Shown: positions 1-64,000 of the stretch, piece by piece | Layout of the letters: the number at the start of each line of letters is the position of its first letter | Position numbering within the stretch: the stretch's first letter is position 1 | NCBI RefSeq assembly: GCF_024734405.1 | Contig: NZ_CP059556.1 | Location: forward strand, 1,116,001 to 1,180,000 | Origin: Saccharopolyspora gregorii | GTDB lineage: Bacteria; Actinomycetota; Actinomycetes; Mycobacteriales; Pseudonocardiaceae | DNA: 64,000 bases | Direction of reading: 5' to 3' | Position numbers and translations under genes: made by a program | The notes under the pieces: generated by a model | Told to the model about the DNA's origin: nothing | Databases searched by the model: none | The model's input: the letters and a program-made list of their open reading frames with translations, nothing else

Positions 1-45
1 GGACACCGACTCGCCCCCGGCCGCCACGCGGGAGGAATCCGATGA
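1..45 (+). CDS. 3' end of an upstream gene (partial)
   Basis: One frame is open from the left edge and stops at a TGA that overlaps the next start in an ATGA arrangement, as expected for translational coupling. Only about 14 residues are visible and none is diagnostic. Because the next gene is a glycolate-oxidase iron-sulfur subunit, the neighbour could be an FAD-binding subunit (GlcD/GlcE), but that rests on context alone. Confidence 0.35.
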   Translation, partial: GHRLAPGRHAGGIR

Positions 46-1373
46 CCGACACCGAACCCGACGACGTGCTCCGCGGCGGAGCGTTCGACGCGCTGCACCC
101 GCCGCAACGCGAACTCGTCGACGACTGCGTCCACTGCGGGTTCTGCCTGCCCAGCTGCCCCACCTACGACCTGTGGGGCGAAGAGATGGACTCGCCGCGC
201 GGCCGCATCTACCTCATGAAGGAAGGCCTCGAAGGCGAACCCATGACCGACACCATGGTCGGCCACATGGACGCCTGCCTCGGCTGCATGGCCTGCGTCA
301 GCGCCTGCCCCTCCGGAGTGCAGTACGGCACCCTCATCAACGAGACCCGCGCCCAGATCGAACGCAACCACACCCGCGGGCGCTGGGAGAAGCTGCTGCG
401 CACCGCGATCTTCACCCTCTTCCCGCACCCGCGCAGGCTCCGCGCGCTCCGCGGACCCCTCGCCCTCTACCAACGGCTCCGCATCGGAGCACTGCTGCGC
501 CGCACCGGGATCACCGACGCGCTGCCGCCTCACCTGCGCACCATGGAATCTCTCGCACCGCCCATCACCCGGGCGCCCCGGCTCGGCCGCCGCGTGCCCG
601 CCCGCGGACCGCGCCGCGCCACCGTCGGCATGATCACCGGCTGCGTGCAGAGCGCCTTCTTCCCCGACGTCAACGCCGCCACCGCCCGCGTCCTCGCCGC
701 CGAAGGGTGCGACGTCGTCATCCCACCCGCGCAAGGGTGCTGCGGCGCGCTCAGCGAACACTCCGGCCGCGAAGCCGAAGCCACCGCCTTCGCCCGCGCC
801 CTCCTCGACACCTTCGAGCAGACCCGCGTCGACCACGTCGTCATCAACTCCGCGGGCTGCGGCTCCACCCTCAAGGACTACCCGCGGCTGCTGCGCGACG
901 ACCCGCACTACGCCGCCAAGGCCGAACGGTTCGCCGCCCAGGTCCGCGACATCACCGAACTGCTCACCGAACTCGGACCCGCCGCCACCCGGCACCCGCT
1001 GCCCGCCGCCGTCGCGTACCACGACGCCTGCCACCTCAGCCACGGCCAAGGCATCCGCCGCCAACCCCGCGACCTGCTGCGCGACATCCCCGGCATCGAA
1101 CTCCGCGAAATCGATCGCGGCGAACTGTGCTGCGGCTCCGCCGGGATCTACAACCTGCTCCAACCCGACGCCGCCCGCGAACTCGGCGACCGCAAGGCCG
1201 GCCACGTCCGCGACACCGGCGCGCAACTGCTCGTCACCGCCAACCCCGGGTGCTCCATGCAGATCCGCGCCGCCCTCGAACGGCGCGGGGAAGCCATGCC
1301 GATGGCGCACACCGTGCAGGTGCTCGACGCGGCCATCCGCGGGGTGGGGGTGGACGGGTTGCTGCGGGGTTGA
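42..1373 (+). CDS. glcF: Glycolate/lactate oxidase iron-sulfur subunit (GlcF-like)
   Basis: 443 aa. Two ferredoxin-type motifs lie near the N-terminus: CVHCGFCLPSCP at about 29-40 and CLGCMACVSACP at about 80-91. Two CCG domains follow, visible as GCCGALSEHSG and NSAGCGSTLKDY in the first and HDACHLSHGQG and ELCCGSAG in the second. This is the architecture of the electron-transfer subunit that passes electrons from the FAD subunits of glycolate or D-lactate oxidase to the membrane quinone pool. The ATG has a GGGAGGA Shine-Dalgarno and overlaps the stop of the preceding frame. The lactate/glycolate permease gene downstream supports a 2-hydroxyacid utilisation role. Whether the substrate is glycolate or lactate cannot be read from this subunit. 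Confidence 0.88.
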   Translation: MTDTEPDDVLRGGAFDALHPPQRELVDDCVHCGFCLPSCPTYDLWGEEMDSPRGRIYLMKEGLEGEPMTDTMVGHMDACLGCMACVSACPSGVQYGTLINETRAQIERNHTRGRWEKLLRTAIFTLFPHPRRLRALRGPLALYQRLRIGALLRRTGITDALPPHLRTMESLAPPITRAPRLGRRVPARGPRRATVGMITGCVQSAFFPDVNAATARVLAAEGCDVVIPPAQGCCGALSEHSGREAEATAFARALLDTFEQTRVDHVVINSAGCGSTLKDYPRLLRDDPHYAAKAERFAAQVRDITELLTELGPAATRHPLPAAVAYHDACHLSHGQGIRRQPRDLLRDIPGIELREIDRGELCCGSAGIYNLLQPDAARELGDRKAGHVRDTGAQLLVTANPGCSMQIRAALERRGEAMPMAHTVQVLDAAIRGVGVDGLLRG

Positions 1374-1381
1374 GCGCGGGG

Positions 1382-1524
1382 GTGGCAGGAAGGTTCCCTT
1401 CATCGCACCGGTGACCGGAAGGTTCCCTTGCTCGTGACCCGACGGCCGGAACCTCGGCGTCGGCGCCGCGTGACAGGAAGGTTCCCTCCACCGCACCGGT
1501 GACTGGAAGGTTCCCTTGCTCGGA
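1382..1524 (+). repeat. REPIN-family half-units, four direct copies
   Basis: Four half-units of the local repeat (core GGAAGGTTCCCTT preceded by GTGNC) follow each other in the same orientation between glcF and lctP. Within each pair the spacing is about 28-30 bp. They read in the direction of the upstream gene. Confidence 0.85.
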
Positions 1525-1654
1525 GCCCGCAGCGGACGTCTCGTCAAGGCGCTGAGCGCACCCCGAACCCGGGCCGGACGGCGCTACCAGCGGCAGTGGT
1601 GCGCGGTTATCGTCGCCGTCTCGGCCCGTCGGCCTCCGCCACGAAGGAGTGGTC

Positions 1655-3238
1655 GTGTACCAACAGATCCTGGCCCCGCTGTTCGGTTCGCTCGGCTGGA
1701 GCGCCCTCGCGGCCGCCCTGCCGCTGCTGGTCCTGTTCGCCCTGCTGGGCGTCGCGCGCATGACCGCGTGGAAGGCCTCGCTCATCGCGTTGGCCGTCGC
1801 GCTCGCGGTCGCGGTGTTCGTGTACCCGATGCCGGTCGACCAGGCCCTGCTGTCCGCCGTGCTCGGCGCGGCCTTCGGCTTCTTCCCGATCCTGTGGATC
1901 GTCATCAACGCGATCTGGATCTACCAGATGACCGTCACCACCGGGCACTTCGACGTGCTGCAGCGGAGCTTCTCCCGGGTCAGCGGGGACCGGCGGATCC
2001 AAGCGGTGATCATCGCGTTCTGCTTCGGCGCGCTGCTCGAAGCACTCGCCGGCTTCGGCACCCCGGTCGCGATCACCACGGTGATGCTGCTGGCGCTCGG
2101 GATCAGCCCCATGACCTCGGCCGTCGTGGCGCTCGTCGCGAACACCGCGCCCGTCGCCTACGGAGCGCTCGCCTCGCCGCTGGTCACGTTGGCCAGCGTC
2201 ACCGAACTGCCGCTGGACGAGCTCGGCGCCATGACGGGCAGGCAGACCCCGGTTCTCGCGGTGATCGTGCCGATGGTGCTCGTCGGCATCATCGACGGGG
2301 TGCGGGGCGTGCGCGAAACCCTCCCGGCCACCCTCACCTGCGGCATCACCTTCGCCGTCGCCCAGTTCGCCGCCGCGAACTACGTGTCCGTGCCGCTGAC
2401 CGACATCATCGCGGCGCTGCTCGCGGCCGGGGCGACCGTGCTGCTGCTGCGGGTGTGGACGCCGCGCGGAGCGGAACCGCCCGCGACCGGAGGCGCCGAC
2501 GGGCGCGGTGACGTGCTCCGCGCCTACGCGCCATACCTGATCATCATCGCGGTGTTCGTCGTCGCCCAGCTCGGGCTCGTCGCCGACCTGCTCGAGACCG
2601 TCACGCTCAAGTTCGGCTGGCCAGGGCTGGACGTCCGCGACGCGGGCGGGGACGCGCTGTCGCTCACCGAGTTCAAGCTGAACTGGCTGTCCAGCGCCGG
2701 ATCGTTGCTGCTGATCGCCGGGCTCATCACCATTCCGGTGATCGGGATCCGGGCGCGCGACGCGCTCGGCCGCTACGGCGCCACCTACCGGCAGCTCGCG
2801 TTGCCGATCGTCACCGTGATGGCGGTGCTCGCCATCGCCTACGTCATGAACACCTCGGGGCAGACCGCGACGCTCGGCACCTGGATGGCCGCCACCGGCG
2901 GGCTGTTCGCGTTCCTCTCGCCGATCCTCGGCTGGCTCGGCGTCGCCGTCACCGGATCCGACACCTCGTCGAACTCGCTGTTCGGGGCGCTGCAGGTGAC
3001 CGCGGCCGAACAGGCCGGGATCGAACCGATGCTCGCGGCCGCCGCCAACGGATCCGGCGGTGTGCTCGGCAAGATGATCTCCCCGCAGAACCTGGCGATC
3101 GCCGCGGGAGCCGTCGGCATGGCCGGGCGTGAAGGGGACCTGTTCCGCCGCGTCCTGCCGTTCAGCCTCGGATTCCTGCTGCTGATGTGCGTGCTGGTGG
3201 CGTTGCAGTCGACGCCGGTGCTGTCCTGGATGACCTGA
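1655..3238 (+). CDS. lctP: L-lactate/glycolate permease, LctP family
   Basis: 527 aa and strongly hydrophobic, with about 12-14 predicted membrane segments. The start ([20 protein letters not shown]) has the typical LctP N-terminus. Family signatures include the [12 protein letters not shown] stretch and [14 protein letters not shown] near the C-terminus. LctP proteins are proton symporters for lactate and glycolate. I chose GTG 1655, which lies five bases after an AGGAG Shine-Dalgarno, over the GTG six bases earlier, which would sit on the Shine-Dalgarno itself. It forms a functional pair with glcF, although about 280 bp of repeats separate them, so it may have its own promoter. Confidence 0.9.
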
Positions 3239-3371
3239 GCAGGGGAACCTTCCGGTCACCGCTGCGGGGAAGGGAACCTTCCGGTCACGGCGCCGCCCTC
3301 ACCCGTGCCGACCGGGTGCGAGGAAGGGAACCTTCCGGTCACCAGTGGCAGAAAGGTTCCCTTCCTCGCGC
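3238..3371 (+). repeat. REPIN-family repeats: two single halves and one inverted pair
   Basis: Two half-units in the AAGGGAACCTTCCGGTCAC orientation are followed by a paired copy at about 3319-3370, whose arms GAGGAAGGGAACC and GGTTCCCTTCCTC face each other. It fills the gap between lctP and the thiolase promoter. Confidence 0.85.
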
Positions 3372-3381
3372 CCGCATGCCA

Positions 3382-3410
3382 TTGACTGTGACAGTGCTGG
3401 TGTCACACTC
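3382..3410 (+). promoter_or_regulatory. Candidate promoter with embedded operator before the fatty-acid pair
   Basis: A TTGACT hexamer (3382-3387) is followed directly by the perfect inverted repeat GTGACA-N7-TGTCAC (3388-3406). It lies 45 bp before the thiolase start, where a repressor would block transcription. The -10 hexamer is poorly conserved. A TetR- or GntR-type acyl-CoA regulator is a reasonable guess, but none is encoded next to it. Confidence 0.45.
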
Positions 3411-3450
3411 TGGATGGAGAACCAGGCCGCAACGAGGAGGCACGTCGCCC

Positions 3451-4665
<1,215 letters not shown>

Positions 4666-4705
4666 ACCCACCCCGCACCGACCCCGGCACCGGCCGCCGC
4701 GCCGC

Positions 4706-4755
4706 GATGAAGGGAACCTTCCTGCCACCGGTGGCAGAAAGGTTCCCTTGCTCGC
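4706..4755 (+). repeat. REPIN-like paired palindromic repeat
   Basis: An inverted pair around the centre CCACCGGTGG: AAGGGAACCTTCCTGCCACC facing GGTGGCAGAAAGGTTCCCTT. The outer flanks GATG and GCTC do not pair here. It lies between fadA and fadB and could attenuate or stabilise the transcript. Confidence 0.9.
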
Positions 4756-4799
4756 ACCCCGCCGGCCGGTGTTCGCGAACCACGAAGGGCACCTACGCC

Positions 4800-7019
4800 A
4801 TGAGCGACCAGAGCACCATCCGCTGGACCGAGGACGCCGACGGCATCGTCGTGCTCACCCTCGACGACCCCCAGCAGCAGGCGAACACGATGAACGACCG
4901 CTACCTGCGGTCGATGGAAGAGACCGTGCAGCGCCTCCAGGCCGAGCGCGAGAAGATCACCGGCGTGGTGATCACCTCGGCGAAGAGCACCTTCTTCGCG
5001 GGCGGCGACCTGCGCGACCTCGTCAAGGTCCGCCCCGCCAACGTCGAGGAGTTCGCCGAGGTCAGCGCCACCAGCAAGCGGCAGCTGCGCGCCCTGGAGA
5101 CGTTGGGCGTCCCGGTCGTCGCCGCGCTGAACGGCACCGCCCTCGGCGGCGGGCTGGAGATCGCCCTCGCCTGCCACCACCGCATCGCCCTCGACGGCCC
5201 GAAGACCCGCTTCGGCCTGCCCGAGGTCACCCTCGGCCTGCTGCCCGGCGCCGGCGGCGTCGTCCGCACGGTCCGCATGCTCGGCATCGCCGACGCCCTG
5301 CTCAAGGTCCTCACCCAGGGCCAGCGGCTGCGCCCGGAGAAGGCCAAGGAGATCGGCCTCGTCGATGAGGTCGTCACCGACGCCGACGCCCTCCTCGACC
5401 GCGCCAAGCAGTGGATCAAGGACAACCCCGGTGCCGTGCAGCCGTGGGACGAGAAGGGGCACAAGATCCCCGGCGGCACCCCGTCGAACCCGAAGTTCGC
5501 CGCGAACCTCCCCGCGTTCCCCGCGAACCTGCGCAAGCAGCTCAAGGGCGCCCCGATGCCCGCGCCGAAGAACATCCTCGCCGCCGCCGTCGAAGGCGCC
5601 CAGGTCGACTTCGACACCGCCCTGGAGATCGAAGGCCGCTACTTCGTCGACCTCGCCAGCGGCCAGACCTCGAAGAACATGAGCAAGGCGTTCTTCTTCG
5701 ACCTCCAGCACATCAACTCCGGCGGCAGCAGGCCCGACGGGTTCGAACGCTGGACGGCGAACAAGGTCGCCGTGCTCGGCGGCGGAATGATGGGCGCGGG
5801 CATCGCCCACGTGTGCGCGAAGGCGGGCATGCAGGTGGTGCTCAAGGACGTCTCCGCGGCCGCCGCCGAGAAGGGCAAGGCCTACTCGGAGAAGATCCTC
5901 GACAAGGCCGTCGCCAAGGGCCGCACCACCGAGGCCGAACGCGACGAGGTCCTCGCCCGCATCACCCCCACCGACCAGAACGACCAGCTCACCGGCTGCG
6001 ACCTGGTCATCGAGGCCGTGTTCGAGGACACCGCGCTCAAGCACCGGGTGTACGGCGAGATCGAAGACGTCATCGACGGCGACGCCCTCATCGCCTCCAA
6101 CACCTCCACACTGCCGATCACCTCCCTCGCCGAAGGCGTGCGCCGCCGCGAGGACTTCATCGGCCTGCACTTCTTCTCGCCGGTCGACAAGATGCCGCTC
6201 GTCGAGATCATCCGCGGTGAGCAGACCAGCGACCGCGCGCTGGCCAGGGCGTTCGACGTCGTGCAGCAGATCAAGAAGACGCCGATCGTCGTCAACGACA
6301 GCCGCGGCTTCTTCACCAGCCGCGTCATCGGTACCTTCCTCAACGAGGGCGTGTCGATGCTCGGGGAGGGCATCCACCCGGCCACCGTCGAACAGGCCGC
6401 CAACCAGGCCGGATTCCCCGCGCCGGTGCTGCAGCTGTTCGACGAGCTCACCCTCACCCTGCCGCGCAAGATCCGAGCCGAGACCAAGCGCGCGCTCGAA
6501 GCCGCCGGCGGCACCTGGAGCCCGCATCCGGCCGACGAGATCCTCGACCGGATGGTGGAGGAGTTCGAGCGCCCCGGCCGGTCCGGCGGTGCCGGGTTCT
6601 ACGAGTACACCGACGGCGTCCGCGCCGGGCTGTGGCCCGGACTCGTCGACGAGCTCGGCGCGGGCAGCATCGACCCGTCGGAGGTCGTGCTCGAGGACCT
6701 CGTCGAACGGCTGCTGTTCATCCAGGCCGTCGAAACGGTCCGCTGCCTGAACGAGGACGTGCTGCGGTCCGTGCCGGACGCCAACATCGGCTCGATCTTC
6801 GGCATCGGCTTCCCCGCGTGGACCGGGGGAGTGGTGCAGTACATGAACGGCTACCCCGGCGGCCTCCCCGGATTCGTCGAGCGCGCCCGGGCGCTCGCCG
6901 AGCGCTACGGGGAGCGCTTCACCCCGCCGGCATCCCTGGTTCGCAAGGCTGAAGCCGGCGAGTCGTTCGACCTCGGCGAGCCGGACGCCGAGATCGTCAG
7001 CGCTACCTCCGCGGCGTGA
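4800..7019 (+). CDS. fadB: Fused enoyl-CoA hydratase / 3-hydroxyacyl-CoA dehydrogenase (FadB/FadJ-type)
   Basis: 739 aa. The N-terminal crotonase domain shows the oxyanion-hole segments FFAGGDLRDL and GTALGGGLEIA. The dehydrogenase half begins near residue 320 with the NAD-binding loop VAVLGGGMMGAGIA, followed by SNTSTLPI and GLHFFSPVDKMPLVEII, which are typical of 3-hydroxyacyl-CoA dehydrogenases. It hydrates trans-2-enoyl-CoA and oxidises the L-3-hydroxyacyl-CoA, feeding the adjacent thiolase. The start is ATG 4800, after a GAAGGG about ten bases upstream. Together with fadA it forms a complete trifunctional set encoded as alpha and beta chains. Confidence 0.93.
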   Translation: MSDQSTIRWTEDADGIVVLTLDDPQQQANTMNDRYLRSMEETVQRLQAEREKITGVVITSAKSTFFAGGDLRDLVKVRPANVEEFAEVSATSKRQLRALETLGVPVVAALNGTALGGGLEIALACHHRIALDGPKTRFGLPEVTLGLLPGAGGVVRTVRMLGIADALLKVLTQGQRLRPEKAKEIGLVDEVVTDADALLDRAKQWIKDNPGAVQPWDEKGHKIPGGTPSNPKFAANLPAFPANLRKQLKGAPMPAPKNILAAAVEGAQVDFDTALEIEGRYFVDLASGQTSKNMSKAFFFDLQHINSGGSRPDGFERWTANKVAVLGGGMMGAGIAHVCAKAGMQVVLKDVSAAAAEKGKAYSEKILDKAVAKGRTTEAERDEVLARITPTDQNDQLTGCDLVIEAVFEDTALKHRVYGEIEDVIDGDALIASNTSTLPITSLAEGVRRREDFIGLHFFSPVDKMPLVEIIRGEQTSDRALARAFDVVQQIKKTPIVVNDSRGFFTSRVIGTFLNEGVSMLGEGIHPATVEQAANQAGFPAPVLQLFDELTLTLPRKIRAETKRALEAAGGTWSPHPADEILDRMVEEFERPGRSGGAGFYEYTDGVRAGLWPGLVDELGAGSIDPSEVVLEDLVERLLFIQAVETVRCLNEDVLRSVPDANIGSIFGIGFPAWTGGVVQYMNGYPGGLPGFVERARALAERYGERFTPPASLVRKAEAGESFDLGEPDAEIVSATSAA

Positions 7020-7024
7020 CCACG

Positions 7025-7062
7025 AGGTCGCCTTCCGATCACCGGTGACCGGAAGGCGACCT
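7025..7062 (+). repeat. Divergent paired repeat with changed core
   Basis: A near-perfect palindrome with the same CACCGGTG centre and GGAAGG arms as the main family. The GTTCCC core is replaced by GGTCGCC on the left and GGCGACC on the right. The change is mirrored in both arms, so pairing is kept. Confidence 0.75.
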
Positions 7063-7104
7063 TCCGCGCACCGCAGTCCCCCGCCACGGGGCGGTCCGGA
7101 GCAT

Positions 7105-7156
7105 GCGAGCAAGGGAACCTTCCTGTCACCGGTGGCAGAAAGGTTCCCTTGCTCGC
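7105..7156 (+). repeat. REPIN-like paired palindromic repeat
   Basis: A 52-bp inverted pair with outer arms GCGAGCAAGG and CCTTGCTCGC that match perfectly. Only the positions next to the ACCGGT centre differ (CCTGTCACC facing GGTGGCAGA). It lies just before a strong terminator hairpin. Confidence 0.9.
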
Positions 7157-7170
7157 ACCGATCCCGGGCG

Positions 7171-7214
7171 CGCGAAAAGGGCGCCGGACCACTGGTCCGG
7201 CGCCCCTTTTCGCG
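7171..7214 (+). terminator. Bidirectional intrinsic terminator
   Basis: A long hairpin with arms CGCGAAAAGGGCGCCGGACCA and TGGTCCGGCGCCCCTTTTCG, with one extra G in the right arm. It has A-tracts on the left and T-tracts on the right. It lies between the 3' ends of fadB (plus) and the secreted-protein gene (minus), so it can serve both. Confidence 0.85.
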
Positions 7215-7247
7215 TTCGGTGCGCGCCGCGGCGCGCCCGTTCTCAGG

Positions 7248-8006
7248 TCAGCGCTGTCCGGGCAGCTGCGGCAGCCCGGTGGCGAGGCCGTGCACGACCT
7301 GCCCGGGAACGGACGTGAGCTCGTCGGCCTTGGTCATGTCGGCGACCTTGCCCGCGGCGGGCACCACGTCGCCGACCTCCGGCAGGTCGCCACCGCGGAA
7401 GTCGTGCTTGAGCAGTTCGTCGGGCCGGGCCGCCGGGCCCACCGTGTAGCCCTGCGCGGCGGTGAGCGCGACCGCGGTGTCCCCGGTGGACACGCCCTGG
7501 TGGTCGGGCTGCCGCGGGCCGATCTCGCCCTTGAGGAATCCCCCGCCGGGGGCGTGCGAGTCGACGATGCCGGTGTGCCGCGGCTCGACGTCGAAACCGA
7601 TGGTCGGGCGGGTCTTGGCGAGCCCTTCGACCCGGAGCCGCTCGTCGCCGATGTGCTGCGAGATGCGGGTCAGCTTGGCTTCGTCGAGCTGCTTGCCGTC
7701 GCGGAGCTCACCGGCCACGCCGTGCGTGGTGGTGACGATGTCGGCGCCGACCTGCTTGACGACGTTCGGTGCTTCGGCGCGCAGCTGCGCGTCGACGCAG
7801 GGCGCCTTGGTGCTGTTGAAACCCGGAGCGTCCTGCGCGCTGCAGGCGTTCACCGGCACGGTGGCACCGATGGTGTCGGGCACCGTGGACAGGTCCGGCT
7901 TGGCCAGGTCGGGAGTGGGCGCTGCCGAGGCGGTGCCTGCCCCGACTGCGGCGAATCCCGCAGCCACGACGGCTGCTTGCAGGGTGCGCGTGGTCCAGGG
8001 GCGCAA
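7248..8006 (-). CDS. Secreted protein of unknown function
   Basis: 252 aa. A signal peptide is clear: Arg/Thr-rich start, hydrophobic AAVVAAGFAAVGAG, and an Ala-X-Ala site at ASAA. The mature part is hydrophilic, with two cysteines (about 55 and 69) that could form a disulfide. No catalytic motif is visible. The start is TTG with AAGGAG about nine bases upstream. It stands alone, converging on fadB with a shared terminator. I do not recognise the family. The nearest description is an actinobacterial exported hypothetical protein. Confidence 0.7.
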   Translation of the reverse strand: MRPWTTRTLQAAVVAAGFAAVGAGTASAAPTPDLAKPDLSTVPDTIGATVPVNACSAQDAPGFNSTKAPCVDAQLRAEAPNVVKQVGADIVTTTHGVAGELRDGKQLDEAKLTRISQHIGDERLRVEGLAKTRPTIGFDVEPRHTGIVDSHAPGGGFLKGEIGPRQPDHQGVSTGDTAVALTAAQGYTVGPAARPDELLKHDFRGGDLPEVGDVVPAAGKVADMTKADELTSVPGQVVHGLATGLPQLPGQR

Positions 8007-8257
8007 GATCAGTTCTCCTTGGTGTCGCGGGTGGGGCTCGGTTCCCGGCCCGGCGCCGGGGTGCGGTGCCGGGACGGGAACCTCGTGAAGCCGCCCGGTG
8101 CGGGTGCTGACGACCCGATCGGGTCATGCGCCAACTCCAGACGATCAACGCGCTCCACATCGGCGCTTTGCGAACCGACCTTGATCCCTCGATAGGGGAT
8201 GCCGCTCGATCGAGTGGTTTTGGCCCGCTCGTCCTGCGGAGGGAGGTGCGGGCTGGT

Positions 8258-8887
8258 TCAGGCCTGCGCGACGAGGCTCGGGCTGATCAGGGCCATCAGG
8301 TGCCGGGTGGCCTCTTCGGCGGTGATCTCGGAGCGCTTCTCGCGCCAGAGCGCGAGCCGCTCGCACGCGCCGATGATCGATTCGGCGAAGGCTTCCAGCT
8401 GCACCTGGTCCAGGTCGGGCCGGGACGCTTCGAGCAGCCGGGCGGTGAGGTCGGTCTGCTGCTGCCGGGTGGCTTCGAGCGCGGTGTTGACGGTGGCGAG
8501 CGGGATGGCGGCTTCGGTGCGCAGCAGCGCCCAGGACTGGGCGTGCTCGTCGCTGAAGCGGAAGAAGGCGAGCAGGCAGTCGTGCAGCAGCTGGTGGGCG
8601 TTCTCGCCGGCTCCGGCAGCGGCTTCGGTGGTGGCCTCGAGCAGTTCGCGCCGGGCGCGTTCGACGCAGGCGAGCAGCAGCCCTTCCTTGGAGCCGAAGT
8701 ACTCGTACAGCATCGGTTTGGACAGCCCGATCCGGTTCGCGATGTCGTCCATGGAGCTGGCCTGGTAGCCGTTGGTGGCGAACACCTGCTCGGCGACGGC
8801 CAGTATCTGCTGCTCCCGCTCCGCCCGGGGGAGGCGTTTGCGTCGTCCTGCTGGGGCGGAGTGGTCGTCGGCGTGCTGCACGTTCAC
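8258..8887 (-). CDS. TetR-family transcriptional regulator
   Basis: 209 aa from GTG 8887. The N-terminal TetR helix-turn-helix is evident: REQQILAVAEQVFATNGYQ, then MDDIANRIGLSKPMLYEYFG. The rest is an all-helical ligand-binding domain. I prefer GTG 8887 because a TAAGGT hexamer ends seven bases upstream, the arrangement of a leaderless actinobacterial transcript. A longer reading from ATG 8944 would run into the operator region. It is divergent from the flavin monooxygenase gene and probably represses it and itself through the palindromes at 8938-8964. The inducer is unknown. Confidence 0.85.
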   Translation of the reverse strand: MNVQHADDHSAPAGRRKRLPRAEREQQILAVAEQVFATNGYQASSMDDIANRIGLSKPMLYEYFGSKEGLLLACVERARRELLEATTEAAAGAGENAHQLLHDCLLAFFRFSDEHAQSWALLRTEAAIPLATVNTALEATRQQQTDLTARLLEASRPDLDQVQLEAFAESIIGACERLALWREKRSEITAEEATRHLMALISPSLVAQA

Positions 8888-8937
8888 GGTTCCGACCTTA
8901 TCGAGAATCGGTCCACCGAACCCTACCGGAGGTAACT

Positions 8938-8964
8938 TACTCATAGTAGGCTACTTGGAAGTAG
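8938..8964 (+). promoter_or_regulatory. Cluster of overlapping palindromes, likely TetR operator
   Basis: Three overlapping inverted repeats of one AGTA/TACT motif lie between the divergent TetR and monooxygenase genes: TACTCATAGTA (8938-8948), AGTAGGCTACT (8945-8955) and the perfect CTACTTGGAAGTAG (8951-8964). The AT-rich tract stands out from its surroundings. The last palindrome is 24 bp before the monooxygenase start. Confidence 0.65.
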
Positions 8965-8987
8965 GTGGCTGATCAGGGAGGGCTGGA

Positions 8988-10481
8988 ATGACACAGGCGT
9001 CGGCACAGCGGTACGACACGTCCGTCGTCATCGTGGGCACCGGGTTCGCCGGCATCGGCACGGCGATCAAGCTCAAGGAAGCGGGCATCCACGACTTCAT
9101 CGTGCTCGAGAAGGACGACGACCTCGGTGGCACCTGGCGCGACAACACCTACCCGGGCTGCGCCTGCGACGTCCCGTCGCTGATGTACTCGTTCTCCTTC
9201 GAGCAGAACCCGAACTGGTCCAGGCTGTTCGCCCAGCAGCAGGAGATCTGGGACTACCTCCAGCACTGCGCCGACAAGTACGGCATTCGCGAGCACATCC
9301 ACTACGGGGTCGAGTTCACCGGCGCCGAGTACGACGAAGACCGCCGCAACTGGCACGTGCGCACCGCCTCCGGCACCGAGTACGTCGGCCGCGCGCTCGT
9401 CTCCGGCGTCGGCGCCCTCCACATCCCCAGCTATCCGGAAGTCGACGGCATCGAGCGCTTCCAGGGCGAGGTGTTCCACTCCGCGCAGTGGAACCACGAC
9501 TACGACCTCGAAGGCAAGCGGGTCGCCGTCATCGGCACCGGTGCCAGTGCCATCCAGTTCGTGCCCCAGGTCGCCGAGCAGGCCGCCAAGCTGCACCTGT
9601 TCCAGCGGACCCCGCCGTGGGTGCAGCCCAAGCCCGACCGCGAGATCCCGCGGAGCATCCGCACGCTGTTCCGCCGCGTCCCGTTCGCGCAGCGCATCGC
9701 GCGCGCCGCCGTCTACTGGGTCCTCGAACTCCGCTCCGTCGCCGTGCTGCGCAGCAAACTGCTGGGGAAGATCTCCGAACACCTCGCCAAGCGCTACATC
9801 CGCAGCGTCGTGCGCGACCCGCGGGTGCGCGAGGCCGTCGTCCCGCGCTACTCCATGGGCTGCAAGCGGATCCTGCTCTCCAGCGACTACTACCCGGCGC
9901 TGAACAAGCCCAACGTCGACCTGCGCACCAGCGGCGTCGCCGAGGTCAAGGAGAACTCGATCGTCACCGGCGACGGCGAGGAGCACCCCGTCGACGCCAT
10001 CATTTACGGCACCGGATTCCACGTCACCGACGCATTCGACCACCTCGAGATCGTCGGGCGCGGCGGGCGCAAGCTGCAGGACGCCTGGAAGAACGGCATG
10101 CAGGCGCACCTGGGCATCACCGTCTCCGGCTTCCCCAACCTGTTCTTCCTGCTCGGCCCGAACACCGGCCTCGGGCACAACTCGGTCGTGTTCATGATCG
10201 AATCGCAGATCAACTACGTGCTCAGCTGCCTGCGGCCGATCCTGCGCGGCGACGTCGACCAGGTCGACGTGCGGCAATCCGTGCAGGACGAGTTCAACGA
10301 CAGGATCCAGCACCAGCTCGGCGGGGCCGTCTGGTCCGCCGGTGGCTGCCAGAGCTGGTACCTCGACGTCAACGGCGTCAACCGCACCATCTGGCCCGGC
10401 TTCACCTGGAACTACTGGCTGCGCACCCGCAAGGCCGACCCGGCGGACTTCGAGGTCACCGCCGCGTCCGGGCACCGTTGA
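8988..10481 (+). CDS. Flavin-containing Baeyer-Villiger-type monooxygenase
   Basis: 497 aa. The FAD-binding fold starts with VVIVGTGFAGIGTAIKLKEAG and the NADPH-binding fold shows VAVIGTGASAIQFVPQ. Between them is the Baeyer-Villiger fingerprint FQGEVFHSAQWNHD (FxGxxxHxxxW). These enzymes insert oxygen into ketones or hydroxylate lipophilic substrates using NADPH and O2. ATG 8988 is preceded by GGGAGGG. It is controlled, probably, by the divergent TetR protein. Homologues in actinomycetes include ketone, steroid and long-chain monooxygenases, and I cannot tell which substrate applies here. Confidence 0.88.
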   Translation: MTQASAQRYDTSVVIVGTGFAGIGTAIKLKEAGIHDFIVLEKDDDLGGTWRDNTYPGCACDVPSLMYSFSFEQNPNWSRLFAQQQEIWDYLQHCADKYGIREHIHYGVEFTGAEYDEDRRNWHVRTASGTEYVGRALVSGVGALHIPSYPEVDGIERFQGEVFHSAQWNHDYDLEGKRVAVIGTGASAIQFVPQVAEQAAKLHLFQRTPPWVQPKPDREIPRSIRTLFRRVPFAQRIARAAVYWVLELRSVAVLRSKLLGKISEHLAKRYIRSVVRDPRVREAVVPRYSMGCKRILLSSDYYPALNKPNVDLRTSGVAEVKENSIVTGDGEEHPVDAIIYGTGFHVTDAFDHLEIVGRGGRKLQDAWKNGMQAHLGITVSGFPNLFFLLGPNTGLGHNSVVFMIESQINYVLSCLRPILRGDVDQVDVRQSVQDEFNDRIQHQLGGAVWSAGGCQSWYLDVNGVNRTIWPGFTWNYWLRTRKADPADFEVTAASGHR

Positions 10482-10595
10482 TGGTTCGCACGGGCGTTCG
10501 ATATAGTCGGGTCCGTCATTGCTGGAACAGCCCCGGCTGACTTCACCCGGTGTGGGGCCGGAGGACGGGGCGCACCCTGAGCTAGGGGCTCTCCG
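10478..10595 (+). promoter_or_regulatory. Promoter and GC-rich structured leader
   Basis: TTGATG (10478-10483), 18 bp, then TATAGT (10502-10507) is one of the best sigma-70 matches in the window. It overlaps the stop of the monooxygenase gene. Transcription would give a leader of about 80 nt containing several possible stems (CCCCGGC with GCCGG, CCCTGAGCTAGGG). There is no good Shine-Dalgarno next to the start. A cis-acting RNA is possible but not shown. Confidence 0.45.
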
Positions 10596-11300
10596 ATGCC
10601 ACAGGCCCGCACGCTGACGTCCGACGAGATCAGCGGACTCCGCGACGAACTCACCTCCGGCGGCACGCCGACCGTGTGGTTCACCGCCACCGCCGTCGGA
10701 GTGCCCGAAGGGCGCTCCGGCAAGGTCGTCGCCCTCGACGATCCGGCCGAAGGCGACTTCATCCAGATCCGCCCGGCCGGGTCCAAGGACGTGCTGTCCT
10801 TCTCCGCCGCCGAGGTGACCGTCGTCAAACCGCCGCGCAAGCGGAAGGAAACGCAACCCGTCGCCGCCCGCACTCCCGAACCACCGCGAGCCGCGGCCAC
10901 CGCGCCCGAACCACAGCCCGCCACGCCGCAACCGGCCGCGAAGACCCGCGAACCGCAACCGGCCGCCAAGCCGGTGCCCGCCGCCGACGACACCTCGAAA
11001 TCAGCCCCGACGGCGAACCGGCGCAAGCCGAAACCGCCCGCCGGCGCCACCGTGATCCTCACCGCGGACCAGGCCGGGCAGTGGAACGTCGAAGTCAGCA
11101 CCGGCAAGAAGCGCGTGCTGCGGCCCACCCCCGTGTCCACCTCCGCCGTGGCGCAAGCCGCGAAATCCCTGCACGAAGAGGTCGCGGCCGCCGTCGAACC
11201 ACTGCTGGAAGCCGCCCGGGAACAGCAGCGGGAGCGCGTCGAACAGCTCGAACGACAGCTCGCCGAGGCGCAGCGGATGCTGCACGAACTCACCGAATGA
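10596..11300 (+). CDS. Conserved actinobacterial protein of unknown function (DUF6319-like)
   Basis: 234 aa. The N-terminal domain of about 80 residues contains TPTVWFTATAVGVPEGRSGK and DFIQIRPAGSKDVLSFS, followed by a Pro/Ala/Lys-rich linker of about 70 residues. The C-terminal part has a short folded stretch and a Glu/Arg/Gln-rich coiled coil (EQQRERVEQLERQLAEAQRM). I think it matches the DUF6319 group, but that is from memory. The basic linker and coiled coil would suit a nucleic-acid- or ribosome-associated protein, though no catalytic motif is present. It has its own promoter and leader. Confidence 0.7.
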   Translation: MPQARTLTSDEISGLRDELTSGGTPTVWFTATAVGVPEGRSGKVVALDDPAEGDFIQIRPAGSKDVLSFSAAEVTVVKPPRKRKETQPVAARTPEPPRAAATAPEPQPATPQPAAKTREPQPAAKPVPAADDTSKSAPTANRRKPKPPAGATVILTADQAGQWNVEVSTGKKRVLRPTPVSTSAVAQAAKSLHEEVAAAVEPLLEAAREQQRERVEQLERQLAEAQRMLHELTE

Positions 11301-11319
11301 GCCCCGGAGCCGAGGCGGG

Positions 11320-11560
11320 GTGACAGGAAGGTTCCCTTCCTCGCATCGGTGGCAGAAAGGTTCCCTTGCTCGCACCGGCCCACGCCGGTGAGTCATGCCC
11401 TGCGGTGTGGCAGGAAGGTTCCCCTCCGCGCGGAGATGACAGGAAGGTTCCCTTCCTCGCACGGAGGTCCGGACGCATGCTCGGACGCGTCGGCGCAGCT
11501 CACGGCGGCACCGCCGCACGACGTCCGCCCCGCGGTGACAGGAAGGTTCCCCTGCTCGCC
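11320..11560 (+). repeat. REPIN-family half-units, five direct copies
   Basis: Five half-units of type TGACAGGAAGGTTCCCTT, all in one orientation, at about 11320, 11349, 11406, 11435 and 11534. Adjacent copies are about 29 bp apart. They lie downstream of, and read with, the preceding gene. Confidence 0.85.
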
Positions 11561-11584
11561 ATCACCGCCCCCGGCCCGCGCGCC

Positions 11585-11621
11585 TGACGACCCGCGCCGC
11601 GGGACGCCTAGAATCGTCGGC
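11585..11621 (+). promoter_or_regulatory. Leaderless promoter
   Basis: TAGAAT (11609-11614) ends exactly seven bases before the GTG at 11622, and TGACGA (11585-11590) sits 18 bp further up. There is no Shine-Dalgarno. Transcription would begin at the start codon. Confidence 0.6.
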
Positions 11622-12026
11622 GTGAGACGGATGCTGACCCCGCGCTGGCTGCTGCTGCACGCGCTGTTCGTGGCGGCGGCCATCGCCACCGGCTTCCTCG
11701 CGTGGTGGCAGTGGGACCGGGCGCACGAGGCGGGCGGCAGCTTCCAGAACCTCGGCTACGCCTTGCAGTGGCCGCTGTTCGGCGTGTTCACCGTGTGCAT
11801 GTGGGTCTGGCTGATCCGGATGGAGCTGCGCGGCGGCCACGACGCGCCGGTCGCGGTGCCCGAACCCGCCTCGGAACCCGAGACCCCGGCGGCGGAGGAC
11901 GCCCGGCCGCGACGACGTCCGCTGGTGCCCCCGCCGGCGAGCTCAGTCGACGCGGACGAGGATCCGGAGCTCGCCGAGTACAACCGCTACTTGGCCGAGC
12001 TCGACCGAGCGGACCGCCAGGGCTGA
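11622..12026 (+). CDS. Small two-span membrane protein, unknown function
   Basis: 134 aa. Two hydrophobic segments (LLLHALFVAAAIATGFLAWW and LQWPLFGVFTVCMWVWLI) are followed by a charged, Pro/Glu/Arg-rich cytoplasmic tail ending in an acidic stretch. The W(Q)W motif after the first helix recalls SURF1-like proteins, but the rest does not match. The start is GTG 11622 from a leaderless promoter. It converges on the next minus-strand gene with only 16 bp between stops. I do not recognise a function. Confidence 0.68.
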   Translation: MRRMLTPRWLLLHALFVAAAIATGFLAWWQWDRAHEAGGSFQNLGYALQWPLFGVFTVCMWVWLIRMELRGGHDAPVAVPEPASEPETPAAEDARPRRRPLVPPPASSVDADEDPELAEYNRYLAELDRADRQG

Positions 12027-12042
12027 ATCCGCGGGCGGCGGC

Positions 12043-12423
12043 TCAGTTGAACGTGATGTCGCCGTTGATCTGTTCGGTCTGCACGAGGGTCCGCACCTCG
12101 CCGGAGTTCTGGTTGACCACGCGGCTCTGCGAGGCGGACAGCTCCACGTGCACGCTGCTACCCGCCGCGCGCACCTCCGCGTCGAACTCGGGGTCGTCCT
12201 GCGCCACCCGGTCCAGCCGTTCCGCCAAGGCCTTGATCTGCGGCTCGCCGGCTGAGGGCTGCTCGGCGGCGGTCAGCGCGGCCATCGTCTCCGGGTCGGT
12301 GTCGCCGCGGCGCCGCAGCAAGCTCCGCACCTTGGCCAGTGCGCTCTGCGCGGCGGTGCCCAGCGCGACGGCGAGTTGCCCGCCGAGCGCGTTCGCCAGC
12401 GAATCGAAGAACGGGTCGACCAT
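12043..12423 (-). CDS. Small hypothetical protein with a beta-rich C-terminal tail
   Basis: 126 aa from ATG 12423, eight bases after a GCGGAGGGG Shine-Dalgarno. The N-terminal half looks helical (FFDSLANALGGQLAVALGTA, with a basic LLRRRG). The C-terminal tail alternates polar and hydrophobic residues (VVNQNSGEVRTLVQTEQING, then DITF). This resembles the short VxG...VxQAxxIxGxVxF tails seen on some actinobacterial effector-associated or conflict-system proteins, but the similarity is by eye. It is monocistronic and divergent from the penicillin-binding protein gene. Confidence 0.6.
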   Translation of the reverse strand: MVDPFFDSLANALGGQLAVALGTAAQSALAKVRSLLRRRGDTDPETMAALTAAEQPSAGEPQIKALAERLDRVAQDDPEFDAEVRAAGSSVHVELSASQSRVVNQNSGEVRTLVQTEQINGDITFN

Positions 12424-12810
12424 CAGCCCCTCCGCACGGTTAGTCGAACCCCAGTGTAGTCGGCCGATCACGGGCGGCGTGCCCGTTCCGGCGGATCGGA
12501 TGCACGTCGCTCGTCCCCGGGACCGCTGGTCGTGATGTCCGATGGCGGAGGTATGGGGCGGTTGCGCCGCACGGCGGATTTTCCTCGCGGTGCCAGGGGG
12601 AACGCCGGTTCCGGAAGGTCGGCCGGAGGTCGGCGCCGACCAGCCGGTGTGATATCAACGAAGGGACCGATGGAGCAGGTTCGGCGATCTCACGGCAGAG
12701 CCGCCGCGTCTCCCGGAACGTTCGGAACCGCCGCCCTGGCGCACCTACCCCGGGCCTGCGGTCAGCGGTCGAGATCAGGTCGTCATGGACATGCGGTGAT
12801 TGGGGCAGGC
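12424..12810. other. Divergent intergenic region before the PBP gene
   Basis: No convincing gene. The frame that continues into the penicillin-binding protein stays open here from an ATG at 12670, but its composition is unlike the rest. The region contains a perfect palindrome GGAACGCCGGTTCC (12599-12612) and a second GGAAC-rich patch near 12717-12730. These could be operator or extracytoplasmic-sigma elements. Confidence 0.5.
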
Positions 12811-14907
12811 GTGCGCAGCGGCGTGCTGTTGAAGATGTTCGGGCTGTGCGTACTGGCCGGTGTGCTGGTGGCGTTCCTCATGATGCCGATGGCCACCGGC
12901 GCTGGAGCGGTGGTCAACCAGGCCACCGACGCGATGGCGAGCATGTCCAGCTCGCTCGCCAAGCGGGACATGCCGCAGGTGTCGGTGGTCACCGACAAGG
13001 ACGGCGAACCCATCGCGCACTTCTTCAAGGACTACCGGGTCGAGACCAAGCCCGAGCAGATCTCCGGGTACATGAAGGCCGCGATCACCGCTGTCGAGGA
13101 CAAGCGCTTCTGGAACCACGACGGCGTCGACTGGCAGGGCACCGTCCGCGCCCTCGCCAAGAACGTCAGCACCGGTGGCACCGCCCAGGGCGCGTCCACG
13201 ATCACCCAGCAGTACGTGAAGAACTACCTGGTGCACGTGGTCGCGCAGAACGAGGTCGACGCGGAGAAGGCCAAGGAGACGACGATCGCGCGAAAGCTGC
13301 GCGAGGCGAAGATCGCCGTCGAGCTCGAACGCACCATGACCAAGGAGGAGATCCTCACCGGCTACCTGAACGTGGTGCCGGTCGGGAACCAGACCTTCGG
13401 CGTGGGCGCGGGTGCCCAGACCTACTTCGGCACCACCCCGGACAAGCTGACGATCGCGCAGTCCGCCCTGCTCGCCGCCATCGTCAACCAGCCCGGATCG
13501 CTCAACCCGCGGACCAACCCGGACGAGGCGATGGAGCGCCGGAACCTCGTCATCGACCTCATGACGGACCCGCACAACCGGCTCCGGATCAGCGAAGAGG
13601 ACGCCAAGGTCGCGAAGGAGGAGCCGCTCGGGCTCACCCCGCAGCTGGGTCGCCCGCCGAACGGCTGCGTCGGCATCGGGGACGGCACCACCGACGGGTT
13701 CTTCTGCGAATACGTGCGCCACTACCTGGAGAAGTCCGGCATCGACGACGACGAGCTGGAGACCGGCGGCTACACCATCCGCACCACGCTGGACCGCAAC
13801 GCCAGCGACGCCGCGAAGGAAGCCGCCAAGAAGCAGGTGCCCACCCAGACCGACGGCATCGCCAACGCCATGGCCGTCGTCGAACCCGGCACCGACAAGC
13901 ACAAGGTCCGCGCGCTCGTCGCCAACCGCGACTTCGGCAACGACCCCGCAGCCGGGCAGACCGCATACGACATCGTCAGCCGGGTGCAGCCGTTCGGCGC
14001 CGGCTCGATCTACAAGGTGTTCACCGCGGCCACCGCGCTCGAACAGGGCATGACCATCGCGGACAACGTGCCGGTGCCCGCCACCTACACGTCCCGCGTC
14101 TACAAGAACGGGACCAACCCCTACACCGTCGGCAACGCCGAAGGCGTCCAGCCGGGGGACCGCACCTTGCAGATGGCACTCGCGACCTCGCCGAACACCG
14201 GCTTCGTCGCGCTCCAGGAGAAGGTCGGGCTCAACAACGTCGTCGACATGGCTTCCCGGCTCGGCCTGCGGCAGGGGATGAACGGGGTGAACAGCGCGGG
14301 CTCCACCCTCAAGAAGGACGGCTCCAACGGGCCCTCCCAAGCCGAAGCCGTCAAGAAGAACAAGCGCGGCGCCTTCACCCTCGGCTACACGCCCACCAGC
14401 GTGCTCGAGCTGTCCAACGTGGCCGCCACCATCATGAGCGGCGGCACCTACTGCCCGCCGACGCCGCTGGAAGAGATCCAGGACCGCAACGGCAACGACG
14501 TCCCCATCAAGGAAGCGGCCTGCGAACAGGCGATCTCGCCGGAAGTCGCGGGTCAGCTCGCGCAAGGCATGAGCAAGGACGACACCGAAGGCACCTCCAA
14601 GGCCGCGGCCACGGCCGCCGGCTGGACCCGGCCCATGATCGGCAAGACCGGGACCACCCAGGAGAGCAAGTCCGCCGCGTTCCTCGCCGCGACCCCGCAG
14701 ATGGCCGGAGCGGTGCTCACCTACGCCGACGGATCGCGCCCCCGCGGCATCTGCGACGCGGGTGGCGACGCACCGCCGTTCCTGTGCAGCGACGGCAACA
14801 TCTTCGGTGGCAAGGTGCCCGCCCGGACTTGGTTCGACGCCATGAACAGGATCCACCAGGACCTGCCCGTGGCACCGCTTCCCGGTGGGCCACCGCCTGC
14901 GCCGTGA
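12811..14907 (+). CDS. Bifunctional class A penicillin-binding protein (PonA-type)
   Basis: 698 aa. One membrane anchor (about residues 8-30) is followed by a glycosyltransferase-51 domain with the catalytic Glu in AVEDKRFWNHDGVDW, then ASTITQQYVKN. The transpeptidase domain has the SxxK motif in AGSIYKVF, SxN in TSPNTGF and the KTG triad in GKTGTTQ. It polymerises and cross-links peptidoglycan outside the membrane. The start is uncertain. GTG 12811 leaves a short cytoplasmic tail as usual for the family, whereas GTG 12796 or ATG 12670 would add a basic tail. A strong terminator follows. Confidence 0.9.
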   Translation: MRSGVLLKMFGLCVLAGVLVAFLMMPMATGAGAVVNQATDAMASMSSSLAKRDMPQVSVVTDKDGEPIAHFFKDYRVETKPEQISGYMKAAITAVEDKRFWNHDGVDWQGTVRALAKNVSTGGTAQGASTITQQYVKNYLVHVVAQNEVDAEKAKETTIARKLREAKIAVELERTMTKEEILTGYLNVVPVGNQTFGVGAGAQTYFGTTPDKLTIAQSALLAAIVNQPGSLNPRTNPDEAMERRNLVIDLMTDPHNRLRISEEDAKVAKEEPLGLTPQLGRPPNGCVGIGDGTTDGFFCEYVRHYLEKSGIDDDELETGGYTIRTTLDRNASDAAKEAAKKQVPTQTDGIANAMAVVEPGTDKHKVRALVANRDFGNDPAAGQTAYDIVSRVQPFGAGSIYKVFTAATALEQGMTIADNVPVPATYTSRVYKNGTNPYTVGNAEGVQPGDRTLQMALATSPNTGFVALQEKVGLNNVVDMASRLGLRQGMNGVNSAGSTLKKDGSNGPSQAEAVKKNKRGAFTLGYTPTSVLELSNVAATIMSGGTYCPPTPLEEIQDRNGNDVPIKEAACEQAISPEVAGQLAQGMSKDDTEGTSKAAATAAGWTRPMIGKTGTTQESKSAAFLAATPQMAGAVLTYADGSRPRGICDAGGDAPPFLCSDGNIFGGKVPARTWFDAMNRIHQDLPVAPLPGGPPPAP

Positions 14908-14922
14908 TCGCCATCTGATCGG

Positions 14923-14957
14923 GGAGGGGCCGTCCGCATCGTGCGGGCGGCCCCTCC
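14923..14957 (+). terminator. Terminator of the penicillin-binding protein gene
   Basis: A 16-bp stem GGAGGGGCCGTCCGCA facing TGCGGGCGGCCCCTCC with a three-base loop and one mismatch, 15 bp after the stop codon. There is no U-tract, as is common for actinobacterial terminators. Confidence 0.7.
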
Positions 14958-14975
14958 GCACGTTCGGCCCCGCCC

Positions 14976-15119
14976 GGTGACAGGAAGGTTCCCTTCACCG
15001 CGGAGGTGACAGGGAGGTTCCCTTCCTCATCGAGGTGGCGGGAGGCGGCACCTTCGCCGCAGGTGTGGCAGGAAGGTTCCCTTCATCGCCGACGTGACAG
15101 GAAGGTTCCCTTCCGCGCG
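14976..15119 (+). repeat. REPIN-family half-units, direct array of five
   Basis: Four recognisable half-units (GTGACAGGAAGGTTCCCTT type) and one degenerate unit at about 15034-15058 follow one another with a period of 28-30 bp. They lie between the convergent PBP and CPBP genes. Confidence 0.85.
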
Positions 15120-15159
15120 CTCGTGCCGGCGCCGGTTCCGGTGCTCACTCCTCGGTCGC

Positions 15160-16107
15160 TCAGCGACGGCTGAGCCTGCGAACGCCGCGGGTCAAGCCGG
15201 GCTCCTCGTCCGGCGGCGGGACCGGGAGCTTCCCCAGCAGCACCAGAACCAAGATCGCCAACACCAGCACGATCCAGCCGGACCAGCCGAGCAGCCCCGA
15301 CGTCACGTTGTTCACCGGGCTGCCCGCAGCGCTGAACAGAACGCCGAAACCAGCGGCTGCGTTGACGAAACCGTGTGCGATCGCCGCAGGCCACACGCTG
15401 CCCGACGACAACCGCAGCCACCCCAGGAGCGCACTCAGCAAGCTGCAGAAGCAGCCCATCATGATGAAGGCGACCACCACCGGGGCGTTCGGGTAGTTGT
15501 AGCCGAGAACGAGCAGCGGAGCGTGCCACAGGGCCCACAGGACGCCCGTCACCAGGAACGCGCCCGGCTGCCCCAACGGCAACAACGCCGACGTCAGGTA
15601 GCCGCGCCAGCCCACTTCTTCGCCCGCCGCGGGAATCACGTTCAACCAGCCGAGGAAGAACACCTGGGCCAATTGGATCAGCGCCAGCGACGGCGCTGAC
15701 GGCGCGTTCTCGCCCACCACGCCGAGCTGTTCGGACAGCCCCGAGAACCCGGTCCAATCCGCCTGGTACACGCCGAACAAGGCGCCCAGCAGCAGTGCGA
15801 GCAACATCAGCACCGGCGGACCGAGCCAGGCCAGCAGCGCACGCCCCCACCACTTCCGGAGGCCGCCCGCACCGGTCACACCCAACTCGCGCAGCGGCGC
15901 AGGCCGCGGACTGATCCACTTCGTGACCACCACCGCGGACAAGGCGGGCACGAACATCATGACCACGAGCAGCAGCGGAGCCCACTCCCAGGTCAACCCC
16001 GTCCCCGTGACCCACATCGGAAGGGTCAACGCCCACGTCACCGCGTAGGTCAACCCGAGGAAACTCAGCACGCCACGAACATCAACCCGATCGCCCACAG
16101 GTCCCAT
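15160..16107 (-). CDS. CPBP-family intramembrane metalloprotease
   Basis: 315 aa with about eight membrane segments. The Abi/CAAX signature is complete: AAGEEVGWRGYL (EExxxR), then LWALWHAP and AIAHGFVNAAAG, which supply the metal-binding histidines. Members process prenylated or membrane proteins or provide bacteriocin immunity. The substrate here is not indicated. ATG 16107 lies just after GGCAGG. GTG 16098, seven bases after a CAGGAT, is an alternative leaderless start. The neighbouring class C beta-lactamase homologue is divergent, and nothing links the two functionally. Confidence 0.82.
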   Translation of the reverse strand: MGPVGDRVDVRGVLSFLGLTYAVTWALTLPMWVTGTGLTWEWAPLLLVVMMFVPALSAVVVTKWISPRPAPLRELGVTGAGGLRKWWGRALLAWLGPPVLMLLALLLGALFGVYQADWTGFSGLSEQLGVVGENAPSAPSLALIQLAQVFFLGWLNVIPAAGEEVGWRGYLTSALLPLGQPGAFLVTGVLWALWHAPLLVLGYNYPNAPVVVAFIMMGCFCSLLSALLGWLRLSSGSVWPAAIAHGFVNAAAGFGVLFSAAGSPVNNVTSGLLGWSGWIVLVLAILVLVLLGKLPVPPPDEEPGLTRGVRRLSRR

Positions 16108-16137
16108 CCTGCCAACCACCCCACGTCCCCTCCACGA

Positions 16138-16186
16138 GAGGAAGGGAACCTTCCTGCCACCGGTGACAGGAAGGTTCCCTTGCTCA
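16138..16186 (+). repeat. REPIN-like paired palindromic repeat
   Basis: AAGGGAACCTTCCTGCCACC facing GGTGACAGGAAGGTTCCCTT. The outer flanks differ (GAGG and GCTC). It lies between the divergent CPBP and beta-lactamase-like genes, so it is not always at a 3' end. Confidence 0.9.
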
Positions 16187-16213
16187 CCTGATGTCCGTGA
16201 CAGCATGGGCGGC

Positions 16214-17572
16214 ATGACGAGCTTGCTGCCTTCCACCGAACGAGCGCTGCTCAGACGATTGGCCGTCGAACAGAGCCAGAACCGGGTGCCGTCGCTGATC
16301 GCCGGCATCGTCCGCGACGGCGAAACGCTCTGGACGGGCAGCCGAGGCCTGGTAGCCGGGGCGGCACCCACCTCGGACACGCAGTACCGCATCGGGTCCA
16401 TCACCAAATCGCTCGTCGCCGTCGCCGTACTGCGGCTCCGCGACGAGGGCTTGCTCAACCTGGAGGACAAGCTCGACCAACACGTCCCGGGCACCGCCGT
16501 CGGCGACCGCAGCATCGCCCGGCTGCTCTCGCACACCAGCGGCATGAGCGCGGAGCCCGCCGGGGACTGGTGGGAACGCACCGAAGGCGGCCCGGTCGAA
16601 GAGCTGCTCGCCGGTGTCGACCAGCAGGCGATCCGGCCACGGCCCAGGCACGGGTTCCACTACTCCAACACCGGGTTCGGCGTGCTCGGCGAGCTGGTCG
16701 CCAGGCTGCGCGGTCGTTCTTGGTACGAGTCGGTCCGGCAGGAGGTCCTCGAACCGCTGGGGATGACCAGGACCACCTTCCACCCCGAGGCGCCCCACGC
16801 GCAGGGGTGGGCGGTCCATCCGTGGGCCGACGTGCTGCTGCCGGAGCCCGCCGAGGACGGTGGTGCCATGGCGCCCGCGGGCCAGCTGTGGTCGACCGTG
16901 GACGACATGCTCCGGTGGGCTCGTTTCGTCGCCGGTGAAACCGCTGACGTGCTGCACCCCGACACGGTCGCCGAGATGCGAGCTGCGGGCGCGGTCGACG
17001 ACGGGGACGTCTGGCGTGCCGGGTACGGGCTCGGGCTGCAGCTGATCAGGCATCAGGGGCGGAGGCTCGCCGGGCACACCGGATCCATGCCGGGGTTCCT
17101 CGCTACGGTCATGGCCGATCCTGCTGATCGAACCGGGATCATCTTCATGGCCAACACCACGGCGGGTGTTTCCTCGGCGCTGGTGACCGACCTGCTCGAC
17201 CTGCTGGAAGCGCACGAACCGCGCATCCCCGAGCCGTGGGTACCTCGAGCCGACGTTGAGGCCGGACTGCTCGAGCTGACCGGGCAGTGGTTCTGGGGGC
17301 CTTCGCCGTACGTGCTCCGGATCCTGCCCGATGGTCTGCTAGATCTGGTGCCGTGGCAGGGACGCGGCCGGGCTTCTCGCTTCCGCCGGGATCACGAAGG
17401 GCGGTGGATCGGTCTGGATGGGTATTACTCCGGTGAAGAACTCCGGATCGGCCGGTCCGCCGACGGGAACGTCAGCCACCTGGATCTGAACACGTTCATC
17501 TTCACCCGGACTCCCTACGACCCGGACGCGCCGGTGCCGGGTGGGGTGGCGGGCTGGACCAGCACTCCCTGA
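16214..17572 (+). CDS. Class C beta-lactamase / D-aminopeptidase-like serine hydrolase
   Basis: 452 aa. The SxxK motif is in RIGSITKSLVA, YxN in FHYSNTGFG and the third motif in GHTGSMPG. The first 330 residues form the beta-lactamase domain. The last 110 (from about LTGQWFWGPSPYVL) resemble the lipocalin-like C-terminal domain of esterase EstB/LpqH-type or DAP-type hydrolases. No signal peptide is visible, which makes it more likely to be a cytoplasmic esterase or peptidase than a resistance enzyme. The start could be ATG 16205 or 16214. The latter is seven bases after CAGCAT. Confidence 0.82.
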   Translation: MTSLLPSTERALLRRLAVEQSQNRVPSLIAGIVRDGETLWTGSRGLVAGAAPTSDTQYRIGSITKSLVAVAVLRLRDEGLLNLEDKLDQHVPGTAVGDRSIARLLSHTSGMSAEPAGDWWERTEGGPVEELLAGVDQQAIRPRPRHGFHYSNTGFGVLGELVARLRGRSWYESVRQEVLEPLGMTRTTFHPEAPHAQGWAVHPWADVLLPEPAEDGGAMAPAGQLWSTVDDMLRWARFVAGETADVLHPDTVAEMRAAGAVDDGDVWRAGYGLGLQLIRHQGRRLAGHTGSMPGFLATVMADPADRTGIIFMANTTAGVSSALVTDLLDLLEAHEPRIPEPWVPRADVEAGLLELTGQWFWGPSPYVLRILPDGLLDLVPWQGRGRASRFRRDHEGRWIGLDGYYSGEELRIGRSADGNVSHLDLNTFIFTRTPYDPDAPVPGGVAGWTSTP

Positions 17573-17587
17573 AGGGGATTGCGGAGA

Positions 17588-17637
17588 TGAGGAAGGGAAC
17601 CTTTCTGCCACCGGTGGCAGAAAGGTTCCCTTCCTCA
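17588..17637 (+). repeat. Perfect 50-bp REPIN palindrome
   Basis: Two 25-bp arms are exact reverse complements, from TGAGGAAGGG to CCCTTCCTCA, with centre CCACCGGTGG. Even the family variant TTTCTGCC is mirrored as GGCAGAAA. It separates the serine-hydrolase gene from the iron-box promoter. Confidence 0.95.
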
Positions 17638-17655
17638 CACCGCACGGCGATCAAA

Positions 17656-17674
17656 TTAGGTTAGGCTTACCTGG
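17656..17674 (+). promoter_or_regulatory. IdeR/DtxR-type iron box
   Basis: TTAGGTTAGGCTTACCTGG matches the 19-bp IdeR/DmdR consensus TTAGGTTAGGCTAACCTAA at 16 positions. It lies 14 bp before the DAHP synthase start, where an iron-loaded repressor would block transcription. Confidence 0.85.
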
Positions 17675-17688
17675 TTATGGGAGGTGGG

Positions 17689-18789
17689 ATGTCCGAGCAT
17701 CCGTCGATCGACGTCGTGCCCAGGCCCGGAAAATCCGTCGTAGCGGTCACCTCGCCGGCCGCGCTATCGGCCGAGCTGCCGGTCGAGCAGGCGGCCACGA
17801 GCAAGATCGCCGATTGGCGCAGGTCGATCGCGGAAGTGCTCGCCGGCGAAGACGATCGGGTGCTCGCCGTGGTCGGCCCCTGCTCGCTGCACGACGCCGC
17901 GGCGACCCGGCAGTACGCGAGCCGCCTGCGCGGACTCGCGGCCGAACTCAGCGACGAGATCTTCGTGGTGATGCGCGCCTACCTGGAAAAGCCACGCACC
18001 ACGGTCGGCTGGACCGGGCTGCTCGCCGACCCTGGCTTGGACGGCAGCGCCGACATCGAGACGGGATTGCGCACCTCCCGCCGATTACTGCTCGAACTCG
18101 CCGACCTGGATCTTCCGACCGCGACCGAATGGGTCAGCCCCATCGCGCCGGACTACCTCGGTGACCTGGTCAGCTACGGAGCGATCGGCGCGCGAACGGT
18201 GGAAAGCCAGGTGCACCGCCAGCTGACCAGCGCGCTGCCGATGCCGATCGGCATGAAGAACGGGACCAGCGGCTCGCTGCAGGCAGCGGTCGACGCCATC
18301 GTCGCCGCCCGGCACCCGCACAGCTTCCTCGCCTCCGGGGCGGACGGCGCCGTGACCTGGGTGCGCAGCACCGGGAACCCGGCTGCGCACATCATCCTGC
18401 GTGGCGGTGCGACCGGACCCAACTACGACGCCACATCCGTGCGGAAAGCCGTCGGCAAACTGCGCTCGGCAGGCGTGCCACCAGCAGTGGTGGTGGACGC
18501 CAGCCATGGCAACAGCGGCAAGGACCACACCAGGCAGCCGTCGGTGGTCGCCGCGGTCGGCGACCAGATCGCCAGCGGTACAGCAGCCATCCGCGGGGTG
18601 ATGGTGGAGAGCTTCCTCGTCCCTGGCAGGCAGGACATCGGGGCTGCACGCCCGCTCCGGTTCGGGCAGAGCATCACCGACGCGTGCCTCGGCTGGGACG
18701 ACACCGCGGCAGTGCTGCGCGACCTCGCCGCCTCGGTGCGGGCGTCCCGGCGGACGTGCGACTCCGCGAACTGGCTGCAGCTGGCCTGA
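17689..18789 (+). CDS. Iron-regulated class I DAHP synthase
   Basis: 366 aa. The motifs of the AroF/G/H class are present: VVGPCSLHD, YLEKPRTTVGW and PIGMKNGTSGS. It condenses phosphoenolpyruvate and erythrose-4-phosphate at the entry of the shikimate pathway. Actinomycetes normally use a class II enzyme for housekeeping. A class I enzyme behind an iron box is usually linked to catechol siderophore supply. ATG 17689 follows GGGAGG at a sensible spacing. ATG 17677, which would place the Shine-Dalgarno inside the gene, is less likely. No 2,3-dihydroxybenzoate genes are in the window, so the consumer pathway must lie elsewhere. Confidence 0.88.
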   Translation: MSEHPSIDVVPRPGKSVVAVTSPAALSAELPVEQAATSKIADWRRSIAEVLAGEDDRVLAVVGPCSLHDAAATRQYASRLRGLAAELSDEIFVVMRAYLEKPRTTVGWTGLLADPGLDGSADIETGLRTSRRLLLELADLDLPTATEWVSPIAPDYLGDLVSYGAIGARTVESQVHRQLTSALPMPIGMKNGTSGSLQAAVDAIVAARHPHSFLASGADGAVTWVRSTGNPAAHIILRGGATGPNYDATSVRKAVGKLRSAGVPPAVVVDASHGNSGKDHTRQPSVVAAVGDQIASGTAAIRGVMVESFLVPGRQDIGAARPLRFGQSITDACLGWDDTAAVLRDLAASVRASRRTCDSANWLQLA

Positions 18790-18817
18790 ACGCCGCCGGT
18801 GCGGCCATGCTGGGACG

Positions 18818-19249
18818 GTGCCCGAAGATCTGCGCATCACCCCCAGGCTGACCGTGCCGGCAGCCGAGTTGTCGGAACGGTTCTCGCGTTCCTCGGGGCC
18901 CGGCGGTCAACACGTCAACACCTCCGACTCCCGCGTCGAGCTCACCTTCGACCTGGCCGGCTCCAGCCTGCCCGAACGAGAACGCCACCGGGCGCTCGCC
19001 CGGCTGGAATCCCGGCTGGTCGACGGTGCCATCACCATCGCCGCATCCGAACACCGCAGCCAGCTGCTCAACCGCACCGCAGCGCGGGAACGCCTCGCAC
19101 AACTGCTCGCGGACGCCGTCGCACCCGAGCCGCCGACCCGTCGCCGCACCAAACCCACAGCCGGATCACGACGTCGGCGCATCGCCGCCAAGAAACGCCG
19201 CGGTCAGGTCAAGCAATGGCGCCGACGCGGTGACCCCGGAGACAGCTGA
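18818..19249 (+). CDS. arfB: ArfB-like peptidyl-tRNA hydrolase (stalled-ribosome rescue)
   Basis: 143 aa. It has the RF-1 catalytic domain only, with GGQ in SGPGGQHVNTSDSRVEL, and a very basic C-terminal tail (RRRTKPTAGSRRRRIAAKKR) of the kind that enters the empty mRNA channel. There is no codon-recognition domain, which matches ArfB/YaeJ/ICT1 rather than RF1 or RF2. It releases nascent chains from ribosomes stalled without a stop codon. GTG 18818 comes 28 bp after the DAHP synthase stop with no Shine-Dalgarno. CATGCT six bases upstream may drive a leaderless transcript. Confidence 0.88.
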   Translation: MPEDLRITPRLTVPAAELSERFSRSSGPGGQHVNTSDSRVELTFDLAGSSLPERERHRALARLESRLVDGAITIAASEHRSQLLNRTAARERLAQLLADAVAPEPPTRRRTKPTAGSRRRRIAAKKRRGQVKQWRRRGDPGDS

Positions 19250-19310
19250 AGCGCTCATCCCGCAACTCCGGCTAGCCTCGACCGCACGACGAGCAGAGAG
19301 GGTGACGCTC

Positions 19311-20240
19311 ATGCGCACAGCTTGGGTGCTTCCTGGCGGATCGACGTTCGGAGCCGTCCAAGCCGGCCTCGCCACCGCGCTGTTCGAAGCCGGCGTCGAA
19401 CCCGACCTCCTAGTAGGCACCTCGGCGGGATCGCTGAACGCCGCCTGGCTCGCCGGTGACCCTTCTGGCGGCGGAGCGGAAAGCCTGCGCGCGGTGTGGA
19501 GCTCCATGCGGCGCTCCGACATCTTCCCGATCCAACCCGCGCGCATACTCGCCGGAAAGCTCGGCATCACCAACCACCTGATGACCAGCACCGGACTGGC
19601 GCGCTGGCTGCACCGAACCCTCCCGTACCGAACCTTCGAGCAAACCGCGATCCCGCTCACCGTCACCGCGACCGACGTCGACACCGGCACCGCCGTCTAC
19701 TTCGACCACGGGCCGGTGCTGCCGCCGCTCGTCGCATCCTGTTCCATCCCCGGCCTTTTTCCGCCGTTCCGCGTCAACGACCGGTGGCTGGTCGACGGTG
19801 GTGTCGCGGCGTTCATGCCGATCAGCAGGGCCGTCGAGCTCGGCGCGGAACGGGTCTTCGTACTCCCGTGCGGCGGAACCGAACCGTTCGAACACCGGCC
19901 TGGAAAACGCGGCGGCCACATCGTCACCAGTCCCTCGACGCCTACGATCCCGCCCCGGTCGGTCAGCGGGGTCAGCGGCGCCGCGCTCGGAGCGGCGATG
20001 CTCAACGCGGCACGACTCGACGTGCAGCTCAACTCCACGCGATGCGAGCTGTACATCCTGCCCGCGCCCGCCACGGTGGGACTCTCGCCCTACTCGTTCG
20101 CCCACTCCGCGGCGCTCATCGAAGCCGCCTGGGATGTCGCAGCGACCTGGTATCCGCGGGCGCGTCCGGTGCCTGCGGGGGTCGTCGACAGCTCTGGGAA
20201 GCCGGAGCGGGTGGGGAAGACCGCCCTGACTCCCAACTGA
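19311..20240 (+). CDS. Patatin-like phospholipase
   Basis: 309 aa. The glycine-rich oxyanion loop is PGGSTFGAVQAG, the nucleophile elbow is LLVGTSAGSLNAAW (GxSxG), and the aspartate of the Ser-Asp dyad is in LVDGGVAAFMP. Patatins hydrolyse acyl chains from lipids, usually at the membrane. There is no signal peptide. ATG 19311 has AGAGGG eight bases upstream, and a GTG nine bases earlier is possible. It follows arfB with a TAGCCT hexamer in the gap, so it is probably transcribed on its own. Confidence 0.87.
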   Translation: MRTAWVLPGGSTFGAVQAGLATALFEAGVEPDLLVGTSAGSLNAAWLAGDPSGGGAESLRAVWSSMRRSDIFPIQPARILAGKLGITNHLMTSTGLARWLHRTLPYRTFEQTAIPLTVTATDVDTGTAVYFDHGPVLPPLVASCSIPGLFPPFRVNDRWLVDGGVAAFMPISRAVELGAERVFVLPCGGTEPFEHRPGKRGGHIVTSPSTPTIPPRSVSGVSGAALGAAMLNAARLDVQLNSTRCELYILPAPATVGLSPYSFAHSAALIEAAWDVAATWYPRARPVPAGVVDSSGKPERVGKTALTPN

Positions 20241-20249
20241 TCTGCTTTG

Positions 20250-20297
20250 GAGCAAGGGAACCTTCCTGTCATCTGTGCCAGAAAGGTTCCCTCGCTC
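20250..20297 (+). repeat. Degenerate REPIN-like pair
   Basis: GAGCAAGGGAACCTTCCTGTCA facing TGCCAGAAAGGTTCCCTCGCTC. The centre (TCTG) and one outer position have decayed. It lies between the convergent patatin and AbiEi-like genes. Confidence 0.8.
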
Positions 20298-20358
20298 CTG
20301 CACGGATGTCGTTCGTGTGGGATTGCAGGTAGCCAGCGCAGCGTGGGCATGCGAGATG

Positions 20359-20384
20359 CCCGGAGGCGTTTGTTGCCCTCCGGG
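20359..20384 (-). terminator. GC-rich hairpin between convergent genes
   Basis: CCCGGAGG facing CCTCCGGG with a ten-base T-rich loop, 30 bp after the 3' end of the minus-strand gene. It is a plausible terminator for either neighbour, but there is no run of T. Confidence 0.45.
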
Positions 20385-20413
20385 TAGGCGTCCGTGTTCA
20401 CCTATCGTTCGGA

Positions 20414-21394
20414 TCAAGCTCCTTCGGCGATGGCGCGGACGAGAACGTTGGGACGTGGTCTCAGAGTCGCGGCTCGATACGCTCGTCCGATGGCGGCGAT
20501 AGCCTCGTCAGGTCTCTGCATGACGTCGACGGGCAAGATCTGCACGACTGCTACGCCGTGTGCCGCGTACCGGGTGTTCCGCCGTGTCGTAGCGGCGAAA
20601 TCGGCCCGCGACGAGTGGTATGCGAACGAGTCGAATTCGACGGCGAGGCCGACGTCGTCGAACCAGGCGTCGGGCATGCCGACGTAACGCCCGTCGGGAT
20701 CGAACAGCGATGTGTTCCACGAGGGATCGGGCAGGTCGGCACTTTTGAGCAACTCGAAAGCTCGGAGTTCAGCGATGGAACGGACGTCGGCGGTCATCGC
20801 CCGGAGGATCTCCCGGGGCAACCCGGTTCCTCGCCGAGAGCCGCGTTCCATTTCCTCGTTGAGGGCCCGTGGCGAACATCCCGGCGCCCGTTGGATCGCT
20901 TCCACGAGCAATGCCTCCGTCGATCGGCGGGACTGCCAGGTGCGGGCGGCATCCATGACGGCCCGAGGCGCGGGGGCGACCGGAATGCCGTCGATGATGA
21001 CCGGTGGCGGCGGGCGCGTGGTGCGTTCGAACCTGACCAATTCGTTGCTCTGGATCTTTTTGGTGTGCGGGATGAGGATGTGGACCGGAGCGTTCTCGTC
21101 CGGCGTTTCGAGACCGTGCATCCGGGCCGCGTGCATGCCCGTGACCATGGCGGACGGGCCGGCACGTAGTAGTGCAGCCGCTATCAGATCGTCTGCGGTG
21201 GGCGGGCCCGGCATGACCAGGACGATTCCGGGGAGCAAACGCGTCCATGGTCCGTCGGCGCGTCCCCGCCGATAACTGGTCGATTGCGAGACGCCGAGCC
21301 TTTCCAGTTCGGCGACGTGAAACACGCGTCGCGGAGCGGAATGCGGAGCATCCTTGCTGATCACTGTCGATGACATGTGGTCACTATCGGTCAT
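20414..21394 (-). CDS. AbiEi-like N-terminal domain fused to a nuclease-fold domain
   Basis: 326 aa. The N-terminal 80 residues (VFHVAELERLGVSQSTSYRR) look like the winged-helix domain of AbiEi-type antitoxins. The C-terminal 120 residues contain PDAWFDDVGLAVEFDSFAYH and a later VVQILP strand, a layout like DUF559/PD-(D/E)XK endonuclease-fold proteins. Actinomycete genomes carry many such proteins, usually without a toxin partner, and no AbiEii-like gene is adjacent here. It may be a stand-alone regulator or an inactive nuclease. The start codon is uncertain (ATG 21394, or ATG 21376). Confidence 0.65.
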   Translation of the reverse strand: MTDSDHMSSTVISKDAPHSAPRRVFHVAELERLGVSQSTSYRRGRADGPWTRLLPGIVLVMPGPPTADDLIAAALLRAGPSAMVTGMHAARMHGLETPDENAPVHILIPHTKKIQSNELVRFERTTRPPPPVIIDGIPVAPAPRAVMDAARTWQSRRSTEALLVEAIQRAPGCSPRALNEEMERGSRRGTGLPREILRAMTADVRSIAELRAFELLKSADLPDPSWNTSLFDPDGRYVGMPDAWFDDVGLAVEFDSFAYHSSRADFAATTRRNTRYAAHGVAVVQILPVDVMQRPDEAIAAIGRAYRAATLRPRPNVLVRAIAEGA

Positions 21395-21461
21395 GTCGGG
21401 TGACGTGGGGGCTCGCGCATTCGTCGGTGTGTCGGCGGCACTCGCACCCCGCGAAGCAGAA

Positions 21462-21511
21462 GGAGCAAGGGAACCTTTCTGCCGCTCGTGACAGGAAGGT
21501 TCCCTTGCTCC
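21462..21511 (+). repeat. REPIN-like paired repeat
   Basis: GGAGCAAGGGAACC facing GGTTCCCTTGCTCC, with a diverged centre (GCCGCTCGTGAC). The outer arms match perfectly over 14 bp. It lies between the divergent AbiEi-like and HtrA genes. Confidence 0.88.
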
Positions 21512-21592
21512 GTAGTTGAGCGCGGCTGGGTTGAGGGCGAATCACCAGGCAACGCAAAGCTTGCTCTCAGCCTGGTGGAGCACTGTCGGCTC

Positions 21593-22891
21593 ATGGCTGA
21601 CAACGATTTCGCAGGCGCAGGGGACCGGTTCGCAGCGGACGTGCCGTCGGGAGGTGGTCGCGGCGCGACCTCGGCACCGTGGGAATCGGCTACTCCTCAA
21701 GGTCAGCAGCCGACCGGGTTCTCGAGTGAGCGGAGACCACGCCTCGCCGGTGTTTCGGCGGGCACGGTCGTCGTAGCCCTGCTCGCCGGACTCGTCGGTG
21801 GTGCTGCCGGATTCGGCGGAAGTCTGTTGCTGGGAACGTCCGGAAGCTCGGGTTCGCCGGTGTTGAACCAGCACGATTCCACCGTCGGCACCCAGGTCAG
21901 TTCGCAGAGCGGAACCGTCCAGTTCGCGGCGGAGAAGGCGTCGAAGAGCACCGTGGACATCGCAGTGTCGTCGCGTTCCGGCAGCGCGGAGGGGACGGGC
22001 GTGGTGCTGACCGCCGATGGTTACGTGTTGACGAACAACCACGTGGTGAGCAGCGGCGGAGATATTTCCGTCACCCTGCCGGATGGGAAGAAGTCGGCTG
22101 GTGAGGTCGTCGGGACGGCCCCGTCGTACGACTTGGCGGTGATCAAGCTGGCTGGTGTCGACGGGCTCACCGCAGCGGAGTTGGGCAAGTCCTCGAACCT
22201 GGCGGTCGGGCAGACCGCGGTGGCGATCGGTTCGCCGCTGGGGCTCGAAGGCACGGTCACTTCGGGCATCGTGAGTGCGCTCGACCGCACGGTGGAGGTG
22301 TCGTCGGACGACGGCCAGGCGGTCGTATACAACGGAATCCAGACGGATGCGTCGATCAACCCGGGTAATTCGGGTGGGCCGTTGGTGAATCTCGACGGGC
22401 AGGTGATCGGGATCAACTCGAGCATCCAGTCGAACACCTCGGGTGAATCCAGCGCGGGCAACATCGGGTTGGGTTTCTCGATTCCGATCGACACGGCGAG
22501 CAGGGTCGCCGGCGAGATCATCGAATCGGGGGCGGCGATGAAGCCGCAGCTCGGTGTCACGGGCACGGATGGCGAGTCCGGCAATGCCGTGATCAGCACT
22601 GTCAGCGCGGGTTCCGCGGCGGAGAAGGCGGGGCTCCGGCAGGGGGACACGATCCTGGAGGTGGACGGCAAAGCGGTCAGCGCGTTCTCGGATCTGATCG
22701 CCCAGATCGGTTCCAGCGAGCCTGGCGGGAAGGTGGTTCTCACCGTCGGCGACGCGCAGGGCGGCAATGCCCATCCGGTCGAAGTCACGTTGGGAAGCAT
22801 CCGGGACTCGGAGCCGGAGACGACCACGCAGCGCCCCGGGGCGCAGAGCCCGTACCAGTGGCCGGGCGGACAGTTCCCGTACGGCCGTTGA
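21593..22891 (+). CDS. HtrA-like membrane-anchored serine protease with PDZ domain
   Basis: 432 aa. A hydrophilic N-terminal tail of about 50 residues is followed by a membrane anchor (52-82) and a trypsin-like domain whose triad is visible: His150 in LTNNHVV, Asp180 in SYDLAVIKL and Ser260 in NPGNSGGPL. A PDZ domain covers about 335-415 (AEKAGLRQGDTILEVDGKAV). It is the DegP/HtrA/PepD type, which degrades or senses misfolded cell-envelope proteins on the outer face of the membrane. ATG 21593 follows GGTGGAG. Upstream in-frame sequence is repeat DNA and was excluded. Confidence 0.92.
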   Translation: MADNDFAGAGDRFAADVPSGGGRGATSAPWESATPQGQQPTGFSSERRPRLAGVSAGTVVVALLAGLVGGAAGFGGSLLLGTSGSSGSPVLNQHDSTVGTQVSSQSGTVQFAAEKASKSTVDIAVSSRSGSAEGTGVVLTADGYVLTNNHVVSSGGDISVTLPDGKKSAGEVVGTAPSYDLAVIKLAGVDGLTAAELGKSSNLAVGQTAVAIGSPLGLEGTVTSGIVSALDRTVEVSSDDGQAVVYNGIQTDASINPGNSGGPLVNLDGQVIGINSSIQSNTSGESSAGNIGLGFSIPIDTASRVAGEIIESGAAMKPQLGVTGTDGESGNAVISTVSAGSAAEKAGLRQGDTILEVDGKAVSAFSDLIAQIGSSEPGGKVVLTVGDAQGGNAHPVEVTLGSIRDSEPETTTQRPGAQSPYQWPGGQFPYGR

Positions 22892-22897
22892 CGGAGC

Positions 22898-22945
22898 GAG
22901 CAAGGGAACCTTCCTGTCACCGGTGACAGGAAGGTTCCCTTGCTC
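22898..22945 (+). repeat. Perfect 48-bp REPIN palindrome
   Basis: Two 24-bp arms, exact reverse complements, from GAGCAAGGG to CCCTTGCTC around CACCGGTG. It ends exactly at the stop codon of the minus-strand hydrolase and starts seven bases after the htrA stop, so it fills the convergent gap completely. Confidence 0.95.
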
Positions 22946-24382
22946 TCACGGTGCGGGGTGGGTGGGGCAGTGCTTCTCCACCCCCGGCACCACCCCCTCC
23001 ACCAAGTACCGCTCCGCAGCAGAGTCGAGGCAGTCGTCGCGTTGGCTGGCGAAGGCCCCGTGGGAGCGGCTGCCGTCGAGGACGACGAGGCTGGATCCGG
23101 GGAGCCGTCGTTGCATGCGCCGCGCGCCGTCGAGGGGCGTGGTCGGGTCGTGTTCGGCTTGGGTGAGCAGCACGGGTGGCATGTCGGGGTGCCCGAGCCG
23201 GGTGGTTTCGCGGGGCGGCGCCCAGTAGGCGCAGGTGGCGGCTTCGAGCCCGGTGAGGACGGGTTGGGGGTCGACGGCGCGCAGCGCGCGGATGCTGCCG
23301 ATGACGTCGGCGGGCCGGGGTCGGGTGCTGTCGGCGCATTTGATGGTGCGCAGCGCGGATTCGTAGTTGTGGTCGTCGGGTTCGGCGGGGCGCAGCGCGG
23401 CGTCGTCGCCGGTGCGGACGTAGTGGCTGAGGGCTTGTGCGAAGGGTTCCCACCGTTCGGTGCGGGAGAGGGTGCGGTAGACGACGCGGTCGAATTCGTC
23501 GGGGCCGAAGGTGTCGTGGGGGAGTGCGGCGCGGGTGTCGAGGTAGTGCTGCCGGACGGTGCGCCGGTCGTGGCCGAGTCCGAGCCCGGGCCGGGCGGCG
23601 ATCCAGTCGAAGAGCGCGTCGCGTTGTTCGATCATGGCGAGGGCTTGGCGGGTGTCGAAGTCGTACCAGTCGTCGGGGCTGACGACGCTGTCGAGCACCA
23701 TGCGGCCGACGTGCCGGGGGTGGTGGGCGGCGTAGGCGGCGCCGAGGTAGGTGCCGTAGGAGACGCCGAGGTAGTTGAGCCGCGGTTCGCGCAGTGCGAG
23801 CCGGATCCGTTCCATGTCGTGCGCGGTGTTGGTGGTGTTGATGTGGGTGAGCGCGGCCCCGATGCCGCGCGCGCAATCGTCGGCGATGGCGCGGAGTCCG
23901 CGCAGGTGGGCGCGCTCCTGTTCGGGATCGGTGGGCACCGGATCGGGCCGGGGGTGCTGGTAGAGCCCGCCGGCGGGTCCGCAGTCGACGGGGGCGCTGC
24001 GGCCGGTGCCGCGCGGGTCGAAGCCGATGATGTCGTAGCTGCGTTGGACGGCGGTGGGGAGTTTGGCGCGTTTGCTCTCGGCGTAGTCGGTGCCGGTGCC
24101 GCCGGGTCCGCCGGGGTTGACGAGGAGTGCGCCGCGTCGTTCTTCGGGTGTGCCGCTGGCGGGGATGCGGGTGAGGGCGAGGGTGATGGTCGGCCCGTCG
24201 GGGGCGGCGTGGTCGAGCGGGACCCGCAAGTGTCCGCATTGGACTGATGGATCGTTGGCGATTCCGTCCGGGCAGGGGCCGAATCCGGGGTCGGGCGCCG
24301 CCGTGGCGGCGGGGGCGGGCGCGAGTGCGGCGAGCAGCAGGGTGAGCAGCGGGATGGTGCCGCCGCGACGCGAGATGAACAC
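22946..24382 (-). CDS. Secreted alpha/beta hydrolase, tripeptidyl-aminopeptidase (TAP) family
   Basis: 478 aa. An N-terminal signal peptide (IPLLTLLLAALAPAPAATAA) is followed by the TAP-type fold. The oxyanion segment is LLVNPGGPGGTGTDY, the nucleophile is in YLGVSYGTYLGAAY, and the acid and histidine are in AEHDPTTPLDGARRM and SRSHGAFAS. A C-terminal TAP domain with several cysteines is present. Streptomyces and related bacteria secrete such enzymes to trim extracellular peptides or activate proenzymes. Its start lies only 48 bp from the Zur-like box of the divergent operon, so that box might influence both genes. Confidence 0.88.
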   Translation of the reverse strand: MFISRRGGTIPLLTLLLAALAPAPAATAAPDPGFGPCPDGIANDPSVQCGHLRVPLDHAAPDGPTITLALTRIPASGTPEERRGALLVNPGGPGGTGTDYAESKRAKLPTAVQRSYDIIGFDPRGTGRSAPVDCGPAGGLYQHPRPDPVPTDPEQERAHLRGLRAIADDCARGIGAALTHINTTNTAHDMERIRLALREPRLNYLGVSYGTYLGAAYAAHHPRHVGRMVLDSVVSPDDWYDFDTRQALAMIEQRDALFDWIAARPGLGLGHDRRTVRQHYLDTRAALPHDTFGPDEFDRVVYRTLSRTERWEPFAQALSHYVRTGDDAALRPAEPDDHNYESALRTIKCADSTRPRPADVIGSIRALRAVDPQPVLTGLEAATCAYWAPPRETTRLGHPDMPPVLLTQAEHDPTTPLDGARRMQRRLPGSSLVVLDGSRSHGAFASQRDDCLDSAAERYLVEGVVPGVEKHCPTHPAP

Positions 24383-24430
24383 GCTGAGTGACTCCAGTGC
24401 TACCTGAATGGGGTTTGCGAAGGAGTATTG

Positions 24431-24449
24431 AACATGATTATCGTTACCG
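24431..24449 (+). promoter_or_regulatory. Fur-family (Zur-like) box, biosynthetic operon
   Basis: GAACATGATTATCGTTACC, arranged as 9-1-9 with inner halves ATGAT and ATCGT. It matches 14 of 19 positions of the classical Fur/Zur palindrome GATAATGATAATCATTATC and stands out as AT-rich in GC-rich DNA. It lies 34 bp before the first gene of the operon. Actinobacterial iron regulation uses a different box, so zinc is the likelier signal. Confidence 0.65.
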
Positions 24450-24482
24450 TCCGCTAGTGGTAAACCATGCGGAGGAGTCGGA

Positions 24483-25751
24483 GTGGGTCACCTGCTGATG
24501 GTGGAAAGCTGGGTCGGGGCGATGAGCACCCTGCTGCCCAGAGGTATCCGGGACGGAGGCCACCGCTTCAGCTTCCTCACCCGGGACGTGCACCACTACC
24601 TGCGTGCCTGGAACCGGCCGGGCGCCCACCCGCTGCTCGGCGCGCAGAACGTGCTCACCGCCGAGACCAACGACGTGCCGTCCCTCGTGGAGCACGTGGC
24701 GAAGTTGCAGCCCGCGCTCCGGTTCGACGGCGTGCTCACCTCCTGCGACTACTACCTGGGCGCGGTCGCGCACCTCGCGCGGCACCTCGGCCTGCCGGGA
24801 TCTCCGCCGGAAGCGGTGGAGCTGGCCTGCAACAAGGACCGGACCCGGCTGGCGTTGCGCGAAGCGGGAGTTCCCGGGCCCGCGTTCGCGCTCGCCGACA
24901 GCGCGTCCGGGCTCCGCGAAGCGGCCGTCGCCCTCGGCTTCCCGCTCGTGGTCAAACCGGTCGACCTGTGCGCGGGCATGTTCGTGCGCAAGGTGTCCGA
25001 CGAAGCCGAACTAGCCGAAGCCGTTCGTGACCTGGAGGGCTTCCCGGTGAACGCCCGCGGCCAGCGCCGCAGCCCCACGGTGCTGCTGGAGGAACTGCTC
25101 ACCGGGCCGGAAGTGAGCGTCGAAGCCGTCACCTCCCACGGACGAACGACCGTCATCGGCGTGACCGACAAGAGCGTCGGCGGCGCACCCTGGTTCGTTG
25201 AGACCGGGCACATGTTCCCCGCCGCCCTCGACGCCGCCACCGAACGAGCCGCCACCTCGATCGCCGTCGACGCCATCGCCGCGCTCGGCCTCGACAACAC
25301 GGTCACCCACACCGAGCTCAAGCTCACCCCCGACGGGCCGCGCATCGTCGAGGTCAACCCGCGTCCCGCGGGCAACCAGATCACCGAGCTGATCCGCCGC
25401 GTCACCGGCATCGACCTGCCCGCGGTGCACGCCCGGCTCGCCGCCGGCGAACAGCCCGACCTGGCGCCGCACGCCACCGGTGCGGGCAGCGCGGCCATCT
25501 CGTTCCTGCTGCCGCCGCGCACCGGCCCGATCCGGCACATCGCCGGAGCCGAGCGGCTCGCCGGGACCGAGGGCGTCGTCGACAGCGTCGTCAAGGAACC
25601 CGGGCACGTGGCAGGCGCGGCGACCAGCAACAACAACTACCTCGGCCACGTGCTGGCCACCGATCCGGCACCCGGGGCCGCGCGGGCTCGCGCCGAGGCG
25701 GCCGTCGGCTCCCTGGAAGTCGTCTACGCCGAGGATCTGGTCACCGCATGA
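24483..25751 (+). CDS. ATP-grasp ligase, first gene of the metallophore operon
   Basis: 422 aa. A pre-ATP-grasp domain (1-115) is followed by the ATP-binding domain with the nucleotide lysine in [19 protein letters not shown], the loop [20 protein letters not shown], and metal ligands in [20 protein letters not shown] (Glu, Asn). It resembles carboxylate-amine ligases that make peptide-like bonds on small molecules. GTG 24483 has a GGAGG six bases upstream. Its stop overlaps the next start (ATGA). It probably joins an amino acid product of the downstream PLP enzyme to another amino or carboxylate group. The exact substrates cannot be read from the sequence. Confidence 0.85.
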
Positions 25752-26578
25752 AGGACGCCTTCCTGTCACTGGACGGGTTCGCGGCGGCCGTGGGCGAGGG
25801 GTTCGCGGGCGACGAGGTCGGCGAAGCGGAGGTGAGCGTCGGCTTCCTCACCCAGCAAGGCGTCCGCCATTCCGGGCGTGGCCGCTCCTACCGGAACCAC
25901 GTGCTGAGCCTCCGCGTCGAGGACGCCGTCGGCTCCTGCGCGGTGGAACCCGGGGAACTCACCGACGAGCAGGTCGTGGACTGCGTAGGCGCCCCCGTCG
26001 GGCGGCTGCTGCGGCACCCGCTGCCCGCGGTGCGCACCGCGGCGCTGGACGCCTACCTGATGTGGCGGTTCCCGCACCACGAGCACGCCGAGCAGGTCGC
26101 GCTGGAGCGCGGGAACTCGCTGCGGAAGTCCTTGCAGCGCGCCGAACTCGTCGTGGACCTGCTGCCGGACCAGGTGAACCGGGTGCTCGTGGTCGGGGTG
26201 GTGAACTCGCTGCTGCACCGGCTCCGGCACCGCGACCTCGACTACGTCCCCTGCGACCGCAAGGGCGGCAGTACCGAATGGGACGAGCCCATCGTCGGCG
26301 ACGCCATGGCCGCCGTCGACGGCTGCGACGCCGTGCTCGCCACCGGGATGCTCGCGGCGGGCGACACGTTCGCGCCGCTGCTGGAACACGTGCGCGCCAC
26401 CGGAAAGCCGCTGGTCATGTTCGCCCAGACCGCGAGCGCGATCCTGCCGTGGTTCATCGGATCCGGCGTCACCGCCGTCTCGGCCGAGCCCTACCCGTTC
26501 TTCTGGCTCGACGGCGGCCCCGGCTCGATCTACCGCCACCGCGCCCCGATCACCCCGACCGGGAAGGACCCCCGTTGA
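25748..26578 (+). CDS. DUF4213/DUF364 (putative heavy-metal chelation) protein
   Basis: 276 aa. The N-terminal 75 residues ([20 protein letters not shown]) resemble DUF4213, an enolase-N-like fold. The rest ([58 protein letters not shown]) fits the DUF364 Rossmann-like domain. The family is annotated as possible metal-binding from structure, and its reaction is unknown. It is translationally coupled on both sides (ATGA and TTGA overlaps). In this locus it may handle the metal or the chelate, or carry out a biosynthetic step. The first 25 bases closely resemble half of the local REPIN. Confidence 0.75.
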
Positions 26579-27660
26579 TCGACGTGAGCACGAGCCCGGC
26601 CAGCACCCCCAACCCGGACCTGCTGGAGCTGATGCGCGACACCCCGGTCACCAGGGTCAGCACCCCGCTGCCGGACCACCACCCCGGATTCTGGGCGAAG
26701 CTCGAATGCCTCGGCGCGGGCGGCATGAAGGCGCGCGCCGCCATGTCCATGCTGCGCGGGGCCCGTGCCCGCGGGGAACTCCGGCCCGGCGCGCCCGTCG
26801 TCGAATCCACCAGCGGCACCCTCGGTGTCGGACTCGCCTTCGCCGGCCAAGCCCTCGGCCACCCCGTGGTGCTGGTCGTCGACCGGGAACTGGAACGCAG
26901 CATGCGGTCGCTGCTGCGCGCCCACGGCGTCCGCACCGAGGTCGTCGACCGCCCGCACCCCGTCGGAGGCTGGCAGCAGGCCCGGCTGGACCGGGTGCAC
27001 GAGCTGTGCGCGGAACTGCCCGGCTCCTACTGGCCCGACCAGTACAACAACCCGGACAACCCGGCGGGCTACGAGCGGCTCGCCGAAGAGCTCGTCGCCC
27101 AGCTCGGCACCGCCGACACCCTCGTGTGCAGTGTCGGGTCCGGTGGGCACAGCGCAGGCGTCATCCGCACGTTGCGCAGGCACTGGCCGCGGCTGCGGCT
27201 GATCGGCGTGGACACCGTCGGCTCCACGATCTTCGGGCAGCCCGCGCGGCGGCGGCTCATGCGGGGACTCGGCAGCAGCATCTTCCCCCGCAACGTCGCC
27301 TACCCCGAATTCGACGAAGTGCACTGGATCGGCCCGGCGGAGGCCGTCGACGCCTGCCGCAGGCTCGCCGCCCACTCCTTCGTCAGCGGGGGCTGGAGCA
27401 CCGGTGCGGTCGCGCTCGTCGCCGCGTGGGCCGCGCGGCGCGACCCCGGATCCCGCGTCGCCACCGTCTTCCCCGACGGCCCGCACCGCTACCTCGACAC
27501 CATCTTCGACGACGAGTTCTGCCAGGAGCACGGCCTGCTCGGCGGACGACCCGCGACGCGTCCCGTCGAGATCGCCGACCCGGCCGCGGTCGAAGTGCAC
27601 GGCTGGGCCCGCTGCCGCGCGGTCCGCGACCCCGCCGGATCGGTGGAGGTGCCCGCGTGA
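26575..27660 (+). CDS. SbnA-like PLP-dependent cysteine-synthase-family enzyme
   Basis: 361 aa from TTG 26575, or 358 from GTG 26584. The PLP lysine is in [14 protein letters not shown] (Lys52), the phosphate-gripping asparagine position is in [16 protein letters not shown], and the glycine-rich phosphate loop is [16 protein letters not shown]. Family members perform beta-replacement on O-acetyl- or O-phosphoserine. SbnA makes N-(1-amino-1-carboxyethyl)-glutamate, a diaminopropionate precursor. An enzyme of this type would supply an unusual beta-amino or beta-substituted amino acid as a metal-ligand building block. TTG 26575 overlaps the previous stop and has GGAAGGA six bases upstream. Confidence 0.85.
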
Positions 27661-28685
27661 AGCTCAGCGCACGCACCGGAACCCTGCGGCTGCGCGAGCC
27701 GTTCCGGATCTCCCGCTCCGTCATGCACGAACGGGACGCGGTGTGGATCGACCTCGAACACGGCGGCCGCACCGGGCACGGCGAAGCCGTCACCAGCGTC
27801 TACTACGACCTCGACGTGCCGCGGATCCTCGACCGGCTCGATGCGCTGCGCCCGCACGTCGAGAGCTGCACCGGACCCGACGAGCTCCTCACCGGCATCG
27901 ACGACTGGCCGGACGTCGAACCGGGAGTGCGCTGCGCCGTCGACGCCGCCGCCCACGACCTCGCCGCGCAGCACAGCGGCCGGACCGTGCAGGACCTCAT
28001 CGGCGCACCACCCGTCGGCGAGCCCGCGACCGCCCGCACCATCGGCATCACCGGCACCGAGCACGCCGCGCGCACCGCGGCCGAGCTCACCGCCCGCGGA
28101 TTCCGCGTCCTCAAGGTGAAGCTCGGCGACGGCCCCGACGAACAGGACCGGGTCGCCGCCGTCCGCGCCGCCGCCCCCGACGCGCAACTGCTGCTCGACC
28201 CCAACGGTGCGTGGGAACCCGAGCAGGCGCTGCGCCTGCTCGACGCCCTCGCCGTGCACGACATCGCGGCTGTCGAACAACCCATCCCGCCCGGCGACCC
28301 CGTCGAACTCGGCCGCGTCGCCCGGCACAGCCCCATTCCGGTGATCGCCGACGAGGACGCGCAGACCCTCGCCGACGTCCGGGCGCTCGGCTCGACCGTG
28401 CACGGGATCAACGTGAAACTCGCCAAGTGCGGCGGGATCCGCGCCGCCGTCGAGATCATCGACGCCGCGCGGTCCGCCGGGGCCGACGTGATGCTCGGAT
28501 GCCTCGTCGCCAGTTCCCTCGGCATCGCACCCGCCGTGCACCTCGCCGGACACGCCCGCTGGATCGACCTCGACGGGCACCTGCTGCTCGCCGACGACCC
28601 GTGGGACGGCATCGGCGGCACCGGCGGGACGCTGCACATCACCCGCGAGCCCGGGCTCGGCGTGCGGCCGAAGGTGGCGGCATGA
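27657..28685 (+). CDS. Enolase-superfamily dipeptide epimerase-like enzyme (MLE subgroup)
   Basis: 342 aa. The muconate-lactonising subgroup residues are all in place: KxK (Lys153, Lys155 in VLKVKLG), metal ligands Asp181 (LLDPNGAWE), Glu207 (AAVEQPIP) and Asp232 (VIADEDA), and Lys254 ([11 protein letters not shown]). Near the C-terminus [10 protein letters not shown] carries the DxD motif that binds the dipeptide alpha-amine in Ala-Glu-type epimerases. It therefore probably epimerises an alpha-carbon in a dipeptide-like intermediate, putting a D-centre into the product. The start overlaps the previous stop (GTGA). Expected fold length is normal and no catalytic residue is missing. Confidence 0.88.
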
Positions 28686-29971
28686 CCACCTGGCGGCTCA
28701 TCCGGAGCTTCCCGCTCGCGGTGCAGGTGCTGCTGATCAACCAGCTCGGGGTCAACATCGGCTTCTACCTGCTCATCCCGTACCTCGCCGGCTACCTCGG
28801 GCACGACCTCGGCATGTCCGCGGCGCTCGTCGGCGTGGTGCTCGGGGTGCGCAACCTCAGCCAGCAAGGGCTGTTCCTCATCGGCGGCAGCGCCGCCGAC
28901 CGGCTCGGGGCGCGTCGCGTCATCATCGCCGGCTGCGCGCTGCGCACCGTCGGGTTCGGGTTGTTCGCGCTCGGCAGCTCGCTGCCCGTGCTGCTCGCCG
29001 CCTCCGTCCTCAGCGGACTCGCCGGGGCGCTGTTCAACCCCGCGGTGCGCGCCTACCTCGCGCGCGAAGCGGGGGAGCGGCGAGCCGAAGCGTTCTCGCT
29101 GTTCAACGTGTTCGCCAACACCGGGGCGCTGATCGGGCCGCTGCTCGGCAGCGCACTCGTCCTCATCGGGTTCACCACGTCCGCGCTCGTCGCCGCGCTC
29201 GTGTTCGCACTGCTCACCGCCGCCCAGATCGCCGTGCTGCCGCGCCGGGACGTGCCGCCCTCGCGCGGCACCGTGCTCGGGGACTGGCGCGGCGTGCTCG
29301 GTGACAAGCGGTTCCTCCTGTTCACCCTCGCGCTGACCGGGATGTTCGCGCTGCAGAACCAGCTGTACCTGGTGCTGCCGATGGAAGCGGCCCGGCTCAC
29401 CGGATCCAGCGGCACCGTCGCCGCTGTGTTCATCGTGTCCACAGTGGCCGGTCTGCTGCTGCAGGTGCGGATCACCCGGTACTTCCAGCGCACGTGGTCC
29501 CGGGGGAGCACCATCGCCGCAGGTATGGCGCTGATGGGGATCGCCTTCCTCGCCACCCTCGTCGCCGGCTTCGCGCTGCCCACCGCGACCTCCGTGCCCG
29601 ACCCGGTCGGCGTGCTGCTGCGGCTCGGCCCCGTGCTGCTGGCCACCCTCGTGCTCACCACCGGGCTGATGCTGGCGCAACCCTTCGTCAACGACCTCAT
29701 TCCCTCGTTCGGGCCGAATTCGCTGTCCGGTACCTACTTCGGGGTCTTCTACCTGGCCTCCGGGGTGACCGCCGCGGCGGGCAACGCCGCCATCGGGTGG
29801 ATCAGCGACCTCGCCGGGACCACCGCGCCGTGGGCGCCGTCCGCGCTGTGCCTCGCGCTCGGACTGGTCTCAGCCGCCGCGGTCGCCCTGCTGCAGCGCC
29901 GTGGACTCGTCGGCCCGGAACCCGCCCCGCGACCAGGAGAGACCGCATGCGCGTCGACGCCAACTTCCTGA
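28682..29971 (+). CDS. MFS transporter, likely metallophore exporter
   Basis: 429 aa with about 12 hydrophobic segments. The loop between helices 2 and 3 shows the MFS motif GGSAADRLGARRV. The general layout resembles drug or siderophore exporters of the major facilitator superfamily. It sits between the epimerase and methyltransferase genes with start/stop overlaps on both sides (ATGA upstream, 25 bp downstream), so it is made together with the biosynthetic enzymes. Export of the finished apo-compound is the simplest reading, since an ABC importer follows downstream. Confidence 0.85.
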   Translation: MTTWRLIRSFPLAVQVLLINQLGVNIGFYLLIPYLAGYLGHDLGMSAALVGVVLGVRNLSQQGLFLIGGSAADRLGARRVIIAGCALRTVGFGLFALGSSLPVLLAASVLSGLAGALFNPAVRAYLAREAGERRAEAFSLFNVFANTGALIGPLLGSALVLIGFTTSALVAALVFALLTAAQIAVLPRRDVPPSRGTVLGDWRGVLGDKRFLLFTLALTGMFALQNQLYLVLPMEAARLTGSSGTVAAVFIVSTVAGLLLQVRITRYFQRTWSRGSTIAAGMALMGIAFLATLVAGFALPTATSVPDPVGVLLRLGPVLLATLVLTTGLMLAQPFVNDLIPSFGPNSLSGTYFGVFYLASGVTAAAGNAAIGWISDLAGTTAPWAPSALCLALGLVSAAAVALLQRRGLVGPEPAPRPGETACASTPTS

Positions 29972-30735
29972 CCGACAACCCCCGGCTGTACGAAGCGCAG
30001 TTCCCCGACCCCGAGCACCTCGCCGCACGATTCGTGCTCGACGTCCTCGCCCGCCGTGGCATCGGACACGGCACACTGCTCGACATCGGGTGCGGCACGG
30101 GGCGCGACGCCGCGCACTGGGCCCGGAGCGGTTTTCACGTCACCGGGATCGACAATTCGCCGCGCATGATCGAACACGCCCGGGCGCACTGCCCCGGCGG
30201 CACCTTCCACCAGCGCGACATGCGCGAATTCCAGCTGGATCGCACGTTCGACGCGATCACTTGCCTGGACAGCGCATTCCTCTACTGCCACACCAACGAC
30301 GAACTCGATTCCTTCCTCGGGCGGTGCCGGGACCATCTCCGTCCCGGCGGGGTGCTCGTCGCCGAAATGCGCAACGGTGCGTTCTTCCTCGGGAGCACCG
30401 AACTGCTCGACGGAATTCGCGAGCGGACAGTCGAATGGGAAGGCGTGCCGTACCGGTCGCGAACCCGGCTGTGGATCGACCACGCCGAACAGCTGCTGCG
30501 CCGAGAACGGGTGTGGGACTGGCCCGGGTGCGAGCGGGAACTCACTCAACGCTCCGCCTGGCGACTGCTCTTCCCGCAAGAACTGCGTCGCATCCTGCAC
30601 CAAGCGGGGTTCGAAGTGCTCGACCTCTTCGACCACCCCGGCCCGCGCACGGAACCGCCCTGGCACGCCGACGCGGCCCTCGGCACGTCGCTCGCGGGGG
30701 ATCGGTTGCACCTGGTGGCCCGCCGCCCCACCTGA
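29947..30735 (+). CDS. Class I SAM-dependent methyltransferase
   Basis: 262 aa. Motif I is LLDIGCGTGRDAAHW, the acidic end of strand 2 is VTGIDNSPRMI, and motif IV/post-IV is DAITCLDSAFLY and HLRPGGVLVAEM. It overlaps the MFS gene by 25 bp and has AGGAGA eight bases before ATG 29947. As the last gene of the operon it may N- or O-methylate the small molecule, or act on an intermediate. The C-terminal substrate domain gives no recognisable specificity. The operon ends with a perfect REPIN palindrome ten bases after its stop. Confidence 0.85.
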   Translation: MRVDANFLTDNPRLYEAQFPDPEHLAARFVLDVLARRGIGHGTLLDIGCGTGRDAAHWARSGFHVTGIDNSPRMIEHARAHCPGGTFHQRDMREFQLDRTFDAITCLDSAFLYCHTNDELDSFLGRCRDHLRPGGVLVAEMRNGAFFLGSTELLDGIRERTVEWEGVPYRSRTRLWIDHAEQLLRRERVWDWPGCERELTQRSAWRLLFPQELRRILHQAGFEVLDLFDHPGPRTEPPWHADAALGTSLAGDRLHLVARRPT

Positions 30736-30744
30736 CCAGCGGGT

Positions 30745-30796
30745 GCGTGCAAGGGAACCTTCCTGTCACCGGTGACAGGAAGGTTCCCTTGCACGC
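30745..30796 (+). repeat. Perfect 52-bp REPIN palindrome
   Basis: Two 26-bp arms are exact reverse complements, with outer arms GCGTGC and GCACGC not seen in the other copies. It separates the biosynthetic operon from the importer operon and could terminate or protect the upstream transcript. Confidence 0.95.
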
Positions 30797-30828
30797 GACG
30801 TGAGGAAGATCGCTTGCTGGGAGTTCTT

Positions 30829-30847
30829 GAAAAGTATTATCGTTTTC
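30829..30847 (+). promoter_or_regulatory. Fur-family (Zur-like) box, importer operon
   Basis: GAAAAGTATTATCGTTTTC is an AT-rich 9-1-9 palindrome with seven of nine arm positions paired (GAAAANNAT on each strand). It is 62 bp before the solute-binding protein start. It is the most symmetrical of the three boxes and close to the TGAAAAT-type Zur sites of actinobacteria. Confidence 0.72.
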
Positions 30848-30909
30848 TTTTGGTGTTGCGGTGGGCTGCGCCGGCGTTGCAGGTGATGGGACGGAATGGA
30901 GAACCGCGC

Positions 30910-32484
30910 ATGGAGTCCGACGGATCGGCTGCTGGCTCTTCCACCGGCGGGGCGGTGACCAGGCGGGGTTTCCTGGGGTTCACCGCAGCGGCCGCATTCG
31001 TGGGAATGTCGGGTTGCGCGGCGGGTGGCTCCGGTTCGACCGCGGGCCCGCCGAAGCCGGGCGGCCGGTTGCGGGCGGTGTTCCCCGGCGGCGGAGCCGA
31101 CGAGGTGCTGGACCCGCACGCCACGAACCTCTACGCCGAGGTGGCCCGCGCCAAGGCGCTGTTCGACAAGCTCGCCGACTACGGCTCCGACATGTCCCCG
31201 CAACCCCGGCTGGCCGAGCGGTGGGAGTCGAGTCCGGACCTGCGGACGTGGCGGGTACCGCTGCGCGAGGCCACGTTCCACGACGGACGGCCGGTGCGCG
31301 CCGCTGATGTGCTGGCGAGCTACGCGCGCATCCTGCGTCCGGACAGCACTCGACGGGCTAAGGCGAGTCTGTCCGTGATCGACCTGCAGGGCAGCCGCGC
31401 GATCGACGACCGCACCGTTGAGTTCCGGTTGAAGCGGCCGTACGCCGAGTTCCCGAACGCGCTCGCCACCTTGGGCGCCTACATCGTTCCGGAGGGCGCG
31501 GAGAACTTCGAGCGCCCCGTCGGTTCGGGCCCGTTCCGGTTCACCTCGTTCGAACCGGGGCGCAGCTTCCTCGTCGCCCGCAATCCGAACTACTGGGAGG
31601 GCGCGCCGCTGCTCGACGAGCTCGAAATCCTGGTGAGCAACGACGAAGCGGCCCGGGTGAACGCGCTGCTGGGTGATCAAGCGGACTACGCGCACGACCT
31701 GACCGCCACCACCGCCCGCAGCCACGAGGCGGCGGGGCAGATCAACATCCACCGGTTACCGCTGAGCAATTTCCACTCGCTGGCGATGAAGGTGGACCGG
31801 CCCCCGTTCGATCGACTGGAGGTCCGGCAGGCGTTCTTCCACTTGGTCGACCGCGAAGAACTGGTCCGTTCGGTGCTGCAGGGCTCGGGCGAGGTGGCCA
31901 ATGACCTGTTCGGCAAGAACTACCAGTACTACGACGCTGAGCTCCCGCAGCGGCGGCAGGACCTGGCGAAGGCGAAAGAGCTGCTGCGCCGTGCGGACGC
32001 GGAGAACCTGCGGGTCGAGCTGCTCACCTCCGAAGCCTCTCCCGGCTTGCGGGAAGCGGCGCTGGCGTTCGCCGACCAGGCGAAGCTCGCGGGCGTCACG
32101 ATCGACGTGACCTTGGGGAACAAGGACACCTACTGGTCGGACATCGGCGAGCAGGGGTCCATCGTCAGCTACCGGTCCGGCGCGATGCCGATCGAGTCGC
32201 ACCTCTCGCAGCGGCTGCTGTCGAGCTCGACGACGAACAACACCAAGTGGCAGCGTCCCGAGTTCGACGCGCTCTACCAGCAGGCGCAGTCCACTTCGGA
32301 CGAGAACGCGCGCGCCGGGCTCTACCGGGAGATGCAGCGCACGCTCTTCGAAGAGGGCGGCTTCCTGTGGTGGGGCGTGTCGGATTGGATCGTGGCGTCG
32401 GCGAACAGGGTCGGCGGCATCGATGACGGCGCCCCCGCGAACACCCTGGATTGGGCGCGTTTCGACAAGGTGTGGCTGGGGTGA
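30910..32484 (+). CDS. ABC importer solute-binding lipoprotein (SBP_bac_5, Opp/Nik type)
   Basis: 524 aa. A twin-arginine signal (Arg18-Arg19 in VTRRGFLGF) is joined to a lipobox (MSGC, Cys36), so it is a Tat-exported, lipid-anchored binding protein. The mature part has SBP_bac_5 features such as ATFHDGRPVRAADVLASYAR and VARNPNYWEGAPLLDELE. These receptors bind peptides, opines or nickel/zinc-ligand complexes. ATG 30910 has GGAGA seven bases upstream, while the reading from ATG 30886 lacks one. The Zur-like box and the neighbouring biosynthetic operon suggest that it binds the metal-loaded product. Confidence 0.88.
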   Translation: MESDGSAAGSSTGGAVTRRGFLGFTAAAAFVGMSGCAAGGSGSTAGPPKPGGRLRAVFPGGGADEVLDPHATNLYAEVARAKALFDKLADYGSDMSPQPRLAERWESSPDLRTWRVPLREATFHDGRPVRAADVLASYARILRPDSTRRAKASLSVIDLQGSRAIDDRTVEFRLKRPYAEFPNALATLGAYIVPEGAENFERPVGSGPFRFTSFEPGRSFLVARNPNYWEGAPLLDELEILVSNDEAARVNALLGDQADYAHDLTATTARSHEAAGQINIHRLPLSNFHSLAMKVDRPPFDRLEVRQAFFHLVDREELVRSVLQGSGEVANDLFGKNYQYYDAELPQRRQDLAKAKELLRRADAENLRVELLTSEASPGLREAALAFADQAKLAGVTIDVTLGNKDTYWSDIGEQGSIVSYRSGAMPIESHLSQRLLSSSTTNNTKWQRPEFDALYQQAQSTSDENARAGLYREMQRTLFEEGGFLWWGVSDWIVASANRVGGIDDGAPANTLDWARFDKVWLG

Positions 32485-33428
32485 GCATTCCGGGCTACAT
32501 CGCCCGGCGAGTGCTGCTGGGGTTCGTGCAGGTCTTCCTGGTCATGGTCGTCGTGTTCTTCTTGACCGAGGCATTGCCCGGTGACGCGGCCGTCACCATC
32601 GCCGGGGACGATCCGGACCCGGCGGTCATCGCGTTGCTGCGGGAGCAGCTCGGGTTGAACGCGCCGGTGTGGGAACGCCTCGGTGGCTGGATGCTCGCGG
32701 CGTCGCAAGGAGATTTCGGCCGGTCCTTGGTGGGTCCGCGTTCGGTGCTGGACATCATCGGCTCTTCCGTGGGCCCCACCTTGTTGCTGGCGGCGCTCAC
32801 CTTGGCGTTGATCGTGCCGGTGTCGCTCGGACTCGGCGTGCTGGCGGCGAACCGGGAAGGCCGGCTCACCGACCGCCTCATCACCTCCACCACGCTCGGT
32901 CTGTACTCGGTGCCGGAATTCGCCATGGGGATCCTGCTGGTCACCGTGTTCGCCGTTCAGCTCGGCTGGTTGCCGCCGACCGCCGTGGGCGGCGGCGGGC
33001 TGCTGAGCCGCCCGGCGGTTTTGGTGCTGCCGGTGCTGGTGCTGCTGCTGCGCCCGATCTGCTCGCTGAGCAGGCTGGTCCGCGCCGGCATGATCGACGC
33101 GTTGCGGTCCGGGTACGTCCGGCAGGCGCGCCGAGCCGGGCTCGCGCCGCTGCGGGTGCAGTTCGCGCACGCGCTGCCGAACGCGGTCGTGCCCGCGATG
33201 CAGCAACTCGCCCGCACGACGGACTGGCTCATCGGCGGCGTCATCGTCGTGGAGGCGATCTTCGTGGTCCCAGGACTGGGCACCACGTTGATCGATGCCG
33301 TGTCCGCGCGCGACCTGCCGGTGGTGCAAGGGTTGTCCTTGGTGCTGGCCGTCGTGACGGTCCTGGTGAACCTGGTGGCGGACATCGTCGCCCGGATCCT
33401 GGCTCCTGCCGCGGAGGACGACCGATGA
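32481..33428 (+). CDS. ABC transporter permease (DppB/OppB/NikB type)
   Basis: 315 aa with six membrane segments. The N-terminal IARRVLLGFVQVFLVMVVVF and the periplasmic loop EALPGDAA are typical of the first Opp/Nik permease. The EAA-like loop is SGYVRQARRAGLAPLRVQFAHALPNAV. GTG 32481 overlaps the stop of the binding protein (GTGA). It pairs with the next permease to form the channel. Confidence 0.9.
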   Translation: MSIPGYIARRVLLGFVQVFLVMVVVFFLTEALPGDAAVTIAGDDPDPAVIALLREQLGLNAPVWERLGGWMLAASQGDFGRSLVGPRSVLDIIGSSVGPTLLLAALTLALIVPVSLGLGVLAANREGRLTDRLITSTTLGLYSVPEFAMGILLVTVFAVQLGWLPPTAVGGGGLLSRPAVLVLPVLVLLLRPICSLSRLVRAGMIDALRSGYVRQARRAGLAPLRVQFAHALPNAVVPAMQQLARTTDWLIGGVIVVEAIFVVPGLGTTLIDAVSARDLPVVQGLSLVLAVVTVLVNLVADIVARILAPAAEDDR

Positions 33429-34231
33429 GAAGCCTGCTCAGGCCCGGGGTGCTGGTTCCCGGCATCCTGATCGCCGTGCCGCTGCTGCTGGCCGTGTTCG
33501 GCCCGCTGTTCGCTTCGGGGGCGGTGGCAAAGGACGTCGCGTTCAGCAGCGGGGCCGGCCACCTGTTCGGCACCGACTTCGTCGGCCGGGACGTGTGGAA
33601 CGAAGTCCTGCTCGGCGGTCGTTCGGTGGTGCTGGTCGCCGTGGCCGCCACGGTGTGCACGTACGCCGTGGCCGTGCCGATCGGCGTGGCAGTCGGGATG
33701 AACCGGGCCAGGTTCGTCGACGAGGTGGTGATGCGGCCGCTGGACGTCCTGCTCGCCATCCCTTCGATGCTCCTGCTGCTGTTGCTGGCCTCCGCCGCAC
33801 CGAACGTCGGCTGGGTGCTGGTCGCGATCGTCACCGTCATCAACCTTCCGGACGTCATCAGAATTTCCAGGGCTTCGACGCTCTCGCTCTCCGCACGTCC
33901 GGCCGTGGAGGCCATGCGCATGCAGGGGGAGAGCCGCGTTCGCATCGGACTCGGCTACGTGGTGCGCGCGATGGCGCGCACGCTGGCCGCGGACTCGGGC
34001 ACCAGGTTCACCGGAGCGATCTACCTCGTCGCCTCGGCGAGCTTCCTGGGTGTGGGGGTGTCGCCGCAGGCCAGCGATTGGGCGGCCATGGTGGACCGCA
34101 ACCGCACGGGCCTGTTCCTGCAGCCGTGGGCTGTCGTGCTGCCCGCGTTGCTGATCGTGGCATTGTCGGTAGGTGTGAACTTGGCTTTCGACCAGCTGCT
34201 GCGCAGGAAACGGCGAGAGGTGCGCGCGTGA
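33425..34231 (+). CDS. ABC transporter permease (DppC/OppC/NikC type)
   Basis: 268 aa with about six membrane segments. It contains the family marker HLFGTDFVGRDVWNEVLLGG and the EAA loop AVEAMRMQGESRVRIGLGYV. ATG 33425 overlaps the previous stop (ATGA). It is the second permease of the same importer and is followed by the ATPase gene with another GTGA overlap. Confidence 0.9.
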   Translation: MRSLLRPGVLVPGILIAVPLLLAVFGPLFASGAVAKDVAFSSGAGHLFGTDFVGRDVWNEVLLGGRSVVLVAVAATVCTYAVAVPIGVAVGMNRARFVDEVVMRPLDVLLAIPSMLLLLLLASAAPNVGWVLVAIVTVINLPDVIRISRASTLSLSARPAVEAMRMQGESRVRIGLGYVVRAMARTLAADSGTRFTGAIYLVASASFLGVGVSPQASDWAAMVDRNRTGLFLQPWAVVLPALLIVALSVGVNLAFDQLLRRKRREVRA

Positions 34232-35799
34232 ACGTCGTCGAGGTCGGCGGGCTGAACGTCTCGCTCGATTCCCGGCCCCTGGTGTCCGATGTCTCGTTCG
34301 CGATGGCAGCGGGTGAGGTGACCGCGCTCGTCGGTGAATCCGGCAGCGGCAAGACCACGACCGGGCTCGCCCTGCTCGGTGAACACCCGGCCGGGGCGCG
34401 CGTCGACGGTGAGGTCACCGTGGCCGGGCACCCGGTCGGTCCGGGTCGGCCGCCGGCGGCGGGGCACCTCGGATACATCCCGCAGCACCCCGCGGCCGCG
34501 TTGAACCCGGTGCGGCGGGTCGGTTCGGTCTTGCGGGAGATCGCTCGCCGCCACCTGGGGCCGGTCGCGCGCTCCGAGCGCAAGGAACTGGTGCGGGCCC
34601 GGGTCACCACTGCGCTGCGCCGGGCGCAGCTCCCCGACGGGCAGGCGCTGCTCGACCGCTACCCGCACCAGCTCTCCGGGGGACAGCAGCAGCGGATCGT
34701 GCTGGCCCAAGCGCTGGTCTGCGATCCGGCCGTGGTGATCGCGGACGAACCGACGACCGGGCAGGACGCGTTGACCCGCGCCCAGATCGTCGAAGAGCTG
34801 CGCGGTCTCGCGGACCAGGGCATCGCTGTGCTGCTGCTCACCCACGACCTCGACGTGGTGCGGCAGTTGGCGCACCGGGTGCTGGTCATGCGTGGCGGAG
34901 CCGTCGTCGAATCGGGCCCGGCCGCGGCGGTGCTCGGCTCCCCGGAGCACGCCTACACGCGGCTGCTCGTCGAATCCCAGCCCGACACCAGAGCGCCACT
35001 GGCACCTGCCGAGGACGACCGCGAACCGCCGGTTCTCGCCGCGAACGACCTGGTCGCCGGTCACCGGGGCCGGGGCAGGAAGGTCGAGACGCTGCACGGG
35101 ATGTCGCTGGACGTCGGCCGGGGCAGGCGGATCGCCGTGGTCGGCCGCTCCGGCAGCGGCAAGACGACGCTGGCCCGGTGCCTCGCCGGACTGCACCCGC
35201 CGCGGCGAGGGACGATCGTGCTCGACGGAATACCGCTGGCCGCGCGCCTGAGCGGGCGCAGCAGGGAGCAGCTGGCCGACGTCCAGTACGTCTTCCAGGA
35301 CGCGCGCGCTTCGTTCAACGAGTTCGCGCCCGTGCTCGACCAGGTAGCGCGGACCGCCGAACGGCTCCGCGGGGTCGACCGGCAGCAGGCGCGGCGACGG
35401 GCGGCGGAGTGGTTCGAACGCGTCGGGCTCGACGCGGAGATCACCGCACGGCGGCCCGATTCCCTCTCCGGGGGTGAGTTGCAACGCGCTGCCCTGGTGC
35501 GCGCACTGCTTGCCGAACCGCGGGTGCTGATCTGTGACGAGATCACCTCCGGGCTCGACACCGTCACCCAGGCCGAGCTGCTCGTCCTGCTCAAGGAGCT
35601 GCAGCGGACCGCGGAGTGCGCCTTGGTGCTGATCACCCATGACCTCGGGGTCGTGGCCGATCTCGCCGAGCACGTCATGATCGTCGACGGTGGGTGCATC
35701 GTCGAGCAGGGTGCTGCTTCGGAAGTGCTGCGTGCGCCACGACATCCGATGACGAGCGCGCTGGTCGAGGCCGCGACGAGCCGGATCAGCCAGGCCTAG
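34228..35799 (+). CDS. Fused double ATPase of the Opp/Nik-type importer
   Basis: 523 aa, two complete ABC domains in one chain. Domain 1: Walker A GESGSGKTT (36-44), signature LSGGQQQRI, Walker B VVIADEPT. Domain 2: Walker A GRSGSGKTT (about 306-314), signature LSGGELQRA, Walker B VLICDEIT. In most Opp/Nik systems these are two separate genes (D and F, or D and E). Fusion is common in actinobacteria. It energises uptake through the two preceding permeases. All sites needed for ATP hydrolysis appear intact. Confidence 0.92.
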   Translation: MNVVEVGGLNVSLDSRPLVSDVSFAMAAGEVTALVGESGSGKTTTGLALLGEHPAGARVDGEVTVAGHPVGPGRPPAAGHLGYIPQHPAAALNPVRRVGSVLREIARRHLGPVARSERKELVRARVTTALRRAQLPDGQALLDRYPHQLSGGQQQRIVLAQALVCDPAVVIADEPTTGQDALTRAQIVEELRGLADQGIAVLLLTHDLDVVRQLAHRVLVMRGGAVVESGPAAAVLGSPEHAYTRLLVESQPDTRAPLAPAEDDREPPVLAANDLVAGHRGRGRKVETLHGMSLDVGRGRRIAVVGRSGSGKTTLARCLAGLHPPRRGTIVLDGIPLAARLSGRSREQLADVQYVFQDARASFNEFAPVLDQVARTAERLRGVDRQQARRRAAEWFERVGLDAEITARRPDSLSGGELQRAALVRALLAEPRVLICDEITSGLDTVTQAELLVLLKELQRTAECALVLITHDLGVVADLAEHVMIVDGGCIVEQGAASEVLRAPRHPMTSALVEAATSRISQA

Positions 35800-35930
35800 G
35801 CCGGGAAGTTCGCGGTGTCGCCGAGCGGGGAGGTGCTTGGAGGGGGACATGCCTCCATGCTTCCCCGTCGAACGCGCGTTCGCATCGCTCGAGCGGGTAG
35901 GAACGGGGCCACACGATCTCGCAGCCGAGA

Positions 35931-36542
35931 TCACCCGGCGTAATCGACGTCCGGGAACGCGAAGGCGGCTTCCCCTGGGCGGGCGGAGGACCGGCCCGGG
36001 ATCGGGATCTCGAAGTGGACGCTCGGGCTGTACCGGGAGTCCTCCCGGGCGTCGTAGATCTCCGTCGCGGCGCTGCGCCAGAACGGCGCCGCACCCTCGA
36101 TCGCCGGATTCGTGTGCAGGTAGATCGTCGAATATTCGGGCGTGTCGGCGACGAAGTCGCACGCCATCGACACCAGCGCGCTCGCCAGGCCGTTGCGGCG
36201 GTGCTGCCGGTCCACGTACACCCGGAACAGCTGCGCGGTGCTGCCGTCCCCGTACCGGGCCGCGAGCCACTCGGGGTGCGGGGGACAGCGCGGGCCGCCG
36301 GAGCGGATCGCCGTGGTCGCGGCGACCTCGCCGTCGCGCACCGCGACGAACAGCGCGTGCCGCGGGTTCTTCAGGTACGCGCCCTCGATGTCCACGACGT
36401 CGGAGTGCCAGCGGGCGTGGTAGCCGTGGCCGAACTCCTTGTAGAACGTGTCGAGCATGACCCGGCGCGCGCCTTCGACGTCCTCCGGGCGGGCGCGGCG
36501 CACCGCGTACTCGCCGATCCGGTGCTCTTCCTGGTGATCCAT
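35931..36542 (-). CDS. GNAT-family N-acetyltransferase with a Zur-like box
   Basis: 203 aa from ATG 36542, after GGAGAGC. The acetyl-CoA-binding motif A is in FRVYVDRQHRRNGLASALVS, preceded by GEVAATTAIRSGG. The C-terminal EYSTIYLHTNPAIEGAAPFW is typical of small-molecule or amino-acid acetyltransferases. It faces the importer operon convergently, and its promoter carries the third Zur-like palindrome. It may therefore acetylate the metallophore or an intermediate, or modify it for release of metal or self-protection. The substrate is inferred only from context. Confidence 0.82.
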   Translation of the reverse strand: MDHQEEHRIGEYAVRRARPEDVEGARRVMLDTFYKEFGHGYHARWHSDVVDIEGAYLKNPRHALFVAVRDGEVAATTAIRSGGPRCPPHPEWLAARYGDGSTAQLFRVYVDRQHRRNGLASALVSMACDFVADTPEYSTIYLHTNPAIEGAAPFWRSAATEIYDAREDSRYSPSVHFEIPIPGRSSARPGEAAFAFPDVDYAG

Positions 36543-36610
36543 GTGCTCTCCATCGGGCTCTCGCGCCTGAGTCGCGAGCGAACGCGACTCCCGGTGCGCC
36601 GCGGCCACAA

Positions 36611-36629
36611 TACAATGACTCTCATTTTC
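36611..36629 (-). promoter_or_regulatory. Fur-family (Zur-like) box, GNAT gene
   Basis: On the minus strand GAAAATGAGAGTCATTGTA, embedded in a longer AT-rich tract. Inner arms AATGA and TCATT pair perfectly. It lies 68 bp before the GNAT start and matches the other two boxes in length and layout. Confidence 0.65.
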
Positions 36630-36670
36630 AATAAGTCCGGGGTGTGGCGCAAAGGCCGCAATGATCATCG

Positions 36671-36718
36671 GATGAAGGGAACCTTCCTGCCACCGGTGGC
36701 AGGAAGGTTCCCTTCATC
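36671..36718 (+). repeat. Perfect 48-bp REPIN palindrome
   Basis: 24-bp arms from GATGAAGGG to CCCTTCATC, exact reverse complements. The outer GATG/CATC pair differs from other copies but stays paired. It lies between the divergent GNAT and SDR genes. Confidence 0.95.
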
Positions 36719-36745
36719 GCACCGGCCTGTCGGAGTGCGGGGGCG

Positions 36746-38224
36746 GTGGGCGAGCCGCACGCTTCGCCCATGGTGTGTCTGGTGACGGGAGCGAGCGGGT
36801 ACGTCGGCGGCAGGTTGGTCCCCCGGCTGCTCGAGGACGGACGGCAGGTCCGCTGCCTGGTCCGGAATCCGGAGAAGCTGCGCGACGTGCCCTGGCGGGA
36901 CCAGGTGGAGGTGGTCCGCGGCGACCTGCTGCGCGAGGGGGACGTGACGGCCGCCTGCGACGGTGTCGAGGTCGTCTACTACCTCGTGCACGCGATGGCC
37001 GAGTCGGGTTTCGCGGCCCGGGACCGGCGTGCGGCGCTGCTGATGGGGCAGGCGGCGCGGGAGACGTCGGTTCAGCGGATCGTGTACCTCGGCGGGGTGC
37101 ATCCGGCGGGGGAGCAGTTGTCCGAGCACATGGCCTCGCGAGCGGAGGTCGGCGAGATCCTGCTGCGCAGCGGGGTTCCAACGGTGGTCCTGCAAGCCGC
37201 GGTGATCATCGGTTCGGGTTCGGCGAGCTTCGAGATGCTGCGGCACCTGACCGAGCGGCTCCCGGTGATGGTGACCCCCCGCTGGGTGGCCAACCGGGTG
37301 CAGCCGATCGCGGTGCGTGACGTCGTGCACTACCTGGTCGAGGTGTCCCGGCTGCCGAGTTCGATCAACCGGACGTTCGACGTGGGTGGCCCGGACGTGC
37401 TGACCTACGGCGAGATGATGCGCCGCTACGCGGTCGTGGCGGGTCTGCCGCCGCGGCGGATGCTGTCGGTGGGCGTCCTGACGCCGTGGCTGAGCGCCCA
37501 GTGGATCAACGTGGTGACGCCGGTGCCGAAGAGCGTGGGCCGGCCGCTGATCGAATCGCTGATCCACGAGGCGGTCTGCTCCGAGGACGACATCGACGAA
37601 CTGGTGCCGCGGCCGGAGGGCGGCCTAACCGGCTACGACCGCTCGGTGGAGCTGGCGTTGCGCAAGGTCCGGAACGCCGAAGTGGAGACCCGCTGGTCGG
37701 ATGCGGCGCCGTCGGACGCCCCCTCGGATCCGTTGCCCTCGGACCCGGCCTGGTCCGGCGGGACCGTGTACGCGGACGTCCGCGAAGGCAGCAGCCAGGT
37801 GGCGCCGGAACGGCTGTGGCGCGTGGTCGAAGGCGTGGGCGGGGAGCACGGCTGGTACTCCTCGTCGCTGCTGTGGGCGGTGCGCGGTGCCCTGGACAAG
37901 CTCTCCGGCGGAGTCGGTTTGCGGCGCGGGCGCCGGGACGCGCAGCGGTTGCGCGTCGGCGAGGCGCTCGACTGGTGGCGGGTGGAAGAGCTGGTGGAGG
38001 GCAGGTTGCTGCGGCTGCGCGCGGAGATGCGGTTGCCGGGGCGGGCGTGGCTGGAGTTCACCGTGGAGCCGGACGGCACGGGTGGTTCGCACTACCGCCA
38101 GCGCGCGGTGTTCGTCCCGCGCGGATTGGCCGGTCACCTCTACTGGTGGCTGGTCGCGCCGTTCCACGGCGTGGTTTTCGGCGGGATGGTGCGCAACGTG
38201 CTCCGCGTCGCGGCCGAGAAGTAA
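36746..38224 (+). CDS. NAD(P)-binding SDR-like protein with C-terminal DUF2867 domain
   Basis: 492 aa. An atypical extended short-chain dehydrogenase domain starts with VCLVTGASGYVGGRLVPRLL and VRCLVRNPEKL, then YYLVHAMAESGF. The last 150 residues, from about GGTVYADVREGS, with SHYRQRAVFVPRGLAGHLYW and PFHGVVFGGM, match the DUF2867 domain that often follows it. Proteins of this build are annotated as nucleoside-diphosphate-sugar epimerases but lack the usual YxxxK pair here, so a true epimerase reaction is doubtful. The start is uncertain: GTG 36746, with GGAG ten bases away, or ATG 36770. Confidence 0.78.
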   Translation: MGEPHASPMVCLVTGASGYVGGRLVPRLLEDGRQVRCLVRNPEKLRDVPWRDQVEVVRGDLLREGDVTAACDGVEVVYYLVHAMAESGFAARDRRAALLMGQAARETSVQRIVYLGGVHPAGEQLSEHMASRAEVGEILLRSGVPTVVLQAAVIIGSGSASFEMLRHLTERLPVMVTPRWVANRVQPIAVRDVVHYLVEVSRLPSSINRTFDVGGPDVLTYGEMMRRYAVVAGLPPRRMLSVGVLTPWLSAQWINVVTPVPKSVGRPLIESLIHEAVCSEDDIDELVPRPEGGLTGYDRSVELALRKVRNAEVETRWSDAAPSDAPSDPLPSDPAWSGGTVYADVREGSSQVAPERLWRVVEGVGGEHGWYSSSLLWAVRGALDKLSGGVGLRRGRRDAQRLRVGEALDWWRVEELVEGRLLRLRAEMRLPGRAWLEFTVEPDGTGGSHYRQRAVFVPRGLAGHLYWWLVAPFHGVVFGGMVRNVLRVAAEK

Positions 38225-38255
38225 GACCCGGCAGGCAATTCCGCTTCAGAACGCG

Positions 38256-38283
38256 AAAAAGGACGAGCATCGACTGCTCGTCC
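38256..38283 (-). terminator. Intrinsic terminator of tRNA-Arg
   Basis: On the minus strand GGACGAGCA-GTCGA-TGCTCGTCC followed by TTTTTCG. It is 12 bp after the tRNA 3' end. The hairpin could also end the plus-strand SDR transcript, since ATTTTC follows it in that direction. Confidence 0.85.
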
Positions 38284-38295
38284 ATTTTCGTCGGG

Positions 38296-38368
38296 CGCCC
38301 TCGGCAGGACTCGAACCTGCGACACCTGCCTCCGGAGGGCAGTGCTCTATCCGCTGAGCTACGAGGGC
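38296..38368 (-). tRNA. tRNA-Arg (anticodon CCG)
   Basis: A full 73-base cloverleaf: acceptor GCCCTCG/CGAGGGC, D-arm GCTC/GAGC, anticodon stem CTGCC/GGCAG with loop CTCCGGA (anticodon CCG, reading CGG), variable GTGTC, T-arm GCAGG-TTCGAGT-CCTGC and discriminator G. CCA is not encoded. A TAAGCT hexamer at 38390-38395 (minus strand) lies about 22 bp upstream as a likely -10 element. Confidence 0.95.
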
Positions 38369-38471
38369 TTGCTGTTGTTGACGTAGGTCAGCTTAGCGCA
38401 CGCTCCGGCGCGGACCGGAAGGGGGTGAAGGTTCGTGGGCGGACGGTCGCGTCCAGTGCGTGGACCCTCCA

Positions 38472-38500
38472 TTGCATTCATGCGCATCTCGCTATATATC
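38472..38500 (+). promoter_or_regulatory. Promoter of the CDF exporter gene
   Basis: TTGCAT (38472-38477), 17 bp, TATATC (38495-38500) within the AT-rich CTATATATCATGG. The tract, with ATGCGCAT and TATATA palindromes, is unusually AT-rich and may hold a metal-sensor operator. I see no match to the Zur-like boxes. Confidence 0.55.
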
Positions 38501-38531
38501 ATGGTGGCGGTAGGAGAAGGGGAGGTTCGTG

Positions 38532-39452
38532 ATGGGCCACGGGCACGGCCATGGGCACGGGACCGCATCGCCCGCGAGCGCTTCCGGGCGGTACTCGCGG
38601 CGCCTGGCGATGGCGTTCGGGGTGTTGCTGGCGTTCTTCGTGCTGGAAGCGGTCGTCGGGTACCTGACGTCCTCGCTCGCCCTGCTCTCGGACGCCGGGC
38701 ACATGTTGACCGACGTGCTGGGCGTGGGGATGGCGCTCGCCGCGATCACCGCCGCGCGCCGCCCGGCCTCGGCGAAGCGGACCTTCGGCTGGTACCGCAT
38801 CGAGGTGCTCGCCGCCCTCGCCAACGCGGTGCTGCTGTTCGCGGTCGCCGGCTACATCCTCGTCGAGGCCGTCGGGCGGTTCCAGGATCCGCCGGAGGTC
38901 GCCGGGCTGCCCATGATGATCACGGCGGCGGCCGGACTCGCCGCGAACGTGGTCGCGTTCCTGCTGCTGCGCGAAGGCGCGGGGGAGAGCATCAACCTGC
39001 GCGGTGCCTACCTGGAAGTGCTCGCCGACACCATCGGCTCGGTCGGCGTGCTGCTCGGCGGCGCGCTCGCCTGGGCCTTCGGCTGGTACCTGGTCGACCC
39101 CATCGTCGCCGTCGCCGTCGGGCTGTTCGTGCTGCCCCGCACCTGGAAGCTCGCCGGGCAGGCGCTGCGGATCCTGGTGCAGCAGGCGCCCGAAGGCGTC
39201 GACGTGCACGCGATGCACCGCGACCTCGCCGCGCTGCCGGCGGTGAAGGAGGTGCACGACCTGCACGTGTGGACGTTGACCTCCGGCATGGAGGTCGCCT
39301 CGGCGCACCTCACGATTCCGGCCGGGGCCGACCACGGGGACGTCCTGACCGCCGCGCAACGGCTGCTCGCCGAGCAGTACCGGATCGAACACGCCACCTT
39401 GCAGGTCGAGCCGGCCGAGTGCGCCCGGCGGTGCCAAGCGCTCACCTGGTGA
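38532..39452 (+). CDS. Cation diffusion facilitator (zinc/cation exporter, CzcD/ZitB-like)
   Basis: 306 aa. A His-rich N-terminus (MGHGHGHGHG) is followed by six membrane segments with the metal-site residues: LLSDAGHMLTDVLG (HxxxD in helix 2) and YLEVLADTIGSVGV (D-x-x-x-D-type in helix 5). The C-terminal cytoplasmic domain VKEVHDLHVWTLTSGMEVAS carries the usual His/Asp metal residues. It exports zinc or related divalent cations by proton antiport. ATG 38532 is six bases after GGAGG. Its closeness to the putative zincophore locus is suggestive, but it has its own different promoter. Confidence 0.92.
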   Translation: MGHGHGHGHGTASPASASGRYSRRLAMAFGVLLAFFVLEAVVGYLTSSLALLSDAGHMLTDVLGVGMALAAITAARRPASAKRTFGWYRIEVLAALANAVLLFAVAGYILVEAVGRFQDPPEVAGLPMMITAAAGLAANVVAFLLLREGAGESINLRGAYLEVLADTIGSVGVLLGGALAWAFGWYLVDPIVAVAVGLFVLPRTWKLAGQALRILVQQAPEGVDVHAMHRDLAALPAVKEVHDLHVWTLTSGMEVASAHLTIPAGADHGDVLTAAQRLLAEQYRIEHATLQVEPAECARRCQALTW

Positions 39453-39504
39453 TCGGCTGACGGCAGGTTCTTGCGCCCGGACCGCGGTCCAGGCGGGCGC
39501 CGGA

Positions 39505-39678
39505 GGTGATCGGAAGGTTCCCTTCACCGCACCGGTGACAGGAAGGTTCCCTTCCACGCCGGGGCGCACAGCTGAGCCCGGAGTCGGGTCCCGGACTTCG
39601 ACTGACCGGAAGGTTCCCTTCCTCGCACCACCGACGTGACCCGTGGAACGGCGTGACAGGAAGGTTCCCTTCCTCGCA
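39505..39678 (+). repeat. REPIN-family half-units, four direct copies
   Basis: Four half-units, GGAAGGTTCCCTTC type, in one orientation at about 39506, 39534, 39603 and 39652, between the convergent CDF and rho genes. Confidence 0.85.
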
Positions 39679-39744
39679 CCAGGTGAAAACGAACCGGCCC
39701 GCACCCCTCGCGAGGTGCGGGCCGATCCGTGCGTGGTTCGGACG

Positions 39745-41718
39745 TCAGTTGTCGTCCTTGCCACCGGGGGCGTTCTTGGCGACCTGCATCAGGAACTCGA
39801 TGTTGGTGCGCGACTTGCGCAGCCGTTCCTGCAGGAGTTCCAGCGACTGCTGGGCGTCCAGCGCGGCGAGCACCCGGCGCAGCTTGTGCGTGACGGTGAG
39901 CTCGTCGGGTGCGAGCAGGATCTCGTCCTTGCGGGTGCTGGAGGCGTCCACGTCGACGGCGGGGAACAGCCGCTTGTCGGCGAGCTTGCGGTCCAGCTTG
40001 AGCTCGGCGTTGCCGGTGCCCTTGAACTCCTCGAAGATCACCGTGTCCATCGTGGATCCGGTTTCCACCAGCGCCGTGGCGAAGATGGTCAGCGAGCCGC
40101 CGTTCTCGATGTTGCGGGCCGCGCCGAGGAACCGCTTCGGCGGGTACAGCGCGGTCGAGTCGACACCACCGGAGAGGATCCGGCCGGACGCGGGGGCCGC
40201 GAGGTTGTAGGCGCGGCCGAGGCGGGTGATCGAGTCGAGCAGCACGACCACGTCGTGCCCCATCTCGACGAGCCGCTTGGCCCGCTCGATGGACAGCTCG
40301 GCGACGGTGGTGTGGTCCGACGGCGGGCGGTCGAAGGTGGAGGCGATGACCTCGCCCTTGACCGAGCGCTGCATGTCGGTGACCTCTTCGGGGCGCTCGT
40401 CGGCGAGCACCACCATGAGGTGGCATTCCGGGTTGTTCGTGGTGATCGCGTTGGCGATCGCCTGCAGCACCATCGTCTTGCCCGCCTTCGGCGGCGAGAC
40501 GATCAGCGCGCGCTGGCCCTTGCCGACGGGCATCACCAGGTCGATGATCCGGCCGGTGAGGTTCTGCGGTTCGGTTTCCAGCCGCAGTCGCTCGTTCGGG
40601 TACAGCGGGGTCAGCTTGTGGAACTCCGAGCGGCCCTTCGACGCCTCCGGTTCGAGGCCGTTGATGGAGTCGACGCGGACCAGCGGGTTGAACTTCTGCC
40701 GCTGCTGCTCGTTGTCCCGGGGCTGCCGGATGACGCCCTTGATCGCGTCACCGCGGCGCAGCCCGTACTTGCGGACCAGCGACAGCGACACGTACACGTC
40801 GTTCGGCCCGGCGAGGTAGCCCGAGGTGCGGACGAACGCGTAGTTCTCCAGCACGTCGAGGATGCCGGCGACGGGCAGCAGGACGTCGTCCTCGCGGACC
40901 TCGGGCTCGTTGCCGCCACCTTCGGCGCGGCCGCGGTTGCGCCTGCGGTCCCGGAAGCGGCGTCCGCGCCTGCGGCCGCCGTCCTCGTCGGAGTCGTCCT
41001 GCGGACGGTTGTCCTGCTTGTCCTGCTGCTGCCGGGAGTTCTGCCGGTCGCCCCGGTCCTGGCCACCCCGGTCGCCGCGGTCACCCCGGTCCTGGCCACC
41101 CCGGTCACCCCGGTTGTTGTCCTTGTCGCGGTCCCGGTTGTCGCCCCGGTCGCCGCGGTCGTTCTGCCGGTCGCCCCGGTCCTGGCCGCGCTCGTCGCCC
41201 TGGTCCTGGTTGCCGCCGGAGCGGTTGGAGGAGCGACGGCGGCGGTTGCCGCGGCGGCCCTCGTCCTCACCGCCCTGCTCGGCGGGCTGCTGGCGCCGGG
41301 AGCGCCCGCGGTTCGGCGCGGAGCCGTTGTTGCCGGAGTCCGAGCCCGAGTCCTGCTGCTGGGCAGCGGAGTCGGTCTCGTCCAGCGCGGGCTGGTGGGA
41401 CTTGCCGCGGCTCGGCGCGGTCTCCTGCGCCGGGGCGTCCTCCTGCGCAGGCTTGGCGGCCGCGCGGGGCTTGGCGGGGGCGCCGCCCTGCCGCTCCTTG
41501 ATGGCCGCGATCAGGTCGCCCTTGCGCAGGCCGCTGGTGTCGATCCCCAGTTCCCCGGCGAGTTGTCGAAGCTCGGCGAGGACCATGCCGGACAGCCCGC
41601 CGCGGCGGCGCGGAGCGCCGTTGGTCTCGGCGCCCGCGGACGGCTGCTCAGACTCCTGCTGGCCAGCCTGGGAGACGCCGTTGGTCGTCTCGCTGCTCAA
41701 CAGTTCGGTGTTGCTCAC
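39745..41718 (-). CDS. rho: Transcription termination factor Rho (actinobacterial extended form)
   Basis: 657 aa, against about 420 in E. coli. The N-terminal helical domain (LAELRQLAGELGIDTSGLRK) is followed by an Arg/Gly/Asp/Gln-rich insert of roughly 180 residues (RGDRG and DRGGQ motifs). Then come the cold-shock RNA-binding domain (VLENYAFVRTSGYLAGPNDV) and the RecA-type motor with Walker A SPPKAGKT near 405 and Walker B VVVLLDS near 490. It terminates transcription with ATP hydrolysis. Inserts of this kind in actinobacterial Rho help bind structured GC-rich RNA. The start is GTG 41718 with GGAAGGA upstream. It is preceded by a long leader. Confidence 0.97.
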   Translation of the reverse strand: MSNTELLSSETTNGVSQAGQQESEQPSAGAETNGAPRRRGGLSGMVLAELRQLAGELGIDTSGLRKGDLIAAIKERQGGAPAKPRAAAKPAQEDAPAQETAPSRGKSHQPALDETDSAAQQQDSGSDSGNNGSAPNRGRSRRQQPAEQGGEDEGRRGNRRRRSSNRSGGNQDQGDERGQDRGDRQNDRGDRGDNRDRDKDNNRGDRGGQDRGDRGDRGGQDRGDRQNSRQQQDKQDNRPQDDSDEDGGRRRGRRFRDRRRNRGRAEGGGNEPEVREDDVLLPVAGILDVLENYAFVRTSGYLAGPNDVYVSLSLVRKYGLRRGDAIKGVIRQPRDNEQQRQKFNPLVRVDSINGLEPEASKGRSEFHKLTPLYPNERLRLETEPQNLTGRIIDLVMPVGKGQRALIVSPPKAGKTMVLQAIANAITTNNPECHLMVVLADERPEEVTDMQRSVKGEVIASTFDRPPSDHTTVAELSIERAKRLVEMGHDVVVLLDSITRLGRAYNLAAPASGRILSGGVDSTALYPPKRFLGAARNIENGGSLTIFATALVETGSTMDTVIFEEFKGTGNAELKLDRKLADKRLFPAVDVDASSTRKDEILLAPDELTVTHKLRRVLAALDAQQSLELLQERLRKSRTNIEFLMQVAKNAPGGKDDN

Positions 41719-42573
41719 GAATGTCCTTCCTGACCGGACCGCGCCTCCTACGCGACCCAGCGGATTGCCCGCCCGCTGTTGTCAGCGGAACGGCCTTGAT
41801 GTGCTACCAGCCCGATGCCGGTCGAGTTCAACACGCACGCGCGGCTCGATCGACGTCGGCGATCAGGGGGACCAGCAGCACCGGGCGGTGGGAGGTACCC
41901 GGGTCATGTGCTCGTCCGAATGCCGTTGCGCGGTGCGGTTTCCACGCTCCTGCGTGTCAGAACCACGGTGCACGTGCGACGCATCCACTCCGATCCACAC
42001 TCGCCGATGCACGCCCTGCTGCCGCCTCACTCAGATGTCGTCGTTCACGGGGAGCGCTGTGATTTCCGGTCCGGCCCGATCTGCCGCAGAGCGGAATCGG
42101 GACGACGGGCACCGGGGTGCGCCGATCCGGCGTCGATCGCGTCGAAAGCATGACCATCGCGGTCAGGCCCCCATGCGGCGTCGGCCGGAACCCACAGGTC
42201 GGCAGCCCCGCGCGAACCCCATTGAGTTGACAACTCCTGCCTCTGCCACCGCGTCCGGCAACCCGCAGATCCTGATCTTCACCCGTGTGGAGTGGAGTCG
42301 ATTCACCAGCGGGAAATGTGCCCCGGAGAACGAAGCTCCGGATGCGGCACCGGCGCCGAGCGCGCGGTGACTGATTGACCTTGAGGGTAGACGCCTCGCC
42401 ACCGAGGTGCAACAACCTCCGCAGGCGTGGCACGCCCTCGTTCGATCACGGTGTTCGCGCAATCGGCGGTGCCGGAGCATCCACCGTTTCGGAACACCTG
42501 CCGTGCAGTCCTGACGTCCTGCCGACATGTCCTTTGTACCACCACGCGCGGCGGAATGGTCGGGCCGGGCCGG
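41719..42573. other. Long gap: rho leader region
   Basis: No convincing protein gene in 855 bp. Most of it is probably untranslated rho leader. A minus-strand mini-frame of 19 codons (42163-42222, ATG with AGGAG about 11 bases upstream) follows the palindrome GAGTTGTCAACTC (42224-42236), which overlaps its Shine-Dalgarno. Base composition is slightly less GC-rich than the flanking genes. It may carry a regulatory uORF or attenuator. Confidence 0.45.
42384..42412 (-). promoter_or_regulatory. Candidate rho promoter
   Basis: On the minus strand TTGCAC (42412-42407), 17 bp, TACCCT (42389-42384). It would start the rho mRNA about 660 nt before the start codon. Confidence 0.5.
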
Positions 42574-42583
42574 TCATTCCGCC
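42550..42583 (-). terminator. Hairpin at the end of the thr operon
   Basis: GGCGGAATG and CATTCCGCC form a 9-bp stem overlapping the thrB stop codon, with a GC-rich inner region able to pair further. No T-run follows. Probable end of the hom-thrC-thrB transcript. Confidence 0.5.
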
Positions 42584-43500
42584 GTCGTCAGCTCCGAAAT
42601 CACCTGAACGCCGCGCCGATCGACCGGAAGGCGCAGCGCGGTGAACCCGCTGGTGTCCACCGTGCGGGGCAGTTCACCGCCCGCGGGCAGCGCCAGCACC
42701 GTCGGTCCGGCGCCGGACACGGCGGCGGGCACGCCTGCCGCGCGCAGCCGCCGCACCAGCTCGATGGTGTTCGGCCACGCCGATTCCCGGTAGTCCTGGT
42801 GCAGCCGGTCGTCGGTGGCGGCCAGCAGCAGCGACGGATCGGTCGTGAGGGCGTGCACGGCGAGCGCGGCGCGGCCCGCGGCGAACGCGGCGTCCGCGTG
42901 CGGAACCCGCTCGGGCAGCAATCCGCGAGTGGTGTGCGTGGCGGACTCGCCGCCCGCGACCAGCGCGATCGGGTGCACGTCCGGATGCGCGGGCAGCGAG
43001 GCGGCGCGGAACCGGTCCGCCTCCTGCCAGGCGATCACCACGCCGCCGAGCAGGCTGGCCGCGACGTTGTCGCCGTGGCCTTCGCAGTCGGCGGCCAGGT
43101 GCAGCGCCTGTTCGAGGTTCTTGGTCTCGCGCAGCGGGAAACCGGCGAGCTCGTAGGCCGCCGCGACCCCGGCGACGATCGCCGCGGCCGAGGAACCCAG
43201 CCCCCGCGAGTGCGGGATGGCGTTGCGGCAGCGCAACCGGACGGCAGGCGCGGGCACGCCGAGCTCGGACCAGGTGCGGTGCAGCACCCGCACGACCAGG
43301 TGCTCGTGGTCGGTGGGGATCGATCCGGCGCCTTCGCCCTCGGCGGTCACCACCGCGCTGCCGGGCGGGCCGCCGGTCACCGCCACGTGCACGGTGTCGT
43401 GCAGCGCGAGCGCCATGCCGAGCGCGTCGAACCCGGAGCCGAGGTTGGCGGTGGAGGCGGGCACCACGACCCGCACCCCACCGCCGGCCCGCAGGCTCAC
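42574..43500 (-). CDS. thrB: Homoserine kinase
   Basis: 308 aa, GHMP kinase family. The N-terminal [21 protein letters not shown] and the ATP-binding loop [14 protein letters not shown] are diagnostic. The C-terminal [14 protein letters not shown] is motif 3. It phosphorylates homoserine to O-phosphohomoserine, the substrate of threonine synthase. GTG 43500 overlaps the thrC stop by four bases (GTGTGA), so the two are coupled. It is the last gene of the threonine operon. Confidence 0.95.
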
Positions 43501-44582
43501 ACCAGTTCCAGCGCGGTGGCCACGGCTCGCGGGTCCACCGGCAGCGGCTCGACCTCGACCATGCCGGACAGCGCCGTGTCCGGGTCCTTGAGGCCGTGCC
43601 CGGTGACGGTGCACACGACGCGGGACCCGCGCGGCAACCGGCCGTCCTCGACCGCGGCCAGCAGCCCGGCGACGCTGGAGGCGGAGGCGGGTTCGACGAA
43701 CACGCCTTCCCGGGAGGACAGCAGCCGGTAGGCGTGCAGGATCTGCTCGTCGGTGACCGCGGCGAACAGGCCGCCGGAGGCGTCCTTCGCGGACACCGCG
43801 TGCTGCCAGGAGGCGGGGCTGCCGACCCGGATGGCGGTGGCGATCGTCTCCGGTTCGAGCACGGGCGCGCCGTGCACGAGCGGCGCGGCGCCCGCGGCCT
43901 GGAAGCCGAACATCCGCGGGGTGGACGGGATCACGCCGTCCGCGGCGTACTCCGCGTAGCCCTTCCAGTAGGCGGTGATGTTGCCCGCGTTGCCCACCGG
44001 CAGGCAGTGCACGTCGGGGGCGGAGCCGAGCACGTCGCAGATCTCGAACGCGGCGGTCTTCTGGCCTTCCAGCCGCACCGGGTTCACCGAGTTGACCAGC
44101 GTGACCGGGTGCTCGGCGGAGGTCTTGCGGGCGAGTTCGAGGCAGTCGTCGAAGTTGCCCTGCACCTGCAAGATCTTCGCGCCGTGCGCCACGGCCTGCG
44201 CCAGCTTGCCCATCGCGATCTTGCCCTGCGGCACCAGCACCGCGGAGGTGAGCCCGGCGCGCGAGGCGTAGGCCGCCGCCGAGGCGGAGGTGTTGCCGGT
44301 GGAGGCGCAGATGACGGCCTTGCTGCCCGCGGCGAGCGCGTGCGTGATGGCGACCGTCATACCGCGGTCCTTGAAGGAACCGGTCGGGTTCGCGCCCTCG
44401 ACCTTGAGGTGGACCTCGCAGCCGGTGAGCTCGGAGAGGTGCTGCGCGGGCACCAGCGGGGTGCCGCCCTCCTGCAGGGTGACCACGCGGGCGCCCTCGG
44501 GGATCTCCACCCGGTCCCGGTACGCCTCGATGAGGCCGGGCCACCCGGCCCTCGCGGGCGCACCCTGGATGTTCGAAGTCAC
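43497..44582 (-). CDS. thrC: Threonine synthase
   Basis: 361 aa, PLP-dependent fold II. The PLP lysine is in [12 protein letters not shown] and the phosphate loop is [16 protein letters not shown]. Substrate residues are within [19 protein letters not shown]. It converts O-phosphohomoserine to threonine. GTG 44582 follows GGAAGG and overlaps the hom stop. Length and motifs match the short actinobacterial threonine synthases. Confidence 0.96.
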
Positions 44583-45883
44583 GACGGTTCACCTTCCACG
44601 CGCATCACGCTGACGACCTCGCGCACCGAGGCCAACCCGGCAATCTTGTCCACTGTGGATTTCAGGGCCGCATCGGTGGCGGTGTGGGTGACCACGACCA
44701 GGCTGGCCTCTTCGCCCCTGCCCGCCTGGCGCACCACCGAGATGCTCACATCGTTGTCGTTGAACGTGGCCGCCACCTGGGACAGCACGCCCGGTTTGTC
44801 GTCCACGTCGAGGCTGATGTGGTACCGGGTGGGGGTGGCGCCCATCGGCTGCACCGGCAGGTTCGCGTGCGCGGACTCGCGCGGACCCTTGCCCGCCACG
44901 ACCAGGTTCCGCGCCACCGCGACGAGGTCGCCGAGCACGGCGCTGGCGGTCGGTTCGCCGCCGGCGCCCTGGCCGTAGAACATCAGGCTCCCGGCGGCCT
45001 CGGCCTCCACGAACACCGCGTTGTAGGCGCCGCCGACCCCGGCCAGCGGGTGGTCCCGGGGGATCATCGCCGGGTGCACGCGGGCCGAGACCGATTCGGT
45101 GCCGTCCTCGGCGACGACGCGCTCGCAGATCGCCAGCAGCTTCACCACCCGGTCCAGCGATTTCGCGGCCGCGATGTCGCCGGGGGTGACGCCCGAGATG
45201 CCCTCGCGGTGCACGTCGGTGGCCGCGACCCGGGTGTGGAACGCCAGCGACGCCAGGATGGTGGCCTTCGCCGCCGCGTCGAAGCCGTCCACGTCGGCGG
45301 TCGGATCCGCTTCCGCGTAGCCCAGCCGCCCGGCCTCATCGAGGGTCTCCGAGTAGCCGGCGCCCGTGGAGTCCATCGCGGACAGGATGTAGTTCGTGGT
45401 GCCGTTGACGATGCCCATCACCCGGTTGATGCGGTCCCCGGCGAGGGATTCGCGCAGCGGGCGCAGCAGCGGGATCGCCCCGGCGACGGCGGCCTCGAAG
45501 TAGATGTCCGCCCCGGACTCGTCGGCGGCGGCGTACAGCTCCGAGCCGTGCTCGGCCAGCAGCGCCTTGTTGCCCGTCACCACCGACTTGCCGCTGCGCA
45601 GCGCGCGCAGCAGCAGCGAGCGGGCCGGTTCGATGCCGCCGATGAGCTCCACCACCACGTCCACGTCGCCGTCGACGAGCGCGGCGGCGTCCGTGGTGAG
45701 CAGCTGCTCGGGGACGTTCGGATGCTTGTGGAGCCGCCGCACGGCGACGCCGGTGACCTGCACGGGTGCACCGGTCCGCGCCGCGAACTCCTCGGGGCGG
45801 CCCTGCAGCAGGCGCAGTACCTCGGTGCCGACCGTGCCGCAGCCCAGCAGCGCGACGCGGATCGGCTCACGGTCCTCGATCAC
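44579..45883 (-). CDS. hom: Homoserine dehydrogenase with C-terminal ACT domain
   Basis: 434 aa. The NAD(P)-binding domain begins [17 protein letters not shown]. The catalytic domain contains [14 protein letters not shown] and [18 protein letters not shown]. The C-terminal 80 residues ([20 protein letters not shown]) form an ACT domain, which gives threonine feedback inhibition in related bacteria. It reduces aspartate semialdehyde to homoserine. GTG 45883 directly follows the lysA stop, so lysA, hom, thrC and thrB are likely one transcript. Confidence 0.96.
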
Positions 45884-47302
45884 TCACACCTCCAGCCGGA
45901 GCAGGTCGTCCTCGGTCTCCCTGCGCAGCAGCAGTCGCGACCGCCCGTCCCGCACGGCGACCACCGGCGGCTTGGGGAGTCGGTTGTAGTTGCTCGCCAT
46001 CACGTAGCAGTAGGCTCCCGTCGCGGCGACGGCCAGCAGGTCGCCCGGAGCAATGTCCTCCGGCAACCAGCAGTCTCGCACCACAACGTCACCGGACTCA
46101 CAATGCTTGCCCACGATGCGGGACAGCACGGGGGGAGCTTCGGCCGATCGGGAGACGAGCCTGCAGTCGTAGACGGCGTCGTAGAGCGAGGTCCGGATGT
46201 TGTCGCTCATGCCGCCGTCCACGCTCACGTAGCGGCGCGACACGCCGCCGTCGAGCTCGACGTCCTTGATCGTTCCCACTTCGTAGACGGTGACCGTGCC
46301 GGGCCCGGCGATGGCGCGGCCCGGTTCGACGGCCACCCGGGGCGGCTCGAACCCGGCGAGGTCGCACTCCTTGCGGACCACGTCGTGCAGCCGGGTCGCC
46401 AGCTCCCGCACCGGCAGCGGGTCGTCGTCGGGGGTGTAGGCGATGCCGAGGCCGCCGCCGAGGTCCACGGTGGTCAGGTTCGCCAGCGCTTCGGCGCCGT
46501 GCTCGGCCCGCAGCTCGGCCAGCAGCGACACCACCCGGTGCGCGGACAGGCCGAAACCGTCGTCGTCGAAGATCTGCGAACCGATGTGGCTGTGCAGGCC
46601 CACCAGGTCGAGGCCGTCGGCCTTGATGACGCGGCGGGCCGCTTCGGCGGCGTTGCCCGCGGCCAGCGAGAACCCGAACTTCTGGTCCTCGTGCGCGGTG
46701 GCGATGAACTCGTGGGTGTGCGCCTCGACACCGACGGTGACCCGGATCATCACCGGCTGCACGACACCGCGTTCGCGGGCCAGGTGGTCCAGGCGGGCGA
46801 TCTCGTGGAACGAGTCCAGCACGACGGAACCGACGCCGGCGTCCACGGCGGTCGCCAGCTCCGCGGTGGACTTGTTGTTGCCGTGGAAGGTGATGCGCTC
46901 CGGCGGGAACTCGGCGCGCAGCGCGACGCGGAGCTCACCGCCGCTGCACACGTCCAGGCTCAGGCCTTCCTCGGCGACCCAGCGGGCCACCTCGGTGCAC
47001 AGGAACGCCTTCGACGCGTAGTGCACGGATGCGGGATCGCCGAACGCGGTCGCGTACTCGGCGCAGCGGGACCGGAAGTCGGCCTCGTCGAGGACGAACA
47101 GCGGGGTGCCGTGCTCGCGGACGAGTTCGCGCACGTCCGTCCCGGCGAAGGAGACGGCGCCGTCGTCCTCCCGGTGCGCACCGCGCGGCCACACCGCCGC
47201 GTGCAACTCGTCGAGCTCGGACTCGTCCGCCGGGACCGGCCCGGCTGTGCTGCCCGGCAACAGGACCTCGGCGTGCCGAGGTCCGGCGGGATGGGCGCGC
47301 AT
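45884..47302 (-). CDS. lysA: Diaminopimelate decarboxylase
   Basis: 472 aa, alanine-racemase-like PLP barrel. The PLP lysine is in [10 protein letters not shown], phosphate contacts are in ITFHGNNKS and [10 protein letters not shown], and the catalytic Cys is in [11 protein letters not shown]. It makes lysine from meso-diaminopimelate. The N-terminal 40 residues (before [11 protein letters not shown]) are longer than in many homologues and have two upstream start alternatives inside. It sits between argS and hom in the order common to actinobacteria. Confidence 0.95.
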
Positions 47303-47387
47303 GATCGCGGCTCCTCTGCGGATTCGTGCCGGCCGGGGAGCCGTTCCCCGGCGCGGCCGCCCGAACGCCGGGCGTGGACGTCGTCGG

Positions 47388-49049
47388 TCACATCTGGTCG
47401 GGAGCGCTCACTCCGAGCAGCCCCAGACCGTTGGCCAGCACCTGGCGGGTCGCCTCGCACAGCTGCAGGCGCGCGATCGTCAGCGCGTTCGCCTGGTCAT
47501 CACCGGGCTGCAGCACGCGGCACGCGTCGTAGAACTTGTGGTAGGCGCTGGCCACTTCTTCCAGGTACCGCGCGATGCGGTGCGGTTCCCGCAGTTCGGC
47601 GGCGGAGAGCACCACTCGCGGGTACTCGCCGAGCGTGCGGATCAGGTCGCCCTCGCGTTCGTGGGAGAGCAGCGACAGGTCCGCCTCCTGCACCGGTCCC
47701 CGGTCGATGCCGAGGGACGCGGCGTTGCGCTGCAACGAGGACAGCCGGGCGTGCGCGTACTGCACGTAGTAGACCGGGTTCTCGTTGCTGCGCTTGCTGA
47801 TCAGGTCCAGGTCGATGTCCACGGCCGAGTCCACCGAGGAGCGGGTCAGCGAGTAGCGGGCGGCGTCCACGCCGACCGCCTCGACCAGGTCCTCCAGGGT
47901 GACGACGGTGCCCGCGCGCTTGCTCATCCGCACCGGTTTCCCGTCGCGCACCAGGTTCACCAGCTGCCCGATCAGCACCTCGACCGCGTTCGGGTCGTCG
48001 TCGAACGCGGCGGCCGCGGCCTTGAGCCTGCTCACGTAGCCGTGGTGGTCGGCGCCGAGCATGTACAGGCACAGGTCGAAGCCGCGGCCCCGCTTGTCCC
48101 GCAGGTAGGCGATGTCCCCGGCGATGTAGGCGGTGCCCCCGTCGCTCTTGATCACCACCCGGTCCTTGTCGTCGCCGAACTCGGTGGAGCGCAGCCACCA
48201 GGCGCCGTCCTCGAAGTACAGGTGCCCGGATTCCTTCAGCTGCGCGACGGCCGTCTCCACCGCGCCGGAGGAGTGCAGCGAGTCCTCGTGGAAGAAGACG
48301 TCGAAGTCGGTGCCGAACTCGTGCAGGCTGCGCTTGATCTCCTCGAACATGAGGCCCACGCCGACGCGCCGGAACGTCTCGTGCCGTTCGGCCTCCGGCT
48401 GCTCCAGCGCGCCCGGTTCGGCGGCGAGCACCCGCTGGGCGATGTCGGCGATGTAGTCGCCGCCGTAGCCGTCCTCCGGCGCGGGCTCGCCCTTCGCGGC
48501 GGCCAGCAGCGACAGCACGAAGCGGTCGATCTGCGCGCCCGCGTCGTTGAAGTAGTACTCGCGCACCACCTCGGCGCCCTGCGCGGACAGGGTGCGGCCC
48601 AGCGCGTCGCCGACCGCGGCCCAGCGGGTGCCGCCCAAGTGGATCGGGCCGGTCGGGTTCGCCGAGACGAACTCCAGGTTCACCCGCAGGCCCTGGTAGC
48701 GGTCGCCGCGGCCGAACCCGGCTCCGGCGGTGACGACGTCGCGCACGATCCCGGCCTGCGCGTCGGTGGCCAGCCGCAGGTTCAGGAAGCCCGGCCCGGC
48801 GACGGTCACCTCGGTGATGCCGTCCTGCGCGGCCAGCGCCTCGGACAGCCAGGTCGCCAGGTCGCGCGGCGGCACGCCCGCCTTCTTCGCGACCTGCATC
48901 GCCAGGTTCGTCGCGTAGTCGCCGTGCTCGGGGTTGCGGGGGCGCTCTACCGTCACCGTCTCCGGGAGCACGGAAACGTCCAGGTCACGTGCGGAGAGCA
49001 CGTCGACGGCGGCGTTGCGGACCAGATCAGCGAGCGCGGCGGGAGTCAC
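47388..49049 (-). CDS. argS: Arginyl-tRNA synthetase
   Basis: 553 aa, class I. The HIGH-like motif is [20 protein letters not shown] and the KMSKS-like motif is [13 protein letters not shown]. The C-terminal anticodon-binding domain is DALR-type ([14 protein letters not shown]). It charges tRNA-Arg. I chose GTG 49049, since it starts the canonical [10 protein letters not shown] sequence. TAGACT seven bases upstream and the absence of a Shine-Dalgarno suggest a leaderless transcript. It is divergent from the DUF3105 gene. Confidence 0.96.
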
Positions 49050-49258
49050 CTGGAGAAGTCTAAGGATGCGTCGCCGCTGTTCAGCGAACGGGTGCGATCG
49101 CCGGGCCCGCCGCGTGCACGGTAGGTGATCGGGCGGTGACCTCGGTGTGAGAACGTGACCCACGACGTGTTCGACTTACGCCCTCCGGTGGCCGTGGGAT
49201 CCCTAGACTGGCGAGCCGGGTCACCTGGCGACCGATGGCGAGACGAGGTCCGGACAGC

Positions 49259-50059
49259 ATGGCGAGCGGTAAGCAGAGCAAGGCGATGCGCAAGGCGCGC
49301 GGTTCCGTGGTGCAGCAGCGCTCGATCCCGTGGGCGACGATCTCCGGAGTCGGAGTGGTGCTCCTCGTCGCGGTCGTGGTCTTCGGCTACGCCTACGTCC
49401 GCTACGCTGGCCAGGCCGAGTCGCGGGAGGCGCAGGCCAAGGCGGAAGCCGCCGCCGCACCGTTCAAGCCGAGCCCGGAGAACCCGGACCCGTCCAAGGG
49501 CATCCCCGGCGTCGTCACCGCCGAGTACCCGGGCCAGCAGCACGTCACCCCGGCCCAGCGCGTCGCCTACGACAAGACGCCTCCCTACGGCGGCCCGCAC
49601 GACGGGATCTGGGCCGACTGCACCGGCGTCGTCTACCCGAACGCGGTGCGGACCGAGAACATGGTGCACTCGCTGGAGCACGGCGCCATCTGGATCGCCT
49701 ACGACCCGGCGCGGATCGACGAGGCGGGCAAGGAGAAGCTCGCCCGCCGGGTGGAGAACAAGCCCTACACGATGATGTCGCCGTACCCGGGCCTCGACTC
49801 CCCGATCTCCCTGCAGTCCTGGGGCCACCAGCTGAAGCTGGACAGCCCGGACGACGCGCGCATCGACCAGTTCATCACCGCGCTCAAGGAGAACCCGAAC
49901 AACGTCTACCCGGAGATCGGCGGCTCCTGCCAGGCCTACCCGGGCGCGTTCGACACCCAGAACCCGCCGCCGTTCGACGCGAGCCCGCCGCCCGCGGACG
50001 CCATCCCGATGAGCGGGGAGGGCACCCAGCAGGCGCAGGGCGAGATGGGCGGTCGGTGA
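49259..50059 (+). CDS. DUF3105 membrane-anchored protein
   Basis: 266 aa. A basic N-terminus with GKQSKAMRKARG leads into one membrane helix (WATISGVGVVLLVAVVVFGY) and an extracytoplasmic DUF3105 domain with HVTPAQRVAYDKTPPYGGPH, TENMVHSLEHGAIWIAY and two Cys (ADCTG, GGSCQ). The family's function is not known. Conserved His residues suggest a metal site. It probably shares a transcript with the DUF305 gene, four bases downstream. ATG 49235 is an alternative start. The gene faces argS divergently. Confidence 0.85.
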   Translation: MASGKQSKAMRKARGSVVQQRSIPWATISGVGVVLLVAVVVFGYAYVRYAGQAESREAQAKAEAAAAPFKPSPENPDPSKGIPGVVTAEYPGQQHVTPAQRVAYDKTPPYGGPHDGIWADCTGVVYPNAVRTENMVHSLEHGAIWIAYDPARIDEAGKEKLARRVENKPYTMMSPYPGLDSPISLQSWGHQLKLDSPDDARIDQFITALKENPNNVYPEIGGSCQAYPGAFDTQNPPPFDASPPPADAIPMSGEGTQQAQGEMGGR

Positions 50060-50063
50060 CCCG

Positions 50064-50753
50064 GTGAGCACCCAGGAGAACCCCGGCGCGTCGATGCCGG
50101 TGCGCATCGCCATCGCCGTCGTGGCGGCCGCCGCCCTGCTGCTGCTCGGCGGTGCGGGCGGGCTGCTCATCGCCACCCCCTCGCACGACTCCGAACCGGC
50201 ACCGAGCGCCGTCGACATCGGGTTCGCGCAGGACATGTCGACGCACCACCAGCAGGCCGTGACCATGGCCACGCTCGCCAGGGAGCACGCGGCGGACGTC
50301 GCGGTGCGCCAGCTCGCGTTCGACATCGAGACCAACCAGCGCGACCAGATCGGGCGGATGCAGGGCTGGCTGAACCTGTGGGGCGAGCCGACCGGCAGCA
50401 CCTCGCCGATGCGGTGGATGGGTTCCGGCGGGCACGAGCACGGCATGGAGCAGCACTCGATGCACGGCGCGGCCACCGGCTCCGGCGCGGCCACCATGCC
50501 CGGCATGGCCGACACCGCGGAGCTGGGCCGGTTGCGCGGGCTCGACGGTCCCGCGTTCGACGCGTACTTCCTGCAGCTGATGCTGCGCCACCACGAGGGC
50601 GGGGCGCCGATGGCCCGCTACGGCGCCGAGCACGCCGGGCTCGAACCGGTGCGCGGGCTCGCGGCGAACATGCTGGGTTCGCAGGGCACCGAGAGCGAGC
50701 TGATGCGCGGGATGCTGGCGGACCGCGGGGTCGCGCCGCTGCCCGCGAACTGA
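50064..50753 (+). CDS. DUF305 (ferritin-like, His/Met-rich) membrane-anchored protein
   Basis: 229 aa. One N-terminal membrane anchor (IAIAVVAAAALLLLGGAGGL) is followed by two helical repeats with FAQDMSTHHQQAVTMATLAR and LQLMLRHHEGGAPMARYGAE, the paired-His motifs of DUF305. A His/Met-rich linker (HEHGMEQHSMHGAA, ATMPGMAD) suggests copper or other metal binding. DUF305 proteins often accompany copper resistance genes, but none is here. GTG 50064 lies four bases after the DUF3105 stop. Confidence 0.87.
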   Translation: MSTQENPGASMPVRIAIAVVAAAALLLLGGAGGLLIATPSHDSEPAPSAVDIGFAQDMSTHHQQAVTMATLAREHAADVAVRQLAFDIETNQRDQIGRMQGWLNLWGEPTGSTSPMRWMGSGGHEHGMEQHSMHGAATGSGAATMPGMADTAELGRLRGLDGPAFDAYFLQLMLRHHEGGAPMARYGAEHAGLEPVRGLAANMLGSQGTESELMRGMLADRGVAPLPAN

Positions 50754-50783
50754 GGTCTTCGCAGCGTCGGCGCACGTCGCCGG

Positions 50784-50835
50784 GCGAGGAAGGGAACCTT
50801 CCTGCCACCGGTGACCGGAAGGTTCCCTTCCTCGC
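50784..50835 (+). repeat. REPIN-like paired repeat
   Basis: 52 bp with perfectly paired outer arms GCGAGGAAGGG and CCCTTCCTCGC and centre CACCGGTG. One arm carries ACCGG where the other reads CCTGCC. It lies between the convergent DUF305 and membrane-protein genes. Confidence 0.9.
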
Positions 50836-50878
50836 GGGTGCGCGGGTGCGCGGGTGCGCGGGTGCGCGGGTGCGCGGG
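50835..50878 (+). repeat. 8-bp tandem repeat (CGGGTGCG), 5.5 copies
   Basis: Five exact copies of CGGGTGCG plus CGGG, starting at the last base of the REPIN. Likely prone to slippage. It is noncoding. Confidence 0.92.
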
Positions 50879-50908
50879 AAAGCTGGGGGAGCGGGGATCG
50901 GGGAGCGG

Positions 50909-51256
50909 TCAGCGGGATTCGCAGGTCCGCGCCGCACCGCGGAACGCGACTACCACGAGCGCCACCAGCGCCACCCCGCCGAGCAGCAGCGTCGGCAGCA
51001 GCGGCACCAGCACCCGGTCGGCGCCGAGCGCGCAGCCGAACAGCGCGGCCGGGTAGGCGAACCGGAGCCAGCGGCGCTGCCAGTCGCGGGACCAGCGCAC
51101 CTTCCCGCCGGTGAACAGCGCGAGCCCCGCGGCGAACCCCAGCAGCACCGGCGGCGACACCTCCAGCCCGGGCCGTCCCGGTTGGAAGGACCAGGACACC
51201 AGCGCGGCCACGCCGCTCGCGCCGACGAGGAACAGCGGCGGCAGCAGGATCCACAT
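50909..51256 (-). CDS. Small multi-span membrane protein, unknown
   Basis: 115 aa from ATG 51256, or 139 aa from GTG 51328. About four hydrophobic segments are separated by short loops (WILLPPLFLVGASGVAALVS, LGFAAGLALFTGG, FAYPAALFGCALG, LLLGGVALVALVVV) with a basic RWSRDWQRRW loop. Neither start has a clear Shine-Dalgarno. I do not recognise the family. It stands alone between the DUF305 and L31 genes. Confidence 0.6.
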   Translation of the reverse strand: MWILLPPLFLVGASGVAALVSWSFQPGRPGLEVSPPVLLGFAAGLALFTGGKVRWSRDWQRRWLRFAYPAALFGCALGADRVLVPLLPTLLLGGVALVALVVVAFRGAARTCESR

Positions 51257-51529
51257 CCGGACCGTGAGGTCACGCAGCGCAGGGCACAGCACGGGATCAA
51301 GGATGCTGGCGGACCGGCCCGTTCGCACCGCGTCGCGGCGGCCGCTCGGCGGGCGGTCGCCTGCCCGCGCCGGGCGGTCGGGCGAGCCGCTCGCCAGGAA
51401 TAACGTGCTCGGCGACTGCGTTCCAGGTCAGCGCCTTCGGTCTGGCAGAATGACAGGCCGAGTCGGCTCCGGTTCACCTCGCGATGATCGTCGGCGAGGA
51501 CCCGGCGGCCCCGAACAGGAGGACACGCG

Positions 51530-51754
51530 TTGAAGTCGGACATTCACCCCGAGTACGTCGCCACCCAGGTGACCTGCGGCTGCGGGAACACTTTCACCAC
51601 CCGGAGCACCAGCAAGGCCGGCAACATCACGGTCGAGGTCTGCTCCAACTGCCACCCGTTCTACACGGGCAAGCAGAAGATTCTGGACACCGGTGGCCGG
51701 GTTGCTCGCTTCGAGGCCCGCTACGGCCGGCGGCAGAAGAACGCCGCGAAGTAG
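51530..51754 (+). CDS. rpmE: 50S ribosomal protein L31 (zinc-binding form)
   Basis: 74 aa. The four zinc-ligand cysteines are present (CGCGNTF and [10 protein letters not shown]), so this is the C+ form of L31. The start is TTG, with AGGAGG eight bases upstream. In actinobacteria the zinc-free form is usually made from a second gene under Zur control. None is in this window. prfA and prmC follow on the same strand, as in most actinobacteria. Confidence 0.97.
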
Positions 51755-51879
51755 CTGAGCCGACGGCGCCCGTCCTCGCGCACCGCGCAGGGCGGGCGCC
51801 GTCGTCGTGCCGGGCCCTGCCCGCTCGTCCAGCCGAATCCCGGTCCAGCCCGTCCGGTCCAGCAGCGAAGAAGGTTCCC

Positions 51880-52953
51880 GTGGAAACGTCCAAGCTCGAC
51901 GAGTTGCTCGCGGAGCACGCGGAACTGGAACGGCGCCTGGCCGAACCGGACGTGCACGCCGACCAGGCCACCGCGCGCAAGCTCGGCCGCCGCTACGCCG
52001 AGCTGACCCCCGTGGCGAAGGTCGCGAAGGAGTGGGAGCAGGCCCGCTCCGACCTGGTGACGGCGCGCGAGCTGGCCGCCGACGACGAGGGGTTCGCCGC
52101 CGAAGCCGATGCGCTCGCCGAATCCGTGCCGGAGCTGGAGGAGAAGCTCACCGAGCTGCTGCTGCCCCGCGACCCGCACGACTCCTCCGACGTGGTGCTG
52201 GAGGTCAAGTCCGGGGAGGGCGGCGAGGAGTCGGCGCTGTTCGCCGGTGACCTGCTGCGGATGTACCTGCGCTTCGCCGAGCGGCAGGGCTGGCGGGCCG
52301 AGGTGCTCGACGCCACCGAATCCGACCTGGGCGGCTACAAGGACGTGACGGTCGCGGTGAAGGCCAAGGCGGGCGACACCGGGCCGGACGGCGTGTGGTC
52401 GAAGCTGAAGTTCGAGGGCGGCGTGCACCGGGTGCAGCGGGTGCCGGTCACCGAATCGCAGGGCCGGGTGCACACCTCCGCGGCCGGTGTCCTGGTGTAC
52501 CCGGAGACCGAAGAGGTCGAGGTCGAGGTGGACGAGAAGGACCTGCGCATCGACGTGTACCGCTCCTCAGGGCCCGGTGGGCAGAGCGTCAACACCACCG
52601 ACTCCGCGGTGCGCATCACCCACCTGCCGACGGGCACCGTGGTGTCCTGCCAGAACGAGAAGTCGCAGCTGCAGAACAAGCTGCGCGCCATCCAGGTGCT
52701 GCGCGCCCGGCTGCAGGCGCTCGCCGAGGAGGAAGCGCAGAAGGAGGCAGCCGAGACGCGGCGCAGCCAGGTGCGCACCGTGGACCGCTCCGAACGGGTT
52801 CGCACCTACAACTTCCCGGAGAACCGCATCTCCGACCACCGGGTCAACTACAAGGCCTACAACCTGGACCACGTGCTCGACGGGGACCTGGACGGGGTGC
52901 TGGAGGCGCTGGTCGCCGCGGACCGCGCCGATCGGCTTGCCGCGAGTGCCTGA
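51880..52953 (+). CDS. prfA: Peptide chain release factor 1
   Basis: 357 aa. The codon-recognition tripeptide (PxT) is in [14 protein letters not shown], and the GGQ that triggers hydrolysis is in [18 protein letters not shown]. It recognises UAA and UAG and releases the finished chain. GTG 51880 has GAAGAAGG five bases before it. The GGQ glutamine is the methylation target of the product of the downstream prmC gene. The arrangement rpmE-prfA-prmC is conserved. Confidence 0.97.
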
Positions 52954-53090
52954 GCGGACCGGCCGCGTGCCCGAGCCGCGCGGTACCGGATCGACCCGAC
53001 CGAGTCGTGTTCGCCGTGCCGGGGAGGTTCTCCGCCTTCCGGGGTGTCGCCTGAACGAGCTTCCGGATCATGCGCTCTAAGCTTGCCCCC

Positions 53091-53966
53091 GTGACTCGAC
53101 AGCCACTGCGCCTGGCCATCCTCGAAGCGGAACGTCGGTTGTCCGCGGCAGGCGTGGCGAGCCCCCGGACGGACGCCGAACTGCTGGCCGCGCACCTGCT
53201 CGGCGTGGAACGCACCAAACTGATGATGGTGCCGCTGGTCGATCCGCCGGTGGTGGAGGCGCTGCAGGCGCTCGTGCAGCGCCGCGCCGAGCGGATCCCG
53301 CTGCAGCACCTGGTCGGCAACGCGCACCTCGGCGGCGTGGAGCTCAGCGTCGGGCCGGGCGTGTTCGTCCCCCGGCCGGAGACGGAGCTGCTGCTCGCCT
53401 GGGGCCTCTCGGTGCTCGACGGCGTGGAGCGACCCGTGATCGTCGACCTGTGCACGGGGACCGGGGCGCTCGCGCTGGCCGCCGCGCACGCCCGCCCCGA
53501 CGCCCAGGTGCACGCCGTCGAACTGGACCCGCACGCGCTGGCGTGGGCGCGGCACAACGTGGACCAGCAGGCCGCCGCGGGCGACACCCCGGTCCGGCTC
53601 TACTCCGGTGACGTGGGCGATCCGACGCTGCTGATGGAGCTCGAAGGGCTCGTCGACCTGGTGCTGTGCAACCCGCCGTACGTGCCCGAGGGCACGCCGG
53701 TGCCGCCGGAGGTGCGCGACCACGACCCGCACGGCGCCGTGTTCGGCGGCCGTGACGGGCTCGACGTGGTGCGGCAGGTCGTCGGGTGCGCCGCGCGGCT
53801 GCTGCGGCCCGGCGGCGGGGTGGCGATCGAGCACGACGACACCCACGGCGGTTCGGTGCCCGCGCTGCTCAAGGCGCGGCGGGTGCTGTGCGACGTCGAA
53901 GACCACCCGGACCTGGCGGGGCGCCCGCGGTTCGCCACCGCGCGGCGGGCCGTGCCGGAGCACTGA
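53091..53966 (+). CDS. prmC: Release-factor glutamine N5-methyltransferase
   Basis: 291 aa. The catalytic NPPY motif is in VLCNPPYVPEG, SAM motif I is VIVDLCTGTGALALAAA, and the N-terminal helical domain recognises RF1. It methylates the GGQ glutamine of release factors. The start is GTG 53091, with TAAGCT seven bases upstream and no Shine-Dalgarno, so a leaderless transcript independent of prfA is likely despite the conserved gene order. Confidence 0.94.
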   Translation: MTRQPLRLAILEAERRLSAAGVASPRTDAELLAAHLLGVERTKLMMVPLVDPPVVEALQALVQRRAERIPLQHLVGNAHLGGVELSVGPGVFVPRPETELLLAWGLSVLDGVERPVIVDLCTGTGALALAAAHARPDAQVHAVELDPHALAWARHNVDQQAAAGDTPVRLYSGDVGDPTLLMELEGLVDLVLCNPPYVPEGTPVPPEVRDHDPHGAVFGGRDGLDVVRQVVGCAARLLRPGGGVAIEHDDTHGGSVPALLKARRVLCDVEDHPDLAGRPRFATARRAVPEH

Positions 53967-54044
53967 GTCACCGGCCGGTGCGCTGCCGGCCGTTCCGCTT
54001 CCCGCGACGAGCGGGCCTTCGTGCTGCCCGGATCCGCGCGGTGG

Positions 54045-54099
54045 GGTGGGGAAGGGAACCTTCCTGCCACCGGTGATCGGAAGGTTCCCTTCCTCCACC
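54045..54099 (+). repeat. REPIN-like paired repeat
   Basis: GGGGAAGGGAACCTTCC facing GGAAGGTTCCCTTCCTCCACC around CCACCGGTGAT. It lies between the convergent prmC and coiled-coil genes. Confidence 0.88.
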
Positions 54100-54181
54100 G
54101 GGGTGCGGACGTCGAAAAGCCCGGCCGGGGCGTGCCCTGGCCGGGCTTCGCGAACGCGTCCGGGACTCGCCCGGTGGTCGA

Positions 54182-55813
54182 TCAGCGGTGCTGCCGCGGT
54201 GCCTGCTCGGCGGGTGCGGACTTCGGGCCGCCCTGCTCGGCGCCCTGGCGCTGCTGCTGTTCGGCGGCGCCGGGGATGGGCAGCTGGATCCGCCGGGTCG
54301 GCGGGTCGTGCGGGTTCCGCTGCTGCTGCCCGGGGTTGGCCGCGCCGGGGAGGTTCTGGCGCTGGATCTTCTCCGTGGGCCCTTCGGCTCCGCTGCGCTG
54401 CTGGTTCTGCGGCCGCTGCTGGGGTTGCTGCGCGGGACGCTGCCCCGGCTGGGCGGCCTGCGGTGCGGGTTCGTGCGAGCGGTCTTCGGCGACCTCGGCT
54501 TCGGCGGACTTGCGCGCCTGCTCGCGGGCTTCCGCGGCGGCTTCCCGCAGCGCGGCCTCCTCCTCGTCCTCCTGGTCGAGGCGGGCGAGCAGCGGCGTGG
54601 TCTGGCCGAGCAGTTCCGCGGCGTCCCGCAGCTTGCTCGCGACGGTGTCGCGCAGCTCCGTGAGCGAGTGCACCTGCTGGTCGGCCTTGGTGAGCCTGCG
54701 CTGGCACTCCTCGGTGGTGGCGCCGAGCCTGCGCTCGGCGTCGAGCCGCGCCTCCCGGATGAGGCGTTCGCGTTCCCGGGTGCCCTCCTCGACGAGGCGG
54801 GTCGCTTCGTCGGTGGTCTCCCGGACCATCCGCTCGGACTTCTCGGTGGCCTCGGCGACCAGCCGTTCCGCTTCCCGGGTGCTGTCGAGCTCCCGCTTCT
54901 CGGCGGCCTCGACGCTCTCCTTCTCGCGCTGCTGGGCGGCGGCGATGCTGTCCTTCTCGCGCTTGTCCGCGGCCGCGGTGCTCTCGCGTTCGAGGAGCTG
55001 GGCGGCTTCGGTGCTCTCCCGGTGCAGCTTCTCCGCGGCCTGCTGGGCTTCGGTGGTGAGCCGGGTGGCCTCGTCGGTGGCCTCGCGGACCCGGCGGTGC
55101 GCCTCGTTGGTGCCTTCCCGCAGCCTGCGGTTGGCTTCCTCGGTGGCTTCGCGGACGCGGCGCTGGGCGTCGGCCTTGCTGGTCGTCTCCTGCTCGGTGA
55201 GCAGCTTCATGGACTCGGTGCGCCGCGCCGCCATCGCGATCTCGAAGTCCTCTTCGACCTGCACCCGGCGGGCCTCGGACTCCTCGTCGGCGCGCTTGCG
55301 GTTCTCCTCCGCCTCGGTGGTGATCCGCTCGGCTTCGGCTTTGGCCTTCTCCAGCGTCGACCGGTGCTCCTGCTCCATCTCGGAGCGCCGGGTGTCGACC
55401 TCGGCGATGAGCTTCTCGTAGCGAATGCGCAGCGCGCCCGCTTCGGCCTCGGAACGAGCGCGGGTCTCGGCGGCGTCCTTCTCGGCGCGGGCGCGGATGT
55501 CGTTGGCCTCGTCCTGCGCGAGGCGCAGCATCCGCTGCAGCCGTTCGCTGAGCCCTTCCAGCGTGGTCGGCGGCTTGGACAGCCGCTCCACCTGACCGCG
55601 GAGGTTCTCGATCTCCGAGCGCGACGATTCGAGCTGCTTCGACAGATCGCGCGCCTGCGACACGGCCGCGTCGCGGTCGGAGGTGATGATGCGCAGATCC
55701 GCGTCGACCCGTTCGAGATGCTCGTCGACCTGGGCGCGGTCGTATCCGTTCTTGCGAACGAGGTCGAAGCCCGATCCCAGCGGGAGAAGATCACGATCGT
55801 CGGCGAGGCCCAT
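54182..55813 (-). CDS. DivIVA-domain long coiled-coil protein (Scy/FilP-like)
   Basis: 543 aa. The N-terminus (VRKNGYDRAQVDEHLERVDA) is a DivIVA-type membrane-curvature domain. Residues 45-410 are an almost unbroken coiled coil with hendecad-like repeats (REATEEANRRLREGTNEAHR). The C-terminus is a disordered Pro/Gln/Ala-rich tail. In Streptomyces such proteins form cytoskeletal assemblies with DivIVA at hyphal tips and guide polar growth. TAGCGT six bases before ATG 55813 suggests a leaderless start. A role in polar growth is inferred from the family, not from context. Confidence 0.85.
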   Translation of the reverse strand: MGLADDRDLLPLGSGFDLVRKNGYDRAQVDEHLERVDADLRIITSDRDAAVSQARDLSKQLESSRSEIENLRGQVERLSKPPTTLEGLSERLQRMLRLAQDEANDIRARAEKDAAETRARSEAEAGALRIRYEKLIAEVDTRRSEMEQEHRSTLEKAKAEAERITTEAEENRKRADEESEARRVQVEEDFEIAMAARRTESMKLLTEQETTSKADAQRRVREATEEANRRLREGTNEAHRRVREATDEATRLTTEAQQAAEKLHRESTEAAQLLERESTAAADKREKDSIAAAQQREKESVEAAEKRELDSTREAERLVAEATEKSERMVRETTDEATRLVEEGTRERERLIREARLDAERRLGATTEECQRRLTKADQQVHSLTELRDTVASKLRDAAELLGQTTPLLARLDQEDEEEAALREAAAEAREQARKSAEAEVAEDRSHEPAPQAAQPGQRPAQQPQQRPQNQQRSGAEGPTEKIQRQNLPGAANPGQQQRNPHDPPTRRIQLPIPGAAEQQQRQGAEQGGPKSAPAEQAPRQHR

Positions 55814-55996
55814 GGTTCAACGCTACCTGGAAGGCAACCGCGTTGTGGGAGGTGTGGGCGGGATGACCGGAGAATCGCGCCGCGGAACCACCGGACCGGG
55901 GCTGAGCGCGCGGTCTCGGGCCGGAAGTCCCTTGTTCGGCCGGCCGGTCAACGCGAACGGTGGGGTGCGTCGGGCGGGCTGCTGGAGGTGATCGAC

Positions 55997-56386
55997 ATGG
56001 CGACCAGGGCGAACGAACCGTCGCAGGTCCGGCCTTGGACGCGGTGGCAGGACTGGGCGGCGCTGGTGATCGGGGTGTACGTCGTGCTCGCGACGATGTG
56101 GACGCGCACCAACGGCGGTGCGCTGTCGGCGATGGTCGTGCTCGGCGGGCTGCTGGTGATCGCCGCCGTGTGGTCGCTGGCGCTGCCCAGGTCGATGACC
56201 AGCGAGTACGCCCACATGCTGCTGGGGGTGCTGCTGTTCATCGCGCCGTGGGTGCTGGGCTATGCGGCGTTGACCGGGGCCGCGTGGACTTCCTGGGTGG
56301 CGGGGGTGCTGGCCGTCCTCGTCGGCGCGGCGGCGCTGCCGCAGGCGACCGTGGCGCACGGCAGGGGCGTGGCCGGTCAGCACTGA
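55997..56386 (+). CDS. SPW-repeat membrane protein
   Basis: 129 aa with four hydrophobic segments arranged as two similar halves: WQDWAALVIGVYVVLATMW and HMLLGVLLFIAPWVLGYAAL, with the W-x-x-W/SPW-like signatures of the SPW repeat family. Function unknown. ATG 55997 has GGAGG eight bases upstream. It is divergent from the coiled-coil gene and may share a transcript with the TetR gene 74 bp downstream. Confidence 0.8.
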   Translation: MATRANEPSQVRPWTRWQDWAALVIGVYVVLATMWTRTNGGALSAMVVLGGLLVIAAVWSLALPRSMTSEYAHMLLGVLLFIAPWVLGYAALTGAAWTSWVAGVLAVLVGAAALPQATVAHGRGVAGQH

Positions 56387-56460
56387 CCGGTCGGTCGCGC
56401 GCTCCGGCCGCGGAGTTCCGCGCGGTCGGTCGGTGCGGCCCGCTGACGGGAAGAGGCGCT

Positions 56461-57054
56461 GTGCGCGAGTTCACCGACGGGAAGCCGAGTCGCCGACGTC
56501 GCGCGCCGGCGGCGTCGGCGCGGGAGCGGATCCTGTCGGCGGCGGGGGAGTTGTTCGCCGAGTCCGGGTTCGCCGCCACCCCCACGTCGCGGATCGCCGA
56601 GCGGGCCGGCGTGCCGAAGGGCCTGATCCACTACTACTTCCGCCGCAAACCGGACCTGCTGGTGGCGCTCGTGGACCGGCTGCCCGCGGAGCGCGTGGAC
56701 GTCCGGCGGATCGTGGTGCCGGGCGACGTGGCGGGCACGCTGCGCCGCCTGGTCGCCGAGCTGGACCGGCGGTTCGAGGCGACGCTGCCGCTGCACCACC
56801 TGCTGTGGCGGGAGGCCGACACGCACAGCGCGGTCCGGCGCGCGCTGCGCGAACGCTTCCGGGCCGTCGTGGCCCAGGTCCGCGAGGTCGTCACCGCCGC
56901 GGCACCCGCTCCGGCGCACGCCGACGTGGACACCGCCGCCGTCCTGCTGGCCAGGGTGATCGACCACCGGCACGCGGTCGCCGGGCGCGCCGAGCACGAC
57001 GAGTCCGCCGACCGCGAGATCGAGTTCATCGCCCGCGGGCTCGGCCCGCGCTGA
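56461..57054 (+). CDS. TetR-family transcriptional regulator
   Basis: 197 aa. The HTH is clear: RERILSAAGELFAESGFAA, then TSRIAERAGVPKGLIHYYF. The helical effector domain has no recognisable ligand signature. GTG 56461 follows GGGAAGAGG. It may regulate the SPW gene or the convergent methylmalonyl-CoA epimerase gene, whose stop is only three bases away, but no operator is evident. Confidence 0.85.
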   Translation: MREFTDGKPSRRRRAPAASARERILSAAGELFAESGFAATPTSRIAERAGVPKGLIHYYFRRKPDLLVALVDRLPAERVDVRRIVVPGDVAGTLRRLVAELDRRFEATLPLHHLLWREADTHSAVRRALRERFRAVVAQVREVVTAAAPAPAHADVDTAAVLLARVIDHRHAVAGRAEHDESADREIEFIARGLGPR

Positions 57055-57057
57055 CGG

Positions 57058-57498
57058 TCAGGACGCGGGTTCGACGAGCTCCACCAGCACCCCGCCCGCG
57101 TCCTTCGGGTGCACGAAGTTGATGCGGCTGCCCGCGGTGCCCCGCCGCGGCGCGTCGTAGAGCAGCCGCAGGCCCTTGGCGCGCAGGGCCTCGCTCGCCG
57201 CGTCCACGTCGGTGACCCGGTACGCGAGCTGCTGCAGGCCCGGCCCGTTGCGGTCCAGGAACTTCGCGATCGCCGAGTCGGAGCGCAGCGGCGCGATCAC
57301 CTGCAGCTGGGTGGCCCCGGCGGCGTCGCCCGGCGCGCGCAGCATCGCCTCCCGCACCCCCTGCTCCTCGTTGACCTCGGTGTGGGCGACCTCCAGGCCG
57401 AACGTGGCGCGCTGGAACTCGATCGCGGCGTCGAGATCGGTGACCGCGATGCCGACGTGGTCGACGGTGGTGACCAACCCGCTCAGTTCGCTCTGCAT
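57058..57498 (-). CDS. mce: Methylmalonyl-CoA epimerase
   Basis: 146 aa, glyoxalase-fold. Metal ligands visible are His14 (TTVDHVGIAV), Gln (ATQLQVIAP) and Glu near the C-terminus (GVLVELVEP). The third expected ligand, His in HHIA-type sequences, is Gln here (GLQQLAYRV). It interconverts (R)- and (S)-methylmalonyl-CoA for propionate and odd-chain catabolism. ATG 57498 has TAGGCT six bases upstream, a leaderless arrangement. It is near the acetyl-CoA acetyltransferase gene, consistent with acyl-CoA metabolism. Confidence 0.88.
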   Translation of the reverse strand: MQSELSGLVTTVDHVGIAVTDLDAAIEFQRATFGLEVAHTEVNEEQGVREAMLRAPGDAAGATQLQVIAPLRSDSAIAKFLDRNGPGLQQLAYRVTDVDAASEALRAKGLRLLYDAPRRGTAGSRINFVHPKDAGGVLVELVEPAS

Positions 57499-57620
57499 GG
57501 CGGGAGCCTAACGCGCCGCGAATCCTGCGCGGGGGTGCGAGATGTGGCAGGAAAGGCCTCGGCCCGGGTGCCGCCGCGGTGCGCGCCCGGGCGCCGCGCC
57601 GTCTACGTGGAGGGTGGGAC

Positions 57621-58562
57621 ATGGTCTCCGGACGACGAACCCGGCTGATCGCGGTGGCCACCGCGGTGCTCGCGATCGGCCTCCCGTCGATCTCCGCGGG
57701 CGTACCCGACGAGGTCCGGCTCAAGCACGAACGCGCCTGGGTCGACGCGGGGCCGCTGGAGTTCGGGGCCGAACCGCACGCGGCGGTGCGCGCCGCGGCC
57801 GCCGACGCCGCGGCGGGGGCGGACTGCGCGGTGGAGGTGGACACCGCCGCCCGCCTGGTCCTCGCACCCACCTGGCCGGAGGTCGCGGCCTCCGGCGGCG
57901 CACCGGCGCCCATGACGCTCTCCCGGTACGACGACGGGACCGCGCTCGCCGACCCGGGGCGGAGTTCACCGGGGATCTTCTTCAGCCCCGGCGTCGGGGC
58001 CTGGCAGCTCGACTCCGCCGGGCTCGGCGCGGCCGCGACCGCGGCGGCCGCCATCGACACCGCCGCGGCCGCGCGCACCGTCGCAGCGCACGTGGTGCGG
58101 AAGTACTGCGCCGAACTGGGCGACGGCTCCTCCCCGGCCGCGGCGCGCGCCGTCGCCTGGAGCTCCTGGTACGCCTGCGACGAAGGTGCCTGCGAGGACG
58201 TGTACCAGCGGCTCCTCGCCGAGGGCGTCGTCGAGGACACCACCGTCGGCGTTCACGGCGGGGCCGCACCTCGGCGGTGCCGCTACGCGGGCGCCGTCCA
58301 CGACTGCGCCTTCGTCGACCCGGCCGCGGCGCAGGGGGACGAGGCGTGGCGGGTCCCCGGCTACGGGCCCGCGCCGGTGCCCGACCCGTTCTACGTGCTC
58401 ACCCGCGGCGGCCACGAGGTGCGCTACTGGCTCGCCGCCGACACCGGGGCGCGCGGCGACGTGTCCGCGTCCAGGGCGCTCGGCTCCGACGCCCGGGAGT
58501 CGTTGAGCTGGTCGGCGGGGGCGGGGTTGTGCGACCTCACCGCGTCCCGCGGCGCCTGCTGA
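57621..58562 (+). CDS. Secreted protein of unknown function
   Basis: 313 aa. An N-terminal signal (RTRLIAVATAVLAIGLPSIS, then AGVP) leads to an Ala-rich mature protein with about eight cysteines, some paired within short distance (CDEGACEDVY, RRCRYAGAVHDC). This suggests disulfides. A helical Ala-rich segment lies near 140-160. No catalytic motif is recognised. ATG 57621 follows GGAGGGTGGG. It is flanked by mce and acetyl-CoA acetyltransferase genes but nothing indicates a shared role. Confidence 0.68.
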   Translation: MVSGRRTRLIAVATAVLAIGLPSISAGVPDEVRLKHERAWVDAGPLEFGAEPHAAVRAAAADAAAGADCAVEVDTAARLVLAPTWPEVAASGGAPAPMTLSRYDDGTALADPGRSSPGIFFSPGVGAWQLDSAGLGAAATAAAAIDTAAAARTVAAHVVRKYCAELGDGSSPAAARAVAWSSWYACDEGACEDVYQRLLAEGVVEDTTVGVHGGAAPRRCRYAGAVHDCAFVDPAAAQGDEAWRVPGYGPAPVPDPFYVLTRGGHEVRYWLAADTGARGDVSASRALGSDARESLSWSAGAGLCDLTASRGAC

Positions 58563-58567
58563 CGGAC

Positions 58568-58655
58568 TGCGAGGAAGGGAACCTTCCGGTCACCGGTGGC
58601 AGGAAGGTTCCCTTCCTCGCAGGCGCCGTGACGGGAAGGGAACCTTCCTGCCGAC
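58568..58655 (+). repeat. REPIN-like pair plus one half-unit
   Basis: A pair at 58568-58621 with arms TGCGAGGAAGGGAACCTTCC and GGAAGGTTCCCTTCCTCGCA, and one forward half-unit at about 58632-58655. It lies between the secreted-protein gene and the thiolase gene. Confidence 0.9.
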
Positions 58656-58784
58656 GGTGTTCCTGTGCGAGAGTGCCCAGATGGCACTGCGTGCCACGCG
58701 TGGACGTGGGCGGGTCGAGCGCATGATGGAGAGCGCGCCCGAGCGGTGCGCAGCGGTAGTCGACGAGAGGGCCGGGAGGCCACT

Positions 58785-59972
58785 GTGAGCACATCTGTGA
58801 TCGTTGCCGGGGCGCGCACCCCGATGGGCCGCCTGCTGGGCTCGTTGAAGGACTTCTCGGGCGCGCAGCTCGGCGGCGTGGCCATCAAAGCCGCCCTCGA
58901 ACGCGCCGGCGTCGCCCCCGACCAGGTGCAGTACACGATCATGGGGCAGGTGCTGACCGCCGGCGCCGGCCAGATCCCCGCCCGGCAAGCCGCCGTGCAC
59001 GCCGGGATCCCGATGGACGTGCCCGCGCTGACCATCAACAAGGTGTGCCTGTCCGGGCTCGACGCCATCGCCCTCGCCGACCAGCTCATCCGCGCCGGCG
59101 AGTTCGACGTCGTCGTCGCCGGCGGCCAGGAATCGATGACGCAGGCCCCGCACCTGCTCGCGGGCTCCCGCGAAGGCACCAAGTTCGGCGACGCGCAGCT
59201 CGTCGACCACATGGCGTTCGACGGCCTGACCTGCGCCTTCGACGACATCGCGATGGGGGCCTCCACGGAGAAGCACAACTCCCGGCACGGCCTCACCCGG
59301 CCCGAGCAGGACGAGTTCGCCGCCCGCTCGCACCAGCGCGCCGGAGCCGCCGCGGAACGCGGCGCGTTCGCCGAGGAGATCACCCCCGTCGAGGTGCCGC
59401 GGCGCAAGGGCGACCCGGTCGTCGTCGACGCCGACGAGGGCATCCGCCCGGACACCACCGCCGAATCGCTCGGCAAGCTCCGCCCGGCGTTCGCCCCCGA
59501 CGGCACCATCACCCCCGGATCGGCCTCGCAGATCTCCGACGGCGCCGCCGCCGTCATCGTCATGAGCAGGGCGAAGGCCGAGGAGCTCGGCCTGACCTGG
59601 CTCGCCGAGATCGGCGCGCACGGCGTCGTCGCCGGCCCCGACGCCAGCCTGCACGAACAACCGTCGAACGCGATCAAGGCGGCCTGCGCCAAGGGCGGCG
59701 TGGACGTCGCCGACCTCGACCTGGTGGAGATCAACGAGGCGTTCGCCGCCGTCGGCATCGTCTCCACCCGCGCGCTCGGGCTCTCCCCGGACGTCGTCAA
59801 CGTCAACGGCGGCGCCATCGCCCTCGGTCACCCGCTCGGCATGTCCGGTGCCCGCATCGCGCTGCACCTGGCGCTGGAACTGCGGCGCCGCGGCGGCGGC
59901 ACCGGCGCGGCCGCGCTCTGCGGCGGCGGCGGTCAGGGCGACGCGCTGATCCTCCGCGTCCCCGCCGCCTGA
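58785..59972 (+). CDS. Acetyl-CoA C-acetyltransferase (biosynthetic-type thiolase)
   Basis: 395 aa. The nucleophilic cysteine is Cys88 in [14 protein letters not shown], the His is in [16 protein letters not shown] and the second Cys is in [12 protein letters not shown]. It condenses two acetyl-CoA to acetoacetyl-CoA or runs in reverse. It differs from the fadA-type enzyme at 3.4 kb in length and in the Cys context, so the two thiolases have separate roles. GTG 58785 follows GGGAGG. Together with nearby mce it suits short-chain acyl-CoA metabolism. Confidence 0.92.
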
Positions 59973-60078
59973 CCCGGCACGGGCGGCATCGGGGGAGCCC
60001 GGAAATCACCCTGATGCCGCCCTGGTTTCGCGCCACCGACCGTGATCACGTTCCGTGTTCGCCGCTACCCTGGCGAGC

Positions 60079-60864
60079 ATGAAGTGGCTTCCAGGTGGAT
60101 GGCAACGCGCGGACCGGGCCGGACGGGAATGGGCGACGGTGCCCGGCCGCGTCACCCGCAGGAATGACGCCACCGCGCGGATGGGGGCGGAACGCGGCGG
60201 CTCCGCGACCCGCGTCTACGGCAAGCAGGAACAGCCCCCGGAACCCCCGGCGCCCGTCGGGCTCGGTCCCGAAGCGCAGGACGTCGACGTGTCCGCGAAC
60301 AGCTTCCGCCTGCTGCTCATCGGCGGCGGCGTCAGCGGTCTCGGCACCGTGCTGTGCGCGGCCACCCTGGCGAGCAACGGCAGCACCGTCGGCATGTGGG
60401 TGTGGCAGCTGGTGTTCGGCATCGTGTTCCTCGGCTTCGTGATCTCCTCCCGGGGCATGCTCAGCAGCCGCGGTTTCCTGCTCGACCGCAGCGGCTTCTA
60501 CGCCCGCACCCTCGGCGAGGTGTACGGGGTGTCGTGGAACGAGATCTCCGCCATCGGCATCGGCAGCCTCCCGTGGATCGAGCAGAAGCGGCCCGTGCAC
60601 CCCGAGCGGCGCGTGGCGCTGGAGTTCTACCCGGCCGACCCGGGATTCAGCAGCAGGCACCCCGAACTGGAGCGCTGGCGCGTCGAAGAGCAGCCCTCGC
60701 TGCCCGGGACCCCGTCGGTGCGCTACCGCTTCCACCTGCCGCCGTTCACCCGGCTCCCGCGCGCCGTGGAACGCGCCGTGCAGACCGTGGCGCCGCGCAA
60801 GTGGGTCGGGCACTACCGCAGGCACCTCCCGCCCATCCACTTCCCGGACTCGACCAAGCTCTGA
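60079..60864 (+). CDS. Membrane protein with two central helices, unknown
   Basis: 261 aa. A hydrophilic, basic N-terminal region of about 75 residues is followed by two hydrophobic segments (FRLLLIGGGVSGLGTVLCAA, MWVWQLVFGIVFLGFVI) and a cytoplasmic PH-like or beta-rich domain (RGFLLDRSGFYARTLGEVYG, WNEISAIGIG) with several Trp and Pro. ATG 60079 lies seven bases after TACCCT with no Shine-Dalgarno, so it is probably leaderless. It converges on dinB with six bases between stops. I do not recognise the function. Confidence 0.68.
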   Translation: MKWLPGGWQRADRAGREWATVPGRVTRRNDATARMGAERGGSATRVYGKQEQPPEPPAPVGLGPEAQDVDVSANSFRLLLIGGGVSGLGTVLCAATLASNGSTVGMWVWQLVFGIVFLGFVISSRGMLSSRGFLLDRSGFYARTLGEVYGVSWNEISAIGIGSLPWIEQKRPVHPERRVALEFYPADPGFSSRHPELERWRVEEQPSLPGTPSVRYRFHLPPFTRLPRAVERAVQTVAPRKWVGHYRRHLPPIHFPDSTKL

Positions 60865-60870
60865 GGCCCT

Positions 60871-62196
60871 TCACCAGCCGAGGCTGTCCAACGGGTCGGC
60901 GGAGGTGAGCGCCGGGTCGTCGTCGTGGAACGTGCGGGCTCGGCCGCGACCCGTCACGGCCGTCTCGAAGCGGACCGTGACCCGGCCCAACCCGGCGCCC
61001 TGCACCCAGCCGTGCCCGGCATCCGGGTGGAACACGTCGTCGCCCGCGCGCCACGACCGGTGCGCCGCCACCGGCGCGGGATCCGCCACCGGCGCCGACG
61101 AGTCCGGCTCCGGAACCGCCTCGGGTTCCTGGGACGGGTTGCCGAACAACGCCTCCTGCTCGGACGTCGCCAAACCCGAGAACGACACGCCCACCAGCCG
61201 GATCGGGGTGCCCGGCGGCACCGCCACCCCGATCAGCCGCCGCGCCGCCGCACCCAGCGGGCCCAGGTCCGAGGTCGCCGTCGCGAACGTCTCCGCCCGG
61301 CTGATCGTCGTGAAATCCGCGTCCCGCACCTTCACCGTCACCGTCCGCGCCGCCCGGCCCGAGGACACCAGCCTGCGGTGCGCGTGCTCCGCCATCCCGT
61401 CCACCTCGGTCGCCAACCGCACCGGCTCCGTGATGTCCACGTCGAACGTCGTCTCCGCGCTGACCTGCTTCGCCTCCGCGCGCTCCGCCACCGGGTGGTC
61501 GTCCACGCCGTGCGCCAGCCGGTGCAACTCCGCGCCGTGCGCCTGCCCGAGCAGCGCCGTCGCATCGCCCAAGCGCAGCGCCGCCAGCTCACCCACGCTG
61601 TACACCCCGATGCGGTGCAACTTCGACTCGGTGACCGGGCCCACGCCCCACAACTTCCGCACCGGCAGCCCGGTCAGCAGCTCCAGCTCCTGCTCCGGCG
61701 GCACCACCAGCGCTCCGTCCGGCTTCGCCAACCCCGACGCGATCTTCGCCAGCTGCTTGCCGGAACCCGCACCGACCGACGCCGGCACCCCCACCTCGCC
61801 GCGGATCCGCTCCCGCAACCCGGCCGCGAACCGCTCCACCTCCGCCGGCTCGGCACCCGCCAGCTCCACCGGCTCCAGGAACGCCTCGTCGATCGACACC
61901 TGGCCGACCACCTCCGACACGTCCCGGACGATCTCGAACACGCGGCGGCTCACCGCCTGGTACACACGGCCCCGCGGCGGCAGCACCACCGCCACCGGGC
62001 AGCGCCGCCGGGCCTCCGCCATCGGCATCGCCGACCGGGCCCCGTAGGCGCGGGCCTGGTAGCTCGCCCCCGCCACCGTGCCCCGCGGCCCCAAGCCGCC
62101 CACCAGCACCGCCCGGTCGGCGACCGTGGGACGGGTGAGCTGCTCGACCGACGCGAAGAACGCGTCCATGTCCACGTGCAGCACCCATCTGCGCAT
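60871..62196 (-). CDS. dinB: DNA polymerase IV (Y-family translesion polymerase)
   Basis: 441 aa. The palm carries the catalytic carboxylates in [14 protein letters not shown] and [10 protein letters not shown]. The thumb and little-finger regions follow ([20 protein letters not shown]), and a C-terminal extension of about 90 residues with acidic and Trp-rich segments is typical of actinobacterial DinB. It copies past damaged bases. The start is uncertain (ATG 62196, GTG 62202). I see no LexA-type box immediately upstream. Confidence 0.92.
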
Positions 62197-62244
62197 GTGC
62201 ACATTCAACGAGATGCCACCGACAACGACCACGCACCCCGCCCG

Positions 62245-62295
62245 GGAGGAAGGGAACCTTCCGGTCACGGATGACACGAAGGTTCCCTTCCTCGC
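62245..62295 (+). repeat. Degenerate REPIN-like pair
   Basis: GGGAGGAAGGGAACCTTCC facing CGAAGGTTCCCTTCCTCGCC, with a diverged centre (GTCACGGATGACA). It lies between dinB and a small gene on the same strand. Confidence 0.82.
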
Positions 62296-62307
62296 CCTCG
62301 GGCGCGG

Positions 62308-62493
62308 TCAGTCCTCGGCAGGCGCGTCCCGCTCCGGTGGTGCCTCGCCGGACTCCTGCTTCGGCGGCGCGAGGAACACGACGCCGCGGTCCAGGTCCAG
62401 CGGGCCACCCGGATCGTGCTCACGCCCGGGCGCGCCCTGATCGCCCTCGTGCCGGAGCTTGCGCCCCGGGAAGAGTTCTCCGTAGGAAGCCAT
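62308..62493 (-). CDS. Small hydrophilic protein, unknown
   Basis: 61 aa. It begins MASYGELFPGRKLRHEGDQG and ends with acidic, Pro-rich sequence (ESGEAPPERDAPAED). It is probably soluble and partly disordered. The reading frame has good third-position GC and an ATG 62493 with a weak GGGGA upstream. It lies between dinB and the thioredoxin-like gene, all minus strand. Similar short proteins occur in other actinobacteria, by recollection only. Confidence 0.55.
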   Translation of the reverse strand: MASYGELFPGRKLRHEGDQGAPGREHDPGGPLDLDRGVVFLAPPKQESGEAPPERDAPAED

Positions 62494-62548
62494 GTCCCCA
62501 GCGTAGGACGGTCGCGGCAGGCACGGCACCGATCCGGGCCGCCGTGCT

Positions 62549-62772
62549 GCGAGGAAGGGAACCTTCCGGTCACGGGTGGGAGGAAGGGAACCTTCCTGTC
62601 ATCCGGAGCTCGTGGGCGCCCGGCACGTGCGGAGAGGGGCACCTCCCTGCCACGGGTACGACGAAGGGAACCTTCCTGCCACCCGTGCGACGAGGGGAAC
62701 CTTCCTGTCACGGGCGCGACGAGGGGAACCTTCCTGCCACGGGTGCGACGAAGGGAACCTTCCTGCCGCCGA
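62549..62772 (+). repeat. REPIN-family half-units, direct array of seven
   Basis: Seven half-units, GAAGGGAACCTTCCTGNCAC type, all in one orientation, at about 62554, 62583, 62633 (degenerate), 62663, 62693, 62721 and 62750. The regular spacing is 28-30 bp and the intervening bases (GGGTGCGAC) are also repeated. It follows the 3' end of the minus-strand thioredoxin-like gene. Confidence 0.9.
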
Positions 62773-62833
62773 CGACCCCCGGAACGAAACCGGCCGCCAC
62801 CGATGATCGGTGGCGGCCGGTGTGCGGCGAAGC

Positions 62834-63796
62834 TCAGAACAGCGCGCTGGCCAGGGCCCGCCGGGCCTGGGTGACCCGCGGGTCCCCGTCGGGGAACAGC
62901 TCGAACATGTCGATGAGGTGCTGGCGGACGCGGTTGCGCTCGTCGCCGGAGGTCCGCTTGACGGTGCGCACGAGCCGGTCGAACGCGGCTTCCACCTGCT
63001 GCCCGGCGAGTTCGGCGTCGGCGGCGGCGAGCTGGGCGTCGACGTCGTCGGGCGCGGCGTCGGCGCGCTCGATGGCGGCCGGGTCGGCGTTCTCGGCGCG
63101 AGCGCTGAACCGGACCTGGGCGAGCGCGGCCTTGGCCTGCTCGTTGGCGGGTTCGGCGTCGAGGATCCGCTGGTAGGCCGCTTCGGCGGCGGCGAAGTCA
63201 CCGTTCTCCAGCGCGTCTTCGGCGGCGGTGAACCGGGGGTCTTCCGGTTCTTCCTGCTCGCCGGGATCGGCTGCGCCCTGCTCGGCGGCGCTGATGCCGG
63301 GGAGCTGTTCGCGCAGCGCGTCGAGCAGCTGGGTGATCCACTGCCGGATCTGCGGTTCGGGCTGCGCGCCGGCGAAGGCTTCGACGGGCTGGCCGCCCGC
63401 GATCGCGATCACGGTGGGGATGGACTGGACCTGGAACAGCTGCGCGATCCGCGGGTTGGCGTCCACGTCGACCTTCGCCAGCACCCAGCTGCCGCCGCCT
63501 TCGGCCGCGAGGCGTTCGAGCACGGGGGAGAGCTGCTTGCAGGGGCCGCACCACTCGGCCCACAGGTCGACGACGACGGGGACCTGCATGGAGCGGTCCA
63601 CGACTTCGGCCTGGAAGGTCGATTCGGTGACGTCGATGACCGTCGGGGTCCCGGGCGCCGAGGTGTTCTCGGCGGGGCCGCCCGCGGCGGGCTGCCGGGA
63701 GGCGTTGTCCGCTTTGGTCTTCAGCGCGGACAGGTCGACTGCGCCCGCCATCGCGGCGGGCATGGCTGCGTTCTGGCGTGGATCGGGCCTCGTCAC
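62834..63796 (-). CDS. CnoX/YbbN-like thioredoxin-TPR protein
   Basis: 320 aa. After an N-terminal tail of about 50 residues comes a thioredoxin domain with the active-site [23 protein letters not shown]-like helices follow ([20 protein letters not shown]), and a C-terminal helical domain ends [20 protein letters not shown], as in E. coli CnoX (YbbN). CnoX hands damaged proteins to GroEL. The E. coli form lacks a working CxxC, whereas this one has CGPC and may be redox-active. GTG 63796 has GGAGAG directly upstream. CAGGAT before it may give a leaderless transcript. Confidence 0.86.
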
Positions 63797-64000
63797 CTCT
63801 CCATCCTGACACGCGGCGCCTCGCGCGCGGTGCGTGGGCAAGGGTTGTCCGGCGGGGCCGGGAGCTGCGCCGCACGGCCGGTGACGGTCCGCTAGTTCTA
63901 CCTGAGAGATCAACCTGAACGAGTGCTGATGACCACTCGAAAGGCTGAGGTTACGTGGATTCCCCTCAGGTTTTCCCGGGGTGGTCGCCGAAGGAGCCAC
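63797..64000 (+). other. Intergenic region and 5' leader of a gene beyond the window
   Basis: The last 110 bp read well as a plus-strand leader. A GAAGGAG Shine-Dalgarno lies at about 63990-63996, four bases before the window ends, and several short pairings (CCTCAGG with CCTGAG-like blocks, CGAAAGG) are possible upstream. No coding sequence is visible. The downstream gene cannot be identified. Confidence 0.4.

Follow-up and report, generated by a model that had tools for sequence, protein, structure and literature searches.

The window, that is, the whole stretch of 64,000 nucleotides analysed, contains a locus in which six overlapping genes are followed by a complete Opp/Nik-type importer and then by a GNAT acetyltransferase. 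Open reading frames and profile scans confirm the gene content and the overlapping operon given in the initial annotation. The six synthetic genes lie head to tail on the plus strand. The first (24483..25751) encodes an ATP-grasp L-amino acid ligase, as judged by the presence of both ATP-grasp_4 (Pfam, 2e-20) and LAL_C2 (60.3 bits, above a cut-off of 29.4). Its relatives in the PDB include BL00235 and BacD, and it matches the dapdiamide A synthase model weakly (22.9 bits). It is followed by a DUF364 (PF04016) family protein (25748..26578), considered below, and by a PLP enzyme (26575..27660) whose best NCBIfam model is TIGR03945, SbnA. The score of the latter, 250.3 bits, is below the cut-off of 349.95, so that the enzyme is SbnA-like and falls outside the SbnA (2,3-diaminopropionate) equivalog. 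Its Lys52 is invariant among 19 sequences.

Dipeptide epimerases of the MLE subgroup are marked by a KxK motif, Asp/Glu/Asp metal ligands, a second Lys and a DxD for the substrate amine. All of these are found in the product of the fourth gene (27657..28685; MR_MLE_C 5e-38), where K153/K155, D181, E207, D232, K254 and D304-x-D306 are invariant or nearly so among 34 sequences. It is therefore likely to be of the dipeptide type; the best NCBIfam model is the DgcA racemase, with a score below cut-off. The operon continues with an MFS exporter (28682..29956; MFS_1 1e-34) resembling MdtH (NCBIfam, 154 bits, below cut-off) and ends with a class I SAM methyltransferase (29947..30735; Methyltransf_25 6e-21), in which D46-x-G48-C-G-T-G-R-D is invariant among 18 sequences.

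The importer, also on the plus strand, consists of a family 5 Opp/Nik substrate-binding protein (SBP, 30910..32484; SBP_bac_5 4e-76; best NCBIfam model NikA-type, below cut-off), two ABC permeases (32463..33428 and 33425..34231; BPD_transp_1 5e-30 and 2e-19, respectively) and a fused double ATPase of NikD/CntD/CntF-like type (34228..35799), in which ABC_tran is found in two stretches and the score against the NikD model, 349.7 bits, exceeds the cut-off (318.7). The GNAT gene is on the minus strand (35931..36542; Acetyltransf_1 3e-12). Its start is probably at 36542 and not at 36668, since homologue alignments begin at residues 41-54 of the longest open reading frame (39/48 and 11/15). A TAP-like alpha/beta hydrolase gene (22946..24382, minus strand; Abhydrolase_1 4e-20, TAP-like 2e-17) is a possible further member. 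Among the cluster genes, Pfam scans detected neither NRPS modules nor an IucA/IucC NIS synthetase, and Pfam and NCBIfam scans found no nicotianamine-synthase-like enzyme or opine dehydrogenase, in line with what had been claimed; no SbnB-like gene of the ornithine-cyclodeaminase type occurs among the genes scanned.

The window DUF364 protein itself scores 21.1 bits against PF04016, below the cut-off of 23. Family membership is nevertheless indicated by both profile and fold: in set A1, which includes the window protein, 37 of 38 sequences match PF04016 at E<=0.001 (best 8e-13), and the AlphaFold model (pLDDT 93) has as best PDB matches 3l5o and 3npg, both DUF364. The former, Dhaf4260, shares the fold family with 14% identity to the locus protein in structural alignment. 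The structure dates from 2010, when no reaction was known for it; its authors proposed that the protein contributes to the synthesis of chelators, for instance siderophores (PMC2954201).

We examined the control regions of the three units. With up to 3 mismatches, the consensus TGAAAATGATTATCRTT occurs in the window solely at these units. Predicted Zur box 1 (24429..24445, plus strand, 1 mismatch) lies between the divergent TAP-like and ATP-grasp genes, box 2 (30828..30844, plus strand, 2 mismatches, PWM score 21.7) upstream of the importer and box 3 (36614..36630, minus strand, 3 mismatches, PWM score 18.4) upstream of the GNAT gene. Shuffled windows gave a mean of 0.01 matches and none of 100 shuffles reached three. 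A Zur-type 7-1-7 palindrome is therefore present at promoters of this locus, and the box consensus agrees with the Zur motif tGaNNatSatNNtCa as given in PMC5472717. Allowing 1 mismatch, the published 15-bp S. coelicolor motif finds boxes 1 and 3 together with unrelated sites at 4337 and 38908; box 2 departs from it at 3 positions by hand count.

Across the 6.34-Mb genome the consensus has eight matches, compared to none for the reversed control. Three are at this locus, two at an NRPS metallophore locus and one each at the gene for ribosomal L36, at a znuB-type permease gene and at cobW-L31-L32/L33-S14-S18, the last three places being established Zur targets. Because of these matches and their position at zinc-starvation genes, the box of the locus is very probably a Zur box, and the zinc control put forward in the initial annotation gains support from the genome-wide sites. 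The NRPS metallophore locus with its two boxes is a separate one in the same genome, which has five Fur-family proteins. It might be argued that the Zur-controlled metallophore chiefly carries nickel, cobalt, iron or more than one metal, with zinc as the signal only: the nearest importer models are of nickel and staphylopine types, and opine metallophores are broad in metal range. We regard this as quite unlikely, since such boxes also stand at ribosomal paralogue genes, at cobW and at the znuB-type permease gene.

A gene-neighbourhood search, which the initial annotation had proposed as a check, recovered all ten genes in 72 of 80 named actinomycete loci; in 69/80 each gene occurs once, with order and strand conserved. 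Carrier genera include Streptomyces, Lentzea, Saccharothrix, Micromonospora, Nonomuraea and Frankia; the cluster is thus widespread, which goes beyond the earlier reading. In one further genome (G479, locus L223) no counterpart of the cluster proteins was detected at 1e-4. The set of loci analysed leaves out a weak DUF364 match (G244, 3.439 Mb) as well as three of the six second copies from the genus.

A de novo search of the regions preceding the ATP-grasp gene yielded a motif in 94 loci, the window among them, and the PWM was trained on these 94 regions. Box 1 is present in 79/80 named loci, a figure which is largely in-sample since most of those loci contributed to the PWM; the locus without it (L095) has runs of N in its sequence. 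The SBP, GNAT, own-genome, type C and L218-L222 sites are outside the training set. De novo motifs upstream of the SBP and GNAT genes were read as coding sequence of the preceding genes, and these regions were therefore scanned with the ATP-grasp motif. Scores above 12 were obtained in 10/90 SBP and 1/61 GNAT upstream regions (some GNAT starts being misplaced). Among the named loci, a box precedes the importer in 5 of the 74 having an SBP gene and the GNAT gene in 2 of the 47 having a GNAT relative (at least 40% identity). Box 2 is present in three of five genus relatives examined, and box 3 was not found in these five at up to 3 mismatches. The statement that each unit has a Zur-like box therefore holds for this genome (3/3 units) but not in general: the boxes before the SBP and GNAT genes are exceptions and are not generally conserved.

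A relative of the TAP-like hydrolase is found in 29/80 named loci, divergent and with a box upstream in 29/29. MLE epimerases and Opp importers often work in peptide recycling. Together with this hydrolase, they could suggest a salvage system, in which foreign peptides or chelators enter through the importer and are degraded by the enzymes, with the MFS protein expelling the waste. This appears highly improbable, as the ATP-grasp ligase and the methyltransferase are building enzymes and no peptidase family was detected by Pfam scans among the operon's own genes.

DUF364 genes also occur in other surroundings. In the type C architecture, a second boxed arrangement, DUF364 stands beside another, distant SbnA-like enzyme and the importer is of a type other than that of the window. 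A strong box was found in 19/19 type C loci (17 from a first DUF364 set and 2 from a second), and no site above 15 in the shuffled control of the 17. A Peripla_BP_2 importer, a GHMP kinase and a methyltransferase-like gene were each seen in a single locus examined. Since the PLP enzyme of type C is only very remotely related to that of type A, the architecture of the present locus, the two may catalyse different reactions. Type B loci comprise DUF364, PLP and MFS genes, adjoined by an importer in 4/7. None of the seven has a box above 15, showing that DUF364 is not always linked to Zur; the one-mismatch matches to the published 15-bp motif (L058:382 and L060:14917) are both far from DUF364. 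A PLP and MFS pair, with PLP enzymes 60-62% identical and lacking DUF364, ligase, epimerase or box, was present in 5/10 related genomes searched (two related genera), and the 30 short loci from this ten-genome search contain no box above 14. An iron (DtxR/IdeR) consensus scan of the 17 type C and 7 type B loci, with up to 5 mismatches, revealed no pattern: one site in type C locus L065 (3 mismatches) and one in type B locus L041 (2 mismatches, about 7 kb from DUF364). Two candidates were dropped. The boxed importer of L167 was considered as carrier of the type B product, and rejected because its SBP is 31 and 32% identical to those of the window and type B and L167 sits in an NRPS metallophore locus. 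The PLP and MFS pairs were considered as an EDDS comparator, and EDDS genes could not be picked out.

The recurrence of DUF364 with SbnA-like enzymes in boxed type C loci bears on another explanation, a zinc-regulated peptide antibiotic of the bacilysin or dapdiamide kind. Here the ligase would couple an amino acid to a warhead resembling diaminopropionate, the product would leave the cell through the MFS protein and the GNAT would serve self-protection. The relationship of the ligase to BacD, its weak match to dapdiamide A synthase, the exporter and the GNAT relatives in 47/80 loci all fit such a scheme. However, besides this recurrence, a Nik/Opp importer is part of the cluster in all 72 full-set loci and the box is common to zinc-starvation genes, and we consider the antibiotic unlikely.

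Taken together, these results suggest that the locus is a Zur-repressed zincophore system, to which we assign a probability of roughly two in three, its product and operation being deduced from the genes. We read it as a system that does without NRPS, NIS or nicotianamine-synthase enzymes and is built around DUF364 and the SbnA-like enzyme, the ligase, epimerase and methyltransferase being additions in this locus. As indicated by the boxes, zinc scarcity would de-repress the operons. From their families, the PLP enzyme may combine an activated serine with an amine nucleophile into an amino-acid adduct, and the DUF364 protein may act on the same intermediate in an unspecified reaction. In keeping with family and catalytic residues, the ligase would couple a further amino acid to this intermediate, the MLE enzyme would invert one centre of the resulting dipeptide and the methyltransferase would provide a finishing step. 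An amino-acid-derived chelator with a D-centre, as proposed initially, would fit the ligase family and the epimerase residues, its structure being a prediction. The MFS protein would then export the chelator and the Nik/Opp-type importer return the metal complex to the cell, and the presence of both in the cluster favours the export and re-import logic already suggested. In the weakest step, the GNAT may modify the chelator inside, freeing the metal or protecting the cell.

This zincophore reading is based on boxes common to zinc genes, the 72/80 full sets, the boxed type C pairs and the intact catalytic residues. Against it stand the unboxed type B loci, the boxless PLP and MFS pairs without DUF364, the unconserved SBP and GNAT boxes and the distant type C PLP enzyme. 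Whether DUF364 is a chelator-building enzyme and, with SbnA-like PLP enzymes, the core of a so far unrecognised class of zincophores widespread among actinobacteria, with this locus and type C as two branches, we regard as evenly balanced. A zincophore role would give DUF364 a testable function.

To our knowledge, few zinc metallophores are known outside NRPS and opine chemistry. If correct, the zincophore reading would place the locus outside both, spread over many genera, and might help to obtain small, biodegradable chelators comparable to EDDS. In agreement with the initial annotation, which could not match the set to a characterised cluster, our searches of an open-access library (most subscription journals being outside this scope) listed no published cluster of such content. 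The window PLP enzyme aligns with the SbnA chains 5d84/5d87 of staphyloferrin B synthesis and keeps the Lys; the locus differs from the SbnA/SbnB route by a PLP score below the SbnA cut-off and, among genes scanned, by the lack of an SbnB-like gene and of an NIS synthetase. Coelibactin, described as Zur-controlled in PMC6103462, and pyochelin-type zinc metallophores are NRPS products, unlike what is expected from the present locus, which is without NRPS. Opine metallophores (staphylopine and pseudopaline, cnt loci) share export, Nik/Opp-type import and, in some cases, zinc control, as outlined in PMC6103462, whereas their nicotianamine-synthase-like enzyme and opine dehydrogenase are absent from the window genes scanned. 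By its description, a further parallel is the [S,S]-EDDS of Amycolatopsis japonicum, a Zur-controlled actinomycete zinc chelator made without NRPS or NIS enzymes (PMC4993170 and PMC9252823), as is predicted for the product of the present locus. Such non-NRPS chelators are detected by the antiSMASH 7 class of 'aminopolycarboxylic acid metallophores', to which the predicted product might be likened from the class description in PMC10320115.

The locus, which lies in a stretch covering 1.116-1.180 Mb of a 6.34-Mb genome, has the gene content described in the initial annotation, with the six overlapping genes, the Opp/Nik importer and the GNAT all in place. An ATP-grasp ligase, a DUF364 protein, an SbnA-like PLP enzyme, an MLE-type epimerase, an MFS protein and a methyltransferase are encoded in a single overlapping run, followed downstream by a four-gene Opp/Nik importer and then by the GNAT gene on the minus strand. 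A TAP-like hydrolase gene (window 22946-24382) and the ATP-grasp gene are divergently arranged, with box 1 between them, and Pfam assigned other neighbours as a trypsin/PDZ protein, a patatin-like protein and an NmrA/DUF2867 protein. No NRPS, IucA/IucC or nicotianamine synthase was found by Pfam among the cluster genes and neighbours scanned, in agreement with the earlier statement that NRPS, NIS synthetase and nicotianamine synthase are missing. An L31-Actinobacteria ribosomal protein leader is present at window 51463-51510.

When the regions preceding the ATP-grasp gene were searched without supervision in 94 loci, the motif aAaTGAaAATGATTATCgTTa emerged, which agrees with the Zur motif of S. 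coelicolor (tGaNNatSatNNtCa) and with the actinobacterial znuA palindrome, as quoted in PMC5472717. In the whole genome, 8 matches to TGAAAATGATTATCRTT were obtained at ≤3 mismatches, and none with its reversed control at the same threshold. Three of the 8 belong to the window locus. Outside it, one match is located upstream of a ribosomal L36 gene, one upstream of a znuB-type ABC-3 permease, and one in the gap separating an L33-S14-S18 run from a divergent cobW gene that is followed by L31 and L32 genes. Two others fall in an NRPS metallophore-like locus of the same genome at about 2.522-2.537 Mb (L167:4853-13380 and L225:1370-6844), which carries a chorismate-binding enzyme, an Irp3-like thiazolinyl imine reductase, a glyoxalase-like protein, an Opp-type SBP_bac_5 importer and an NRPS whose domains include condensation, AMP-binding, methyltransferase and thioesterase. 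Actinobacterial Zur targets listed in PMC6103462 include ribosomal paralogues, yciC/cobW relatives, znuABC and coelibactin; all 8 matches thus stand either at the window locus or at genes of the sort that zinc starvation would be expected to involve. As five Fur-family proteins are encoded in the genome, the choice of Zur as regulator rests on the genes sharing the box. Zinc control of the locus is very likely. The published 15-bp Zur motif has two more one-mismatch matches, at window 4337 and 38908, where the longer consensus is unmatched.

DUF364 relatives occur in all six genus genomes, two per genome (three of the six second copies were analysed as extended loci). Counting the window's own genome and all architectures, 28/249 genomes matched in an order-wide sample and 7/396 in a phylum-wide sample. 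A gene-neighbourhood comparison recovered the full ten-gene set, from ligase to fused importer ATPase, in 72 of 80 actinomycete loci, the best 80 of 286 encoding stretches in a scan of GTDB genomes; order, strand and single copies were kept in 69. The methyltransferase alone is absent from L092 and L135, several genes are absent from L103, L105, L132 and L140, and the other incomplete loci are L155 (a 6.5-kb record) and L095 (runs of N). A GNAT relative is present in 47/80.

A Zur-like box had been claimed for each unit. All three are present in the genome itself, before the ATP-grasp gene (box 1, 24429), the importer (box 2, 30828) and the GNAT (box 3, 36614). Box 1 is found in 79/80 loci, but boxes 2 and 3 are not generally kept in relatives (3/5 and 0/5 genus relatives checked; 5 and 2 of the 80 loci, respectively), and beyond the own genome their support is weaker. 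The TAP-like gene occurs in 29/80 loci, with a box upstream in 29/29; the hydrolase may thus be part of the zinc response.

Three architectures surround DUF364, the window locus being type A. Type B (L041, L047, L048, L058-L061) has DUF364, PLP enzyme and MFS but lacks the ligase, epimerase and methyltransferase; an importer is adjacent in 4/7 loci, and none of the seven has a box above 15 (best 13.4, remote). Type C comprises 17 loci of the order-wide sample and 2 of the phylum-wide sample (L062-L078, L221, L222), with a DUF364 protein 34-40% identical and a distant SbnA-like partner (27-34%; TIGR03945 134 bits in L066). Gene content, read in single loci, includes a GHMP kinase (L062), a Peripla_BP_2 protein (L066), an MFS protein (L066 and L071) and a methyltransferase match just under its cut-off (L066). 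With a matrix trained without type C, the box scored >20 in 19/19 type C loci; no box above 15 appeared in a shuffled control of 17 loci. In trees of a sample of the sequences, A, B and C form three supported DUF364 groups; for the PLP enzyme, B is nested in A and C is very distant. Type C is possibly an independent zincophore family. Two related genera also contain, in five genomes (L212-L216), two-gene pairs of PLP enzyme (60-62% identical) and MFS; these lack DUF364 and a box, and no importer homologue directly adjoins them.

The DUF364 model (pLDDT 93) has the two solved DUF364 structures as its top matches. Miller et al. (PMC2954201) proposed for DUF364 proteins a possible role in chelator making, by condensing or hydrolysing side chains, an idea which the present context supports but does not prove. 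In the PLP enzyme the Lys is kept, and in a phmmer alignment with SbnA one position is Tyr (Tyr in 5d84, Phe in 5d87) and another Gly (Ser in 5d84, Gly in 5d87). The nearest relatives of the ligase are L-amino acid ligases. The epimerase keeps the KxK motif, metal ligands and a DxD motif, which suits dipeptides with a free amine, although among NCBIfam models it scores best, under cut-off, with that of the N-acetyl-D-Glu racemase DgcA. Taken together, these features point to a dipeptide-like intermediate in which one centre is inverted.

We infer the putative chemical steps of the pathway from these enzyme families. A Zur-repressed zincophore system, in which a chelator would be made, exported and re-imported as a metal complex, best accounts for the exporter, the importer and the zinc control (probability about 0.68). 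The locus is of a known kind, the Zur-regulated metallophore locus, and its enzymes differ from those of each class tested here.
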